Source: Stenotrophomonas beteli (GTDB lineage Bacteria; Pseudomonadota; Gammaproteobacteria; Xanthomonadales; Xanthomonadaceae). From it: 64,000 nt of DNA. Position 1 is the first letter of the stretch, and every line of letters starts with the position of its first letter. The notes below the pieces were generated by a model, which was not told where the DNA came from, made no database searches, and saw nothing but the letters and a program-made list of their open reading frames with translations. The position numbers and the translations under genes are program-made. This document shows, in pieces, positions 1 to 64,000 of the stretch. The stretch is taken from the NCBI RefSeq assembly GCF_001431665.1, contig NZ_LLXV01000024.1:1-64000 (forward strand). The letters are read 5' to 3'.

Positions 1-62
1 CATCCAACCCCATTCCCCCCAGCCACGCGTTGAACCGTCCAACCTCCCGCTGGAGCAGTCCG

Positions 63-2981
63 ATGCCCCTCGTCCGCCGCGTGATTCCATCCGTACTGGC
101 CCTGCTGCTCTGCGCTGTCGCCGGGGTTGCCCAGGCGCAGTCCACCAGGGCCCTCCGGCCCGTCCGGTCGGTGCCACTACTGCAGGTGGCCGGCGCCGAG
201 CAGCCCATCGCGCTGCGCGAGGCCCGCATCGAAGGCGACATCCAGGCCGGCATCGCCCAGACCCGCATCACCCTGGAGTTCCACAACCCGAACCGTCGGG
301 TGCTGGAAGGGGAGTTGCAGTTCCCATTGGCCGAGGGCCAGCAGATCACCGGGTTTGCCCTGGATATCGGCGGCGAACTGCGCGAGGCGGTGCCGGTGCC
401 CAAGGATCGCGGCCGCCAGGTCTTCGAGGAGATCGCCCGCCGTGGCGTCGACCCCGGCCTGCTGGAACAGACGGCGGGCAACCAGTTCCGCCTGCGCATC
501 TACCCGCTGCCGGCCGGTGGCAGTCGCCGCGTGCAGCTGGTGCTGCGCGAGCCGCTGGCCTTCTCGGGCCAGGGTTGGCAGTGGACGCTGCCGCTGCAGT
601 TCGCCGCAGGTGCCGCCTCCGTTGCAGTGAAGGTGCAGGCGCCGGGGGTGATGGCCGCAGGCACCGCACCGTTCCAGATCACGGCGGGCCAGCTGCAATG
701 GCAGGGCCAAGGTTCGCAGCTGCCGCCGCAGCTGCAATGGAACCTTCCGGCCGAAAGAAAGCCGCAGGTGCAGGTGGCGCCGTGGCAGGACGGACACTAT
801 CTGCTGGCGCAGGTGCCGGTGCCGGCCAGCAGTACTCCCCGCACGCCGCCGAGCGAGGTTGGCCTGCTGTGGGACGGTTCGGGCTCCTCCGGCCAGCGCG
901 ACCGCGCGCGTGAGTTCGCGCTGCTGGATCGTTACTTCGCCGCGATGGGCAATGGCACGGTCGCGCTGACCGTGCTGCGCGACCGTGCCGAGCCGGTGCG
1001 CCGCTTCCGTATCCGCGCAGGCAACTGGAGCGAGCTGCGCGCGGCTCTGCAGGCGGTGCGCCCGGACGGTGCCAGTGCGCTGGCCCAGTGGCAGCCGCAG
1101 CCGAGCGTGAAGGAGTACCTGCTGGTCAGCGACGGCCTGCTGACGTACGGGCCGGAACAGCTGCCAGCGATGGCGCCGGACCAGCGCCTGTTTGCGGTCA
1201 GCAGCGCCGGTGCCCGCACCGACAGCACGCGCCTGCGCAGCTGGAGTGAAGCGCACGGTGGCCGCTTCGTCGCCCTGGAAGCCGACGTCGATGCCGCCGC
1301 GCGTGCACTGCTGTCTTCGCCGCTGGATGTGCAGGTCGACGCGGGGCGTGGCGTGCAGGACGTGGTGATCGACCGCCGCAGTGAAGCCGAAGGCTGGCTG
1401 TGGCTGCACGCGCGGCTGGCGGCGGAGGGTGTGCCGATGCGGGTGCGCGTTGGCGGTGGTGAGTGGCTGGCGCTGCCGGCCACGCAGAAGAGCGACGACG
1501 GTGAACTGCTCGCCGGCTTGTGGGTGCAGGCGCGCCTGCAGCAGCTGGCGGCCGACCGTCGCGGCAACCGCGAGGCGATGCAGCGCCTGTCGCAGCAGTT
1601 CGGTCTGGTCGGGCCGGATACCTCGCTGATCGTGCTGGAAACGCTGGAGGATTACCTGCGCTACGCGATCCGTCCGGCGGGCAAGCTGCGCGCCGAGTAC
1701 GACGCCCGCTTCGCGCGCCAGGTGAGCGACCGCGCCGCTGCCGATCGCCGCCGTCTGGACGACGTGGCCGCACGCTGGAAGGAGCGCCAGCAGTGGTGGA
1801 GCCGCAGCTGGCCGAAGAATGCGCCGCCGCAGTTGAAGGGCAGGGCGCTGGAAGTGGCGTCTGCAGATGCTGCGATGGAATCGGCGCCGGTGGCGATGCT
1901 GGCGGCCCCCGCTCCGGCAGCCCCGCCTGCGCCGATGGCAGCGGCGGCCGAGCAACGCAGGGAAGCGGGCAGCGCGCGTGCACGTCGCTCGGTGTCCGCG
2001 GCGAACCAGGTGCTCGACGCGGTGGTGGTTACCGGTTCGGCGATTGATCAAGCCGGGGCCGCCAACGAGGGCGAGCTCGGCATCCAGCTGGCCGCGTGGC
2101 AGCCGGATTCGGCCATCGCCCGGCGCCTGCGCCAAGGGCCTGCATCGCAGTTGTACGACCGTTACCTCGCCGAGCGCGATGCGCATGCCGACAGCAGTGC
2201 GTTCTTCCTTGACGTGGCCGACCTGCTGTTGGAGCAGGGCCAGCGCGAGCTGGCGCTGCGTGTACTGTCGAACCTGGCGGAGATGGACCTGGACAACCGC
2301 CACCTGCTGCGCGTGCTTGGCTACCGGCTGATGCAGGCCGATGCCCCGGCGCTGGCGGTGCCGGTGTTCGAGCAGGTGTTGGCAATGGGCCAGGAAGAGC
2401 CGCAGAGCTTCCGTGACCTCGGCCTGGCGCTGGCCGCCGCCGGGAAGCCGCAGCAGGCGCTGGGGCCGCTGTACCAGGTGGTGGTGCGGCCATGGGACAG
2501 CCGCTTCGATGGCATCGCCCTGATCGCGCTGGATGAACTGACCAACCTGGTTGCACGCAGCACGCCCAGGCTCGATACCCGCAGCATTGACCCGCGCCTG
2601 CTGCAGGCGATGCCGCTGGACCTGCGCGTGGTGTTGTCGTGGGATGCCGACAACAGCGACATGGACCTGTGGGTGACCGACCCGAATGGCGAGCGCGCGT
2701 ACTACGGCAACCGCCTGACCTATCAGGGCGGGCAGATGTCGCAGGACTTCACCGGTGGCTATGGGCCCGAGCAGTTCTCGCTGCGCAACGCCAAGCCCGG
2801 CAGGTACAAGGTGGAAGCGAACTACTTCGGCAGCCGCCAGCAGCTGGTGACCGGGGCGACCACGCTGATGCTGCGCCTGACCACCCATTGGGGCACGCCG
2901 AAGCAGAAGGACCAGAGCGTCACGCTGCGGTTGAAGGACCGCGCCGAGACCGTGCTGGTGGGCGAGTTCGAGGTGAAGTAG
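63..2981 (+). CDS. Secreted VIT/VWA-domain protein with C-terminal DUF2135
   Basis: A 972-residue protein of unknown exact role. I chose the ATG at 63 rather than the in-frame ATG at 30 because it opens directly into a signal peptide (MPLVRR, hydrophobic core, cut near AQAQ). Residues ~40-170 look like a VIT (inter-alpha-trypsin) domain. A weak von Willebrand A-like segment follows, with a DGSGS metal-site-like motif at about residue 275. The middle is Ala/Pro-rich and low in complexity. The last ~110 residues (DLWVTDPNGERAYYGN) match the DUF2135/YfaP type of beta-sandwich. VIT-VWA proteins are usually exported and involved in adhesion or protein binding, so an envelope role is inferred. Odd: a LDAVVVTGSAI segment near 2013-2045 resembles the start of a TonB-receptor plug. 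The TAG stop lies inside a SMAG repeat. Confidence 0.8.
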   Translation: MPLVRRVIPSVLALLLCAVAGVAQAQSTRALRPVRSVPLLQVAGAEQPIALREARIEGDIQAGIAQTRITLEFHNPNRRVLEGELQFPLAEGQQITGFALDIGGELREAVPVPKDRGRQVFEEIARRGVDPGLLEQTAGNQFRLRIYPLPAGGSRRVQLVLREPLAFSGQGWQWTLPLQFAAGAASVAVKVQAPGVMAAGTAPFQITAGQLQWQGQGSQLPPQLQWNLPAERKPQVQVAPWQDGHYLLAQVPVPASSTPRTPPSEVGLLWDGSGSSGQRDRAREFALLDRYFAAMGNGTVALTVLRDRAEPVRRFRIRAGNWSELRAALQAVRPDGASALAQWQPQPSVKEYLLVSDGLLTYGPEQLPAMAPDQRLFAVSSAGARTDSTRLRSWSEAHGGRFVALEADVDAAARALLSSPLDVQVDAGRGVQDVVIDRRSEAEGWLWLHARLAAEGVPMRVRVGGGEWLALPATQKSDDGELLAGLWVQARLQQLAADRRGNREAMQRLSQQFGLVGPDTSLIVLETLEDYLRYAIRPAGKLRAEYDARFARQVSDRAAADRRRLDDVAARWKERQQWWSRSWPKNAPPQLKGRALEVASADAAMESAPVAMLAAPAPAAPPAPMAAAAEQRREAGSARARRSVSAANQVLDAVVVTGSAIDQAGAANEGELGIQLAAWQPDSAIARRLRQGPASQLYDRYLAERDAHADSSAFFLDVADLLLEQGQRELALRVLSNLAEMDLDNRHLLRVLGYRLMQADAPALAVPVFEQVLAMGQEEPQSFRDLGLALAAAGKPQQALGPLYQVVVRPWDSRFDGIALIALDELTNLVARSTPRLDTRSIDPRLLQAMPLDLRVVLSWDADNSDMDLWVTDPNGERAYYGNRLTYQGGQMSQDFTGGYGPEQFSLRNAKPGRYKVEANYFGSRQQLVTGATTLMLRLTTHWGTPKQKDQSVTLRLKDRAETVLVGEFEVK

Positions 2982-3045
2982 AGCCACGCCATGCGTGGCC
3001 GTCGCAGGGTCGGGAACGGTCTATCCACGCATGGCGTGGATCTAC
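2978..3045. repeat. Inverted pair of SMAG (GTAG) palindromes
   Basis: GTAG plus the hairpin GAGCCACGCCATGCGTGGC starts at 2978, and its inverted partner ending CTAC runs 3024-3045. The GTAG head at 2978 supplies the TAG stop of the upstream gene, and the CTAC at 3042 supplies the TAG stop of the convergent PAP2 gene. The pair probably also works as a bidirectional RNA hairpin between the two genes. Confidence 0.8.
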
Positions 3046-4028
3046 CGGGGGCCGTCTGGCATCGGCCGGCGTTGGCGCGGAATCCACCGCGCCAGCGCCA
3101 CGCCGCCACCGAGGACCAACAGCGTGCCGACGGTCTGCCACAGCAGTTCGGTTGCCGGGGCATTGGGCAGCGGGTTGCTGTCAGCCAGCCAATCAATGAC
3201 CGGTCGCGCCAGCAGGTAGATCACCACCACGCCGACCACGCGTGCTACCGGCCGCACAACGCCCCGTGGATCGACCGGCCAGCCGCGCCACTGCAGCCAC
3301 GCCACCAGCAGGCCCAGTGCGAGCAGCCGCCCGGCCTCACCTACTGGCACGTAGCGCGTGGTTGCTGCCGCCCAGGCCAGCAGCGTGCCCAGGCCCAGCA
3401 GAAGCGGCAACTGCCATCGCCGCGCCGCACGCAGCCCCGGCATCAGCTGCCAGGCCAGCACGGCTACAGTGATGCCGATCAGCCAGCCGGCCAGTACGTC
3501 GGCGAGGAAATGCCGGCCCAGGTACATGCGTGACAGCGCCATCAGCAGTGGCCAGCCCAGCGCCAGGGCCCAGCGCAGCCAGCGGCGGCGGATGCCGAAG
3601 GCCAGCAGCAGGCCAACGCAGGCGGCGGTGGCCACACCGACGTGGCCGCTGTTGAAACCGTAATCGGCATCAGGTTGCGCGCGCAGCATCGCCGTGGCCT
3701 GCGCGTCGGGCAGTGACCAGAACGTATGGCCACCGCCATCCACCACGAACGGATGCGACGGTATCCCTTTATCCAGCACGCGTGCGTCCACGTCCGAAGG
3801 GCGGGGCAGGGCGGCACCCTGCTTGAACGCGTGGGTGGCGCAGGCCATCAGCAGCACCGCCAGCATCACGCATAGCCCGGCACGCAGGCGCGCACCGAAC
3901 GCGCACAGCAGGATCAGCGCGGTATAGGCCATTTCGTAACCGAGCAGGCTGATGAACTGCATCAGCGACAACATCCATCCGCTGTCGAAGGTCTGCTGCA
4001 ACCACAGGTGCCAATGCGTCTGGAACAT
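3042..4028 (-). CDS. PAP2-family membrane phosphatase
   Basis: A 328-residue multi-pass membrane protein of the type 2 phosphatidic acid phosphatase superfamily. The three motifs are recognisable: KQGAALPRP (KxxxxxxRP), NSGHVG (the SGH motif) and SRMYLGRHFLADVLAG (SRxxxxxHxxxD). The active site therefore faces the periplasm and probably acts on a lipid phosphate or pyrophosphate such as PA, PGP or undecaprenyl pyrophosphate; the substrate cannot be read from sequence. Additional hydrophobic helices follow the catalytic core. An AGGA ribosome site lies just before the ATG at 4028. The gene converges with the VIT protein gene, and its stop codon comes from a SMAG repeat. Confidence 0.88.
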   Translation of the reverse strand: MFQTHWHLWLQQTFDSGWMLSLMQFISLLGYEMAYTALILLCAFGARLRAGLCVMLAVLLMACATHAFKQGAALPRPSDVDARVLDKGIPSHPFVVDGGGHTFWSLPDAQATAMLRAQPDADYGFNSGHVGVATAACVGLLLAFGIRRRWLRWALALGWPLLMALSRMYLGRHFLADVLAGWLIGITVAVLAWQLMPGLRAARRWQLPLLLGLGTLLAWAAATTRYVPVGEAGRLLALGLLVAWLQWRGWPVDPRGVVRPVARVVGVVVIYLLARPVIDWLADSNPLPNAPATELLWQTVGTLLVLGGGVALARWIPRQRRPMPDGPR

Positions 4029-4147
4029 CCGTTGTCCTGATTGTCTATCGGTGGGTGAATGGGTAGAGCCGAAACCGCGCGGTGCGTCTGATCAGCGATG
4101 CCATGCGCGCAGCCGTCGACAATAGCGGATTGTCGGTGGGTGGACCG

Positions 4148-4206
4148 GTAGAGCCGAGCCTATGCTCGGCTCATGGCAGACGCAGCCGAGCGTGGGCTCG
4201 GCCCTG
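4148..4206. repeat. SMAG palindrome pair overlapping a gene end
   Basis: A GTAG-headed hairpin (GAGCCGAGCCTATGCTCGGC) begins at 4148 and a second one (GCCGAGCGTGGGCTCGGC) lies at about 4185-4202. The pair overlaps the last codons and stop of the acyltransferase gene. A weaker GTAGAGCC fragment occurs at about 4063. Confidence 0.75.
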
Positions 4207-5368
4207 CATCGGCGCGCAGCCCGAACAGCGGCCGCAGCCAGCGCGTGCGGCGGATCAGCAGTTCGTGGATCAACAGGCAGCCAGCCACCGTGCCGCCCAG
4301 CAGCAGGGTCGGCTCCAGCCACGGCCCCAGCTGCAGTGGCTTGAGCCAGAACAGCAGCGCGATGATCAGGCTCTGGTGCAGCATGTACCAGGGGTAGATC
4401 GCCTCGGTGCAGTACGGCAGCCAGCGGAAGGGGCGGTCGAGCAGCACCTTGCCCCAGCCGAGGATGGCCAGCAGCGCGGTCCACACATACAGCGACTGGG
4501 TGGTCCTGACCTGAAGATCCCAGAACGGTTCGGGCCACTGCCTCAGCGGTGAATCGTCAGGCAGCAGCTGGCCGAGGATGCGCAGGCCCATGTACCAGCC
4601 CACCGCCGCCAGGGCCAGCCACAGCGTGGTGCGGCGCAGGGCGACCACCCGTTCCCAGAACATCGGCTCGCGCGCCAGCAGGTAGCCGGCCAGGAACACC
4701 GTGGCGTACTTGGCGTGCTGGTACCAGTCGCCCACCAGCGTATTGGTGGACGGGTAGATCGGCTCCAGCCAGATCACCCAGGTCAGCAGCAGGGCGAACG
4801 GGATGCCGATCAGCAGGGTCGGCGAGGTAGCCACGCCGGCCACGGCCCTGCGCACCCTGGCCAGGCCCAGCACCGGCATCAACAGCGCCAGCGCCAGCGT
4901 GTAGGTCCACAGGTAGGCCAGGTACCACAGATGGTTCCAGGTGATGCCGTACTGCCAGCCGGCAAAGCTGCCTTCCGGCCACGGCCGCACCTGCCAGTAG
5001 CGCAGCAGGAAGTGGCCGAAGCCTGGCGCCACGTGGCCGTTGGCAACGCCCTCGCAATAGGGCTGGATCGGCACGATCACGAACATGCCGAACAGCAGCG
5101 GCAGCAGCAGCCGCCAGGTACGCAGCCCGGCAAAGCGCAGCAGCCTTCCTTCCGGGCGCATCAGCGCAATGGCGATACCCGAGATCAGGAACAGCAGCGA
5201 CATCCGCCAGCGGTTGAAGAACAGCATCGGCCACTGCAGCCATTCGGCGGTATGCACGCTCTTGAGGTGGAAGCCCCAGTCGTCCACGTAGGCCATGCCG
5301 GTGTGGTAGAGGATCAGCAGCGCGAAAGCGAACACGCGCAGGGCGTCGATGTCGTAGCGTCGGGTCAT
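4160..5368 (-). CDS. Acyltransferase-3 family membrane protein
   Basis: A 402-residue polytopic protein beginning MTRRYDIDALRVFAF, the usual N-terminal signature of acyltransferase-3 (OafA/OpgC/NolL-like) enzymes, which places the start at 5368 rather than the longer ATG at 5425. The LYHTG motif in the first helix contains the family's conserved histidine, and about ten hydrophobic helices follow. Such enzymes move acyl groups, usually acetyl or succinyl, onto extracytoplasmic glycans; the acceptor is unknown here. Odd: the last ~14 residues (GPSPRSAASAMSRA) and the stop are encoded by a SMAG repeat pair, so the C-terminus has probably been changed by repeat insertion. Confidence 0.85.
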   Translation of the reverse strand: MTRRYDIDALRVFAFALLILYHTGMAYVDDWGFHLKSVHTAEWLQWPMLFFNRWRMSLLFLISGIAIALMRPEGRLLRFAGLRTWRLLLPLLFGMFVIVPIQPYCEGVANGHVAPGFGHFLLRYWQVRPWPEGSFAGWQYGITWNHLWYLAYLWTYTLALALLMPVLGLARVRRAVAGVATSPTLLIGIPFALLLTWVIWLEPIYPSTNTLVGDWYQHAKYATVFLAGYLLAREPMFWERVVALRRTTLWLALAAVGWYMGLRILGQLLPDDSPLRQWPEPFWDLQVRTTQSLYVWTALLAILGWGKVLLDRPFRWLPYCTEAIYPWYMLHQSLIIALLFWLKPLQLGPWLEPTLLLGGTVAGCLLIHELLIRRTRWLRPLFGLRADAGPSPRSAASAMSRA

Positions 5369-5531
5369 GGTCGGGCCAGGCCGGGAGGTGGCGCCAATCT
5401 CGCCCTCGCCGGTGACTCGGACCATCGCCAGGGGCCTGCCGGGGCGCGTGCAGTGACCAATGGCGGGCGTGATGGGACCAATGGAGCGGCTACCCTCGGT
5501 CCCTTCAGGCAGGCTGGAGAGCCACTACACC

Positions 5532-6404
5532 ATGGAAGTTGCAATGGCCCCAGGCCGTCCTCCGCGCTGGCGCACGTCCACCCGCCTGCTGCTGTGGGCC
5601 GCGATCCTGTCGGCGTCAGCGGTGACCAATGCGCTGGTCGAGGTGATGGACGCCGCGCGCCGGGGGGGCGATCTGGGGCTGTGGGAGCCCATGATCTGGG
5701 AATTCAGCAGCCTCAGCATGGTCCTGTTGACCCTGCCGCTGCTGTGGTGGGGTTGCGAGCGCTGGCCGCTGCATGCCGATACCTGGACGCGGCGTTTGCC
5801 GATGTATCTGCTGGCCAGCGTGGGCTGGTCGCTGCTGCACGTGGTGGGCATGATGCTGGTGCGGCATCTGGCCTATGCAGCGCTGGGCTACCGTTACCAG
5901 GATGATGCCGGCTGGTTGGAGCGTCTTGCCTACGAGTACCTGAAGGATGTGCGCACGTTCGCGCTGTTCGTGGCACTGGAGCACTTCGCCAGCTGGTTCG
6001 GCCGGCGCCGGCAGGGTGAGGCGAGCCTGCTGGCCGAGCCCGATGTGGGCCCGCCGGTGGAGCCGGTCGAGCGTCCGCAGCATTTCCTGGTGCGCAAGCT
6101 GGGCAAGGAGTTCCTGGTCGCCACCGGGGATGTGGAATACGCCCAGGCCGCAGGCAATTACGTGAACCTGCGTGTGCGCGGGCATGACTACCCGCTGCGG
6201 ATCACCATGGCGGTGCTGGAGCAGCGGCTGGACCCGGCGCTGTTCCTGCGGCCGCACCGCAGTTGGCTGATCAACCGTGACCAGCTGCGTTCCATCGAGC
6301 CGCTGGACGGGGGCGAAGCCCTGCTGCACATGGCCGATGGCGTCAAAGTGCCGTGCAGCAGGCGACAGCTGCCGCTGCTGCGCCAGGCCTTGGCGGGGGC
6401 ATGA
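5532..6404 (+). CDS. Membrane-anchored LytTR transcriptional regulator
   Basis: A 290-residue regulator. The N-terminal ~150 residues hold about four hydrophobic helices, and the C-terminal ~100 (FLVRKLGKEFLVATGDVEY to FLRPHRSWLIN) form a LytTR DNA-binding domain. I chose the ATG at 5532, with GGAGA upstream, instead of 5460. It has no receiver domain, so any signal must enter through the membrane part. A LytTR protein called RpfD is part of the Xanthomonas rpf region, and this gene sits in the prfB/lysS/rpf neighbourhood, so it may be the counterpart; I have not assigned the symbol. It converges with the M48 protease gene. Confidence 0.85.
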   Translation: MEVAMAPGRPPRWRTSTRLLLWAAILSASAVTNALVEVMDAARRGGDLGLWEPMIWEFSSLSMVLLTLPLLWWGCERWPLHADTWTRRLPMYLLASVGWSLLHVVGMMLVRHLAYAALGYRYQDDAGWLERLAYEYLKDVRTFALFVALEHFASWFGRRRQGEASLLAEPDVGPPVEPVERPQHFLVRKLGKEFLVATGDVEYAQAAGNYVNLRVRGHDYPLRITMAVLEQRLDPALFLRPHRSWLINRDQLRSIEPLDGGEALLHMADGVKVPCSRRQLPLLRQALAGA

Positions 6405-6406
6405 AC

Positions 6407-6428
6407 GGGCGGGCCGGTCGGCCCGCCC
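6407..6428. terminator. GC-rich hairpin between convergent genes
   Basis: A perfect 9-bp stem GGGCGGGCC/GGCCCGCCC with a 4-nt loop lies between the stops of the LytTR gene and the M48 protease gene. There is no T-run, so its strength as an intrinsic terminator is doubtful. Confidence 0.4.
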
Positions 6429-6437
6429 GCGCAGGGA

Positions 6438-7178
6438 TTACTTCTTGTCCTTCTTGATCATCGCGTCAATGCGCGCGGCGCGGGCTTCCGAGCCCGGGTG
6501 CGAGGACATCAGGCCGCCGTCGCTGGACAGCTTGCGGAACATGCTGGCCAGGGCGGCCGGGTCGTAGCTGTGGCGCTTCATGAACTGGTAGCCGTACTCA
6601 TCGGCGGCGCTCTCTTCCTTCTGCGAGAACTGCGCGTTGATGAAGCCTTCGGCCAGTTCACCCAACTGGCCCTGGCTGAGCTGGGTCAGGTTGCCGTTGC
6701 CGGAGGCGGCCAGGCCTTCACGTCCGGCCGAGGCCAGCAGGGCGGTGCGCATCTTGGTCTTGCTGTGGCCGAGCTTCACGTGACCGATTTCGTGGCCGAT
6801 CACGCCACGCACTTCGTCGTCGCTGGCCATGTCCATCAGGCCGGTGTAGACCCGGACGCAGCCGTTGGCCATGGCCCAGGCGTTGACGTCGGCGGTGCGG
6901 TAGACCTTGAAGTTCAGGTTCAGGCCGTCCTCGTTGGACAGGCCCTGGGTGATCTTGGCCAGGCGCTGGGCGTAGGGATCGTTGCCGGTGACCACCTGGT
7001 TGTCCTTGTCCATGTAGGCACAGGCCTGGTCGGCGGCGGCCGAGACTTCGGCGTCGGACAGGGTCAGGGCCTTGCCGGCCTTCAGGCCGGTGCTGGTCAG
7101 GCCCTTCAGGTCGATGGCCGAGGCATTGGCGGCCAGCAGGCAGGCGGCCAGGCACAGGGTGGAACGCATGATCGTCAT
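6438..7178 (-). CDS. M48-family periplasmic metalloprotease (LoiP/YggG-like)
   Basis: A 246-residue exported peptidase. The N-terminus MTIMRSTLCLAACLLAANASA is a signal sequence; LAAC could be a lipobox but comes after a very short hydrophobic stretch, so signal peptidase I cleavage after NASA is as likely. The zinc motif is HEIGHVKLGH, with the third-ligand glutamate expected in EESAADEYG downstream, as in M48 proteases. The overall layout resembles E. coli YggG/LoiP. The function is probably envelope protein quality control. AGGAG lies 10 nt before the ATG at 7178, which decides the start. Confidence 0.88.
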   Translation of the reverse strand: MTIMRSTLCLAACLLAANASAIDLKGLTSTGLKAGKALTLSDAEVSAAADQACAYMDKDNQVVTGNDPYAQRLAKITQGLSNEDGLNLNFKVYRTADVNAWAMANGCVRVYTGLMDMASDDEVRGVIGHEIGHVKLGHSKTKMRTALLASAGREGLAASGNGNLTQLSQGQLGELAEGFINAQFSQKEESAADEYGYQFMKRHSYDPAALASMFRKLSSDGGLMSSHPGSEARAARIDAMIKKDKK

Positions 7179-7299
7179 TGAATTGGTGCTCCTTGGGTTG
7201 GGAATGACCGCGTGGCCCCTGTTCCCGCGGCGGTCGGGAAGTCTACCGGGATCGTGCCGGCCCGTGTCCAGCCGTCTGCCCGGCCCGCCGGCGCGCCTC

Positions 7300-7331
7300 G
7301 CCGGGGCAGGGCGGCTGCGGTATCATTGGCA
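7300..7331 (+). promoter_or_regulatory. Promoter-like block upstream of prfB
   Basis: A GGGGCAGGGCGG element is followed by TATCAT (7321-7326). Almost the same block lies upstream of lysS at 13281-13312, ending in TATGCT. The position 35-40 nt before the prfB ATG suits a -10 region. This is inferred from the similarity of the two sites. Confidence 0.4.
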
Positions 7332-7359
7332 GTCATCTTTTGAATGCACAACCGCCGAC

Positions 7360-8485
7360 ATGATCGAATTGAATCCTGTCCGCCAGCGCATCACCGATCT
7401 GACCGATCGCGTGCTGTCGCTCCGGGGGTATCTTTGACTACGACGCCAAGAAAGAGCGTCTTGAGGAAGTAACGCGGGAGCTGGAAAGCCCCGACGTCTG
7501 GAACAACGCCGAGTACGCGCAGAACCTGGGGCGCGAGCGCTCGAGCCTGGAGAAGACCGTGGGCGGCATCGCCTCGGTGCTCGACGGCCTGACCGATGCG
7601 ACCGAGCTGCTGGAGCTGGCCGAGTCCGAGCAGGACGAAGAAACCGCGCTGGCGGTGGTCGCCGACCTGGACAAGCACCAGGCGCACGTGGAGAAGCTGG
7701 AGTTCCAGCGCATGTTCTCCGGTGAGATGGACAACGCCGCGGCCTTCGTCGACATCCAGGCCGGTGCCGGTGGTACCGAAGCCCAGGACTGGGCCGAAAT
7801 CCTGCTGCGCATGTACCTGCGCTGGTGCGAGTCGCGCGGCTGGAAGACCGAACTGATGGAAGTGTCCGGTGGCGACGTCGCCGGCATCAAGTCGGCCACG
7901 CTGCGCGTGGAGGGCGATTACGCCTACGGCTGGCTGAAGACCGAGACCGGCGTGCACCGCCTGGTGCGCAAGTCGCCGTTCGACTCGGACAACCGCCGCC
8001 ACACCAGCTTCACCTCGGTATTCGTGTCGCCGGAAATCGATGACAACATCGATATCACCATCAACCCGGCCGACCTGCGCACCGACGTGTACCGTTCCTC
8101 CGGTGCCGGTGGCCAGCACGTGAACAAGACCGAGTCGGCGGTGCGTATCACCCACATCCCGACCAACATCGTTGTGGCCTGCCAGACCGGCCGCAGCCAG
8201 CACCAGAACCGCGACAACGCGATGAAGATGCTGGCCGCCAAGCTGTACGAGCTGGAGATCCAGAAGCGCAACGCCGAAAAGGACGCGGTGGAAGCCACCA
8301 AGTCGGACATCGGCTGGGGCAGCCAGATCCGCAACTACGTGCTGGACCAGAGCCGTATCAAGGACCTGCGCACCGGCATCGAACGTTCGGACACGCAGAA
8401 GGTGCTCGACGGCGACCTGGACGAGTTCGTCGAGGCCAGCCTGAAGGCGGGCCTGGCCGTCGGCTCCAAGCGCCTCGATGCCTGA
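7360..8485 (+). CDS. prfB: Peptide chain release factor 2 (programmed +1 frameshift)
   Basis: RF2 recognises UGA and UAA stops and triggers peptide release on the ribosome. The gene is read in two frames. ATG at 7360 gives 25 codons ([10 protein letters not shown] to LSLRGYL) ending at an in-frame TGA at 7435-7437; a +1 shift on CTT then continues with GAC TAC GAC through to 8485, giving 374 residues. The hallmarks are present: the SPF stop-recognition tripeptide ([11 protein letters not shown]) and GGQ ([12 protein letters not shown]). A standard gene caller that ignores the shift would miss or truncate the N-terminus. lysS follows several genes downstream, as in xanthomonads. Confidence 0.97.
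7421..7440 (+). promoter_or_regulatory. prfB: RF2 autoregulatory +1 frameshift site
   Basis: CGGGGGTATCTTTGAC holds the internal Shine-Dalgarno-like G-run, the CTT slip codon, the poor UGA C stop context and the same 26th-codon position as in E. coli prfB. Low RF2 slows termination at UGA and favours the shift, a feedback loop known from E. coli; its action here is inferred from the conserved site. Confidence 0.95.
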
Positions 8486-8547
8486 TCGACGTGCCTGCGC
8501 GGATATCGTCACCCTCGTGCGCAACGCCGAGGGTGGCTGATCAGGCA
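8479..8547. terminator. Nested hairpins after prfB
   Basis: An inner stem CACCCTCG/CGAGGGTG (8510-8517 with 8528-8535) sits inside an outer inverted repeat TGCCTGATC/GATCAGGCA (8479-8487 with 8539-8547). The prfB stop codon is part of the left outer arm. There is no T-run, so termination or mRNA 3' protection is a guess. Confidence 0.4.
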
Positions 8548-8551
8548 TTCT

Positions 8552-8616
8552 GTAGAGCCGAGCCATGCTTGGCTGCCTTTTGCGGGTAGCAGATCCGTCG
8601 AGCATGGCTCGACGCT
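8552..8616. repeat. SMAG palindromes, two copies
   Basis: GTAGAGCCGAGCCATGCTTGGC begins at 8552. A second GTAG at 8586 is followed by GTCGAGCATGGCTCGAC. They sit between prfB and the MmyB-type regulator gene. Confidence 0.7.
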
Positions 8617-8625
8617 AAGACACGT

Positions 8626-9420
8626 ATGGCGGTAGCGATGATGCGCAGCGAAAGTGAACGCAAGGAACTGGGGGGCTTCCTCAAGGCCTGCCGCGCCCGT
8701 GTCGATCCGGCCACGCTCGGCCTGCCAGCCGGGCGTCGGCGCACCCCGGGCCTGAAGCGCGAAGAAGTCGCGCTGGCCATCGGCGTCAGCGTCAGCTGGT
8801 ACACCTGGATCGAGCAGGGCCGTGAAGTGCGTGCCTCGCCCGAGGTGCTTGAGCGCCTGGCGCAGGTACTGCGCATGAGCGACGACGAACGCGCCTATGC
8901 ATTCGCGCTGTCCGGCTACGGCGTGCCGCTGGAGTCACCGGACGAAAGCGTGACCGACGGCCTGCGCCAGCTGGTGGAGGCGATGCAGCCGATTCCGGCG
9001 TACGTGCGCAACACCCGTTTCGACATCCTGGCCTGGAACCCGGCCATCGCCGAGCTGTTCGTGGACTACAGCCAGCTGGCGCCGCATGAGCGCAACACGC
9101 TGCGGCTGATGTTCCTGTACCCGCCGTACCGCAGCTTGATCCTCAACTGGGAAGAAATGACCCGCGGGCTGCTGGCTGGTTTCCGCGCGGCGATGGCGCA
9201 GGCGCCGGACAAGGCGCCGTTCCTGGCGCTGGCCGAGGACATTGCCGCGCACAGCGAGGAATTCCGCCAGTGGTGGCCGGAGCACGACGTGCGTCGCTTT
9301 GACGAGGGTGCGAAGAAGTTGAACCACCCCACGCGCGGGTTGCTGGACCTGCAGTACGTGGCGCTGGTGCCGGAGAGCCGGCACGATCTTTCCCTGGTGA
9401 CTTACCTTCCGCGTAGGTAG
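8626..9420 (+). CDS. XRE-family regulator with MmyB-like ligand domain
   Basis: A 264-residue regulator. Residues ~10-85 are a helix-turn-helix of the XRE type (RRTPGLKREEVALAIGVSVSWYTWIEQGR), and the rest matches the MmyB-like ligand-binding domain (NTRFDILAWNPAIAELF; LNHPTRGLLDLQYVAL), thought to bind small ligands such as fatty acids. These regulators usually sit next to the dehydrogenase or reductase gene they control. The next gene on this strand is an aldehyde dehydrogenase, but a 0.6-kb repeat island separates them. The start is uncertain: ATGs at 8626, 8638 and 8641 are all in frame, with no clear ribosome site. Confidence 0.85.
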   Translation: MAVAMMRSESERKELGGFLKACRARVDPATLGLPAGRRRTPGLKREEVALAIGVSVSWYTWIEQGREVRASPEVLERLAQVLRMSDDERAYAFALSGYGVPLESPDESVTDGLRQLVEAMQPIPAYVRNTRFDILAWNPAIAELFVDYSQLAPHERNTLRLMFLYPPYRSLILNWEEMTRGLLAGFRAAMAQAPDKAPFLALAEDIAAHSEEFRQWWPEHDVRRFDEGAKKLNHPTRGLLDLQYVALVPESRHDLSLVTYLPRR

Positions 9421-9503
9421 GTTGGTCGGCAGGGCTGCGCCCTGCACCCGCAGAGGCTTCAAGCCAAGGCAACAGCAACAGCAACAGCGAGCATCCTTGG
9501 GAT

Positions 9504-9584
9504 GGCGGGGCGGTGTGGGCTGGTAGGACACGCCGTAAACCCATCCATGGCGCCAACGTTCCTGCCAACCCACACCGCCCCGCC
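9504..9584. repeat. Long variable-arm hairpin, copy 1
   Basis: Two 25-nt arms (9504-9528 and 9560-9584) are complementary at about 23 positions and enclose a short loop with CGCCGTAAACCCATCC. The loop is a shortened version of that in copies 2 and 3. Confidence 0.7.
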
Positions 9585-9659
9585 TCAGGCAGATTTCGCG
9601 CGACTGCTGGTAGGTGTCGACCTTGGTCGACACATCTGTCAGATATTGAAAGAAATTCG

Positions 9660-9700
9660 GGGGTCAGATCCGTTTTCCTACGGAAAACGGATCTGACCCC
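9660..9700. repeat. GGGTCAGATCC palindrome, copy 1
   Basis: The 19-nt arm GGGGTCAGATCCGTTTTCC and its perfect inverse flank a 3-nt loop. Related copies lie at 13236, 40025, 40110, 40197, 44124, 45101 and 47660. Confidence 0.85.
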
Positions 9701-9736
9701 AAGAGTATTTCCGACAGATCGCAGAAAACCGTGGAA

Positions 9737-9838
9737 GGCGGGGTGGGTCCGGTTGCGGGAGTGTCCGCGGCATGGATGCCGCGGCCAAGCCCCCAAGGAC
9801 GGGTTTACGGCGTCTCCCGCAACCGGACCCATCCCGCC
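9737..9838. repeat. Long variable-arm hairpin, copy 2
   Basis: 25-nt arms (9737-9761 and 9814-9838) are complementary at 24 positions. The 52-nt loop contains the inner palindrome CCGCGGCATGGATGCCGCGG and, read on the minus strand, GCCGTAAACCCGTCC, as in copy 3. Confidence 0.75.
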
Positions 9839-10047
9839 TACGTACAGGGAATCCGCTTTTGCTTCGGCTGTTGATGTTGTCTTGGCTTGAAGCGGGTGCA
9901 GGGCGCAGCCCTGCCAAGAGCCCCCAATTCAGGCAGGTAAGTACAGGTCACAGGATAAACAGACGCCTTGTTGCCTTCATCAAACGGGTCCACATTCCTG
10001 TGCAGGAGACGGGCCACCGCCCGTCGTCGAGACACCAGGAGCCCTGC

Positions 10048-11433
10048 ATGTCCGCTGCCCTCAGCACTGCCATTTCGCGCGATCCGGCCACCGGTAAACA
10101 GATCGCCAGCCATCCTTTCGCCACCGACGCCGAACTGGAAACCATCCTCGACCGCGGTCAGGCCGGCTTCGCGGCCTGGAGCGCCAAGAGCCTCGAACAG
10201 CGCGCGGATGTACTGCGCACGATGGCGGGCGTACTGCGCCGCGACCGAGAGAAACTCGCCGCGCTGGCTACCGCCGAGATGGGCAAGGTCCAGGCCGAAG
10301 CGCTGGCCGAGATCGAGAAGTGCGCCATGCTGTGCGACTGGTACGCCGACCACGGCGCGCAGTTCCTGCGCGACGAGCCGACCCAGGTGCCCGACGACAA
10401 GGCCTACGTGTCCTACCTGCCGCTGGGCGTGGTGCTGGGCATCATGCCGTGGAACTTCCCGTACTGGCAGGTGATGCGTGCGGCGGTGCCGATCCTGATG
10501 GGCGGCAACGGCTTCCTGCTGAAGCCGGCCGAGAACATTGTCGGTACCGCGCTGCTGCTCGATGCCGCCTGGCGTGATGCCGGCTTGCCGGAGGGCGCCT
10601 TCATCGCCGCCAACATCAGCCGTGAGGGCACCAGCCGCGCGATTGCCGATGACCGCATCGCGGCGGTGACCCTGACCGGCAGCGTGGCCGCCGGCCGCAG
10701 CATCGCCGCCCAGGCCGGGCAGGCGCTGAAGAAGGTGGTGCTGGAGCTGGGGGGATCGGATCCGTTCATCGTGCTGGCCGATGCCGATCTCGATGCCGCG
10801 GTCGATGCGGCCGTGGCCTCGCGCTTCCAGAACACCGGGCAGGTCTGCATCGCCGGCAAGCGCATCATCGTGGAGGAGGCGGTCTACGACCGGTTCGTGG
10901 CGCAGTTCTGCCAGAAGGTGCAGGCACTGGCCATCGGCGACGGCCGCGACCCAGGCAACCGCATCGGCCCGATGGCACGCCAGGACCTGCTTGAACAGCT
11001 CGACGCGCAGGTGCGCGCGTCGGTGGACGCCGGTGCGCAGCTGCTGGTGGGCGGCCATCAGCTGGATCGGCCAGGCGCGTTCTATGCGCCCACCGTGCTG
11101 GCCGGGGTGGATCCGGGCATGCAGGCCTTCGACACCGAAACCTTCGGTCCGGTGGCCTCGATCAGCCGCGCCCGCGACGCCGACCATGCGGTGGAACTGG
11201 CCAACCAGAGCGAGTTCGGCCTCAGCGGCAACCTGTGGACCGGCGACCGCGCCCGCGCGATGCAGCTGGCGCGCCGGCTGCAGACCGGCGGTGTGTTCGT
11301 CAACGGCTTCTCCGCCTCCGACCCGCGCGTACCGATCGGTGGCGTGAAGAAGAGCGGCTTCGGTCGCGAACTCTCGCACTTCGGCATCCGCGAATTCGTC
11401 AACGCGCAGACGGTCTGGTTCGACAAGCGTTGA
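10048..11433 (+). CDS. sad: NAD(P)-dependent succinate-semialdehyde dehydrogenase (Sad/YneI-like)
   Basis: A 461-residue aldehyde dehydrogenase; E. coli Sad (YneI) has 462. It should oxidise succinate semialdehyde to succinate with NAD(P)+. Visible motifs are MPWNFPYWQ (cofactor cleft), VLELGGSDPF with the catalytic-base glutamate, FQNTGQVCIAGKR with the nucleophilic cysteine, and FGPVASI near the C-terminus. The start at 10048 has an AGGAG-like ribosome site and fits the family length; the longer in-frame ORF would run into the palindrome island. It lies 63 bp upstream of an acetolactate-synthase-like gene on the same strand, suggesting a two-gene operon. Family assignment is strong; the exact aldehyde is inferred. 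Confidence 0.8.
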   Translation: MSAALSTAISRDPATGKQIASHPFATDAELETILDRGQAGFAAWSAKSLEQRADVLRTMAGVLRRDREKLAALATAEMGKVQAEALAEIEKCAMLCDWYADHGAQFLRDEPTQVPDDKAYVSYLPLGVVLGIMPWNFPYWQVMRAAVPILMGGNGFLLKPAENIVGTALLLDAAWRDAGLPEGAFIAANISREGTSRAIADDRIAAVTLTGSVAAGRSIAAQAGQALKKVVLELGGSDPFIVLADADLDAAVDAAVASRFQNTGQVCIAGKRIIVEEAVYDRFVAQFCQKVQALAIGDGRDPGNRIGPMARQDLLEQLDAQVRASVDAGAQLLVGGHQLDRPGAFYAPTVLAGVDPGMQAFDTETFGPVASISRARDADHAVELANQSEFGLSGNLWTGDRARAMQLARRLQTGGVFVNGFSASDPRVPIGGVKKSGFGRELSHFGIREFVNAQTVWFDKR

Positions 11434-11496
11434 CGCGCGCCTTTCACCCTCCCTGCAACGATCCACCATCAGTCCAGCGAAAAGGACGGCATTCCC

Positions 11497-13137
11497 ATGT
11501 CCAAGGGTTCAGACCTGCTCGTCGCCGCACTTGAGAACGAAGGCGTCGAGCGCATTTTCGGCATCCCCGGCGAGGAGAACCTCGACGTGGTCGAGTCCCT
11601 GCGCCATTCCAGCATCGAGCTGGTCATCACCCGTCACGAGCAGGCGGCGGTGTTCATGGCCGCCACCTATGGCCGCCTGACCGGCAAGCCCGGCGTGTGC
11701 CTGGCCACGCTGGGACCGGGCGCGCTCAACTTCACCACCGGCGCGGCCTACGCGCTGCTCGGTGCGTGGCCGGTGATCATGATCACCGGCCAGAAGGGCA
11801 TCGTCGCCAGCAAGCAGGCGCGCTTCCAGATCGTGGACATCGTCAGCACGATGAAGCCGCTGACCAAGCAGGCGCGCCAGATCGTTTCGGCGCGCACCAT
11901 CCCCACCCTCGTGCGCGAGGCCTTCCGCGTCGCCCAGGAAGAGCGCCCCGGCCCGGTGTTGTTGGAGCTGCCCGAGGATATCGCCGCCGATGAGGTGGAG
12001 GGCGTGGCACTGATTCCGACGCACGCGGTGGACCGTCCGATTGCCAGCCCGGAGGCGCTGGATCGCGCGGCGGAGATCATCTGCTCTGCCAAGCGGCCAT
12101 TGCTGATGATCGCCTCGGCAGCCTCGCGGCCGCAATCCAGCGAAGCGCTGTCGGCGTTCGTGCTGCGCGCAGGCATTCCCTTCTTCACCACGCAGATGGG
12201 CAAGGGCGCGGTAGCTGGCGGCTCGGGCCTGTACATGGGCACCGCGGCGCTGACCGAGCGCGATTACGTGCACATGGCGATCGACCAGGCCGACGTGATC
12301 GTGACCATCGGCCACGAAGTGACCGAGAAGCCGCCGTTCGTGATGCGCCCGGGGGGACCGACCCTGATCCATATCGGTTACTCGCAGGCGGCAGTGGAGC
12401 AGGTGTACTTCCCGCAGGTCGAAGTGATCGGCGATATCGGCCGTTCGCTGACCCAGCTGGCCGATCGCATTGAAGGCGCGGTGCCGAACGCCGATGCGCT
12501 GCTGCCGTTGCGCGAAACCATCCTGGAGCATCTGGCTGACCGTGCCGAAGAGGCGGGATTCACACCTCAGCGGCTGGTGCATGACGTGCGCCAGGTGATG
12601 CCGCCGGACGGCATCGTGGCGCTGGACAATGGCATGTACAAGATCTGGTTTGCGCGCAACTACCGCACCCAGGTGGCCAACACGCTGCTGCTGGACAATG
12701 CGCTGGCGACGATGGGCGCAGGCCTGCCCTCGGCGATCATGGCCTCGATCCTGTATCCGCAGCGGCGGGTGCTGGCGGTGTGCGGTGATGGCGGTTTCAT
12801 GATGAACAGCCAGGAGCTGGAGACCGCGCGCCGGCTCGGCCTGAACCTGGTGGTGCTGATCCTCAACGATGGCGCCTACGGCATGATCCGCTGGAAGCAG
12901 GCGGTGGATGGCTTCACCGACTACGGCATGACCTTCAGCAATCCCGATTTCGTGAAGTATGCGCAGGCCTATGGCTGCAAGGGGCACGAAGTGACCGCCA
13001 TCGAGCAGTTCCTCCCGACCCTGGAAGCGGCCTTCAACGAGGGCGGGGTGCATCTGGTGTCGGTGCCGGTCGACTACTCGGAGAACCAGCGGGTGCTGGT
13101 GGACGAGTTGCGGCAGGCGTTCCCGGGGAACAGGTAA
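11497..13137 (+). CDS. Acetolactate-synthase-like ThDP enzyme (possible 2-oxoacid decarboxylase)
   Basis: A 546-residue enzyme of the pyruvate oxidase/acetolactate synthase large-subunit family. The N-terminal pyrimidine-binding domain has [14 protein letters not shown] and the ThDP-activating glutamate in [10 protein letters not shown]. The C-terminal domain has the ThDP/Mg motif [12 protein letters not shown] ending LILNDGAYG. No regulatory small subunit (ilvN) is present, so it is not the usual branched-chain synthase pair. Instead it follows a succinate-semialdehyde dehydrogenase gene, the arrangement known for cyanobacterial 2-oxoglutarate decarboxylase, which was also first annotated as acetolactate synthase. 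Both the acetolactate synthase and the decarboxylase readings remain open. AAAGGA precedes the ATG. Confidence 0.8.
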
Positions 13138-13235
13138 CGGCGAAGCAGGGCCGGCCGATCCGCCCGCCAGGTGTCGACCTGGGTCGGCGCGCACAGCGCC
13201 AACCAGGGTGGGCGGCTACCGGGACATCGCCAAAC

Positions 13236-13273
13236 GGGCTCAGATCCCCTTGCGCAGCAAAGGATCTGACCCC
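13236..13273. repeat. GGGTCAGATCC palindrome, copy 2 (degenerate)
   Basis: GGGCTCAGATCCCCTT and AAGGATCTGACCCC flank a short spacer. It lies in the leader region of lysS, just before the promoter-like block. Confidence 0.65.
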
Positions 13274-13280
13274 TCTCCCG

Positions 13281-13312
13281 GCTGGGGCAGGGCGGTTTTG
13301 GTATGCTGGGCA
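13281..13312 (+). promoter_or_regulatory. Promoter-like block upstream of lysS
   Basis: GGGGCAGGGCGG followed by TATGCT (13302-13307), closely matching the block before prfB at 7300-7331. It starts about 85 nt before the lysS ATG. Confidence 0.4.
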
Positions 13313-13366
13313 ACCGGCTGTGCCGGGCGCAGCATCCCCCCCTCACTACACGATTCCCGCAGATCC

Positions 13367-14878
13367 ATGAGCGAAGCTACCGATACCCCCCCCGTCGACG
13401 AAAACAAGTTGATCGCCGAGCGCCGTGAGAAACTCAAAGCGCTGCGTGGGCAGGGCATCGCGTACCCGAACGACTTCCGTCGCCAGGATTTCGCCGGTCG
13501 CCTGCAGGAGGAATTCGCCGATGCCGAGCAGTGGACCGCCGAGGCGCTGGAGGGCACCGGCCGCCAGGTGAAGATGGCCGGCCGCCTGATGGCCAAGCGC
13601 ATCATGGGCAAGGCCAGCTTCGCGCAGATCCAGGACGAGTCCGGCCGCATCCAGCTGTTCCTGCAGGGTGGCGTGCTGGGTGATGCCTACACGGCCTTCA
13701 AGGGCTGGGACGTGGGCGACATCATCGCCGTCGAAGGCGGCCTGACCCGGACCAAGACCGGCGAACTGTCGGTCAAGGCCGAGTCGATCCGCCTGCTGAC
13801 CAAGTCGCTGCGCCCGCTGCCGGACAAGTGGCACGGCCTGGCCGACGTCGAGCAGCGCTACCGCCAGCGCTACGTCGACCTGATCGTGACCCCGGAATCG
13901 CGCGCGGTCTTCATCAAGCGCTCCAAGATCATCCGAGCCATGCGTGCGTGGCTGGACAACCGCGACTTCCTGGAAGTCGAAACGCCGATGATGCACTACA
14001 TCCCCGGCGGCGCGGCGGCCAAGCCGTTCACCACCCACCACAACGCGCTGGACCTGGACCTGTACCTGCGCGTGGCGCCGGAGCTGTACCTCAAGCGCCT
14101 GACCGTGGGTGGCCTGGAGCGCGTGTACGAGATCAACCGCAACTTCCGCAACGAAGGCGTCAGCACCCGCCACAACCCGGAATTCACCATGATGGAGCTG
14201 TACGAGGCCTATGCCACGTACAACGAGATCATGGACCTGACCGAAGGGGTGATCCGCGATGTGGCCCAGGCCGTCAACGGTGGTACCGAAGTGGAATGGG
14301 ACGGTGCGAAGATCGACCTGGGCCCGGCGTTCCGCCGCTGGCGCATGGACGAGGCGGTGCGCCACCACAACCCGGAGATCTCCGCCGCCGACTGCACCGA
14401 CCGCGAAGCGCTGCTGCGCCATTGCGAGCGCTTGAAGATCCGCGTCAAGCCGTCCTACGGCTGGGGCAAGCTGCTGCTGGAGATCTTCGAGGCCACCGTC
14501 GAGCACACCCTGATCCAGCCGACCTTCATCACCGATCATCCGGTGGAGGTCTCGCCGCTGGCCCGCGCCAACGACAACGATCCGGGCTACACCGACCGCT
14601 TCGAGCTGTTCGTCAACGGCAAGGAGCTGGCCAACGGCTTCTCCGAGCTGAACGATCCGGAAGACCAGGCCCAGCGCTTCCAGGCCCAGGTGGCCGCGAA
14701 GGAAGGTGGCGACGACGAGGCGATGCACTACGACGCCGACTACATCCGTGCGCTGGAGTACGGCATGGCCCCGACCGGCGGCCTGGGTATCGGTGTGGAC
14801 CGCCTGGTGATGCTGCTGACCGGGAGCAGTTCGATCCGCGACGTGCTGCTGTTCCCGTACATGCGTCCGGAGCAGTAA
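13367..14878 (+). CDS. lysS: Lysyl-tRNA synthetase, class II
   Basis: 503 residues, against 505 in E. coli LysS. It charges tRNA-Lys with lysine. The N-terminal OB-fold anticodon domain ([27 protein letters not shown]) is followed by the class II core. Motif 2 is visible as [24 protein letters not shown] and motif 3 as [16 protein letters not shown] placed the start at ATG 13367 (MSEATDTPP), not at the upstream in-frame codon that would read through a palindrome. The position between prfB and rpfG matches the xanthomonad rpf neighbourhood. Confidence 0.97.
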
Positions 14879-14903
14879 GACGTCTTTCTGACCCCCGTTT
14901 GTG

Positions 14904-14930
14904 CGCGCCGTCGCGAAATGAGACGGCGCG
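14904..14930 (+). terminator. Hairpin after lysS
   Basis: A perfect 9-bp stem CGCGCCGTC/GACGGCGCG with a 9-nt loop, 26 nt past the lysS stop. There is no T-run, so termination is possible but unproven. A smaller hairpin ACGCCT/AGGCGT follows at about 14936-14955. Confidence 0.4.
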
Positions 14931-14931
14931 A

Positions 14932-14959
14932 TTGACGCCTATCGCACTAGGCGTATCGT
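14932..14959 (+). promoter_or_regulatory. Candidate sigma-70 promoter for rpfGC
   Basis: TTGACG (14932-14937), a 16-bp spacer and TATCGT (14954-14959) match the -35 well and the -10 partly. Transcription would give a leader of about 115 nt before rpfG. A small inverted repeat overlaps the spacer and could be an operator. Confidence 0.4.
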
Positions 14960-15082
14960 TATTGCACTACCTTTACGTCCTGTATGGCTTGATCGGCGTC
15001 GGGGGAGGGCACGGCGCGGAGAGCCCGCTTCACGCCGTGATGACGATCATGAACCGGGACGCATGACACGGGAGTCAGGCCG

Positions 15083-16228
15083 ATGCAGGGTGCGAGCGTT
15101 CGCAGCGGCAGAGTATCCTCGCCTGCTGATGATCCAGCATGGTCGAAAAACCAGGCAGAATATGCGTTGAACATCGTCATTGTTGACGACCAGACGTCCG
15201 CCAGGACGATGCTGCGCCATGTCATTGAAGACATCGCGCCCGAGCTGAGCGTGTACGACTTCGGCGATCCGCTGACTGCATTGGCCTGGTGCGAAGCGCA
15301 CCCGGTCGATCTGCTGCTGCTCGACTACCGCATGCCGGAAATGGACGGGCTGGAGTTCGCGCGCCGCTTCCGGCGTCTGCCCAAGCACCGCGACATTCCG
15401 GTCATCCTGATTACCGTGGTGGGCGACGAGCCGATCCGGCAGGCGGCGCTGGAAGCGGGTGTCATCGATTTCCTGGTCAAGCCCATCCGTCCGCGTGAAC
15501 TGCGTGCGCGCTGCTACAACCTGTTGCAGCTGCGCCAGCAGACCGAGAACGTGAAGCAGCGCGCCTTGTCGCTGGAACAGCGCTTGCTGGCGAGCATGCA
15601 TGAGGTCGAGGAGCGCGAGCGCGAGACCCTCTCGCGGCTGGCGCGGGCGATCGAGTTCCGTGATGCCGGCACCAGTGCCTACCTGGAGCGCATGGCGCGC
15701 GTGGCCGGCCTGATCGCCGATCAGCTTGGCCTCCCCGAAGAGGATGTGCGCCTGATCGAGATGGCGGCGCCGCTGCATGACATGGGCAAGATCGCCATTC
15801 CCGATGCGGTGCTGCTCAAGCAGGGCAAGCTCAACGACGAAGAGCTGGCGATCATGCGCCGGCACCCGCGTATCGGCCACGAACTGCTCAGCGGCAGCCA
15901 GAACCGCTTCATCCAGGTCGGCGCGTTGATTGCGCTGCGCCATCATGAACGCTACGACGGCAGCGGCTACCCCGATGGCCTGGTTGGCGATGCGATTCCG
16001 TTGGAGGCGCGCATCGTTGCGGTGGCCGATGTGTTTGACGCACTGATATCGCCGCGCCCGTACAAGGAGGCGTGGACCATGGAAGCCACGCTGGCCTATC
16101 TGTATGCACAGCGCGGGCGCCTGTTCGATCCGCGTTGCGTGGACGCACTGCTGCGCGGCCGCGAACAGCTCGAGCACATCTGCGCCGAGCATTCGATGGC
16201 GTCGGCGCGGCCGGGGCTCGGCGCGTGA
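15083..16228 (+). CDS. rpfG: Cyclic di-GMP phosphodiesterase response regulator RpfG
   Basis: A 381-residue response regulator that converts DSF sensing into lower cyclic di-GMP. The receiver domain (~30-150) has acidic residues DD35-36, phospho-acceptor D81 (LLLLDYRMPEMDG) and the KP pair in FLVKPIRP. A coiled linker leads into an HD-GYP phosphodiesterase domain with HD at 232-233 (PLHDMGK), HHE at 287-289 and GYP at 295-297 (YDGSGYPDG). The sequence closely resembles Xanthomonas RpfG over its whole length. Its stop overlaps the GTG start of rpfC by 4 nt, so the cognate kinase is translationally coupled. The ATG at 15083 gives a slightly variable N-terminal tail, as in relatives. Confidence 0.95.
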   Translation: MQGASVRSGRVSSPADDPAWSKNQAEYALNIVIVDDQTSARTMLRHVIEDIAPELSVYDFGDPLTALAWCEAHPVDLLLLDYRMPEMDGLEFARRFRRLPKHRDIPVILITVVGDEPIRQAALEAGVIDFLVKPIRPRELRARCYNLLQLRQQTENVKQRALSLEQRLLASMHEVEERERETLSRLARAIEFRDAGTSAYLERMARVAGLIADQLGLPEEDVRLIEMAAPLHDMGKIAIPDAVLLKQGKLNDEELAIMRRHPRIGHELLSGSQNRFIQVGALIALRHHERYDGSGYPDGLVGDAIPLEARIVAVADVFDALISPRPYKEAWTMEATLAYLYAQRGRLFDPRCVDALLRGREQLEHICAEHSMASARPGLGA

Positions 16229-18402
16229 AACGCGCGTGGTCGCGGCTGCGACTGCGCCTGTCCCAGCGGCAGGACAGCGAGCATGGGCAACAGATCGTCC
16301 GCATCGTCCTGATCAGCCTGATCCTGGCCTATGTACTGCTGCCGGCGCCGCGCCACGATCTGCCGCACGAGCAGTACGTGGGGGTGCTGGCCATCGTGCT
16401 GACCGGCCTGAGCCTGTCGTTGCTGCTGTTTGGCTGGCTGCTGTGGCGTCCCGGCCGCTCCGACCCGCGCCGCGTGCTGGGCATGCTGGCTGATTATGGG
16501 CTGATCGCCGCCGGCATGGTGCAGATGGGCGAACCGCTGGCCTGGGTCTACATCGTGGTGATGTGGGTGACGGTCGGCAACGGCATGCGCTTTGGCAACC
16601 ACTACCTGTACGTGGCGGTGGCCATGGCGATGGTCAGCTTCGGTTCCACCGTGCTGCTCACGCCCTACTGGGAACGCAATTTCCGCCTGGCCATCGGCCT
16701 CTGGCTGGGGCTTGCCGCTGTGCCGTTGTATTTCTCGACCCTGCTGCGGCAGTTGACCGAGGCGATGGCCGAGGCGCGCCGGGCCAGCGAGGCCAAGAGC
16801 CGATTCCTGGCCAACATGAGCCATGAATTCCGCACGCCGCTCAATGGCCTCAACGGCATGACCGAAGTGCTGGCCACCACGCGGCTGGATGACGAGCAGC
16901 GCGAGTGCCTGAACACCATCCAGGCGTCTTCGCGCAGCCTGCTGGCGCTGGTCGAGGAGGTGCTGGACATCTCGGCGATCGAGGCCGGAAAGCTGCGGGT
17001 GGTGGCCGAGGACTTCGCGCTGACCGACGTCATCCAGGCCATCGGCCTGATCCTGCTGCCACAGGCCAAGGCCAAGCGCCTGGATTACCGGGTGAAGGTG
17101 GCCGACGGCGTGCCACCGCGGCTGCGCGGCGATGTCGGGCACCTGCGCCAGATCCTGCTGAATCTGGCCGGCAACGCGGTCAAGTTCACCGATCATGGCC
17201 GCGTCGAGCTCCGGGTGGGCGTGGTCCACGCCGACACCAGCGGCGCGGTGCGGCTGCGTTTTGACATCCTCGACACCGGCATCGGCGTGCCGCCTGCGAT
17301 GCGGCCGCGGCTGTTCGATGCCTTCGAGCAGGCCGATGTGAGCATGGCGCGCCGCCATGAGGGTACCGGCCTGGGCACGACCATCGCCAAGGGCCTGGTT
17401 GAAGCCATGGAGGGTGAGATCGGCTATCTGGACAACCCGCCGCGCGGTAGCCACTTCTGGGTTGAACTGCCGTTCGCGCCGCCTCAGCCGATGGTGCCGG
17501 GTGCGGTACCGACCCTGGCCGGAGGCGACGAGACCGTCCAGAGTGGCAATGTGATCGCCTTTGCCGATCCGTTCCTGCGCCATCGCGCGCGGGTGCGCAG
17601 CATGCAGATCCTGGTGGCCGACGACCACGAGGCCAACCGCATGGTGCTGCAGCGGCTGCTGCAGAAGGCCGGCCACCGCGTGCTGTGCGTGGACGGCGGC
17701 GAAGCAGTGCTCGACGCGCTGGCTGACAGCGAGTTCGATGCGGTGATCGTGGACCTGCACATGCCGGGCATGAGCGGGCTGGACATGCTCAAGGAGCTGC
17801 GGGTGATGCAGGCTGGCGGAGGTCCGCGCACGCCGGTACTGGTACTCAGCGCCGATGTCACCCCCGAGGCGATCCAGCGCTGCACCCAGGCCGGGGCGCA
17901 CGCGTTCCTGGCCAAGCCGGTCGTGGCCGTGCGCCTGCTCGACACCCTGGCCGAGATCGCCAGCAACGCGCAGTTGAAGACCATGGCCGCGCCCGTGGTG
18001 CGCTCATCTACCGCGTTGCCGGAGGGTGTGCTCGACAGCAGCGTGCTCGATGAGCTGGCCTCACTGGGCATGGGCGAGGGATTCGAGCGTGAGTTCATCC
18101 GCCAATGCCTGGAAGATGCGGCCACCTGCATGGGCAAGGCCGAGCAGTCCGGCGAGGGTGCGCAGTGGGATGTCTTCCGTGAGCAGGCCCACGCGATCAA
18201 GGGCGTGGCCAGCAACCTGGGCCTGATGCGCGCAGCCAGCCGCGCCGGCGAGCTGATGCGCATGGCCGATTGGCAGTTGAAGGCGGAGTGGCGCACGCGC
18301 CTGTCGATCCTGCAGGACGCCATCAAGGAAGGCCGCCGCGCGCTGGACGCACGGGCCGAGCGCCGACCGCGCAGTGCCGCCGATGACGGTGAGGCGCGGT
18401 GA
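16225..18402 (+). CDS. rpfC: DSF sensor hybrid histidine kinase RpfC
   Basis: A 725-residue hybrid kinase started at GTG 16225, overlapping rpfG. The N-terminal ~175 residues hold five or six hydrophobic helices (the DSF sensor). A HisKA domain with H200 ([12 protein letters not shown]) and an HATPase domain ([22 protein letters not shown]) follow. The receiver has D510 ([13 protein letters not shown]) and the HPt domain has H656 ([14 protein letters not shown]). RpfC also binds and restrains RpfF. The compact sensor matches Xanthomonas RpfC and the S. maltophilia rpf-2 type (5 TM) better than rpf-1 (10 TM); that subtype call is an inference from counting hydrophobic stretches. No rpfH lies between rpfG and rpfC. 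Confidence 0.95.
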
Positions 18403-18528
18403 CTGCGGGGCCTGGCTGCCGTGCCTGCCATTGCGTGGTTACTTGCCGATGCACGGATGCCCGCCGCGCCTGGCTGCGGTGATCGAGGCCTGCTTCGCCA
18501 CCAGGGTTGAACGAGGGCGGCAGCGGAT

Positions 18529-18556
18529 AAAAAAAGCCCGGTGGCCAACCGGGCTT
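18529..18556 (-). terminator. Intrinsic terminator of rpfF
   Basis: On the minus strand AAGCCCGGT/ACCGGGCTT forms a 9-bp stem with a 5-nt loop, followed by a run of seven T. It lies 24 nt past the rpfF stop and between the convergent rpfC and rpfF. Confidence 0.9.
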
Positions 18557-18579
18557 GAACCCTTCTGGGGGAGGGTGAA

Positions 18580-19452
18580 TCAGGCCGCGTCGAGGCTGGC
18601 GCGACGGGTCTGGGCCTTGATCAGTCGATCCATCGTGCGCAGCGAGCGGTCGCCGAGGACGAGGGCGGAATCGACCCAGACCTTGGTGATTTCCAGCAGT
18701 TCGTCGTAGCTGACCGGCTGGGCGATGGCACGCGCGGCGTTCATTGCCAGGTACGACTGCGGGATGCGCTGCTGCTGCCGGATCAGGTCCTCCACCGCCG
18801 CACGTCCTTCTCCCTTCTTCACCAGTACGTCCACCACGCCCATCGCGTACATCTCCTCGGCACTGTAGACGCGTCCGTCGAGGATGATCTTCTCGGCCAG
18901 GTGCGGGGAGACCCGGCGGCACAGGAAGGAATAGGCGCCCATGCCCGGGAACAGGCCGAACAGCACCTCGGGCAGGCCCAGGCCGCTGCCCTCCTCGGCG
19001 ACGATGGTGTGGCAGGCCAGGGCCATTTCCAGGCCGCCGCCCAGCGCGTCGCCCTGGATCAGGGCGATCGAGCGGATGTCGCCGCCGAAGCCGGTGTGCA
19101 GGTGGTGTACGCCCTCCACGCAGCGCTGGGCATAGCTCAGCAGAAGATCGCGGTTGCCTTCACGGATCAGGCGGGTGAACAGATCCAGGTCGCCGCCCAG
19201 GTTGTAGGCGGCGGCGTCGGAGGCCAGCACGAAATGGCGCAGCTTGCCGCTGTGGCGTTCAGCCGGGCCACGGGTGATGGCGGCCATGTAGCTCCACATT
19301 TCATCCAGCATGTCCTTGCGGCAGCAGGGGCGGATGCCGGTGGCGGCGTCGGCGTGCATGAACAGCCAGTGGGCAGCGCCATCGGCGCTGTCTTCGGTAC
19401 GGATGGTGGCAAAGGGGGAGCCGCTGGTGGGCAGCTTTTCAATGGTACTCAT
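18580..19452 (-). CDS. rpfF: DSF synthase RpfF (crotonase family)
   Basis: 290 residues; Xanthomonas RpfF has 289. It is a bifunctional crotonase-fold enzyme that dehydrates 3-hydroxyacyl-ACP and releases cis-2-unsaturated fatty acids such as DSF. The two catalytic glutamates are present at E142 (GDALGGGLEMALACH) and E162 (GLGLPEVLFG). I placed the start at MSTIEKLPTS (19452). The gene is downstream of rpfB on the same strand, 162 bp away with a hairpin between them, and converges with rpfGC. The N-terminal ~100 residues are where S. maltophilia rpf-1 and rpf-2 alleles are known to differ. Confidence 0.95.
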   Translation of the reverse strand: MSTIEKLPTSGSPFATIRTEDSADGAAHWLFMHADAATGIRPCCRKDMLDEMWSYMAAITRGPAERHSGKLRHFVLASDAAAYNLGGDLDLFTRLIREGNRDLLLSYAQRCVEGVHHLHTGFGGDIRSIALIQGDALGGGLEMALACHTIVAEEGSGLGLPEVLFGLFPGMGAYSFLCRRVSPHLAEKIILDGRVYSAEEMYAMGVVDVLVKKGEGRAAVEDLIRQQQRIPQSYLAMNAARAIAQPVSYDELLEITKVWVDSALVLGDRSLRTMDRLIKAQTRRASLDAA

Positions 19453-19559
19453 GGAAGATTCCTCGGCATGCGGCCCGCAGAATGAGGTGGGTGGCCGGCG
19501 GGCCGGACGGTCCACACATGCGGCGATGCTACACCGCCCCCGGGGCGGCGCATGCGAAA

Positions 19560-19587
19560 GGGCCCGGGACGTTTCCGTCCCGGGCCC
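19560..19587 (-). terminator. Hairpin between rpfB and rpfF
   Basis: A perfect 12-bp stem GGGCCCGGGACG/CGTCCCGGGCCC with a GAAA tetraloop on the minus strand, 27 nt past the rpfB stop. Only three T follow, so it may reduce rather than block read-through into rpfF. Confidence 0.6.
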
Positions 19588-19614
19588 CATGCTCATCCAG
19601 GCAGCCGCAAACGC

Positions 19615-21291
19615 TTACTGGGCGGGCGTATCGCGCAGTTCGCGGCGAAGAATCTTGCCGACATTGGTCTTCGGCAGCTCCTTTCGGAATTCAACGATTT
19701 TGGGGTGCTTGTAGCCGGTCAGGTTGGCCCGGGCATGTTCCTTGACCATTTCAGCGGTCAGGTTGGGGTCCTTCTTCACGATGACCACCTTGACCACTTC
19801 GCCGGACTTCTCATCCGGCACGCCCACAGCGGCCACCTCCAGCACACCCGGCATCATCGCGATGACGTCTTCGACTTCGTTCGGGTACACGTTGAAGCCG
19901 GACACCAGGATCATGTCCTTCTTGCGGTCGACGATGTAGCAGAAGCCGTGCTCGTCCATTTTTGCCATGTCGCCGGTGTGCAGCCAGCCATCGGCGTCGA
20001 TGGCCTTTGCGGTCTCGTCCGGCCGCTGCCAGTAGCCCTTCATGACCTGCGGGCCCTTGATGCACAGCTCGCCCACCTCGCCCAGCGGCAGGATGGCACT
20101 GTTGTCGTCCTTGATGCAGGCATCGGTGGACGGAATCGGCAGGCCGATCGAGCCGTTGTACTCGGTCAGGGTGAGCGGGTTGATGCAGGCTGCCGGCGAG
20201 GTTTCGGTCAGGCCGTAGGCTTCCACCAGGGTCACGCCGGTCACCTTCTTCCAGCGCTCGGCCACGGCGCGCTGCACGGCCATGCCGCCACCCAGGGTGA
20301 CCTTCAGTGACGAGAAGTCGACCGTATCGAAGCCGGGGGTATTGAGCAGGCCGTTGAACAGCGTGTTGACGCCGGTGATGGCGGTAAAGCGCACCGACTT
20401 GAGCTCCTTGACGAAGCCCTTCATGTCGCGCGGGTTGGTGATCAGGTGGTTGCAGCCACCGAATTTCATGAAGACCAGGCCGTTGGCCGTCAGCGCGAAG
20501 ATGTGGTACAGCGGCAGGGCGGTGATGATCCACTCCTTGCCCATCTCGATGCCCGACGCACTGATCCAGGCCGAGGCCTGCTGCATGTTGGCGATCAGGT
20601 TGCGGTTGGTCAGCATCGCGCCCTTGGCCACGCCGGTGGTGCCGCCGGTGTACTGCAGGAAAGCGATGTCGTCATGGTCGATCTCGACCTTGGGCAGGCT
20701 GTGGCGGCTGCCCAGCCTGAGCGCCTGCTTGAAGCGCACCGCACCCTTGAGATGGTAGTTGGGCACCATCTTCTTGATGTACTTCAGCACGAAGTTGACG
20801 ATGGCGCCCTTGGGCCCGAGCAGGTCGCCCAGCCCGGTAGTGATCACGTGCCTGACCGGCGTATCGGCGATGACCTGCTCGACGGTGTCGCCGAAGTTGT
20901 CCACCACCACCAGCGCGGCCACGCCGGCATCCACCAGCTGATGCTTGAGCTCGCGCGCGGTGTACAGCGGGTTGACGTTGACCACGGTCAGGCCGGCGCG
21001 CAGTACGCCGAAGGTGGCGATGGGGTACTGCAGGCAGTTGGGCATCATCAGGGCGACGCGGTCGCCCTTCTTGAGCTTGAGCTCACCCAGCAGGTAGGCC
21101 GCGAACTGCTCGACCAGCGCGTCGGTCTCGCCGTAGGTCAGCACCTTGCCGAAGCTGGAGTAGGCGGGGCGGTCGCGGAACTTGGCCACGGAAGCGTCGA
21201 AGACCGAAGCGACCGAATGGAATTCGTTGACGTCGATTTCGGCGGGAACGCCTTTCGGATAGCTCTGCAGCCAGGGACGATCCAGACTCAT
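19615..21291 (-). CDS. rpfB: Long-chain acyl-CoA ligase RpfB (FadD-like)
   Basis: 558 residues of the AMP-binding adenylate-forming family. It activates fatty acids to acyl-CoA; in xanthomonads RpfB is linked to DSF turnover and fatty-acid recycling. The ATP-binding signature is [14 protein letters not shown], followed by [10 protein letters not shown] and the hinge region [27 protein letters not shown]. The start at 21291 ([14 protein letters not shown]) is preceded by GGAGGGGGA, a strong ribosome site. It lies upstream of rpfF on the same strand. Without the neighbourhood I would call it FadD. Confidence 0.93.
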
Positions 21292-21412
21292 ATTCCCCCT
21301 CCAGGAATCGTGATGTATTAGTTGCGGCCCTGAGCGTAGCGACAACGGCCGTTCATTGCAGCATACCCCGCCGTAGGGAAAACGCGAAGAGGGGGGCGCG
21401 GAGGCTGCAACG

Positions 21413-21487
21413 GTAGGTGCCGACCTTGGTCGGCACGGGATAGCGAGGGGGCACTGTGGAGACGTGCCCACCAAGGTGGGCACCTAC
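21413..21487. repeat. Inverted pair of SMAG-like palindromes
   Basis: GTAGGTGCCGACCTTGGTCGGC starts at 21413, and the inverted partner GTGCCCACCAAGGTGGGC ends in CTAC at 21487. The pair lies between rpfB and the end of betA. Confidence 0.7.
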
Positions 21488-21524
21488 CGGTTTGGGGTGT
21501 GGGTCGGCAGAAGGGCCGCCTGCG

Positions 21525-23207
21525 TCAACCCTGCTTGCGAACGGGCGCGCCGTTGGCCTTGTAGTACGGCGCGGTGCTGCGGGCCAGCGGAGTACGGCCA
21601 CGGATCACGTCGGCCAGCTTCTCGGCCATCATGATGGTCGGCGCGTTGAGGTTGCCGGTCACCACCTGCGGCATGATCGAGGCATCGACGATGCGCAGGC
21701 CTTCCAGGCCGTGCACGCGGCCCTGGTCATCGACCACCGCCATCGGGTCGTCGGCATGGCCCATCTTGTTCGAGCACGACGGGTGGTAGGCGGTCTCGGC
21801 ATGCTCGCGCACGAACGCATCGATCTGCGCGTCAGTCTGCAGCGCGCTGCCCGGCGAGATCTCGCGGCCGCTGTACGGGGCCAGCGCCGGCTGCGCGAAG
21901 ATCTCGCGGGTGATGCGGATCGCCGCACGGAACTCGCGCCAGTCCTGGTCGTGGGACATGTAGTTGAACAGGATGCTGGGATGTTCGCGCGGGTCTTTCG
22001 AGCGCACGTGGATGCGGCCGCGGCTGGGCGAGCGCATCGAGCCGACGTGCATCTGGAAGCTGTGCGCCTTGATCGGGTTGGAGCCGTTGTAATTGATCGC
22101 CACCGGCAGGAAGTGGTACTGCAGGTTCGGCCAGTCGAATTCGGCGTCGCTGCGGATGAAGCCACCGGCCTCGAACTGGTTGCTGGCGCCGATGCCGGTA
22201 CCCAGGAACAGCCACTCGGCACCGATCGCCGGCTGGTTGTACAGCTTCAGTGCCGGCGCCAGCGACACCGGCTTCTTGCATTCGTACTGCAGGTACATCT
22301 CCAGGTGATCCTGCAGGTTGGCGCCGACGCCGGGCAGGTGGTGCACCAGGTCGATGTCCAGGCTGCGCAGCAGGTCGGCCGGGCCGACGCCCGAGCGCTG
22401 CAGGATCTGCGGCGAGGCGATGGCGCCACCGCACAGCAGCACTTCGCGGCGCGCAGTGGCACGCTGCGGCTGGTCGTTGTGCAGCCACTGCACGCCCACC
22501 GCACGCTTGCCCGAGAACAGGATGCGGTCGGTCAGTGCGTGGGTGACGATGGTCAGGTTCGGGCGCGGCTTGGCCAGGTCCAGGTAGCCGCGGGCGGTGC
22601 TGGAGCGGCGGCCCTTCGGGGTCACCGTGCGGTCCATCGGGCCGAAACCTTCCTGCTGGTAGCCGTTGAGGTCGTCGGTGCGCGGGTAGCCGGCCTGCAC
22701 GCCGGCTTCGACCATCGCCGCAAACAGCTCGTTGTTGCCGGCCTTGGGGGTGGTCACGCGCAGCGGGCCGTCACCGCCGTGGTAGTCGTTGGGGCCGATG
22801 TCGCGGGTTTCGGCCTTGCGGAAGTAGGGCAGGCAGTCCAGGTAGGTCCAGTCTTCCAGGCCGGGCATGCTGGCCCAGTTGTCGTAGTCCATCGCGTTGC
22901 CGCGGATGTAGCACATGCCGTTGATCAGCGACGAACCGCCCAGGCCCTTGCCGCGGCCGCAGTCCATGCGGCGGTTGTTCATGAAGGGCTCCGGATCGGT
23001 CTTGTACGCCCAGTTGTAGCGCTTGCCCTGCAGCGGGAAGGCCAGTGCGGCCGGCATCTGGGTACGGAAGTCGAGCCGGTAGTCCGGGCCACCGGCTTCC
23101 AGCAGCAGCACGCTCACATCGGCATCTTCGGTGAGGCGGGTCGCCAGCACGTTGCCGGCCGAACCGGCGCCGATGATGATGTAGTCGTACTCGTTATGGG
23201 TGCTCAT
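21525..23207 (-). CDS. betA: Choline dehydrogenase
   Basis: A 560-residue GMC-family flavoenzyme that oxidises choline to betaine aldehyde at the membrane. The N-terminal FAD site is [20 protein letters not shown], with LLLEAGG ending the second strand. GMC signatures include [20 protein letters not shown] and the [17 protein letters not shown] segment. The C-terminal catalytic histidine region reads [11 protein letters not shown], with the downstream [12 protein letters not shown]. It is the last gene of betI-betB-betA, 101 bp after betB. Confidence 0.95.
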
Positions 23208-23308
23208 GGGTGTCTCCTGCAGGCCGGGGCGCGCTGCATGCAGGCGTCCCGGCGGAATGTCGGATCGGCGCGGTGGCCGGACGAGGGGGCGTGCCCGGGG
23301 CGCGCCGG

Positions 23309-24781
<1,473 letters not shown>

Positions 24782-24819
24782 GGGGCGTACTCCTTGGAAG
24801 GGGGCGGGTGCTGAAGCGC

Positions 24820-25410
24820 TTATAGCGCGACAGCCTGCAACTGGAAGTCGATGTAGCCGTAAGCGATGCGCCGGGACTTCTCGGCATTGAACTGGCCGCC
24901 GACCAGGCTGCCGCGCAGCCACAGGCCGTCGATCATCGCGGCCAGGCCGCGGGCGGCCAGGCGGGCCTGCGGGTGTGGCAGCAGGCGGTTGAACTGGTGG
25001 CACAGGTTGGAGAACAGGCGCTGGTCGTTGGCGCGCTGCAGCCGGGCCAGTTCCGGCTGGTGCATGCTCGCGGCCCAGAAGGTGAGCCAGACGCGCATGG
25101 CGGTACCGTTGATCTGGCTGTCATCGAAGTTGCCGTCGACGATGGCGCGCAACTGGTCGCGCGGCTCATCGCCGGCCTCGGCGCGGTAACGGGCGACCGC
25201 GTCCTTCAGTTCACGCAGGATCTGCCGCATTGCAGCATTGAGCAGGCCGTCCTTGTCGCCAAAGTAGTGGGCGACGATGCCGCTGGACAGCCCGGCCTTC
25301 TTCGCGATGGTGGCGACGGTCGCATCGGCCATGCCGATCTCGTCGATGGTCTGGAAAGTGGCCCGGATCAGCTGCTCGCGCCGTACCGGTTCCACGCCTT
25401 TCTTCGGCAT
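24820..25410 (-). CDS. betI: TetR-family choline-responsive repressor BetI
   Basis: 196 residues; E. coli BetI has 195. The N-terminal helix-turn-helix reads [24 protein letters not shown] then [12 protein letters not shown], and the C-terminal half is the ligand and dimer domain. It represses the bet genes in the absence of choline. The start is at [11 protein letters not shown] (25410), not the upstream ATG that overlaps the operator. It is the first gene of betIBA and divergent from betT, with a palindromic operator between them. Confidence 0.95.
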
Positions 25411-25462
25411 TGTCTCTCCACGGATTGCGACCCGAAGGATCGGGCTGCCCACCATTATGCTT

Positions 25463-25490
25463 TTTATTGATTGAACGTTCAATCAATAAA
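25463..25490. promoter_or_regulatory. BetI operator, perfect 28-bp palindrome
   Basis: The arm TTTATTGATTGAAC (25463-25476) is followed directly by its exact inverse (25477-25490). It is AT-rich in a GC-rich setting, lies 53 nt before betI and 90 nt before betT, and resembles the TTGA/TCAA-type half-sites of known BetI operators. It probably controls both directions. Confidence 0.85.
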
Positions 25491-25579
25491 CCCTAGGATG
25501 CGCTCGCGCCCCACGCCATGGGCCCGGTTTACCGGTCCGGCCCCGCCCATGTGCTCCCCCGGACTGATGAGACGACCCC

Positions 25580-27130
25580 ATGTCTTCCCTGGCTCATCCC
25601 AAGCGTTCGCCCCTGCGCTTGAACCGTTTTGTCTTCTTCAGCTCCTCGGTGTCGATCGGCATCCTCGGGCTGCTCACCGTTCTCTATCCCGAAGGCAGCG
25701 AGCACTGGCTGCAATGGGCGCAGGCCGAGGTCTCGGCGGCGTTCGGCTGGTGGTACATGCTGCTGATCGTGCTGTGCCTGGGCTTCGTGCTGTGGCTGGC
25801 GTTCTCGCCGTATGGCCGCATCCGCCTGGGCCACAACGAGGAGTCACCGGCTTTCAGCTACGTCGCCTGGGTGTCGATGCTGTTCTCGGCCGGCATCGGC
25901 ATCGCGCTGCTGTACTACGGCGCCTACGAGCCGCTGGACCATTTCCTGCACCCGCCCGGGCAGCCCGGCGGGACCGTAGCCGCCGGCCGCGAAGCGATGG
26001 TGCTGACCTTCCTGCATTGGGGCCTGCACGGCTGGGCGCTGTACGCGCTGGTCGGCGTGGCACTCGGCTATTTCGCGTACCGCCGCGACCTGCCGCTGGC
26101 GCTGCGCTCGGCGCTGTATCCGATCTTCGGTGAGCGCATCCACGGCCGCATCGGCGACATGGTCGATGGCTTCGGCATCCTGGCCACGCTGATCTCGATG
26201 GTGACCAACCTCGGTATCGGTGCGTTGGTGGTGCAGTCCGGCCTGGTCTACCTGTTCCACATCCCGGATACGCCGCAGGTGCTGGTGGCGATCGTGCTGG
26301 TGATGATGGTGGTGGCCACCATCGGCGTGGTGGCAGGCGTGGAAAAGGGCATTGCCTGGCTGTCCAACCTCAACGTGCGCCTGCTGTGCGGGCTGCTGCT
26401 GTTCGTGCTGGTCACCGGCCCGACCCTGCACCTGTTCGATGGCCTGATCCAGAACACCGGCGATTACCTCGGCGCGTTCGTGCGCAAGAGCTTCGACATG
26501 TACCTCAACGACCCCAAGGGCCGAGAGTGGATGGGGTCGTGGACGCTGTTCTACTGGGCCTGGTGGATCGCCTGGGCGCCGTTCGTCGGCCTTTTCGTGG
26601 CGCGCATCTCGCGCGGCCGCACCATCCGCGAAGTGATCATGGGCGTGCTGCTGATCCCGCTCGGCTTCACCCTGGCCTGGCTGTCGATCTTCGGCAACAC
26701 CGCCATCGACCTGGTGCTCAACCACGGCCAGGCGATCCTGGGCGACGTGGCCCAGTACGATGCGGCGATGACGCTGTTCAAGCTGCTGGAGTACCTGCCC
26801 GCCGCGCCGTACGTGGCCGGTGCTGCGGTGGTGATCGGCTTCGTGCTGTTCCTGACCCCGGTCGATTCGGGCACGCTGATGATCGCCAACCTGTGCACCC
26901 GTCGCGTTGACGATGGCGTCGAAGACGGCCATGACGCGCCGATCTGGCTGCGCGTGTTCTGGGCGGCCGGCATTACCGTGGCCAGCGTCGGCCTGCTGCT
27001 GGCTGGCAATTTCAGTGCGATGCAGACGGCGGTGGTGCTGTGCGGCCTGCCGTTCTCGTTCACCCTGGCGTTCTACATGTGGGGCCTGCTGAAGGCGCTG
27101 CGCACCGACCCGGACGCACCCCGCCGCTGA
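25580..27130 (+). CDS. betT: BCCT-family choline transporter
   Basis: A 516-residue secondary transporter with about 12 hydrophobic helices. BCCT features include the glycine-rich segment SMLFSAGIGIALLYYG in the third helix and the family signature FYWAWWIAWAPFVGLFVARISRGRTIRE. It imports choline for BetA/BetB. It lacks the long cytoplasmic C-terminal tail of E. coli BetT (677 residues), which in that protein sets the osmotic response, so regulation may rest more on BetI. Divergent from betI, it converges with acnA. Confidence 0.93.
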   Translation: MSSLAHPKRSPLRLNRFVFFSSSVSIGILGLLTVLYPEGSEHWLQWAQAEVSAAFGWWYMLLIVLCLGFVLWLAFSPYGRIRLGHNEESPAFSYVAWVSMLFSAGIGIALLYYGAYEPLDHFLHPPGQPGGTVAAGREAMVLTFLHWGLHGWALYALVGVALGYFAYRRDLPLALRSALYPIFGERIHGRIGDMVDGFGILATLISMVTNLGIGALVVQSGLVYLFHIPDTPQVLVAIVLVMMVVATIGVVAGVEKGIAWLSNLNVRLLCGLLLFVLVTGPTLHLFDGLIQNTGDYLGAFVRKSFDMYLNDPKGREWMGSWTLFYWAWWIAWAPFVGLFVARISRGRTIREVIMGVLLIPLGFTLAWLSIFGNTAIDLVLNHGQAILGDVAQYDAAMTLFKLLEYLPAAPYVAGAAVVIGFVLFLTPVDSGTLMIANLCTRRVDDGVEDGHDAPIWLRVFWAAGITVASVGLLLAGNFSAMQTAVVLCGLPFSFTLAFYMWGLLKALRTDPDAPRR

Positions 27131-27138
27131 GTGCTTGT

Positions 27139-27203
27139 GTAGAGCCGAGCCCATGCTCGGCTGCTGTTGGCGCAGAAGCAGCCGAGCGCAGGCTCGGCTC
27201 TAC
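27139..27203. repeat. Inverted SMAG pair between betT and acnA
   Basis: GTAGAGCCGAGCCCATGCTCGGC begins at 27139, and the inverted partner GCCGAGCGCAGGCTCGGC ends CTAC at 27203. It is a well-preserved head-to-head pair. Confidence 0.85.
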
Positions 27204-27221
27204 AGGGGGCATCGCAAACGC

Positions 27222-27253
27222 AAAGGGCCGGATCCGCAAGGATCCGGCCCTTT
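27222..27253. terminator. Bidirectional terminator between betT and acnA
   Basis: A perfect 14-bp stem AAAGGGCCGGATCC/GGATCCGGCCCTTT closes a GCAA tetraloop, with A and T tracts at the stem base. It sits 24 nt from the acnA stop and serves both convergent genes. Confidence 0.8.
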
Positions 27254-27277
27254 CCTCAATCGGGCGCAACCGCGCCG

Positions 27278-30031
<2,754 letters not shown>

Positions 30032-30296
30032 GCGGGGTAACTCCTTCTTGCGGATGGCTTGCAGTGGCCCGCGCATGGGCGGGCCTGCTTGCGGTCGCCG
30101 CGGGCCTGGTGGCCCCGGAGGTTCCAGTATGAACCCGAAACTGAATGGATTCACCCGGGGCCGGGTCCGGCCTGCGGCATCGGTTCCAGACTACAGGGGA
30201 GGGTGTATGGCGTATGTCACGTTTGTGGCCGATCCTTTGCGTGGCAAGGGGTGGCGGGTCGCCGGTCCGGTTCAGGGTGGAAGTATGCCCGGGGAA

Positions 30297-30317
30297 GTAT
30301 GTATAATTTGTGCATAC
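30297..30317 (+). promoter_or_regulatory. Promoter with overlapping palindrome before the AbrB/VapC pair
   Basis: A consensus TATAAT (30302-30307) is enclosed by the inverted half-sites GTATG (30297) and CATAC (30313). AAGTATG also occurs 14 nt upstream (30281). A palindrome on the -10 is typical of autoregulated toxin-antitoxin promoters. No good -35 is visible. The rest of the 302-bp acnA-antitoxin gap shows only a GC-rich inverted repeat near 30068-30088. Confidence 0.6.
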
Positions 30318-30333
30318 TCTGGAGGGCCTACCG

Positions 30334-30558
30334 ATGGAAGCCACTGTTGCAGAACGCGGACAGATCACCCTGCCCAAGGCGGTGCGTGATGCCCTCGGCC
30401 TGACCAAGGGCACGCTGCTGAAGGTCGAGCTGGACGGCAGCCGCATCATCCTGCGCAAGAGTGTTGACGATGCCATTTCACGGGCGCGCGGCAAGTTCGC
30501 GCTGGACGGCTTCGAATCGTCCGACGCCGCCGTGCGTTCGGTGCGCGACGAGGACTGA
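30334..30558 (+). CDS. AbrB/MazE-type antitoxin (VapB-like)
   Basis: 74 residues. The N-terminal ~45 form a swapped-hairpin AbrB domain (ERGQITLPKAVRDALGLTKGTLLKVELDG), and the C-terminal tail should wrap the toxin. The start at ATG 30334 is set by GGAGGG 7 nt upstream. The stop is 3 nt before the PIN toxin gene, so they form a pair. It likely represses its own promoter through the palindrome over the -10. Confidence 0.88.
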   Translation: MEATVAERGQITLPKAVRDALGLTKGTLLKVELDGSRIILRKSVDDAISRARGKFALDGFESSDAAVRSVRDED

Positions 30559-30561
30559 TCC

Positions 30562-30963
30562 GTGATGATCGCCGTCGATTCGCCGGTGCTGGTCGAACTG
30601 CTCAGCAATGGTCCGCAGGCCGATGCGGTGGAAGCCATCCTGCGGCAGAGCCTGGTCGGTGGCCGCGTGGTGGTCTGCGGCGCGACCCTGGCCGAGGTCT
30701 GCGCATCGCTGCGCGGCGGCGCCGAAGTGCTCGAAGCGCTGGAAGAAATGGGCGTGCACTTCAACCCGATGGAAGCCAAGTCGGCGCTGCGCGCCGGCGA
30801 GATGCACCGCCGCCATCGCCAGCGCGGCGGCAGCCGGCGCAGCCTGGACGAATTCATGGTCGGCGCCCACGCACTGCTGCAGTGCGATGGCCTGATCACC
30901 TGGAACGACACGTTTTACCGCGACTACTTCAAGGGCCTGAAGCTGATCGTGCCGCACGCCTGA
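30562..30963 (+). CDS. PIN-domain ribonuclease toxin (VapC family)
   Basis: A 133-residue PIN-fold protein. The first acidic residue is in [13 protein letters not shown], the second in TLAEVCASL, and the third cluster in [25 protein letters not shown]. VapC toxins cut tRNA or rRNA and are neutralised by the upstream partner. It starts at GTG 30562 or the next codon, ATG 30565. The pair sits between divergent acnA and downstream acnB, an uncommon place for a toxin module. The target RNA cannot be inferred. Confidence 0.88.
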
Positions 30964-31006
30964 GCCCACTTTGTTATTTCAACCTACGCATTACCCGGGA
31001 GTTGTC

Positions 31007-33598
31007 ATGTTGGAAGCCTACCGCCACCACGTCGCCGAGCGCGCTGCGCTTGGCATCCCGCCGCTGCCGCTGAGCGCGCAGCAGACGGCCGATGTCATCG
31101 AACTGCTGAAGAACCCGCCGCAGGGCGAGGCCGAGTTCCTGCTCGACCTGCTGACCCACCGCGTGCCGGCCGGCGTCGATGACGCAGCCAAGGTCAAGGC
31201 TTCATACCTGGCCGCGATCGCCCTGGGCAGCGAGCAGAACCCGCTGATCAGCCGCGAGCGCGCCACCGAACTGCTGGGCACCATGCTTGGCGGTTACAAC
31301 GTGGCCCCGCTGGTGCAGCTGCTGGACGACGCCAGCGTCGGCACCATCGCTGCCAACGGCCTGAAGAAGACCCTGCTGGTGTTCGATGCCTTCCACGATG
31401 TGCAGGAAAAGGCCAAGGCCGGCAACGCCAACGCCCAGGCCGTGCTGCAGAGCTGGGCCGACGCCGAGTGGTTCACCAGCAACCCGGAAGTGCCGCAGAG
31501 CCTGACCGTCACCGTGTTCAAGGTGCCGGGCGAAACCAACACCGACGACCTGTCGCCGGCCCCGGACGCAACCACCCGCCCGGACATCCCGATGCACGCG
31601 CTGGCGATGCTGAAGAACAAGCGCGACGATGCGCCGTTCACCCCGGAAGAAGACGGCAAGCGCGGCCCGATCCAGCAGATCCTCGACTTGAAGGACAAGG
31701 GCCACCTGGTCGCCTATGTCGGCGACGTGGTCGGTACCGGCTCCTCGCGCAAGTCGGCCACCAACAGCGTGCTGTGGTGGACCGGCGATGACATTCCGTT
31801 CATCCCGAACAAGCGCGCCGGTGGCGTCTGCCTGGGTTCGAAGATTGCCCCGATCTTCTACAACACCATGGAAGATGCCGGCGCACTGCCGATCGAGCTG
31901 GACGTGTCGAAGATGGAGCACGGCGATGTGGTCGAGCTGCGTCCGTACGAAGGCAAGGCGCTGAAGAACGGTGAAGTGATCGCCGAGTTCCAGGTCAAGT
32001 CCGACGTGCTGTTCGACGAAGTGCGTGCCGGTGGCCGCATTCCGCTGATCATCGGCCGTGGCCTGACCGGCAAGGCGCGCGAAGCGCTGGGCCTGGCCCC
32101 GACCGACCTGTTCCGCCTGCCGGTGCAGCCGGCCGATACCGGCAAGGGCTTCTCGCTGGCGCAGAAGATGGTCGGCCGCGCCTGTGGCCTGCCGGAAGGC
32201 CAGGGTATGCGCCCGGGCACGTACTGCGAACCGAAGATGACCTCGGTCGGCTCGCAGGACACCACTGGCCCGATGACCCGTGACGAGCTGAAGGACCTGG
32301 CCTGCCTGGGCTTCTCGGCCGACCTGGTGATGCAGTCGTTCTGCCACACCGCCGCCTACCCGAAGCCGGTGGACGTCAAGACCCACCACACCCTGCCGGA
32401 GTTCATCTCCACCCGTGGCGGCGTTTCGCTGCGCCCGGGCGACGGCGTGATCCACAGCTGGCTCAACCGCATGCTGCTGCCGGACACCGTCGGCACCGGT
32501 GGCGACTCGCACACCCGTTTCCCGGTGGGCATTTCGTTCCCGGCCGGCTCGGGCCTGGTCGCCTTCGCCGCGGCCACCGGCGTGATGCCGCTGGACATGC
32601 CGGAGTCGGTGCTGGTGCGCTTCAAGGGCAAGATGCAGCCGGGCGTGACCCTGCGTGACCTGGTCAATGCGATCCCGCTGTACGCGATCAAGTCGGGCCT
32701 GCTGACCGTAGCCAAGGCGGGCAAGAAGAACATCTTCTCCGGCCGCATCCTGGAAATCGAAGGCCTGCCGGAGCTGAAGGTCGAACAGGCGTTCGAGCTG
32801 TCCGACGCCTCGGCCGAGCGTTCGGCGGCCGGTTGCTCGGTGCGCCTGAACAAGGAACCGATCATCGAGTACCTGACCAGCAACATCACCCTGCTGAAGT
32901 GGATGATTGCCGAGGGTTACCAGGACCCGCGTTCGCTGCAGCGCCGCATCGAGAAGATGGAAGCGTGGCTGGCCAACCCGCAGCTGCTGGAGCCGGATGC
33001 CGACGCCGAGTACGCCGCCGTCATCGAGATCGACCTGGCCGACATCCACGAGCCGATCGTGGCCTGCCCGAACGATCCGGACGACGTGAAGACCCTGTCC
33101 GAAGTGGCCGGCGCCAAGATCGACGAAGTGTTCATCGGTTCGTGCATGACCAACATCGGTCACTTCCGCGCGGCTGCCAAGCTGCTGGAAGGCAAGCGTG
33201 ACCTGCCGACCCGCCTGTGGGTGGCCCCGCCGACCAAGATGGACGCCTCGGAGCTGACCAAGGAAGGCGTGTACGGCACCTTCGGTGCCACCGGCGCCCG
33301 CATGGAAATGCCGGGCTGCTCGCTGTGCATGGGCAACCAGGCGCAGATCCGCGAAGGCTCCACCGCGATGTCGACCTCGACCCGCAACTTCCCGAACCGC
33401 CTGGGCCGCAACACCAACGTGTACCTGGGCTCGGCGGAACTGGCGGCGATCTGCTCGCGCCTGGGCCGTATCCCGACCAAGGAGGAGTACATGGCGGACA
33501 TCGGCGTGATCAACGCCAATGGCGCGGAGATCTACCGCTACATGAACTTCGACCAGATCGAGGAATACCAGGACGTGGCCAGCACGGTCGCCGCCTGA
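31007..33598 (+). CDS. acnB: Aconitate hydratase B
   Basis: 863 residues; E. coli AcnB has 865 and starts MLEEYRKHVAERA, like [13 protein letters not shown] here, so I moved the start to 31007. It is the main TCA-cycle aconitase, which can also act as an iron-sensitive RNA-binding protein in E. coli. The N-terminal HEAT-like domain (~1-160) precedes a swivel domain ([19 protein letters not shown]), and the iron-sulfur cysteines lie in [15 protein letters not shown] and [11 protein letters not shown]. It has its own terminator and lies 43 bp after the VapC gene on the same strand. Confidence 0.97.
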
Positions 33599-33639
33599 GG
33601 GGAGTGCCGGCCACTGGCCGGCATCCCGTTGAAATGAAG

Positions 33640-33667
33640 AACCCCCGGTGAAGGCCGGGGGTTTTTT
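33640..33667 (+). terminator. Intrinsic terminator of acnB
   Basis: AACCCCCGG/CCGGGGGTT forms a 9-bp stem with a 6-nt loop, followed by a run of T. It starts 41 nt past the acnB stop. A smaller GCCGGCCA-type hairpin precedes it near 33606-33622. Confidence 0.9.
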
Positions 33668-33726
33668 GTGTGTGATGGCGTATGGCACCGAGGCCATGCT
33701 CGGCTGCTGTTTCCCCTGCCTGCGCG

Positions 33727-34536
33727 TCAGCAGGACGGTGCCAGCGAGAGTGAGCGCTGCAGCCACGCATCGAGCTGGACGCTGACGAAGGCCGGATTCT
33801 CCAGAGTGGCAACATGGCCTGCATCGGGGATCGACTGCAGGCGGCATCCGATTATCCTGGCCATCTGCTGCGCCTCAGTCAGCGGGCGCGGCAGATCCTG
33901 CTCTCCGCTCAGGATCAGCGTTGTTTCCGGGTCAAGATCCTTCAACGCCAACAGCCGGTCCGGGCGGCCGAAGATCAGCCGGCCAAGCGGCACCACCGCG
34001 TTCAGGAGCCGCTCGCGGCGCCAGGACAGCAGTCGTTGCAGGAACCGCATCCGGATCGGGTCGTCGCCAGCGATGCCGGGACGGAAGAACAGGGGCACGA
34101 TCTGCTCGGCCATGGCTTCGGGGATGTACCCGAGGCGTTCAATCATGTCGAGCATGCCAAAGTAGCGTTGACGGGATGCTTCGGGTTCCGCGCCGAGGAA
34201 GGTGTCCATCAGGATCAGTGAACGGATCTGCTCGGGACGCTGCAGTGCCAGTTCTGCCGCCCACATGCCGCCGACCGACAGTCCGGCCACCGCGCATTGC
34301 CGGATACCCAGTGAATCGAGCAATCGACCGACGTCACGTGCCAGGCACGCGGGTGTGGTCAAGGCGGCGGACAGTGGCAGATCGTTGTCGTGGCCGGGCA
34401 GCTCCGGGATGATCAGGCGATAGCGACGTGATAGCAGCTCGATCTGGGGTTCCCACATGTTGCGGTTCCAGAGATAGCTGCCTCCGAGAACAATGGGAAA
34501 ACCGCTGCCAATATCGTGGTGGGTGAGGACGGGCAA
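33727..34536 (-). CDS. Alpha/beta-fold hydrolase
   Basis: About 269 residues of the alpha/beta hydrolase superfamily. The nucleophile elbow is AGLSVGGMWAAE (serine), the acid is in LSGEQDLPRP, and the base is DAGHVATLENP. An N-terminal HDIGSGFPIVLGGSYLWN segment holds the oxyanion-hole region. The substrate is unknown; relatives include 3-oxoadipate enol-lactonase-like and bioH-like esterases. The start is ambiguous: the ORF opens with GTG at 34563, but GGAG upstream of TTG at 34536 suggests the shorter form given here. It converges with acnB and stands alone, next to a SMAG half-repeat. Confidence 0.82.
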   Translation of the reverse strand: MPVLTHHDIGSGFPIVLGGSYLWNRNMWEPQIELLSRRYRLIIPELPGHDNDLPLSAALTTPACLARDVGRLLDSLGIRQCAVAGLSVGGMWAAELALQRPEQIRSLILMDTFLGAEPEASRQRYFGMLDMIERLGYIPEAMAEQIVPLFFRPGIAGDDPIRMRFLQRLLSWRRERLLNAVVPLGRLIFGRPDRLLALKDLDPETTLILSGEQDLPRPLTEAQQMARIIGCRLQSIPDAGHVATLENPAFVSVQLDAWLQRSLSLAPSC

Positions 34537-34749
34537 GAGAAGTCTCCGTGGAGGGAGCCTCACGCTGAGCGCGCACGGAAAGCACGTCCAGTGCGACGGA
34601 TCGACGAGGACCCGTCTCAGTGCGGATGGGGGCGATTACGCCATATAGATGCGGAATCGACATTATTGGAACGTTGATGTCCGACGGCATTGCCGGATCG
34701 AACGGGTTGAATGCGACGCTTCTTGTTGGTTGTGTCCAGCCGGGTTCGA

Positions 34750-34772
34750 AGCCGAGCGTGGGCTCGGCTCTC
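34750..34772. repeat. SMAG half-repeat
   Basis: GCCGAGCGTGGGCTCGGC hairpin 12 nt past the stop of cheB. The remainder of the 34537-34783 gap shows no other feature. Confidence 0.6.
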
Positions 34773-34783
34773 CAGTTGCCCGA

Positions 34784-35857
34784 TCAGCTGCGGGCGAGGG
34801 CGAGCAACCGCTCGGCGATCCGCTCCAGCGGCACCTGTTCCTCGGCCGCGCCAAGCTTGAACGCGGCGCCGGGCATGCCCCACACCACGCTGCTGGCCTC
34901 GTCCTGCACCAGTGTTGGCGCGCCGGCCTGGCGCATCTCCAGCAGGCCGCGTGCGCCGTCGTCACCCATGCCGGTGAGGATGGCACCGATGGCATTGCCG
35001 CCGGCACTCTGCGCGACCGAGCGGAACAGCACGTCCACCGCCGGCTTGTGGCGGTTCACCGCCGGGCCGTCGTCGACCCGGCAGCGCCAGCGTGCACCGT
35101 CGCGGATGATGCGCAGGTGCTTGCCGCCCGGCGGCAGGTAGGCATGGCCGGGCAGTACCGCTTCGCCGTCGCTGGCCTCGCGCACGGCCATCGCCGAATG
35201 CCGGTCCAGTCGCTCGGCAAAGGCACTGCTGAAGCTGGCCGGCAGGTGCTGGGTCATCACCACCGCAGGCGCATCGGCCGGCATGCCTTCCAGCACCACG
35301 CGCAGGGCCTCAGTGCCGCCGGCCGAGGAGCCGATCGCAATCAGCCGGTCGGTGGTGCGGAACTGCGGCGCGGCCGGGCGTATCGCGGGCGCGGCGTCCA
35401 GCATGAGCTTCGGCGCGGCAGCGCGCACCAGTGGGCGGACCCGCGAGCGCGCCGCCATCTTGACCTTGGCGATGATCTCATCGGCGTAGCCCTGAAGGCC
35501 ACGCGCCACGTCCAGCTTCGGCTTGGACACGAAATCCACCGCACCCAGCGCCAGCGCCTGCAGGGTGGTGTCGGCGCCGCGTTCGGTCAGCGAGGAGATC
35601 ATCACCACCGGCAGCGGATGCAGGCGCATCAGGTTTTCCAGGAACGCCAACCCGTCCATGCGCGGCATTTCCACGTCCAGGGTGATCACGTCCGGGGCCA
35701 GGCGCTTGATCTTCTCGCGCGCCAGCAGCGGGTCGGCGGCGGTGCCGACCACGTCGATGGCCGGATCGCTGGACAGGATCTCGGTGAGCATCTGGCGCAC
35801 GACGGCGGAGTCGTCGACGATCAGGACCCGGCAGGGGGCGTTGCCGGCCATGGTCAT
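34784..35857 (-). CDS. cheB: Chemotaxis protein-glutamate methylesterase CheB
   Basis: 357 residues. CheB removes methyl groups from receptors after phosphorylation by CheA. The receiver domain has phospho-acceptor D61 ([13 protein letters not shown]). The C-terminal esterase has S177 ([12 protein letters not shown]), H203 ([10 protein letters not shown]) and D299 (GMGDDGARG). The start at ATG 35857 overlaps the cheD stop by ATGA, so it is coupled to cheD. It is the last gene of the MCP-cheR-cheD-cheB unit. Confidence 0.96.
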
Positions 35858-36450
35858 TCGAACAGCTCCACGCCACCGGTGACCGGGGCCTTGGACAAGC
35901 GCGCACGCACGGCCGATTCGGTTGCGGCTACCTCGGCTTCGTGGGCATGCGGCAGGCGCTGCACCACCACGCGGCCGGTGTCGGCGAAGAACCAGATCTT
36001 GCGCGGATGGATGCCGCACAGGTCCTCGGCGATGATCGGGATGTGCTCGGCCTGCAGGTACTGGCGCACGAACTCGGCGTTGCGGGTGCCGACCGGGTTG
36101 CTGGTGAAGCCCTTGAGCACGTTGGCGCCGCCGAACACCTTCGCTTCGATGCGCTTGCGGTGCGCGCCGCGCTTGAGCATGTCGTTGATCAGCAGTTCCA
36201 TCGCATAGCTGCCATAGCGCGCGGGTGCGCCGTCGCCGGCGTTGCCTTCGGGCAGCAGGAAATGGTTCATGCCACCGATCTTCAGCACCGGGTCGCGCAG
36301 GCAGGCGGCCACGCAGGAACCCAGCGTGGTAGTCAGCGCGGTGGTGTCGTCCACCACCAGGTACTGGGTCGGCAGCAGCTTGGCGGCGATGGTCTTGAAG
36401 CGCGCATCCTGGTAGCGCATCACATCATCGGTACGCAGTGAGGCGTTCAT
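35854..36450 (-). CDS. cheD: Receptor glutamine deamidase CheD
   Basis: 198 residues. CheD deamidates glutamines in chemoreceptors. The catalytic pair is present with the usual 17-residue spacing: C46 in [11 protein letters not shown] and H63 in GGMNHFLLP. It overlaps cheB and cheR by 4 nt at each end (ATGA), so the three adaptation enzymes are translationally linked. The 45-residue N-terminal part before the catalytic motif is longer than in T. maritima CheD. Confidence 0.95.
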
Positions 36451-37316
36451 GCGCCGGCCTTTGCCGAACGGCGATACAGCGTCCGGCCGCAGGGCTGGAT
36501 CAGGTCGGCAGCGTGCAGGTAGTTCTCCGAGTGCCCGGTGTAGAGCAGGCCATCATCGGACAGGTGCTGGACCAGGCGACCGAGGATGGCGCGCTGGGTC
36601 GGCTTGTCGAAGTAGATCATCACGTTGCGGCAGAACAGCGCATCGAATGGTCCGCCGACGTCGTAGCGCGGCGCGAGCAGGTTCAGCGGGCGGAACTCGA
36701 TCAATTCGCGCAGCGCCGGCAGCACGCGGCACTGGCCCTCGTTGGGGCCGCTGCCGCGCTGGAAGTAGCGTCGGCGCAGGTCCGGATCGAGGTTGGTCAC
36801 GCGATCGATGTTGTAGACACCACGGCCTGCGGTGGCCAGCACCTGGGTATCGACGTCGGTGGCGATGATGCGTACCGGCGGTTTCAGGGTGCCGAAGGCC
36901 TCGCAGGCGGTGATCGCCATCGAGTAAGGCTCTTCGCCGGTGGACGCCGCGCACGACCACAGCAGCAGCGGGGTGTGGCTGGAGCGCCGCTGCAGTTCCT
37001 CGCGCAGCTTGTCGAAGTGGTGTGGTTCGCGGAAGAACGAGGTCAGGTTGGTGGTCAGCGCATTGGTGAACGCCTGCCACTCGTCGCCGTCGTCCTGTTC
37101 CAGATGGTCCAGGTACTGCTGGAAGCTGCGCATGCCCAGCGTGCGCAGCCGGCGCGACAGGCGGCCATACACCATGTCGCGCTTGGCCGGGGCGAGGGCG
37201 ATGCCCACGCGCTGGTAGATCAGGTCGCAGACGCGGCGGAAATCACGGTCGGCGAACTCGAATTCGCGCGGGCCGGTGACGATGGGGGTGGGACTTTGCA
37301 CGGGGGACGTGTCCAT
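36447..37316 (-). CDS. cheR: Chemotaxis protein methyltransferase CheR
   Basis: 289 residues. CheR transfers methyl groups from SAM to receptor glutamates. The N-terminal helical domain (to ~90) is followed by the SAM-binding core with [16 protein letters not shown], and [14 protein letters not shown] further on. CheR of this family docks on a C-terminal receptor pentapeptide through a beta-subdomain; all three MCPs in the window end in DWQEF. The start is at [11 protein letters not shown] (37316), 37 bp after the MCP stop. Its stop overlaps the cheD start. Confidence 0.95.
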
Positions 37317-37353
37317 CGGCGAGGGCGGTGGCCGCAGCCACCGCAGGTGGGTC

Positions 37354-39624
37354 TCAAAATTCCTGCCAGTCGCTGTCGCTGGCAACGAACGTGCTGGCGT
37401 TGCTGCTGCGACGGGCTGGCGCGGGCGTGCTGGCCGGCTGTGGACGTGGCACGGCGGCGATGCGCGGCGGTTCCACGCGTGCGGCCGCAGCCTTCACTGC
37501 AGCGGACACCTGGTTGTCGAGGCGGAATATCGCCACCGCGTCGGCCAGCTGTGCGGCCTGGTCTTCCATCGCGCGCGCGGCGGCGGTGGCTTCCTCGACC
37601 AGCGCAGCGTTCTGCTGGGTGGTTTCGTCCATCTGCACCACGGTCTGGTTGACCTGCTCGATGCCGGCACTCTGTTCCTGCGAAGCGGCGGAGATCTCGG
37701 CCATGATGTCGGTCACACGCTGCACCGAGGCAACGATCTCGCCCATGGTGCTGCCGGCCTGGTGGACCAGGCTGGAGCCCTCGGCGACCTTGCCGACCGA
37801 ATCGTCGATCAGGCCCTTGATCTCCTTGGCGGCGGCGGCCGAGCGCTGGGCGAGGGTGCGCACTTCGCTGGCGACCACGGCAAAGCCACGGCCCTGTTCG
37901 CCGGCACGGGCCGCTTCCACCGCGGCGTTCAGCGCCAGGATGTTGGTCTGGAAGGCGATGCCGTCGATGACGCTGATGATCTCGGCGATCTTCTTCGACG
38001 AAGCTTCGATGGCCGACATGGTGGTGACCACCTGGCCGACCACCTCGCCGCCCTGCGAGGCGACACCATGCGCGCCGATGGCGAGCTGGTTGGCCTGGCG
38101 GGCGTGTTCGGCGTTCTGGCGCACGGTGGAGGTCAGTTCCTCCATCGAAGCAGCGGTTTCTTCCAGGTTGGCGGCCTGCTGCTCGGTACGGCGCGACAGG
38201 TCGCTGTTGCCGGAGGCGATTTCGCCGGCTGCCAGGGTGATGCTGGAGGCGCTGGCCTGGATCTGGCCGACGATCTGGGTCAGCTGCGCGACGGTGGCGT
38301 TGGCATCATCACGCATGCGCGCGAACACGCCCTGGTAATCGCCGTGCATGCGCGCGGTCAGGTCGCCCTCGGCAATGGCCGACAGCAGCTGCGACAGCTT
38401 GCCGAGGTTGTCATCGCTGACCGCCATCATCGCGTTGAGGTTGTCCAGCATCAGGCGGAAGTCGTGGTCGAAGCGCTGGGCATCGCCTCGGCGGCTGAAG
38501 TCGCCGGCAGCCGCGGCGCTTGCCAGCAGCTTGATCTCGGCGTTGATGCGGCCGAGGTTGGCCTTGACCGTATCGACGGTGGTGGTCATGGCGGCCTTCT
38601 CGCCCGGATAGCGCGCGATGTCGCGGCTCAGATCGCCCACCGCGTACTGCTGCACCACCTCCAGCACATCGTGCAGGGTCTGCACGTGGCTGCCGACCAA
38701 GGCATTGGTCTCCTGCACCATCAGGCCGTACTCACCGGGGAAGGCGTGGGCGTCGATGCGGTAGCTCAACTCGCCCCCCTCGTGCCGACGGGCCATCTCG
38801 CGCTGGCCGTTGATGACCGCATGCAGCTGCTGCTGCATGCCCGACATGGCCTCCAGCAGGCGGCCCGGCTCGTCGTGCGGCTGCGGGCCGATGTGGCTGT
38901 CCAGCTTGCCGCGGGCGATGCCTTCGGCGACGGCGGTCGCCTGCTTCAGCGGGCGCGCGATGCGGTTGCCGATGACCCAGCTCAGCGCCAGCACGATCAG
39001 CACCAGCACGCCGCCGGCAACGGCCATGATGGCGGTGAACACCAGCGCCTGCTTCTGCACGTCGTCCATGTAGACGCCGCTGCTGACCACCCAGTTCCAG
39101 GGCGCGAACAGGCCGGCGTAGGCGACCTTCTCGACCTCGCCCTTGCTGCCGGGCTTGGCCCAGCGGTAGCTGACGAAGCCGCCGCCAGCCTTGGCTGCTT
39201 CAACCTGGTCGTAGTAGATGCGCACGCCGTCGCCGGTGCGGAAGTCCTTCATGTCCTTGCCGACCAGGTCCTTGCGGAACGGGTGCATCAGCAGTCGGTA
39301 GCCGGTGTCGTAGAGGTTGAAGTAGTACGCATCATTGTCGGCGCGCATCACTTCCAGTGCCTGCAATGCAGCCGCCTTGGCGGCGTCTTCGCTCAGTTCG
39401 CCGGTACCGGCCAGGCGGTGGTAGTGCTGCAGGATGCCGTAGCTCAGTTCGACCTGGGTCTTCAGCGCGCTCTTGCGGGTCTCGGTCAGGTCCAGGTACT
39501 GCATGCGGGCGGCGATCACTGACAGCGCGATCACGCCGAGCGCGATGAGCAGCGTCAGCAGGTTGAGCTTGCGCCGGACGGAGAGATTGCTGAAGTAGTG
39601 TTGCCAGCGATGCAGGAGATTCAT
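37354..39624 (-). CDS. Methyl-accepting chemotaxis protein with single-Cache sensor
   Basis: A 756-residue receptor. TM1 is at ~17-39. The periplasmic part (~40-195) resembles a single Cache domain ([52 protein letters not shown]), which typically binds small carboxylates; the ligand is unknown. TM2 follows at ~196-219, then HAMP and a long helical region. The signalling hairpin includes [20 protein letters not shown], the receptor consensus. The C-terminus DWQEF is a CheR-docking pentapeptide. A FliA-type promoter lies 72 nt upstream. It is first in the unit with cheR, cheD and cheB. The signalling domain is nearly identical in DNA to those of the other two MCP genes here. Confidence 0.95.
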
Positions 39625-39695
39625 CGAGCAGGACCCGGTTGAAGCAGGCGGGCGGCGCCGAGCCGGTCACGGCAGGACAGACTGTGACAACCCCG

Positions 39696-39722
39696 TTATC
39701 GGCCGTGCGGGCGGGGGATTGA
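39696..39722 (-). promoter_or_regulatory. FliA (sigma-28) promoter for MCP-cheR-cheD-cheB
   Basis: On the minus strand TCAA (39722-39719), a 15-bp spacer and a perfect GCCGATAA (39703-39696) match the FliA consensus (TCAAG/TAAAG ... GCCGATAA). Confidence 0.8.
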
Positions 39723-39866
39723 GGTGGGGTGTTCGAACGTATTCAGGTTTCCTTGCAGCGGCGGCTGCGGCGCTGCCTGCGGCAGGCTGGTTTTGAAGCA
39801 ACAGCAACAGCAACGGCAACGGCAACGGCAACGGCGCTCGGTCGGTGGTCAGGGGTTGCGAGAAGG

Positions 39867-39970
39867 GCCGGGCCAGGATGGGTTGGCGGGGGACGCCGTA
39901 AACCCGTCCCTGGGGGCTTGGCCGCGGCATCCATGCCGCGGACACCCCCGCCAACCCACCCTGGCCCGGC
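39867..39970. repeat. Long variable-arm hairpin, copy 3
   Basis: 26-nt arms (39867-39892 and 39945-39970) pair at 25 positions. The 52-nt loop carries GACGCCGTAAACCCGTCC and CCGCGGCATCCATGCCGCGG and is almost identical to the inverted loop of copy 2, while the arms differ. Confidence 0.8.
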
Positions 39971-40024
39971 CCATTCGATATCCTGGCGTCGGACGGCAAG
40001 AGCGTTGGTTTCCAAGTGGAAAGA

Positions 40025-40237
40025 GGGGTCAGATCCGTTTTCCTGTGGAAAACGGATCCGACCCCGGAAGCACGGCGGACGGCGAGCACTGGGTTTCCAA
40101 GTGGAAAGAAGGGTCAGATCCGTTTTCCTGCGGAAAACGGATCCGACCCCGGAAGCACGGCGGACGGCAAGAGCACTGGGTTTCCAAGTGGAAAGAGGGG
40201 TCAGATCCGTTTTCCTTTGGAAAACGGATCTGACCCC
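40025..40237. repeat. Three tandem units with GGGTCAGATCC palindromes (copies 3-5)
   Basis: Palindromes at 40025-40065, 40110-40150 and 40197-40237 are each preceded by TTTCCAAGTGGAAAGA and followed by GGAAGCACGGCGGACGG or a variant, giving a period of 85-87 bp. Loops differ (TGT, TGC, TTT). Confidence 0.85.
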
Positions 40238-40306
40238 GGAAGCAACCCGGCTTCTGCTTTTTGTTCTTTTTCTTCAATCCGGGGTGGGACAACGGGAACT
40301 GTCCGT

Positions 40307-40410
40307 GGCCGGGAGGGTGGGTTGCGCAGGGGCGTAAGCGCCATGGATGGCGCGACCGAGCCTACAAGGACGTATTCACGGCGGCTCCTGCGCAACCCAC
40401 CCTTCCGGCC
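40307..40410. repeat. Long variable-arm hairpin, copy 4
   Basis: 24-nt arms (40307-40330 and 40387-40410) pair at 23 positions. The loop, read on the minus strand, has GCCGTGAATACGTCCTTGTA and GCGCCATCCATGGCGC, a diverged version of the loops in copies 2 and 3. Confidence 0.75.
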
Positions 40411-40543
40411 AACCCTCAGCAGCCGGCTTTTCAACCGACCCACCCCGAGGGGCTTCGCCGTTGGCTGGATACCCCGATACCCCGTAAACGAAAACGCCCC
40501 GGCGCACGGCCAGGGCGTTCTCGCAGATCAGGTCAGGCAGGTA

Positions 40544-42919
40544 TCAGAATTCCTGCCAGTCGCCGTCGGCCAGTTCGGTGGCCATCGGGCGACCACCTGC
40601 CGTGCGGCGGGCGGGCGGGGCAGCCGGAGCCGGCGCCGGTGCAGCAGCACGCGGGGCCGGGGCAGCGGCGCGCGGCGGGACAACCACCGTCTCGGCTTCG
40701 TCCACCACGAAGATCGACACGGCCTCGCTGAGGTGGCCGGCCTGTTCTTCCATCGCGCGCGCGGCAGCAGTGGCTTCTTCCACCAACGCGGCGTTCTGCT
40801 GGGTGGTTTCGTCCATCTGCACCACGGTCTGGTTGACCTGCTCGATGCCGGCGCTCTGTTCCTGCGAGGCGGCGGAGATCTCGGCCATGATGTCGGTCAC
40901 GCGCTGCACCGAGGCGACAATCTCGCCCATGGTCGCGCCGGCCTTGTGCACCAGCGCCGACCCGTCATTGACCTTGCCGACGGAGTCGTCGATCAGGCCC
41001 TTGATCTCCTTGGCGGCGGCGGCCGAGCGCTGGGCGAGGGTGCGCACTTCGCTGGCGACCACGGCAAAACCGCGGCCCTGTTCGCCGGCACGGGCCGCTT
41101 CCACTGCGGCGTTCAGCGCCAGGATGTTGGTCTGGAAGGCGATGCCGTCGATGACGCTGATGATCTCGGCGATCTTCTTCGACGAAGCTTCGATGGCCGA
41201 CATGGTGGTGACCACCTGGCCGACCACCTCGCCGCCCTGCGAGGCGACGCCATGCGCGCCGATGGCGAGCTGGTTGGCCTGGCGGGCGTGTTCGGCGTTC
41301 TGGCGCACGGTGGAGGTCAGTTCCTCCATCGAGGCGGCGGTTTCTTCCAGGTTGGCGGCCTGCTGCTCGGTGCGGCGCGACAGGTCGCTGTTGCCGGAGG
41401 CGATTTCACCAGCGGCGGAGCTGATCGCGCGGCTGGACTGCTTGATGCGGGTGACGATCTCGCTCAGCTGCGCGGCGGTGGCGTTGGCATCGTCGCGCAT
41501 GCGGGCGAACACGCCCTGGTAATCGCCGTGCATGCGTACGGTCAGGTCACCCTGCGACAGCGCGGCGAGCAGGCCGGAAATCTGTTCGATGCTGCCGGCG
41601 TTGGCGTCCAGCAGGCCGTTGATCTGCTGGGCCAGCTGCAGGAAGAAGCCTTCCTTGTCGCTGGCGTCGATGCGGCCAGACAGGTCGCCGGCGGCGGCCT
41701 GGGCGATCACGCGGGCGACTTCGGCCTCGACCTGCGCTTCCTGGGTGCGGTCACGCCATTCCACCACGTAGCCGACGGTGTCGCCGCCTTCGTTGCGGAT
41801 GGTCGACACCACCTGGGCAAACTGGGCATCGCCATACTGCATCGGTCGACGGGCCACGCCGTGCGCCTTCAGGTTGCCCAGCAGGGTCTGGTCCATCTCG
41901 CCACGGTGCTCGAGCACGGTGACCGGCTTGCCGATCAACGAGGCCTGGGCGTCGAAGTCGGGCAGGTCGCGGCGCACGTCATCCTGGTACTGGCTCAGGG
42001 TCTGCTGCAGGGCGCGGTTGGTGTAGACGATGGTGTTGCTGGTGTCGGTCAGGTACACGCCGGTGGAGCTGTAGTCCAGTGCGGTGCGGATGCGCAGGTT
42101 CTCGCGGGCGATGGCCTGGTCTGTCTCGATGCGTTCGCGCAGGTCGCGCTGCATGCGCTGCATGGACTGCATCAGTTCGCCCACTTCGTCCTGGCGGCTG
42201 ACATCGATGTGGCCATCGAGCTTGCCGCCGGCCACGTCGTTGGCCACCGATACGGCGCCACGCACGCTGCCGACCAGGGCACGGGCGAACAACCAGACCA
42301 GCACCAGGCCGAGCGCGGCGCCACCCAGCAGGGCGATCACGGTCAGCACGGCCGAGGCGGAATAGGTGGTGGCCGCTTCATCGCGCGAGGCGCGGGCGAG
42401 GCGGTTGTCTTCGGCGATCAGCGCTTCCAGCGCCGAGGCGGCCTTGCGGTGCTTGGTGCGGGTTTCGCCGACGAAGGTGTCGATGGCATCGTCCGGCAGG
42501 TCCAGTTCCAGCATCTCGGTGACGCTGTCATAGGAGGCCAGGGCGTCCTTCCATTCCTTGGCGAAGGTGTCGAACAGCTTCTTCTGCTGTGCGTTGTCGA
42601 CCAGCTTGGGATAATCCTTGATCGACTTGTCCATGCTGGTGCGCAGGTCGCTGGCCTGCTTGCGCGCGTCGGACTTGACGTCATCGCTGGCGCGGATCAG
42701 CTGCTGGTAGGCGGCATTGCGGTACTCACCCAGCATGCCGCGCATCTCGCCGGCCATGCGGATGCTTTCCATGCGTGAACCGGCCAGTTCGGTGGTGACA
42801 TTGTTGAGCGAATGCAGGCCACGATAGGCGACGATGCCCTGCAGCAGCATCACCAGCAGGATGACGCCGAAGGTCAGCATCAGCTTCGGCATCAGTTTCA
42901 GGTTGTTGATCCACGGCAT
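40544..42919 (-). CDS. Methyl-accepting chemotaxis protein with 4-helix sensor and PAS
   Basis: A 791-residue receptor. TM1 (~11-31) and TM2 (~188-213) flank a helical periplasmic domain of the 4HB_MCP type ([23 protein letters not shown]). After HAMP comes a cytoplasmic PAS-like segment (~275-395: [40 protein letters not shown]), so it may sense both outside and inside the cell. The signalling tip and a second HAMP-like stretch follow, and the protein ends DWQEF. GGAGATC upstream is the ribosome site. It is 101 bp after a small secreted-protein gene, with no promoter of its own that I can see, so the two may be co-transcribed. Confidence 0.94.
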
Positions 42920-43020
42920 GGGCGTTGCGATCTCCTAAGGCAGACGCGTCCGGGCATCGGGCCCGGTTGCAGCAGAAACCACGCCGGTACAAGGTCCGGC
43001 GTGGCTCGACGGACAGCGGA

Positions 43021-43404
43021 TTACTTGATGTTGGCCAGCTTCAGGCCCGACGGCGAGCTGACTTCGATTTCCGCGCGCGATGCGTCGCGCTGGATCTTGC
43101 CGATCACGCAGACGGTCTTGCCTTCCAGGGTTTCCAGCGGGAAGGAGAACTTGCCGCGGTTCTCGCCGGCGATGCGGGCCGAGAAGGTGTGACGCGGGAA
43201 GGCGCCGCCCATGTACAGGAAGGTCGGCTGGCCTTCGGAGCCTTCTGCGTAACGGGCCTTTTCAACCTTGCCGCAGACCATGCCGTCCTTGCCGACCGAA
43301 CGCGGTGCCAGTTCCGGCGGAATCATGTCGGCCGACTGCGCGAAAGCGGAGGCGGCGGTGGTGGCCAGGACAGCGGCCGAGACGAACGCAAGCAGGGACT
43401 TCAT
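43021..43404 (-). CDS. Small secreted protein of unknown function
   Basis: A 127-residue protein I do not recognise. MKSLLAFVSAAVLATTAASAFAQ is a clear signal peptide; the mature part is ~104 residues, beta-rich by eye, with two cysteines (MVCGKVEK and TVCVIGKI) that could form a disulfide. The pattern VCGKVEKARYAEG then TFLYMGGAFPRHTF and FSFPLETLEGKTVCVIGKIQ suggests an OB-fold-like domain, as in small periplasmic proteins annotated as DNA-binding or nuclease-inhibitor-like; this is only a fold guess. A FliA-type promoter lies upstream (43477-43503) and an MCP gene follows, so it may be a flagellar-regulon periplasmic protein. Confidence 0.8.
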   Translation of the reverse strand: MKSLLAFVSAAVLATTAASAFAQSADMIPPELAPRSVGKDGMVCGKVEKARYAEGSEGQPTFLYMGGAFPRHTFSARIAGENRGKFSFPLETLEGKTVCVIGKIQRDASRAEIEVSSPSGLKLANIK

Positions 43405-43476
43405 CGAGGGGTATCTCCGGGGATGGTAACGGTCGGGCCGGTCCTGCGCGTTCCTGCGCGGCCGGCTTCTGTCCCC

Positions 43477-43503
43477 CTATCGGCACGGCCGCGGGGAACT
43501 GAA
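43477..43503 (-). promoter_or_regulatory. FliA-type promoter for the small secreted protein and MCP
   Basis: On the minus strand TTCAGTTC, an 11-bp spacer and GCCGATAG. The -10 matches 7 of 8, the -35 5 of 8. Confidence 0.6.
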
Positions 43504-43540
43504 GGGTTTTGTGACCAGAACGTGAAGCAGGTCCGCCTGC

Positions 43541-44032
43541 TCAGGCGGCGACGTCTTCCACGGCGCTGGGCTGGCCCATGTCGGCGCTGTCGAGCAGGGT
43601 CTCGATGTCCAGCAGGATGAGCATGCGGTCGTCATGGGTGCCGATGCCGGAAATGAAGCGGGTATCGACCGCGGCGCCAAACTCCGGCGTCGGGCGGATC
43701 TGCTCGGCCGACAGCGGGATCACGTCGGACACGCTGTCCACGACGATGCCGACCACGCGGTCTTCCACGTTCAGCACGATCATCACGGTGAAGGCGTCGT
43801 AGCGGGCGTTGTCCAGGCGCAGCTTCAGGCGCAGGTCGATGACCGGGACGATGGTGCCGCGCAGGTTGATCACGCCCTTGATGTAGTCCGGCGCATCCGG
43901 CACGCGCGTCACTGCATCGTAGCCGCGGATTTCCTGCACCTTGAGGATATCCACGCCGTAGTGCTCGGCACCGAGGGTGAAGCTGAGGAATTCGCCACCG
44001 GCGCTGGCGGTGGAGCGGGTCTTGTCGTTCAT
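43541..44032 (-). CDS. cheW: Chemotaxis coupling protein CheW
   Basis: 163 residues, one CheW (SH3-like) domain coupling receptors to CheA. Typical segments are EFLSFTLGAEHYGVDILKVQEIRGY, the core VINLRGTIVPVIDLRLKL, and GIVVDSVSDVIPL near the end. It is preceded by its own strong FliA-type promoter and stands between the small secreted-protein/MCP unit and the PilZ gene, all on the minus strand. Confidence 0.95.
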   Translation of the reverse strand: MNDKTRSTASAGGEFLSFTLGAEHYGVDILKVQEIRGYDAVTRVPDAPDYIKGVINLRGTIVPVIDLRLKLRLDNARYDAFTVMIVLNVEDRVVGIVVDSVSDVIPLSAEQIRPTPEFGAAVDTRFISGIGTHDDRMLILLDIETLLDSADMGQPSAVEDVAA

Positions 44033-44074
44033 CGAGGGGTCCTGGTTCTGCCGGAAGTCCCGGTGTCAGGCTCG

Positions 44075-44101
44075 ATATCGGCCCCGCGTGGGGGGACTTT
44101 A
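44075..44101 (-). promoter_or_regulatory. FliA promoter for cheW
   Basis: On the minus strand TAAAGTCC (44101-44094), an 11-bp spacer and GCCGATAT (44082-44075): 6 of 8 and 7 of 8 to the consensus. It lies about 43 nt before the ATG. Confidence 0.8.
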
Positions 44102-44123
44102 GGCGCCGGGCGGTACCGTGGAT

Positions 44124-44162
44124 GGGATCAGATCCCTTTTCAGGGAAAAGGGATCTGACCCC
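44124..44162. repeat. GGGTCAGATCC palindrome, copy 6
   Basis: GGGATCAGATCCCTTTTC and its inverse around a short loop, just upstream of the cheW promoter and downstream of the PilZ gene. Confidence 0.8.
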
Positions 44163-44215
44163 GGCATGCGTTCCAGGGTTGCCGGCCGGCGGCCGGCACT
44201 ACCGGTCGGACGGCC

Positions 44216-44989
44216 TCAGAGCTCGCCGTTGCGGCGTGCCTTGCGCTGGCGGTCGATGCGGAAGATGTAGCGCTGGATGGCACTGTCGCCACCGCGCGGC
44301 AGGCTGTCGAAGCGCATGCCCACGCGCTTGACCTCGATGCCATTGGGCTGGCGCTGTGGCAGCAGGTTGCAGACCACCAGCTCGATGTCCAGATCCGGCC
44401 CATCCGGTAGCGAAAGCCGTGCCGGGTAACGCTTCTGCAGGCCGAACACCGCGCAGTCATTCGGCACGACCACCGCCAGGCCGCCGCCACTGATGTCCAC
44501 CACGCGCATCGACAGGGCTTCGGCGCGGGCCGCACCGGGCGGCAACAGCAGCTGCGGGGAGTCGGTCACCGGGGTCTCCAGCCGGTACAGCTCGCGGCGT
44601 TGAAGGTGCACCAGTTCGTCCGGCAGCGGGGCACGGAAGGCGACGTGCCCGTCGTTGTCCACGCGCTGCAGCTGGTGCAGGCGGAAGCGGACCAGCACGC
44701 GTTCGAGCTGGGCGAAACACAGCAGGTGGTCGGACTGTTCGGCCGCACGGTTGGACGCTTCCTGCGGGCTGCCATCGAGCAGCAGGACGTCCTCGTCCTC
44801 GTCCAGGTCGAGCAGTGCGGTAGGGAACGAGCGGTCTCGGCCGTCAATATGCGCGTTGATCAACGAACGCTGGTCGATCAGCGAGCGCAGCAGCTGGCGC
44901 AGCTGACGGGGATTGCGAACCAGGAATCGTTCGTCGGCGGCGTCGGCCGCATGGACTTCATGCACTGCAGTGTCGTTGCCGTCGGACAT
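44216..44989 (-). CDS. ycgR: Cyclic di-GMP-binding flagellar brake protein, YcgR-like (PilZ)
   Basis: 257 residues if started at ATG 44989 (MSDGNDTAV); a TTG five codons upstream is also open and neither has a good ribosome site. The N-terminal YcgR domain (~20-115) is followed by a PilZ domain with the RxxxR motif in [11 protein letters not shown] and DISGGG for the DxSxxG motif. YcgR with bound cyclic di-GMP slows or biases the flagellar motor. That links it to the RpfG phosphodiesterase earlier in the window: low cyclic di-GMP after DSF sensing would release this brake (inference). Confidence 0.88.
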
Positions 44990-45044
44990 GGAATCTAGGT
45001 TCAAGGGCGGGCGCCAGCACGCGTTGGCGCGAGGCTCGATGGGG

Positions 45045-45071
45045 ATATCGGCCTCTGCACCGGATTATGAA
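45045..45071 (-). promoter_or_regulatory. Weak FliA-type promoter for the PilZ gene
   Basis: GCCGATAT (7 of 8) on the minus strand, with TTCATAAT at 11-bp spacing as a poor -35. It lies about 55 nt before ATG 44989. Confidence 0.45.
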
Positions 45072-45100
45072 GTGGGATTTGCATCACTTTCCATGCGTAA

Positions 45101-45140
45101 GGGGTCAGATCCCTTTCCCGCAGGAAAGGGATCTGACCCC
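45101..45140. repeat. GGGTCAGATCC palindrome, copy 7
   Basis: GGGGTCAGATCCCTTTCC and its exact inverse around a short loop, ending 10 nt before the stop of the third MCP gene. Confidence 0.85.
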
Positions 45141-45149
45141 GCGGTTCTG

Positions 45150-47399
45150 TCAGAACTCCTGCCAGTCGCCTTCCGCGGCCAGCGCCGGCTGGGCCGTTGC
45201 CGTGCGCAGCGCACGTGCCGGGGCCGGCCTTGCGGCTGGTGCGGCGGCTGCCACCTGTCGCGGTACCGGTGCGGCCAGCGGGCGTGACGGGATGGCCGCC
45301 GTGCCCTGCGATGCAAGCCGGAAGCGCGCCACGGCCTCACCCAGTTGCACGGCCTGGTCTTCCATCGCGCGCGCGGCGGCGGTGGCTTCCTCGACTAGCG
45401 CAGCGTTCTGCTGGGTGGTTTCGTCCATCTGCACCACGGTCTGGTTGACCTGCTCGATGCCGGCGCTCTGTTCCTGCGAGGCGGCGGAGATCTCGGCCAT
45501 GATGTCGGTCACCCGCTGCACGGAGGCAACGATCTCGCCCATGGTGCTGCCGGCCTGGTGGACCAGGCTGGAGCCCTCGGCGACCTTGCCGACCGAATCG
45601 TCGATCAGGCCCTTGATCTCCTTGGCGGCGGCGGCCGAGCGCTGGGCGAGGGTGCGCACTTCGCTGGCGACCACGGCAAAGCCGCGGCCCTGTTCACCGG
45701 CACGGGCCGCTTCCACCGCGGCGTTCAGCGCCAGGATGTTGGTCTGGAAGGCGATGCCGTCGATGACGCTGATGATCTCGGCGATCTTCTTCGACGAGGC
45801 TTCAATGGCCGACATGGTGGTGACCACCTGGCCAACCACCTCGCCGCCCTGCGAGGCGACGCCATGCGCGCCGATGGCGAGCTGGTTGGCCTGGCGGGCG
45901 TGTTCGGCGTTCTGGCGCACGGTGGAGGTCAGTTCCTCCATCGAGGCAGCGGTTTCTTCCAGGTTGGCGGCCTGCTGCTCGGTACGGCGCGACAGGTCGC
46001 TGTTGCCGGAGGCGATCTCGCCGGCTGCCAGGGTGATGCTGGAGGCGCTGGCCTGGATCTGGCCGACGATCTGGGTCAGCTGCGCGACGGTGGTGTTGGC
46101 GTCATCGCGCATGCGGGCGAACACGCCGTTGAACTGGCCTTCCATGCGCGCGGTCAGGTCGCCGGCGGCGATCGACTGCAGCAGCTGCGAGAGCTGGCCG
46201 AGGTTGCCGTCAGCCACCTGCATCATGGTATTGAGGTGCTCGATCATCAGCTTGAAGTCGTGCTGGAAGCGCTCGGCATCACCGCGCTGGCTGAAGTCAC
46301 CTGCGGCCGCGGCGGCGGCCAGCTGCTGGATCTGGGTGTTGATCGCCAGCAGGCTGGCCTTGGCTGCATCCATCGATTCATGCAGGATCGCGCGGCTGCC
46401 CGGCAGGCGGCGCGCGTCCGGGGCGAGGTTGCCGGCGGCGTACTGGTTGAGCACCTCGATGGCATCGACGATGGCGTCGAGGTGCTCGAAGATCACGGTG
46501 TTGATGCCGTTGGCCAGCTGGCCGTACACGCCGGGGAAGTCTTCCGGAATGCGATGGCTGATGTCCGGGCCGGCATGCATCTGTGCCATCAGCTGGGTCT
46601 GCTCGCTGAAGCGGCGCAGCATCGCGGTCATCTCGGCGGTGGCGGCCAGCATCTTGCCGGCTTCGTCCTTGCTGGTGGCCTGGGTGTTGACGCTGAGGTC
46701 GCCACGGGCGACGGCCTGGATCGCGTGCACGGCCTTTCCGAGCGGACCGGTGACGGCGCGGGAGATGACCACGGCCAGCGCGGCAGCCACCAGCGACAGC
46801 AGTACGACGCAGCCGATGATGGCGATCATGCTGTTGCGATGGGTGGCGTTGGCGTCGGCGATCTTGCCGTCCATCTGCCCGGCGATGTGGGTGCCCAGTG
46901 CCTTCATTGCTGCGAACAGGTCGCGACGCGCCGGACGTGACTGCTCATCGGAGATCAGCTGGGCATGCGCGCCATCGCCGGCGGCAACCGCTTCGCGCAT
47001 CGCCTTGTTGGCGGCGAAGTAGCGATCGAGCTGCACGCTGGCGGCGCGATACAGCTCACGCTCCTTGTCCAGCGCCGGCAGCGCCGTGTACGCCGCCAGT
47101 TCGTCATGCACGGCCTTTGCGGTGTCGTCCATGCGCTTGTTGTAGTCGGCGACCTTTTCCGGCTGGTCGAGCATGCTCAGCTGGGCCAGTTCGTAGGTGC
47201 GGAACTCACCGAGCTGGGAGCGCGCTTCGCCCAGGTGCTGGACCGAGGGGATATCGTTGCCGGCCATCTCGCGCAGCTGCGCGTTGGCTTCGCTCAGGCG
47301 CAGCAGGGCGAACGCGCCGAGCACCAGGGTCATCAGGGTGGTGAGGGTGAACCCCACGGCCAGCTTGCGGGCGATGGGCAGATCTTGGAACCACTTCAT
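45150..47399 (-). CDS. Methyl-accepting chemotaxis protein with 4-helix sensor
   Basis: A 749-residue receptor. TM1 (~11-33) and TM2 (~190-212) bracket a helical 4HB_MCP-type periplasmic domain ([21 protein letters not shown]). A HAMP domain follows, then a second helical stretch with HAMP-like pairs ([34 protein letters not shown]), shared in layout with the first MCP. The signalling hairpin contains [20 protein letters not shown], and the last residues are DWQEF for CheR docking. The ligand is unknown. A FliA-type promoter lies about 110 nt upstream. Confidence 0.94.
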
Positions 47400-47508
47400 G
47401 CAGGGTGCTCCAGGTGGGCAGAGTGCCGGCGTCTGTGCGCCGGTTTGGGGGTGGTTGCAGAGCGAACGGTGGTGCCCGGTGGGGTTCGGTGACGGCCGTC
47501 AAAGCGAA

Positions 47509-47535
47509 ATAGCGGCGCGGTCCGGATGGACTTTA
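47509..47535 (-). promoter_or_regulatory. FliA-type promoter for the third MCP
   Basis: On the minus strand TAAAGTCC, an 11-bp spacer and GCCGCTAT. The -35 is the same as before cheW and the -10 matches 6 of 8. Confidence 0.65.
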
Positions 47536-47659
47536 TGGACGCAGATCACATTCGGTTGCGTAGGGATGACGGCGCGAAAGTGCTGGCCTGGCGGGGCTTG
47601 CGCTCGGATGACGTGGTTGCGCGCGAAACCATCGCCCCGACGGAGTTCACAGAAGGGAT

Positions 47660-47696
47660 GGGGCCAGATCCCTTTCCCTGAAAGGGATCTGGCCCC
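47660..47696. repeat. GGGTCAGATCC-type palindrome, copy 8
   Basis: GGGGCCAGATCCCTTTC and its inverse. It lies in the 370-bp gap between the MCP gene and cheA2; besides this, the promoter and the terminator, the gap shows nothing. Confidence 0.8.
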
Positions 47697-47718
47697 GGCT
47701 GGAATGGAGCACACAAAC

Positions 47719-47746
47719 AAAAACCGCCGCCCCGAAGGGCGGCGGT
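47719..47746 (-). terminator. Intrinsic terminator of the STAS-cheY-cheA2 unit
   Basis: On the minus strand ACCGCCGCCC/GGGCGGCGGT makes a 10-bp stem with a TTCG tetraloop, followed by a T-run. It begins about 24 nt past the cheA2 stop. Confidence 0.88.
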
Positions 47747-47769
47747 CCGGTACACGCATGCAGCGTGGA

Positions 47770-49761
47770 TCAGGCGGCCTGCGGCATCCGCAGCGAGCGC
47801 ACCAGGCCGCCGATGTCGACGATCAGGGCGACGCGGCCATCGCCGAGGATGGTGGCCCCCGAGACTCCGCCGATGCGGCGGTAGTTGTTCTCGATGTTCT
47901 TCACCACCACCTGCTGCTGGCCCACCAGTTCATCCACTTCCAGCGCGATTTTCTGGCCATCGCCTTCGACAACCACCACCAGCGATTCGCTGCCGGGTGC
48001 ACGGTTGCCGTAGCCGTAGTACTCGCTCAGCGACAGGATCGGCAGGTACTCGCCACGGACCCGCAGTACGCGGCCTTCGCCGGCCATGCTGCGGATGTCC
48101 TCGGCTTGCGGCTGCAACGCCTCAAGCACATAGGCCAGTGGCAGGATCAGGGTCTCACCGGCCACGGCCACGGTCATGCCATCGAGGATGGCCAGGGTCA
48201 GTGGCAGGCGGATCAGCGTGCGGGTACCGGCGCCGAGGCTGCTTTCGATCTGCACCTCGCCGCCCAGCGCCTGGATGTTGCGACGGACCACGTCCATGCC
48301 GACGCCGCGCCCGGACAGGTCGGTGACCGCATCGGCGGTGGAGAAGCCCGGCTGGAAGATCAGGTCCCAGACCTGCGAATCGGTCGGGTTGTCCGGTACC
48401 GCCAGGCCGCGTTCATGCGCCTTGGCCAGGATCTTGCTGCGATCCAAGCCGCGACCGTCATCGCTGACTTCGATCACGATGTGTCCGCCCTGGTGCGAAG
48501 CGGCCAGGGTGATGGTGCCGGTTTCGTCCTTGCCCGCGCCGCGGCGCACATCCGGCATTTCCAGGCCGTGATCGATCGAATTGCGCACCAGGTGCACCAG
48601 CGGATCGGCAATCTTCTCGATCAGGCCCTTGTCCAGCTCGGTGCCTTCACCGACGGTGCGCAGGCGCACCTGCTTGCCAAGGCGGCTGGACAGGTCGCGG
48701 ACCAGGCGCGGGAAGCGGCGGAACACCGCATCGACCGGCAGCATGCGCACGCCGATCACCGCTTCCTGCAGGTCGCGGGTGTTGCGCTCGAGCTGGTCCA
48801 GGCCGGCGAACAGGCTCTCGGCGTGGACCGGATCCAGTGCATGCGAGACCTGCTTGAGCATGGCCTGGGTGATGACCAGTTCGCCGACCAGGTTGATCAG
48901 CGCATCGACCTTGTCGACGCTGACACGGATCGAGGTTTCGGCTTCCTGGCCGGCAGCGCCGCTGGCGGCGGGCGTTGCAGGCGTTGCCGGTGCGGCGGCA
49001 GCGGGTGTGGAAGGGGCTGCTGCAACGGGGGCCTGGGTCGCAAGGCTCGGCGGTGCGGCCGGACGGATGTCCAGCTCGCAGTCGTCCAAGACCCAGGCAA
49101 AGGTGTCTTCGATCTTGCTGCGCGGCACCTTGCCGACCAGGCCCAGGTCCCAGGCCAGGTGGGCCTCGAGTGGGTCGAGCTGGGCAAAGCCCGGCAGGCG
49201 TTCCAGGCGCGCGGCCACCTGCAGCGAACCGAGGTGTTCCAGTTCGCGGATGATGCGCAGCGGGTCGTTGCCGCTCATGAACAGCGACGGTGCCGGGGTG
49301 AAGCCGATCTGCCAGGCTTCCGGTGTGTCGTCGGCCTTGGCCGCTGCCGGCGCGGGCGCGCTTGCCGCCGCCTGCCCGGAGAGGACCGCTTCCAGGCGCG
49401 CCTTGACCGCAGCCACTGCGGCAGGGTCGGCGGCCTGGCCGTGTTCGGCTTCGCGCAGCAGTGCGCGCAGTACGTCCACGGAGGACAGCATGGCGTCGAC
49501 GGCGTGGCCTTCCAGCGCACGCTTGCCGGCACGCAGCTCATCGAGCAGCGTTTCCAGCACGTGGGTCAGTGCAGCGATCGCGTCGAAGCCGAAGGTGCCG
49601 GCGCCGCCCTTGATCGAGTGGGCGGCGCGGAACACCGAGTTGATGATCTCCGCGTCCTGCTGCCCCGATTCCAGGGCCAGCAGGCCAGCCTCCATCGCGT
49701 CGAGGCCTTCGCGGCTCTCCTCGAAGAAGGTGGCGTGGAAGCGTTGCAGGTCCATGCTCAT
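47770..49761 (-). CDS. cheA: Second CheA-type chemotaxis histidine kinase
   Basis: 663 residues with the whole CheA plan: HPt with H48 (RAAHSIKGGAGTFGF), a P2-like region (~170-270: FTPAPSLFMSGNDPLRIIREL), an Ala/Pro linker, dimerisation domain (VDALINLVGELVITQAMLKQ), HATPase (HLVRNSIDHGLEMPDVR; GRGVGMDVVRRNIQALGG) and a CheW-like domain. This is the second CheA of the window. It resembles E. coli CheA in having a P2 region, while the other CheA resembles the Pseudomonas flagellar-cluster kinase. It sits downstream of its own STAS and CheY genes, behind a FliA-type promoter. Start at ATG 49761 or 49755. Confidence 0.95.
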   Translation of the reverse strand: MSMDLQRFHATFFEESREGLDAMEAGLLALESGQQDAEIINSVFRAAHSIKGGAGTFGFDAIAALTHVLETLLDELRAGKRALEGHAVDAMLSSVDVLRALLREAEHGQAADPAAVAAVKARLEAVLSGQAAASAPAPAAAKADDTPEAWQIGFTPAPSLFMSGNDPLRIIRELEHLGSLQVAARLERLPGFAQLDPLEAHLAWDLGLVGKVPRSKIEDTFAWVLDDCELDIRPAAPPSLATQAPVAAAPSTPAAAAPATPATPAASGAAGQEAETSIRVSVDKVDALINLVGELVITQAMLKQVSHALDPVHAESLFAGLDQLERNTRDLQEAVIGVRMLPVDAVFRRFPRLVRDLSSRLGKQVRLRTVGEGTELDKGLIEKIADPLVHLVRNSIDHGLEMPDVRRGAGKDETGTITLAASHQGGHIVIEVSDDGRGLDRSKILAKAHERGLAVPDNPTDSQVWDLIFQPGFSTADAVTDLSGRGVGMDVVRRNIQALGGEVQIESSLGAGTRTLIRLPLTLAILDGMTVAVAGETLILPLAYVLEALQPQAEDIRSMAGEGRVLRVRGEYLPILSLSEYYGYGNRAPGSESLVVVVEGDGQKIALEVDELVGQQQVVVKNIENNYRRIGGVSGATILGDGRVALIVDIGGLVRSLRMPQAA

Positions 49762-49806
49762 GGCAGTGGTGGTCCGGAAGCGAAGAGGGGGAGCGGCGGT
49801 GGGCGA

Positions 49807-50172
49807 TCAGCCCAGCACTTTCTGCACGGTGGCGACCAGCTGTTCGGGATTGAACGGCTTGACCAGCCAGCCGGTAGCGCCGGCGGCCTTGCCTTCGGAC
49901 TTCTTGTCGGCGGCCGATTCGGTGGTCAGCATCAGCAGCGGGGTGAACTTGTAGTCCGGCAGCTGGCGCAGTTCGCGGATCAGCGCGATGCCGTCCATGT
50001 TGGGCATGTTGACGTCGGTGACCACCGCGTTGAAGCGTTGGCCCTTGGCGCGACCGAGCGCGACTGCGCCGTCTTCGGCTTCTTCGACGGCAAAACCGGC
50101 CGAGGTGAGGGCGAAGGAAACCATCTGGCGCATCGACGCCGAATCGTCCACCACCAAGATACGTGCGCTCAT
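49807..50172 (-). CDS. cheY: CheY-like single-domain response regulator
   Basis: 121 residues, receiver domain only: DD9-10 acidic pair, D53 phospho-acceptor (AVVTDVNMPNMDG), TTES and the lysine in GWLVKPFNPEQL. It sits directly before the second cheA and overlaps the STAS gene by ATGA. Its sequence (GRAKGQRFNAVVTDVNMPNMD) differs from the flagellar-cluster CheY at 56960-57352, so it may be a phosphate sink or have a different output. Confidence 0.92.
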   Translation of the reverse strand: MSARILVVDDSASMRQMVSFALTSAGFAVEEAEDGAVALGRAKGQRFNAVVTDVNMPNMDGIALIRELRQLPDYKFTPLLMLTTESAADKKSEGKAAGATGWLVKPFNPEQLVATVQKVLG

Positions 50173-50477
50173 GCAGCGTTCTCCACAGATTTCAGGTTGT
50201 CATGGGGTACGTCCAGGCCCAGGGCCTGGGTGACGCCCAGCAGGCGCGCGGCGTCACGGAAGGTTGCGGTGCAACCGTGGAAGCCGGTGCCCAGGCCTGC
50301 CTCGCGGCGAGCCTGCACGAATGCACACAGCACCTGTACGGCGGCCGTGTGGATGCGGGCGACCTGGCTGGCATCCAGGGTCAGCTCGCCTGCCTGCGCC
50401 ACCAGCGGGGCGAGGCGGTTCTTGAGCTCGGTGCTGCTCTCGATGCCGAGATCCTCACCCAGTTCGACAGTGCTCAT
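50169..50477 (-). CDS. STAS-domain protein
   Basis: 102 residues, a single STAS domain (TVELGEDLGIESSTELKNRLAPLV; LTLDASQVARIHTAAVQVLCAFVQAR). In anti-sigma antagonists the conserved serine sits after the D.S stretch; here a threonine in RIHTAAVQ is at about that place, so phosphorylation is uncertain. It is the first gene of a STAS-cheY-cheA2 unit with ATGA overlap into cheY, behind a FliA-type promoter. A link between STAS and chemotaxis kinases exists in several large che clusters, but the job is unknown. Start at MSTVELG (50477). Confidence 0.85.
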   Translation of the reverse strand: MSTVELGEDLGIESSTELKNRLAPLVAQAGELTLDASQVARIHTAAVQVLCAFVQARREAGLGTGFHGCTATFRDAARLLGVTQALGLDVPHDNLKSVENAA

Positions 50478-50507
50478 CGTTGCTCCGGACAAACGGTTCC
50501 GTGATCC

Positions 50508-50534
50508 ATAACGGCAAGATCCGCGGCTTCTTTA
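50508..50534 (-). promoter_or_regulatory. FliA-type promoter for STAS-cheY-cheA2
   Basis: On the minus strand TAAAGAAG, an 11-bp spacer and GCCGTTAT. It lies about 31 nt before the STAS start. Confidence 0.6.
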
Positions 50535-50581
50535 GGGGAATCGACGCGGCGCGTCGATGCGGTCCCGGCGCGGCCATCATC

Positions 50582-50769
50582 AAAAAGGGGACGGAGGGGA
50601 TTAAGTCGTAATTGGGTCGGCGCTTGGCGCCGACGCGTTGCCTGTCGTGGACGCAAGGAGTCGATCCGTTGGATCGGCCCCTTGCGTCCCCACTGCGCGG
50701 TCGCCGTTGTCGACGGTGGCTGCAGGAGAAGCGGATCGATTGCGGCTTAATCCCCTCCGTCCCCTTTTT
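50582..50769. mobile_element. MITE-like element with 24-bp terminal inverted repeats
   Basis: A 188-bp stretch bounded by exact inverted ends: AAAAAGGGGACGGAGGGG and onward (50582-50605) and its complement (50746-50769). Inside are hairpins such as GTCGGCGCTTGGCGCCGAC and a GACGCAAGG/CCTTGCGTC pair. No ORF of note. It begins 9 nt past the parP stop and lies before the STAS promoter. No transposase is in the window and target-site duplications were not found, so mobility is inferred from structure. Confidence 0.65.
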
Positions 50770-50778
50770 TGTTGCGGC

Positions 50779-51876
50779 TCAACTCAACAGCCGGGTGGCG
50801 TCGAGCAGGATCATTGGCCGCTGGCTGACGCGGGCGACGCCACGGAACAGGTCGTTGGAGATCTGGCAGATGCGCGCGGTGTCGGGCGGCTCGATCTGCG
50901 AGTCGGTGAGGTTGGCGACGTCTTCCACCGCCGACACGCGCAGGCCGATGGTCTCGCCGTCCTCCTCCAGCACCACGATGCGGGTCTGGGCGTCGTCTTC
51001 CGCCGCTGCGGCGCCCAGGTGCAGGCCAAGGTCCATCACCGGCACCACCTGGCCGCGCAGGTTCATGATGCCGAGCATGGCCGGGGCGGTGCCCCGCAAG
51101 GGCAGCAATGGCACCGGCAACACCACTTCCTGCACCTTCAGCAGTTCCAGCGCGTAGGCCTGGGTGCCGCAGCGCAGGCGCAGCCAGCGCGAGGTGCGTT
51201 CGGCGGCGCGGCGGTTCTGTGGATGCGGGCTGCTGGCGGGCTGGTGGGCCTGCGCCTGCAGTTCCTGCCAGGTGCCGGGGCGGTTGCCTGCGGGTGCATC
51301 GACGGCGACGCGCGGCGGCGGTGTGGCGGCGCGTGCGGCCGGGGCCGGTGCAGGACGTGGCGCCGGGGGTGCCACCGGCGCTGCGACCACGGCGGGCGGC
51401 GGCGCAGGCACGTCTTCGCCACCAGCGGCCGCCTCGAAGGCGGCCTGCAGGCCGGGGCTGTCGGTGTGGGCGAGACGATGGCTGTCCGCCGCGTCGGTCT
51501 CGTAGATCACTTCGTCCGGCAGGTCATCCCAGGTGGGTTCCGGGCCGGTCGTTGCGGCAGCCGCTGCAGGTGCCGGCGCGGTTTCGTGGATGACCTCATC
51601 GGGCAGGTCATCCCAAGTGGGCTCGCGTTCGCCAGAGGCGGCCTCGAAAGCGGCCTCCAGCACGGCGTCGTCCTTGCCCGCGCCCGCAACGACGGCGTCC
51701 GTTTCGTAGATCACTTCGGCCGGCAGATCGTCCCAGGTCGGCTCGCGCTCTGCGGCCGCTTCGCTGGCCGTGCCCGGCGCGACGTTGATCGGCGCCTGCA
51801 CGGCAGCGGTGGCCGGGGCGATGGCCTCGCCCAGCAGTTCATCCAGATAGTCGTCGAGTACGCCGGTACTGTTCAT
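50779..51876 (-). CDS. parP: CheW-domain polar array protein ParP
   Basis: 365 residues. The last ~140 form a CheW-like domain (SRWLRLRCGTQAYALELLKVQ; IMNLRGQVVPVMDLGLHL). The N-terminal ~220 are acidic and then Pro/Ala-rich. They carry three copies of EPTWDDLPxEVIxET at about residues 45-59, 85-99 and 113-127 and two AAFEAA copies after them. The gene follows a ParA-like ATPase with ATGA overlap, right after motC-motD, as parC-parP do in Vibrio and Pseudomonas. ParP tethers CheA arrays to ParC at the cell pole; I infer that role here. Confidence 0.85.
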   Translation of the reverse strand: MNSTGVLDDYLDELLGEAIAPATAAVQAPINVAPGTASEAAAEREPTWDDLPAEVIYETDAVVAGAGKDDAVLEAAFEAASGEREPTWDDLPDEVIHETAPAPAAAAATTGPEPTWDDLPDEVIYETDAADSHRLAHTDSPGLQAAFEAAAGGEDVPAPPPAVVAAPVAPPAPRPAPAPAARAATPPPRVAVDAPAGNRPGTWQELQAQAHQPASSPHPQNRRAAERTSRWLRLRCGTQAYALELLKVQEVVLPVPLLPLRGTAPAMLGIMNLRGQVVPVMDLGLHLGAAAAEDDAQTRIVVLEEDGETIGLRVSAVEDVANLTDSQIEPPDTARICQISNDLFRGVARVSQRPMILLDATRLLS

Positions 51877-52655
51877 GCCGCCTGCTCCAGCGCACGGGCG
51901 TCCTCACCGAGAATCCAGTTCAGCGCACGGCGATAGGCCGCCAGGCCGCGCCCCGGATAGTCCTCGCCGATGCTCGGCAGGGTCAGGCCGGCGGCGTTGC
52001 TGATACGGGTGTCGATCGGAATCGCGTCTTCCCAGACGCGTGCGCCGTGGCGATCCTGCATGGTGCGCAGCGATTCGTTGCCGGCGCGCGTACGGCGGTC
52101 GAACAGGGTCGGCAGGATCGAGATCGGCAGCGGGCGGCGGCGCGAGCGCTCGACCATCTCACCGGTGCGGACCATGCCATCCAGCCCGTGCAGGGCCAGC
52201 GGCTCGGCCTGGGTCGGGATGATCAGGCGGTCGGCTGCGGCCAGTGCATTGATCATCAACAGGCCGAGGGTGGGCGCGCAGTCCAGCAGGATGTAGTCGT
52301 GCTGCCCCTGGTGGCGCGCCAGCGCGTTCTGCAGTGCCAGGCCGAGCCCGGGCTGGTTGGCGCTGCGGCGCTCCAGGGTGGCCAGCGCGGACTGTGCACA
52401 GACGTAGTCCAGGCCGTGGATGCTGCTGGCGTGGCAGAGGCCGGAAAGATCGGCCGGAGGCGTGCCGAACAGTTCAAGCACGCCGGCCGGCGGCGGGTCC
52501 ACCGGCACGCCGAAGGCGCGGCTGAGCGAGGCATGCGGATCGAGGTCGATCAGCAGCACGCGATGGCCGAGTGCGGCCAGGCCGCGGCCGAGGGCGAGGG
52601 TGGTGGTGGTCTTGCCGACTCCGCCCTTCTGGTTGGCGACTGCCCAGATGCGCAT
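51873..52655 (-). CDS. parC: ParA-like polar chemotaxis ATPase ParC
   Basis: 260 residues of the ParA/MinD family. The deviant Walker A is NQKGGVGKTTTTLALG; LLIDLDPHASLSRAFG and ILLDCAPTLGLLMINAL are the A' and Walker B regions. Chromosome-partition ParA would be next to parB; here it stands between motD and parP, so it is the ParC that directs chemotaxis arrays to the cell pole. Its start is 4 nt past the motD stop and its stop overlaps the parP start. Confidence 0.88.
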   Translation of the reverse strand: MRIWAVANQKGGVGKTTTTLALGRGLAALGHRVLLIDLDPHASLSRAFGVPVDPPPAGVLELFGTPPADLSGLCHASSIHGLDYVCAQSALATLERRSANQPGLGLALQNALARHQGQHDYILLDCAPTLGLLMINALAAADRLIIPTQAEPLALHGLDGMVRTGEMVERSRRRPLPISILPTLFDRRTRAGNESLRTMQDRHGARVWEDAIPIDTRISNAAGLTLPSIGEDYPGRGLAAYRRALNWILGEDARALEQAA

Positions 52656-52659
52656 CGGA

Positions 52660-53676
52660 TTACTCCTTCATTGCCGGGGGAACGGCGGCGCCGACACGGC
52701 TGCCAGCCGGCACCGGTGGCAACGTCACCGGCGCGAGGGGGGAGGTGGGGGCGGTAGCCGGCGTTGCGGCGGCTTGTTCAGGGGTGGTCCTGTCAGCGGC
52801 ACCGGCGGCGGCATTCAGGCGTTGGCCGAGTGGGTCCACCGAATGGCTGGTATCGGCCAGGATGATGACCATCACTCGCCGGTTGCGGTTGCGCCCCTGC
52901 GCGCTGTCGTTCTCCTCGCGCGGGCGGAACTGGCCGTAGCCGACCATCGCCAGCCGCGACGGCTGCACGCCCTGGTCGGCGAACAGGTGCACCACGCTGG
53001 CCGCGCGCCCGGCCGAGAGTTCCCAGTTGGACGGGAAGGTGGCGGTGGCGATCGGCACGTTGTCGGTATGGCCCTCCACGCGCACGCTGTTGGGTACGTC
53101 GCGCAGCACGTCGGCCAGGCTGGCCAGGGTCTGCCGCGCGTGCACGTCCAGCGCCGCCGAGCCGGTGGGGAACAGGATGTCGCTGTTGATCTCCACTTCG
53201 ATCCACAGCTCGGTGCGGCGCACGCTGATCATGCCGCGGTCAATCAAGGGGGCCAGCGCGGCGGTGAGGCGGTCGGCGATGCTGTTGAGCTGGCGCTCGG
53301 CGCGCGCGATCTGCTCCTGGTTGTGCACCGACACCGGCATGCGCATCTGCGAGGCCATCGACGGCAGCAGCGTCGGGTCGTGCGAAGGCGCCGGCGCCGA
53401 GGGGCCGATCTTGGTGCCGGACTTGATCACCGACGGGCTGTCCCAGCCGCCACCCTGCACCTGCTTGTTGCCGACCTGCACCGGATTGATGGTGCGCGGT
53501 GCACCGCCGAAGGCGTCGGTGAGCGCGTCGGCCATGATCCGGTACTTGCCCTCGTTGACCGAGGAGATTGCATACATGACCACGAAGAAGGCCAGCAGCA
53601 GCGTCATCAGGTCGGCATAGGGAATCGCCCATGCTTCATGGTTGGCGTGCTCTTCGTGGTGCTTGCGGCGGGCCAT
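52660..53676 (-). CDS. motD: Flagellar motor stator protein MotD
   Basis: 338 residues. One transmembrane helix near the N-terminus contains the proton-binding aspartate D22 (AIPYADLMTLLLAFFVVMYA). A plug and linker and an OmpA-like peptidoglycan-binding domain (VRVEGHTDNVPIAT; NRRVMVIILADT) follow. It pairs with MotC to form the second stator class known from Pseudomonas MotCD. It begins 1 nt after motC and leads into parC. Confidence 0.94.
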   Translation of the reverse strand: MARRKHHEEHANHEAWAIPYADLMTLLLAFFVVMYAISSVNEGKYRIMADALTDAFGGAPRTINPVQVGNKQVQGGGWDSPSVIKSGTKIGPSAPAPSHDPTLLPSMASQMRMPVSVHNQEQIARAERQLNSIADRLTAALAPLIDRGMISVRRTELWIEVEINSDILFPTGSAALDVHARQTLASLADVLRDVPNSVRVEGHTDNVPIATATFPSNWELSAGRAASVVHLFADQGVQPSRLAMVGYGQFRPREENDSAQGRNRNRRVMVIILADTSHSVDPLGQRLNAAAGAADRTTPEQAAATPATAPTSPLAPVTLPPVPAGSRVGAAVPPAMKE

Positions 53677-53677
53677 G

Positions 53678-54418
53678 TCAGTGCAGGAAGCCGGAAAGAT
53701 TGGTTTCGATGTTGCGCGGGTTCTCGCCCTGGGCGATCGAGATCAGGCCTTCGATGACCATTTCGCGGTCGCGCGTGTTGTGCGAGATCACACTCTTGAG
53801 CTTGGCCGCGATCGGCAGGAACAGCAGGTTGGCCGAGGCAATGCCATAGATGGTGGCGGTGAACGCGGCGGCGATGCCATGGCCGAGCTTGCTCGGGTCA
53901 GCCAGGTTCTTCATTACCGCGATCAGGCCGAGCACGGCGCCGATGATGCCGAGGGTGGGCGCATAGATGCCCATCGCCTCGAACACCTTGGCGCCGGCCT
54001 GGTCCTGGTGTTCCTGGCTGCCCAGCTCGATTTCCAGCATGTGCCGCATCGATTCGGGCTCCACGCCGTCCACCAGCAGCTGCAGCCCCTTGCGCAGGAA
54101 CGGGTCCTGCTGTGCTTCCACCTGCGACTCCAGGCCGAGCAGGCCCTGGCGGCGGGCGATATTGCTCCATTCCACGATCTGGCGGATCAGCTCGTGGCGA
54201 TCGCTGTTCGGCGGGCGCACGACCCAGCGCACGATCCTGAACGCGTGCTTGAACACCGCCGGCGAGGTGTGCAGCAGGATCGCCGCGACGGTGCCGACGA
54301 TGACGATCACAAATGCCGCAGGCGACCACAACGACGCCAGGCCGGCGCCCTTGAGGATGCTGCCGCCGACCAGCGAGGCCAGGGCGAGAAAGAGTCCAAT
54401 GAGGCTGAGTCTATCCAT
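53678..54418 (-). CDS. motC: Flagellar motor stator protein MotC
   Basis: 246 residues of the MotA/ExbB family with four hydrophobic helices (SLIGLFLALASLVGGSILKG; AAFVIVIVGTVAAILL; IYAPTLGIIGAVLGLIAVM; AAFTATIYGIASANLLFLP). Forms the proton channel with MotD. I placed the start at ATG 54418 (MDRLSLIG). No Shine-Dalgarno site precedes it and a FliA-type -10 lies only 7 nt upstream, so the mRNA may be leaderless. A longer in-frame start at 54457 would place the promoter inside the gene. Confidence 0.93.
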   Translation of the reverse strand: MDRLSLIGLFLALASLVGGSILKGAGLASLWSPAAFVIVIVGTVAAILLHTSPAVFKHAFRIVRWVVRPPNSDRHELIRQIVEWSNIARRQGLLGLESQVEAQQDPFLRKGLQLLVDGVEPESMRHMLEIELGSQEHQDQAGAKVFEAMGIYAPTLGIIGAVLGLIAVMKNLADPSKLGHGIAAAFTATIYGIASANLLFLPIAAKLKSVISHNTRDREMVIEGLISIAQGENPRNIETNLSGFLH

Positions 54419-54425
54419 GGATCCG

Positions 54426-54452
54426 GTATCGGCTTGTGTGAATGGGACTTGA
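54426..54452 (-). promoter_or_regulatory. FliA promoter for motC-motD-parC-parP
   Basis: On the minus strand TCAAGTCC (54452-54445), an 11-bp spacer and GCCGATAC (54433-54426): close to the TCAAG...GCCGATA form. The start of transcription would fall at or next to the motC ATG. Confidence 0.7.
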
Positions 54453-54519
54453 GACACCGGGAGGTCGCGTGCAGACGGTAGTCACAGTTTCTGGGGTTGC
54501 CGGGCAGAACCCGGCGGGT

Positions 54520-56352
54520 TCAGCGCAGGCCGTCCACGTCCAGGATCAGCGCCATGCGACCATCGCCGATCAAGGTTGCACCGGCATAACCGCGCAGGCC
54601 GCGCAGGGCTTTGGGCAGCGGCTTGATGACCACTTCCTCGCGCCCGCGCACCTGGTCCACGACCAGCCCGAAGCGCGCCTCACCGGCCTGCAGCACCACG
54701 ATGGTCAGCAGGGTGGAGGCGGCGGGCGTCACATCCAGCCACTGGCGCAGATCGACCAGGGGCAGGGTGTGTGAACGGCGATCGAGCACGGCGCGGCCAT
54801 CGAACCAGCCCAACGAGGTGCGCGGTGCGTGCAGCACTTCCATCACGCGCGCCAGCGGCAGCGCATAGACATCCTCGCCGGCCTGCACCAGTAGGGTCGG
54901 CAGGATCGCCAGGGTGAGCGGTACGCGGATCAGGAAGCGGCTGCCACGGCCCAGCTCCGACTGGATCTGGATCTGGCCGCTGAGTTCGCGGATACGGGAC
55001 TGCACCACGTCCATGCCGACGCCGCGGCCGGAGATGTCGGTGACCTGCTGCTTGGTCGAGAAACCCGGCAGGAACACCAGGTGCAGGCATTCCTCGCTGC
55101 TCAGGCGGGCGGCGGCCTCCGGATCGATCAGGCCCTTCTCGCGCGCCTTGGCGCGCAGCTTTTCCGGGTCGATGCCGGCGCCGTCGTCCTGCACTTCGAT
55201 GCTGACGTAGTCGCCTTCCTGCTGTGCGGACAGGCGCACGTGCCCCATCCGTGGCTTGCCCTGCGCCTCGCGCAGGTCGGGCATTTCCACGCCGTGGTCG
55301 ATGGCGTTGCGGACCAGGTGCACCAGCGGGTCGGCCAGGGCTTCGACCAGGTTGCGGTCCAGTTCGGTTTCCGCACCGATCAGCTCCAGGTCCACTTCCT
55401 TCTTCAGTGAACGGGCAACATCGCGGGCGACCTTCGGGAAGCGCGAGAACACCTTGCCGACCGGCTGCATGCGGGTGCGCATGACCGCCGACTGCAGGCG
55501 CGCGGTGGCGATGTCCAGGGTGGACACGGCACGGTCCAGCTCTTCATCGCGCAAGCGTGCGCGCAGCGTCTTCAGGCGATTGCGTGACAGGACCAGCTCG
55601 CCGATCAGGTTGACGATCGCATCCAGGCGCTTGGTATCCACGCGCACGGTGTGCTCGGCTTCGGCCAGCGGCTTGGCGGCAGGCTTGGCCGCCGGTGCCG
55701 GTGCAGCGACCGGGCGCGGGGCTGCAACCGGCGCCGGTGCCACGGCAGCGGCAGGCTTGGCACCCGGTGCGGCGCCACCGTGCAGCTGGTCGAGCAGGGC
55801 TTCGAACTCGTCTTCGCTGATCAGGCCGTCGTCGGCCTTTTTTGCCGGACCGACCGCGGTCGGTGCATTGCCACCGTGCAGCTGGTCGAGGAGGGCCTCG
55901 AATTCGTCGTCGGTGATCAGGTCGCTCCCACCCGCGGCGGGCGCTGCGGCGGCCGCAGGTGCGGCCACGGCACCGCCGTGCACGTCGAACTGGGCGATCA
56001 GATCCGGCGGCGCATAGCCCGGCTCGGTGCCGGACGACACGGCATCCAGCATCGACTGCAGGTAATCCAGCGACTGCTGTGCCGCGTCGAAGTGATGGGC
56101 CTGCAGCACGGCCTGGCCGGCACGCGCGGCGCCCAGCGCTTCTTCGGCGGCGTGGCACAGCTCGACCATGGCAGTGACGCCGAGGAAGCCGGCGCCGCCC
56201 TTGAGCGTGTGGTAGCCGCGGAACACCGCGTTGAGCTGGTCGCTGTCCTGCGGTGCCTGCTCCAGCGACACCAGCTGTTCGCCCAGGCGATCCAGGATTT
56301 CCTGCGCCTCGATGATGAAATCGGCAGTGATGTCGTCGGATACCGCGCTCAT
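54520..56352 (-). CDS. cheA: Chemotaxis histidine kinase CheA (flagellar cluster)
   Basis: 610 residues. HPt with H48 (FRGYHTLKGGAGFLG), then a linker with two near-identical copies of DEFEALLDQLHGG (about 149-161 and 181-193), dimerisation (VNLIGELVLSRNRLKTL), HATPase (HLVRNAIDHGVEMPDLR; GRGVGMDVVQSRIREL) and CheW-like domains. It lacks an evident P2 domain; the duplicated acidic motif occupies that place, as in pseudomonad CheA. It lies 2 nt after cheZ in fliA-cheY-cheZ-cheA, so it is the main flagellar kinase. Confidence 0.96.
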   Translation of the reverse strand: MSAVSDDITADFIIEAQEILDRLGEQLVSLEQAPQDSDQLNAVFRGYHTLKGGAGFLGVTAMVELCHAAEEALGAARAGQAVLQAHHFDAAQQSLDYLQSMLDAVSSGTEPGYAPPDLIAQFDVHGGAVAAPAAAAAPAAGGSDLITDDEFEALLDQLHGGNAPTAVGPAKKADDGLISEDEFEALLDQLHGGAAPGAKPAAAVAPAPVAAPRPVAAPAPAAKPAAKPLAEAEHTVRVDTKRLDAIVNLIGELVLSRNRLKTLRARLRDEELDRAVSTLDIATARLQSAVMRTRMQPVGKVFSRFPKVARDVARSLKKEVDLELIGAETELDRNLVEALADPLVHLVRNAIDHGVEMPDLREAQGKPRMGHVRLSAQQEGDYVSIEVQDDGAGIDPEKLRAKAREKGLIDPEAAARLSSEECLHLVFLPGFSTKQQVTDISGRGVGMDVVQSRIRELSGQIQIQSELGRGSRFLIRVPLTLAILPTLLVQAGEDVYALPLARVMEVLHAPRTSLGWFDGRAVLDRRSHTLPLVDLRQWLDVTPAASTLLTIVVLQAGEARFGLVVDQVRGREEVVIKPLPKALRGLRGYAGATLIGDGRMALILDVDGLR

Positions 56353-56354
56353 GC

Positions 56355-56960
56355 TTACAGCCCCAGGTCCGACAACAGGTCGTCGGCGTCGTTCTGCGAG
56401 ACCGCGTGGCGGTCCAGTCCCTTCAGTGCCGGCCCGGCCAGTTCCGGGTCGGTGCGATGCTGTTCCGGCGGCAGGCCGAGCGCGCCGAAGCCTTCGTGCA
56501 CGCGGCGGACGATGCCAACCACGCGACGGATGATCTGTCCGGTCAGGTCCTGGTAGCTCTGGGTCAGGGCGATCTCGGTGAGGTTGTGGCGGATGCGCTC
56601 AAGCTGCGCGTCCTGGCCCGGCTGCAGGCCTTCGGCGCGCAGCTGTTCGGTCAGGCTGCGGCATTCCTCGGCCAGGTCCAGGGTGCGGTGGGTGGCCTGT
56701 TCGGTCATCGCCACCACGTGGTCCAGGCGCGCGCAGGCGTCGTCCAGTTCGCCGGCCTCGCTGGGCACGGTCGGCAGTTCACCCAGGGCCTGGCCCAGCT
56801 CGCGGGCCAGCCGCGAAAGACCGCTCATCATCGGCTGCGTGCGCAGCGCGACCAGTCCGTCGATGCGCTGCCGCCAGGCAGCCTCGTCGCCGGACTCCAG
56901 CGCGTCCAGGGCTTCCTGCAGGCGCAGGGCGAGGGCGTTCTTGTCGACCGTGGTATCCAT
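56355..56960 (-). CDS. cheZ: CheY-P phosphatase CheZ
   Basis: 201 residues. A long helical hairpin bears the catalytic segment SYQDLTGQIIRRV with D138 and Q142, as D143/Q147 in E. coli. The C-terminal tail VSQNDADDLLSDLGL is the CheY-docking peptide. It removes phosphate from CheY-P. Its first base overlaps the cheY stop (TGATG). Confidence 0.96.
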   Translation of the reverse strand: MDTTVDKNALALRLQEALDALESGDEAAWRQRIDGLVALRTQPMMSGLSRLARELGQALGELPTVPSEAGELDDACARLDHVVAMTEQATHRTLDLAEECRSLTEQLRAEGLQPGQDAQLERIRHNLTEIALTQSYQDLTGQIIRRVVGIVRRVHEGFGALGLPPEQHRTDPELAGPALKGLDRHAVSQNDADDLLSDLGL

Positions 56961-57352
56961 CAGGCGCTGGCCGCCAGGCGTTCGAAGATCTTGCCCAGCT
57001 TTTCTTCCAGCGTCTGCGCGGTGAACGGCTTGATGATGTAGCCGTTGACGCCGCTCTGGGCCGCTTCGATGATCTGCTCGCGCTTGGCTTCGGCAGTCAC
57101 CATCAGCACCGGCAGGGTCTTCAGCTTGGCATCGGCACGGATCGCCTTGAGCAGCTCGATGCCGGTCATCACCGGCATGTTCCAGTCGGTGACCACGAAA
57201 TCGAACGGCTGGCTCTGCAGCAGCGACAGCGCGGCATGCCCGTCCTCGGCTTCGGCGGTGTTGGTGAAGCCCAGATCGCCCAGCAGGTTCTTGACGATTC
57301 GACGCATGGTCGAGAAGTCGTCGACGATCAGGATGCGCATGTTCTTGTTCAA
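56960..57352 (-). CDS. cheY: Chemotaxis response regulator CheY (motor switch)
   Basis: 130 residues. Acidic pair DD11-12, phospho-acceptor D56 ([13 protein letters not shown]), TAEAKREQI with the conserved threonine, and K in [15 protein letters not shown]. These match the enterobacterial CheY closely, so it is the one that binds FliM. It likely starts at TTG 57352, since AGGA lies 8 nt upstream; ATG 57340 (MRILIVDD) is the alternative. Next to cheZ. Confidence 0.96.
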
Positions 57353-57409
57353 AGCCGAGTTCCTTTGTTGTTCATTCCGGGCGGCCGGGGGCAGCCGCCT
57401 CGGGGATGT

Positions 57410-58153
57410 TCATTCTTCGAGGCCGGCGTCGACGGCCTCGAAAATCTTCAGGCGGCCGCGCAGGCGCAGCACCGCCTGGCCATGGATCTGGCAGACCCGC
57501 GACTCGCTCACGCCGAGCACCGCGCCGATCTCCTTCAGGTTCAGCTCCTGCTCGTAGTAGAGCGAGAGCACCAGCTGTTCGCGCTCGGGCAGATGGCCGA
57601 TGGCCTTGCCCAGTTCGCGGCCGAACTCGCCGCGCTCCAGCACCTGCTGCGGGGTCGGTCCGCCCTGGGCCACGGTATCCAGTTCGCCCTGGTCCTCGAT
57701 GCGCGATTCCAGGCTCAGCACCTGGCCGCGCGCGGCGTCTTCCATCAGCCGCAGGTATTCGGGCAGCGGCATGTCCATCGCGGCGGCCACTTCGGTGGCG
57801 CTGGCAGCACGGCCGCTGCTCTGCTCGAGCCGGCGGATGGTGGCGGCGGCATCGCGCGCACGGCGGTGCACCGAACGCGGCACCCAGTCGCCACGACGGA
57901 TCTCGTCGATCATCGAGCCGCGGATGCGGATCGAGGCGTAGGTCTCGAACGAAGCGCCCTGGTCGGCGTCGTAGCTGCGCGAGGCTTCGATCAGGCCCAT
58001 CATGCCGGCCTGGATCAGATCATCGACTTCGACGCTGGCCGGCAGGCGCGCGGCCAGGTGGTGGGCAATGCGCCGCACCAGGTCCGAATGCTGGGCGATG
58101 ACCTCGTTGGCCGCCGAGCGCTGGACTTCCCTGTACTGGGCTGCACCTTTCAT
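57410..58153 (-). CDS. fliA: Flagellar sigma factor FliA (sigma-28)
   Basis: 247 residues. Region 2 (VEVDDLIQAGMMGLIEASRSYDADQGASFETYASIRIRG), region 3, and region 4 (LKEIGAVLGVSESRVCQIHGQAV) are intact. It directs transcription of late flagellar and chemotaxis genes; the FliA-type promoter sites found further left are its probable targets. It overlaps fleN by 4 nt and precedes cheY by 57 nt. Confidence 0.97.
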   Translation of the reverse strand: MKGAAQYREVQRSAANEVIAQHSDLVRRIAHHLAARLPASVEVDDLIQAGMMGLIEASRSYDADQGASFETYASIRIRGSMIDEIRRGDWVPRSVHRRARDAAATIRRLEQSSGRAASATEVAAAMDMPLPEYLRLMEDAARGQVLSLESRIEDQGELDTVAQGGPTPQQVLERGEFGRELGKAIGHLPEREQLVLSLYYEQELNLKEIGAVLGVSESRVCQIHGQAVLRLRGRLKIFEAVDAGLEE

Positions 58154-59037
58154 GCGGCCACCCCACGCTGCTTGAGGATGCGTTCGAGGAAGAACTCGAC
58201 GCCACCGCGCGGTTCGGTCGGCGCCTGCCAGCGCGCGGTACGGCGTGCGATCTCGGTGATCGCCAGCGCCGACGGGCTGGACGGATAGGCCTTCACCACC
58301 GGCTGCTGGCGCTGCACCGACAGGCGCAGCCAGTCATCCTGCGGCACGCAGCCCAGGTAGTTCAGCGAGACATCGGCGAGGAACTTCTCGCAGACGCGGG
58401 TCAGCTTCTCGTACAGCACGCGTCCCTCGTTGGGGTCGCGCACCATGTTGGCCACCACCTGGATACGGTCCACGCCACGTTCGCGCGACAGCACCTTGAT
58501 CAGCGCGTAAGCGTCGGTGATCGAAGCGGGCTCATCGCAGACCACCACCACGGTGTCCTGTGCGGCCTGGCAGAAGGTCAGCACGCCGTCGGTGATGCCG
58601 GCGGCGGTGTCCACCACCATGATGTCCAGCTCGCGTTCCAGTTCGGAGAACACATTGACCAGGCCGACGTGCTCGGCCGGGGCCAGCTCGGCCATGTGCC
58701 GGCGGCCGGACGCGGCCGGCACCACCAGCACGCCGTTCGGGCCTTCGACGATGACGTCGTCCAGCGAGCAGCGGCCGGCGACCAGGTCGGCCAGGGTGAA
58801 GGTGGGGTTCAAGCCCAGGATCACGTCGATGTTGGCCAGGCCGAGGTCGGCGTCCAGCAGCAGCGTGCGCTTGCCCATGCCGGCCAGCGCCACGGCCAGG
58901 TTGGCGGACACATTCGTCTTGCCCACGCCGCCCTTGCCGCCAGTGACGGCAATGGTGCGCACAGGGCCGAGCGGCTCGCTGCGGGTGGCCGACAGCGGGA
59001 AGGTCTTGGTCAGCTTGGCGTACTCACGCGACGGCAT
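58150..59037 (-). CDS. fleN: MinD-like flagellar number regulator FleN/FlhG
   Basis: 295 residues. The deviant Walker A is VTGGKGGVGKTNVSANLA; LLLDADLGLANIDVILG and DIMVVDTAAGI are the downstream nucleotide motifs. FlhG/FleN limits the number of polar flagella and antagonises FlhF and FleQ. It overlaps flhF by 14 nt and fliA by 4 nt. Also called flhG. Confidence 0.95.
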   Translation of the reverse strand: MPSREYAKLTKTFPLSATRSEPLGPVRTIAVTGGKGGVGKTNVSANLAVALAGMGKRTLLLDADLGLANIDVILGLNPTFTLADLVAGRCSLDDVIVEGPNGVLVVPAASGRRHMAELAPAEHVGLVNVFSELERELDIMVVDTAAGITDGVLTFCQAAQDTVVVVCDEPASITDAYALIKVLSRERGVDRIQVVANMVRDPNEGRVLYEKLTRVCEKFLADVSLNYLGCVPQDDWLRLSVQRQQPVVKAYPSSPSALAITEIARRTARWQAPTEPRGGVEFFLERILKQRGVAA

Positions 59038-60652
59038 GGTTCAACTCCGGGTTGCAGGGCATATCGGCCGCTCGGCGCAAATCTTCAAGGCGAAGTACGA
59101 GATTGGCCGCACTGGCCCGGTGCAGGTCCTCCGGAACGTCCTGGCCGTCGGTCACCCAGGTGATCGGCAGGCTGTGGTCCACGGCCACCGAAAGCGCGTT
59201 GCCGAAGCGGCCGGTCTCGTCCAGCTTGCTCAGCACCAGGCCCTGCAGGTTGGCCGCACCGAAGCGGCGGACCACCTCGTCCATGTCGCCGAAACTGGTG
59301 TTGGCCGGCAGCACCAGCAGGGTGCGCACCTGGCGCGCGGCGCGCAGCCACTGCAGCTGGGCGGCCAGTGCCCGGTCGCGCGGGCCCAGCCCGGCGGTGT
59401 CGATCAGCACCAGCTTGTAGTCCTTCAGGCGCTCCAGCAGCTGGTCCAGGTCGGTGCCGCTGTTGGCCTCGTGCACGGCGATGCCGAGCTGGCGGCCGTA
59501 GCCGTACAGCTGTTCGCGGGCACCGATGCGGGTGGTGTCGGTAGTCACCAGGGCCACGTCACGCGGCGCATGCTTCTCGGCGAAGCGCGAGGCCAGCTTG
59601 GCGATGGTGGTGGTCTTGCCGGCACCGGTCGGGCCGACCAGGGCGATCACGCCGCCTTCTTCCAGCGGGTCGACCGGGGCGATCGGCAGCTTGCGCGAGA
59701 TCAGCCCCAGCATCAGGCCGCGGCCGCGGTGGGCTTCGGTCTCCAGTGGAATCTGCATGGCCACGTCGCGGGCCAGGCCGGCGTCGAACCCGTACTCGTC
59801 CATCAGGTCCAGCGCGGTGGCGCGCACCGGGCAGCCGCGCAGGCGTTCGTCGGTGAAGCGGTTCATCTCGCGCTCGATCACCTGGCGCATGCCGGCCACT
59901 TCCTGGCGCAGCTGGCGGATCTCGGCGTCGTCCTGGGCGACCACGGTCAGCACCGGGGCCGGCGCCAGCATCGGGGCCGGGCTGGCGTCGGTGTCCACCG
60001 GTGCCGGTTCGCTGACGGTCGATTCCGGTGGCGCCTCGGCCACGGCGGCGGTCGGCAGCGGCGGCGGCTGCACCGACGGGGCCGGGCTTTCGTGATGCAC
60101 CCCGTGATGCGCCTCGTGCGGCGGATCGATCTGGAAACGGGCGCGGTTGGTAGCGGCAACGGTCGCCGGCGCCGGGGCATCGACCGCCCCGGCGAACGGG
60201 GCGAAGATCTGTTCCGGCAGCGACGGTTCGTTGACGGCAGCACGTGCCAGAGTGGCAGCGAAGCCGGTGCTGCCCCGGGTCGGCACGATCTCGTCGGCGC
60301 TGTCCAGCGTGCGGCCGGTGGCACCGACGGCGGCGCGGGCGAGGGCGGCCACCGCCGAGGTGGTGGCAGCGACCGGTTCCGGCGCCGGCGTGCTGCTGCG
60401 GCGGCGGGTGACGGCGGCAATCACCGCATCGGCGGCGGTGCGCGGCTTCGGCGCAGGCGGCGGCGCCACGTCGCGGCGCGAGGCTTCCAGAGCACGCTGC
60501 ACGGCGCTTTCATCATAGTTGGCGGCGGCAACGATCTCGATGCCTTCCTCGATCCGGCGGTTGGACAGGATCACCGCGTCTGGGCCGTGTTCCTTGCGCA
60601 CCAGGTTCATGGCCGAGCGCATGTCGGCGGCGACGAATCGTTTGATTTTCAT
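59024..60652 (-). CDS. flhF: Flagellar placement GTPase FlhF
   Basis: 542 residues. N-terminal ~60 residues (MKIKRFVAADMRSAMNLVRKEHG) form the B domain, followed by a long Pro/Ala-rich linker and then SRP-type N and G domains with G1 LVGPTGAGKTTTIAKLA, ALVTTDTTRIGA and LIDTAGLGPRD. It marks the pole for flagellar assembly. The start at ATG 60652 fits the family. It lies 145 nt past flhA and overlaps fleN. Confidence 0.96.
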   Translation of the reverse strand: MKIKRFVAADMRSAMNLVRKEHGPDAVILSNRRIEEGIEIVAAANYDESAVQRALEASRRDVAPPPAPKPRTAADAVIAAVTRRRSSTPAPEPVAATTSAVAALARAAVGATGRTLDSADEIVPTRGSTGFAATLARAAVNEPSLPEQIFAPFAGAVDAPAPATVAATNRARFQIDPPHEAHHGVHHESPAPSVQPPPLPTAAVAEAPPESTVSEPAPVDTDASPAPMLAPAPVLTVVAQDDAEIRQLRQEVAGMRQVIEREMNRFTDERLRGCPVRATALDLMDEYGFDAGLARDVAMQIPLETEAHRGRGLMLGLISRKLPIAPVDPLEEGGVIALVGPTGAGKTTTIAKLASRFAEKHAPRDVALVTTDTTRIGAREQLYGYGRQLGIAVHEANSGTDLDQLLERLKDYKLVLIDTAGLGPRDRALAAQLQWLRAARQVRTLLVLPANTSFGDMDEVVRRFGAANLQGLVLSKLDETGRFGNALSVAVDHSLPITWVTDGQDVPEDLHRASAANLVLRLEDLRRAADMPCNPELNHAVA

Positions 60653-60797
60653 GCTGTGGTCACGGGACGAAGACGGCGGGGTGGCGTTCGGGGAACTCGG
60701 GTGGTCGGTGGTCTGCACGGTGCGGGTTCCCCTTGGTATCTGTCTGTTGCGTTGGTTCGGAAGTGGTGTCTGTTTTCTGGCGCATCGGAGGGCGGCG

Positions 60798-62906
60798 TCA
60801 GCTGATCGTTCCGACCAGCTTCAGGCGCTTGTCCTCCGGCACCTCGCTGTAGGCCAGGACCGACAGCGACGGAACGCTGTGGCGGACCAGGCGCGCCAGC
60901 GCGGCGCGCACCGGGCCGGGTACCAGCACGACCGCGGGCTCGTTGCGGGCTTCCTGCTTGCTGACACAGTCGGCCAGGCTCTGGTGCAGTCGCTCGGCGA
61001 GTCCGGGTTCCAGCGCGGCGCCGTTGCCCTGCGTGGACTCCTGCAAGACACGTTCCAATTGCGGGTTGAGGGTGAACACCGGCAGCTCCGCCGACATTCC
61101 GGCGATCTCCTGCACGATGAAGCGGCCCAGCGCGGTGCGCACGGCAGCGGTCAGCACCGCCGGGTCCTGGCTGCTGGGGGCATGTTCGACCAGCGATTCG
61201 GCGATCTTGCGCAGCTGGCGGATCGGGATGCGCTCGACCAGCAGGTTCTGCAGTACGCGCACCACCGCCGACAGCGGCAGCGCCTTCGGCGTCAGATCTT
61301 CGACGAGCTTGGGCGCGCTCTTGGCCAGGTTGGCCAGCAGGTGCTGCACTTCCTCATGGCCGAGCAGCTCGGGCGCGTGCTCGCGGATCAGGTGCGACAG
61401 ATGGGTGGCGACCACGGTGGCCGGGTCGACCACGGTGTAGCCCAGCGTTTCGGCCTGGGCGCGCTGGTGTGGCTGGATCCAGGTGGCATCCAGGCCAAAC
61501 GCGGGGTCCTTGCCGGCGATGCCTTCCAGCGCACCCAGCGCACTGCCCGGGTCCAGCGCCAGTTCGCGGTCCGGATGGATCTCGGCGGTGGCCACCGGCA
61601 CGCCGTGCACCAGCACGCGGTAGCCATTGGCCGGCAGTTCCAGGTTGTCGCGGATGTGCACCGACGGGATCAGGAAGCCGACATCCTGGGTCAGCTTGCG
61701 CCGCACGCCCTTGATGCGCGCCATCAGTTCACCGCCCTGGTTGCTGTCCACCAGCGGGATCAACCGGTAACCCACTTCCAGCCCCAGCGGATCGACCGGG
61801 CGCAGCTCGTCCCAGCTCAGTTCCGCCGTGGGTGCCGCTGCAGCCGGACGGCCCAGCGCGTTGAGCGCGGCGCCATCGCCGGCGCCGGCAGCGGCGTCGG
61901 AGGCCGGCTGCTTCTCCTTGCGGTACAGCTTCCAGGCAATGAACCCGAGGAGTGCGGCCAGCGTCAGGAAAGCGACGTTGGGCATGCCCGGCACCAGGCC
62001 GACCAGGCCGACGATGCCGGCGGTGATCGCCAGTGCGCGGTACTGGCCGAATACCTGGCCGGTCATGGCCTGGGCCATGTCCTGCGAGCGCGAGGCGCGG
62101 GTGACCAGCATCGCTACCGCGCTGGACACCAGCAGCGCCGGCAGCTGCGCCACCAGGCCGTCACCGATGGACAGCAGGGTATAGGTGGCGGCCGCTTCGC
62201 CGAACGGCATGCCATGCTGCAGCACGCCCACGGCCAGGCCGCCGAGCATGTTGATGAACAGGATCAGGATGCCGGCGATGGCGTCGCCGCGGATGAACTT
62301 GCTGGCACCGTCCATCGCACCGTAGAAGTCGGCTTCCTCGCGCACTTCCTCGCGGCGCAGCTTGGCTTCTTCACGCGTCAACAGGCCGGCGTTGAGGTCG
62401 GCGTCGATGGCCATCTGCTTGCCCGGCATGGCGTCGAGGATGAAGCGCGCAGTTACTTCGGAGACGCGGCCGGCGCCCTTGGTGATGACCACGAAGTTGA
62501 TGATGGTCAGGATCGCGAACACCACGATGCCGACCGCGTAGTTGCCGCCGATCACGAACTCGCCGAAGGAGGCGATGACCTTGCCGGCGGCATCGTGGCC
62601 GTTCTGGCCGTTGAGCAGGATCACGCGGGTGGAGGCCACGTTCAGCGCCAGCCGCAGCATGGTGGTGATCAGCAGCACGATCGGGAAGATCGTGAAGTCC
62701 AGCGGGCGCTTCACGTAGACCACCGCCAGCAGCACCATCAGCGAGATGGCGATGTTGAAGGTGAACAGCGCATCGAGCACCGGCGCCGCCAGCGGCACCA
62801 CCACCATGGCCAGCAGGGCCAGCACGATCAGTGGCGCGCCAAGGCCCTGGCGGATCATTTCCAGGGCGCGGCGGGTGTTGAATCCGGTCGAGGGCTGGGC
62901 GCTCAT
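60798..62906 (-). CDS. flhA: Flagellar type III export gate protein FlhA
   Basis: 702 residues. The N-terminal ~330 hold about eight hydrophobic helices with the family signature GAGRVSEVTARFILDAMPGK, and the C-terminal cytoplasmic part forms the chaperone-binding platform. It starts at ATG 62906 overlapping the flhB stop by 4 nt. The 145-nt gap to flhF shows no obvious promoter. Confidence 0.97.
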   Translation of the reverse strand: MSAQPSTGFNTRRALEMIRQGLGAPLIVLALLAMVVVPLAAPVLDALFTFNIAISLMVLLAVVYVKRPLDFTIFPIVLLITTMLRLALNVASTRVILLNGQNGHDAAGKVIASFGEFVIGGNYAVGIVVFAILTIINFVVITKGAGRVSEVTARFILDAMPGKQMAIDADLNAGLLTREEAKLRREEVREEADFYGAMDGASKFIRGDAIAGILILFINMLGGLAVGVLQHGMPFGEAAATYTLLSIGDGLVAQLPALLVSSAVAMLVTRASRSQDMAQAMTGQVFGQYRALAITAGIVGLVGLVPGMPNVAFLTLAALLGFIAWKLYRKEKQPASDAAAGAGDGAALNALGRPAAAAPTAELSWDELRPVDPLGLEVGYRLIPLVDSNQGGELMARIKGVRRKLTQDVGFLIPSVHIRDNLELPANGYRVLVHGVPVATAEIHPDRELALDPGSALGALEGIAGKDPAFGLDATWIQPHQRAQAETLGYTVVDPATVVATHLSHLIREHAPELLGHEEVQHLLANLAKSAPKLVEDLTPKALPLSAVVRVLQNLLVERIPIRQLRKIAESLVEHAPSSQDPAVLTAAVRTALGRFIVQEIAGMSAELPVFTLNPQLERVLQESTQGNGAALEPGLAERLHQSLADCVSKQEARNEPAVVLVPGPVRAALARLVRHSVPSLSVLAYSEVPEDKRLKLVGTIS

Positions 62907-64000
62907 GGGCGGCCTCCCTTGCCGAATTCATCCACCTGGATGTGCGGGGCGTCCGGCATCGGGCCAGTGCGCCAGGCGCGCAGCTGGTAGACGTAGGACA
63001 GGACCTGGGCGACGGCCGAATACAGTCTCACGGGGATTTCCTTTCCGAGTTGGCCTTCCCGATACAAGGCGCGTGCCAAAGGCGGGGCGGAGACAATGGC
63101 GACCTTGTTGCCGTCGGCCACTTCACGGATGCGCAGGGCGGTCTCGTCCACGCCCAGCGCCACCACGGTGGGGGCGTTCATCGCCCCACCTTCGTATTTC
63201 AGCGCCACCGCGTAGTGGGTCGGGTTGACCACCACCACGTCGGCGGTGGGCACTGCCTCCATCATCCGGCGGTTGGCCATCTGCTGCTGCAGCTGGCGGA
63301 TGCGGCCCTTCACCTCGGGGCTGCCCTCGCTTTCCTTCATTTCCCGGCGCAGCTCTTCCCGGGTCATCTTCAGCTTGCGCATCCAGTTCCAGCGCTGGTA
63401 CGGCGCGTCGATGGCGGCCAGCACCAGCATCGCGCCGGCGGTGGCCAGCAGCAGGCGCAGGGTGAAGCCCAGGCCATCGGTGATGGCGGTTTCCAGCGGG
63501 TGGTGGATCAGCCCGCGCAGGGTGTCGAAGCCGGTCCAGACCACCAGCCCGGCGGCGACGCCGACGAAGGCCACGCGCAGCAGCGATTTGGTGAACTCGG
63601 CAATGGCCTCCGGGCCATACAGGCGCTTGAGCCCGCTCATCGGGTTCATGCGGTTGATGTCGGGCAGCAGCGCCTTCTGCGACCAGCGCAGGCCGCCCAT
63701 CACCAGCGGGGCGACGAAGCTGGCCAGCAGGCAGACCAGCACCAGCGGTGCGATCACCAGCATGAACTGCAGCAGCAGGTCGCCGAAGTGGCCGAACAGT
63801 TCCTTCGGGTTCTGCCGCAGGCTCTGTTCCGGGCTGAGCGCCTGCTTCATCCAGGCCGTGGCGCCACGGCCGATCGAGCCGCTCATGGCCATCACCGCCA
63901 GTACGCCGGCGCCGAACACGGCGGCGGTGCCGAGTTCGCGCGAGCGCGGCAGGTTGCCCTGTTCACGGGCGTCGCGCAGGCGTTTTTCGGTCGGTTGTTC
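62903..64000 (-). CDS. flhB: Flagellar export switch protein FlhB (partial, 5' end outside window)
   Basis: 365 codons plus the stop are present; the start lies beyond 64000. The frame is open to the window edge (EQPTEKRLRDAREQGNLPRSRE), which is the usual FlhB N-terminus, so only a few codons are missing. Four hydrophobic helices precede the cytoplasmic domain with the self-cleavage motif NPTH in VVVNPTHYAVALKYEG. FlhB switches export from rod/hook to filament substrates. It overlaps flhA. Confidence 0.96.
   Translation of the reverse strand, partial: EQPTEKRLRDAREQGNLPRSRELGTAAVFGAGVLAVMAMSGSIGRGATAWMKQALSPEQSLRQNPKELFGHFGDLLLQFMLVIAPLVLVCLLASFVAPLVMGGLRWSQKALLPDINRMNPMSGLKRLYGPEAIAEFTKSLLRVAFVGVAAGLVVWTGFDTLRGLIHHPLETAITDGLGFTLRLLLATAGAMLVLAAIDAPYQRWNWMRKLKMTREELRREMKESEGSPEVKGRIRQLQQQMANRRMMEAVPTADVVVVNPTHYAVALKYEGGAMNAPTVVALGVDETALRIREVADGNKVAIVSAPPLARALYREGQLGKEIPVRLYSAVAQVLSYVYQLRAWRTGPMPDAPHIQVDEFGKGGRP

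Follow-up and report, generated by a model that had tools for sequence, protein, structure and literature searches.

Between two co-directional genes of Stenotrophomonas beteli (NCBI RefSeq assembly GCF_001431665.1, contig NZ_LLXV01000024.1) lies half a kilobase of DNA in which palindromes are nested within palindromes. The question raised by this locus is whether such an arrangement is a fortuitous pile of repeats or an ordered element and, if the latter, whether its parts work as DNA or as RNA. Positions given below are those of the window, which is the whole stretch of DNA analysed, the first 64,000 nucleotides of the contig. A sequence-only reading had described three levels of inverted repeat sharing nearly one centre, with a core whose flanks are partly mirrored, and an inverted-repeat search recovered them all. 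The outer arms pair over 24 nt at 100% (9428-9451/9892-9915) and over 36 nt at 83% (9447-9482/9867-9902), the long hairpins over 25 nt at 92% (9504-9528/9560-9584) and 26 nt at 96% (9736-9761/9814-9839), the core over 19 nt at 100% around a loop of 3 nt (9660-9678/9682-9700) and the flanks of the core at 85% (9634-9646/9707-9719). The two long hairpins also match each other in part, in inverted orientation (9526-9550/9793-9817, 88%). The whole begins a few nucleotides past the stop codon (9418-9420) of the upstream gene. When the 498-base composite was folded it proved far more stable than shuffled sequences on both strands, with z = -19.2 for the + strand as DNA and z = -18.4 for the - strand as RNA, and in each case 0 of 100 shuffles was as good. 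Chance nesting is ruled out by this shuffle-tested folding together with the genome-wide recurrence described below.

Table 1. Modules of the composite and the neighbouring genes, in window positions
Feature	Position	Strand	Basis
Whole composite, order A - B - S - D - B' - A'	9423-9920	.	repeat search
Left outer arm A: hairpin GGCAGGGCTGCGCCCTGC and CAACAGC-type repeat	9428-9487	+	inverted-repeat search, stop-codon survey
Left B unit, deletion form with one small loop remaining	9504-9584	+	inverted repeats, unit comparison
S: GTAG-type REP GTAGGTGTCGACCTTGGTCGACAC	9610-9633	+	sequence; REP definition given in PMC2817692
Partly mirrored flanks of the core (9634-9646 and 9707-9719)	9634-9719	.	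inverted repeats
D: 41-bp core palindrome	9660-9700	.	inverted repeats, genome scan
Right B unit (B'), intact three-way-junction hairpin; GGA strand is the window + strand	9737-9838	-	
hp2 hexaloop ATGGAT of right B, predicted CsrA/RsmA site	9772-9777	+	
hp1 hexaloop AAGGAC of right B, predicted CsrA/RsmA site	9795-9800	+	
Right outer arm A'	9866-9915	-	inverted-repeat search
Upstream gene, by appearance presumably a helix-turn-helix (HTH) regulator	8626-9420	+	
Downstream gene, by appearance presumably an aldehyde dehydrogenase (start codon chosen by hand within a longer frame)	10048-11433	+	

The answer proposed here is that the region is a copy of a mosaic repeat and that its B hairpins are, at somewhat better than even odds, an RNA-level module with twin sites predicted to bind CsrA/RsmA, forming a dispersed sink or platform. 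That the composite exists and recurs is secure, and the CsrA reading that we infer from the sequences is a specific and testable one.

The genome searched is a 4.48-Mb draft in 109 contigs, and BLAST of the 498 bases against it yielded 146 matches, six places besides the window matching over at least 390 bases. Thirty-eight loci were fetched and mapped, many of them cut by contig ends or holding some modules only, and wherever several modules could be recognised they followed one common order, with A pointing inward at both ends. Exact A motifs numbered 61 when both strands were counted (two spots gave a match on each), D palindromes occurred at 36 places with no more than 3 mismatches and B heads numbered 33 plus 36 with no more than 2, the reversed-pattern controls giving 0 in all three cases. 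Numerous contig ends fall inside copies of the composite (L010, L017, L023, L028, L029 and others), so the palindromes probably break assembly and the copy counts for this draft are probably low. Among the matches listed, Stenotrophomonas maltophilia and its allies carry the same type of composite. The window itself holds a second one at 39867-40409, with B at 39867-39970 (+), B' at 40308-40409 (-) and, between them at about 40025-40237, three D palindromes (86-bp tandem).

Four orthologous sites were followed through 61 genomes of the genus, searched for each site, the counts including the window's own genome. At site 1, that of the composite in Table 1, the HTH gene was matched in 39 of the 61 genomes and both flanks in 26 of the best 30 loci; 0 of the 26 was empty, the flanks lay 336-803 bp apart, and the loci differed in B stems, REPs and D. 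One of them (L067, 350 bp) contained no A, B, S or D by module scan, yet its letters start with an A-like arm. At sites 2, 3 and 4 the flanks were resolved in 25, 26 and 28 of the best 30 loci each, of which 20, 23 and 24 had recognised modules and 5, 3 and 2 had none; at site 4 another two loci had one small A-like hairpin only. The gaps at module-lacking sites ranged from 13 to 369 bp, and one of the lacking loci at site 2 (L125) depends on a flank match that is incomplete. Two convergent genes meet at site 4, their stop codons standing about 10 nt apart in two species (by eye; gap 13) and several hundred bp apart in most other species. The composite has thus been gained or lost between species and its parts have been exchanged in place. 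The earlier view of an ordered composite is borne out, its order repeating both within the genome and at the four orthologous sites of sister species, and related genomes carry the components not just separately or at random but as a whole arrangement whose interior modules are exchanged, with occupied and module-lacking states both present at sites 2 to 4. The idea that the element spreads as a unit survives in part: occupancy of the sites differs between species, but parts are exchanged singly, B, D and the REPs are found outside the composite as well, and no target-site duplication was seen by eye at site 4, the one site read closely. Of the criteria for a MITE, inverted outer arms and module-lacking sites are therefore present and target duplication (site 4) was not seen. 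Two further observations come from one genome (G011). Its locus at site 4 (L180) extends over about 1.36 kb and contains numerous alternating REPs, most relatives having about 0.5 kb there, and at its site 1 (L072) a stretch resembling the final 255 bases of the HTH gene (88% to that of the window) recurs about 700 bp downstream, adjoining an A-like arm.

The modules differ in kind. Only S has the GTAG or GTGG tag beside a short palindrome by which REPs are defined in PMC2817692, a tag that B, D and A lack. The sequence of S is absent from those rows of the Stenotrophomonas REP table in PMC2817692 with which it was compared, and other REPs of the composites (Sb, Sc and Sd) match entries of that table. 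Another GTAG hairpin, resembling Smal1 of the same table, lies just upstream of the HTH gene at window 8551-8624. The genome has four Y1_Tnp genes, one flanked by D-like palindromes and the other three with GTAG hairpins nearby. The first of these (L077:1212-1922, a 216-codon frame) has D-like near copies, without a GTAG tag, at both ends, and D is therefore probably the palindrome of that transposase; the final codons of the frame are read from the D-like palindrome itself. No B lies beside any of the four genes, except for one head-like match with 5 mismatches near L080. A consists of a short palindrome followed by CAACAGC-like repeats.

The B hairpin has an outer stem of about 25 bp around a three-way junction with two small hairpins, hp1 and hp2. 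This structure rests on an alignment of 59 of 104 B units, mainly of one length class and with locus L046 removed, in which 97.8% of 2275 pair cells were paired, against 79.8% after shuffling, and 24 of 40 pairs changed on both sides. Changed cells in the stems were two-sided in 405 cases and one-sided in 10, no slid register coming close, though the covariation counts are not independent events because the units share ancestry. A junction pair, GGCT[C/T]G...AC[G/A], covaries likewise: of 86 units, 44 have C-G, 40 have T-A and 2 are exceptions. The stems vary freely and are almost perfectly paired whilst the head is conserved: for 17 units outside the Xanthomonadaceae, taken from 20 named loci, mean arm identity was 0.42 and head identity 0.79. 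Of the two B units in the composite the left is a shortened copy of the element seen on the right (81 against 102 nt), 23 nt shorter than its 104-nt relatives; it has lost one loop, the right unit keeping both, and the missing 23 nt were apparently lost between two copies of ATCCATGG.

Among the matches listed, B occurs in Stenotrophomonas, Xanthomonas, Marinobacter, Microbulbifer, Methylotuvimicrobium, Pseudidiomarina, Marinobacterium and others. A scan of 398 genomes of the phylum found it in 25, from 14 genera and 11 families, all of them in the window's class (Gammaproteobacteria); 0 genomes outside the class had it, and the reversed-pattern control also gave 0. Nothing in the window matched Rfam 15 at the gathering cut-off and, in eight named loci with B, nothing but a tRNA was found at E <= 0.001, so B as a known RNA family was rejected, the matches being sub-threshold only. 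The miRNA and C4 matches, both sub-threshold, seem to be driven by the stem; the left B matches the C4 antisense RNA (RF01695) weakly, at 27.6 bits against a cut-off of 45, but its aligned letters are almost all in the outer stem. No published description of a B-like element was found in the portions of the literature searched.

Whether B folds as DNA or as RNA can be approached through its mismatches, since in an unbiased DNA palindrome G.T and A.C should have the same frequency on either strand. On the GGA strand of B, G.U outnumbers A.C by 127 to 27 in total over four groups (45:16, 22:3, 30:1 and 30:7) that sum to 238 units, 232 of them distinct, and by 89:11 when each distinct arm is counted once. 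The stem-based sets of the analysis kept units with arm scores of at least 13, 13 and 9, the last for a set from other families, in which 25 of 60 stretches gave no unit under the filter and the 40 units retained had a ratio of 42:5 (36:5 once per arm). Both members of 51 head-to-head pairs are biased (20:9 and 18:4). GTAG REPs of the same loci served as a control and had no bias, at 21:24 in 3068 cells. This excess of wobble on the GGA strand, with unbiased REPs beside it, favours folding of B as RNA from one strand, and a mutational bias of the non-template strand, as an alternative cause, would also imply that the strand is transcribed. The earlier suggestion of a structured RNA thus holds for the B hairpins, given their strand-biased wobble and conserved loops, but not for the whole 0.5 kb. 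An initial assessment of wobble, based on 63 of the 104 units, had suggested maintenance of B by a DNA-only process, since wobble was rare; the units behind it had been selected with G.T scored as a pair, and the strand bias emerged when both mismatches were scored alike. G.U makes up about 2-4% of B pairs, which is low for an RNA family and speaks against the RNA reading.

The loops suggest what such an RNA might bind. A high-affinity CsrA/RsmE site is described in PMC4005645, in the sections consulted, as a hexaloop ANGGAX, variable at N and X, that sits immediately on a stem, AGGGA and AAGGA pentaloops also being bound, and the sections of PMC7652899 consulted give a SELEX consensus RUACARGGAUGU with AC and GU paired, and a single dimer bridging two sites 10-63 nt apart with an optimum above 18. 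The hp1 hexaloop is A-N-GGA-X in 123 of 129 units, with all four bases at N and a varying X; these units, all from the window's genus and thus related, came from loci not fetched by the B pattern, and loops of 5-7 nt of any sequence were allowed. On the folding strand the closing pairs of hp1 are UAC/GUA, CCC/GGG, UCC/GGA, CAC/GUG, CUC/GAG or UAU/AUA, the TAC-type being UAC-ANGGAX-GUA. The loop of hp2, which the search pattern left unspecified, contains GGA in 85 of 86 units of the named genomes and in 38 of the 40 units of other families, even though the hp2 stems change completely, and its settings include AUGGAU, AAGGAU, AGGGAU, ACGGAU, AGGAC and AGGGA. In the other-family set the two hp2 loops without GGA are CAAAGATG and CAGAGATG, and one hp1 loop is AAGGTT. 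The GGAs of the two loops are separated by 19-21 nt in 36 of 37 units and by 28 nt in one, the remaining 3 of the 40 having lost a GGA; spacing was measured from the hp2 loop, since a third GGA before hp1 otherwise gives 8 nt in 14 of 38 units and 20-21 nt in 24 of 38. B therefore has both the A(N)GGA(X) loops on hairpins and the spacing of 10-63 nt of a CsrA/RsmA target. In predicted folds of the first 120 of the 232 distinct units and of the 40 units of other families, two GGAs had an unpaired probability above 0.7 in 65 and 21 units respectively, only about half of each set, which fits the CsrA reading poorly, and at least one GGA in 112 and in all 40. CsrA is common in Gammaproteobacteria, and the presence of a CsrA gene in the window's genome and in 24 of the 24 genomes with B that were tested is for that reason weak support. 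The link between CsrA and B was a post hoc observation, and the conserved letters of the head beyond the loops (AGCC...UUYACGGCGU) exceed, on the UUYACGGCGU side, what CsrA needs.

The mechanism that would follow may be set out briefly. The region is one copy of a mosaic intergenic repeat, with B and B' as inverted copies of a gammaproteobacterial three-way-junction element. Where the GGA strand is transcribed B would fold and its two small hairpins would each display an A-N-GGA-X hexaloop, at a distance of some 20 nt that a single CsrA/RsmA dimer could span. With the two B units standing head-to-head in the composite, transcription through it from either side would give one B in binding form, and the tens of B copies may act as a dispersed CsrA/RsmA sink or as local binding platforms. 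The centre contains the REP and D, palindromes that go with Y1 transposases and are probably moved by those enzymes, and the outer A arms often abut stop codons. For the class as a whole it is proposed more tentatively, at rather less than even odds, that Gammaproteobacteria carry RNA modules with twin CsrA/RsmA-binding sites, dispersed, partly mobile and numbering as many as tens per genome, with the pairs of the Xanthomonadaceae serving as a genome-wide RsmA sink. In that family B comes mostly in head-to-head pairs, of which transcription from either side would expose one B, and the sink could supply decoy capacity where few classical Rsm small RNAs are known.

The pairing of B units is also what might be expected if B were a single-stranded DNA hairpin for an HUH-type transposase or recombinase and the composite a non-autonomous mobile element with B subterminal, a reading that we regard as unlikely but the most durable of the alternatives. 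Among units with a measurable stem, 51 of 53 neighbours less than 450 bp apart are head-to-head; by heads alone the figure is 54 of 69, with 6 the same way round and 9 back-to-back, the latter chiefly where one tandem Xanthomonas pair adjoins the next. Most such neighbours come from Stenotrophomonas and Xanthomonas, inverted pairs being known from several genera, and 58 of 119 loci scanned had no second head. Mobility would also agree with the transposase-associated palindromes S and D, with the occurrence of occupied and lacking sites, and with a frequency of G.U far below that of an RNA gene. Against this, no transposase was found between the B units in 15 pair regions inspected, and a wider pair (L297) encloses an ordinary gene; no target duplication was seen; the GTAG REPs, for which the published mobilisers (RAYTs) are transposases acting on single strands, are unbiased (21:24), unlike B; and the free N and X beside a fixed A and GGA would be left without a reason. 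In Xanthomonas hortorum (L230:2513-3304) three B pairs stand in tandem with a period of about 303 bp, the first made up of a TAC-type and a CCC-type head.

The near-perfection of the stems needs an explanation whichever reading is preferred. As they are almost purely Watson-Crick, we infer that template switching, which can create such compensatory changes according to the part of PMC8794818 consulted, or gene conversion is probably also at work in keeping them perfect. Carried further, this becomes the view that the composite is a functionless, selfish REP/BIME-like mosaic in which template switching between arms and gene conversion between copies do everything, and it would account for the great excess of two-sided over one-sided changes (405 against 10 cells) and for the swapping of modules between species at one site. 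It is nevertheless doubtful, and a little more so than the DNA-hairpin reading, as a neutral process fails to explain a loop A and GGA that stay fixed across families whilst the stems change, and leaves the strand-specific wobble unexplained unless it acts through transcription.

Less probable again is a role as a bidirectional transcript end, in which stable hairpins after stop codons would stop transcription or protect mRNA 3' ends. Such a role is suggested by the arms, 25 of 47 examined having their end no more than 11 nt from the stop codon of a long open frame that looks coding, and by site 4, where both convergent genes abut the composite in this genome and two species have a small hairpin only. 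There is, however, no T-run after the hairpins of the window (by eye), the conserved loops would go unexplained, and B units of other families are not bound to one gene orientation: relative to the GGA strand, the flanking genes of 33 of the 40 units were both opposite in 13 cases, convergent in 10, both with the strand in 6 and divergent in 4, as scored with a crude gene picker after dropping 7 units spanned by an ORF, which does not support a simple 3'UTR role and also speaks against the CsrA reading of B. An origin in phages or plasmids was rejected, the composite being unmatched in phages and one B unit unmatched in plasmids (near relatives possibly excluded). Two contigs of a viral collection gave matches (L303 and L304), the former with a partial Stenotrophomonas-type composite at 7400-7960 made up of a B head without its left stem, REPs, B' and an A' arm.

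The composite is of a known general kind, and B is a structured element of many gammaproteobacterial families without an Rfam match at cut-off. Like the REPs, BIMEs and REPINs that accompany RAYTs (the 'SMAG' repeats of Stenotrophomonas), the composite is dispersed, intergenic, palindromic and mosaic, its S is a GTAG REP and palindromes like its D flank a Y1 transposase gene. Unlike them, B is about 100 nt long and has a three-way junction, a conserved head and free stems but no GTAG/GTGG tag, it was found in 11 families, and its wobble is strand-biased whereas REPs of the same loci are unbiased. With the CsrA/RsmA-binding decoy RNAs CsrB/C and RsmX/Y/Z, B shares several A(N)GGA hairpin loops on one strand, but it differs in having two loops on one three-way junction under a long stem that is nearly perfect, in reaching tens of copies in some genomes and in lacking an Rfam match at cut-off. 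Closer to hand is RsmU of Xanthomonas, also in the Xanthomonadaceae, which the part of PMC7694677 consulted describes as an RsmA-sequestering RNA derived from a 3' untranslated region and reports from no genus but Xanthomonas; B, by contrast, is multi-copy and was found in many families, the two being compared by description only. GTAG elements inside long palindromes have been described in A. variabilis and others in a section of PMC3733652, but those palindromes are different ones, and neither a Stenotrophomonas case nor a head like that of B is described there.

Should B indeed bind CsrA/RsmA, repeats that spread and disappear during genome evolution would titrate a global regulator of Gammaproteobacteria, and repeat content would be tied to regulation. 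Regardless of CsrA, B is a structured element of 11 families that falls below every Rfam cut-off, and the contrast between biased B and unbiased REPs suggests a sequence-only way of separating RNA-level from DNA-level palindromes. One genome (G180) has nine CsrA-family matches and 19 B heads.
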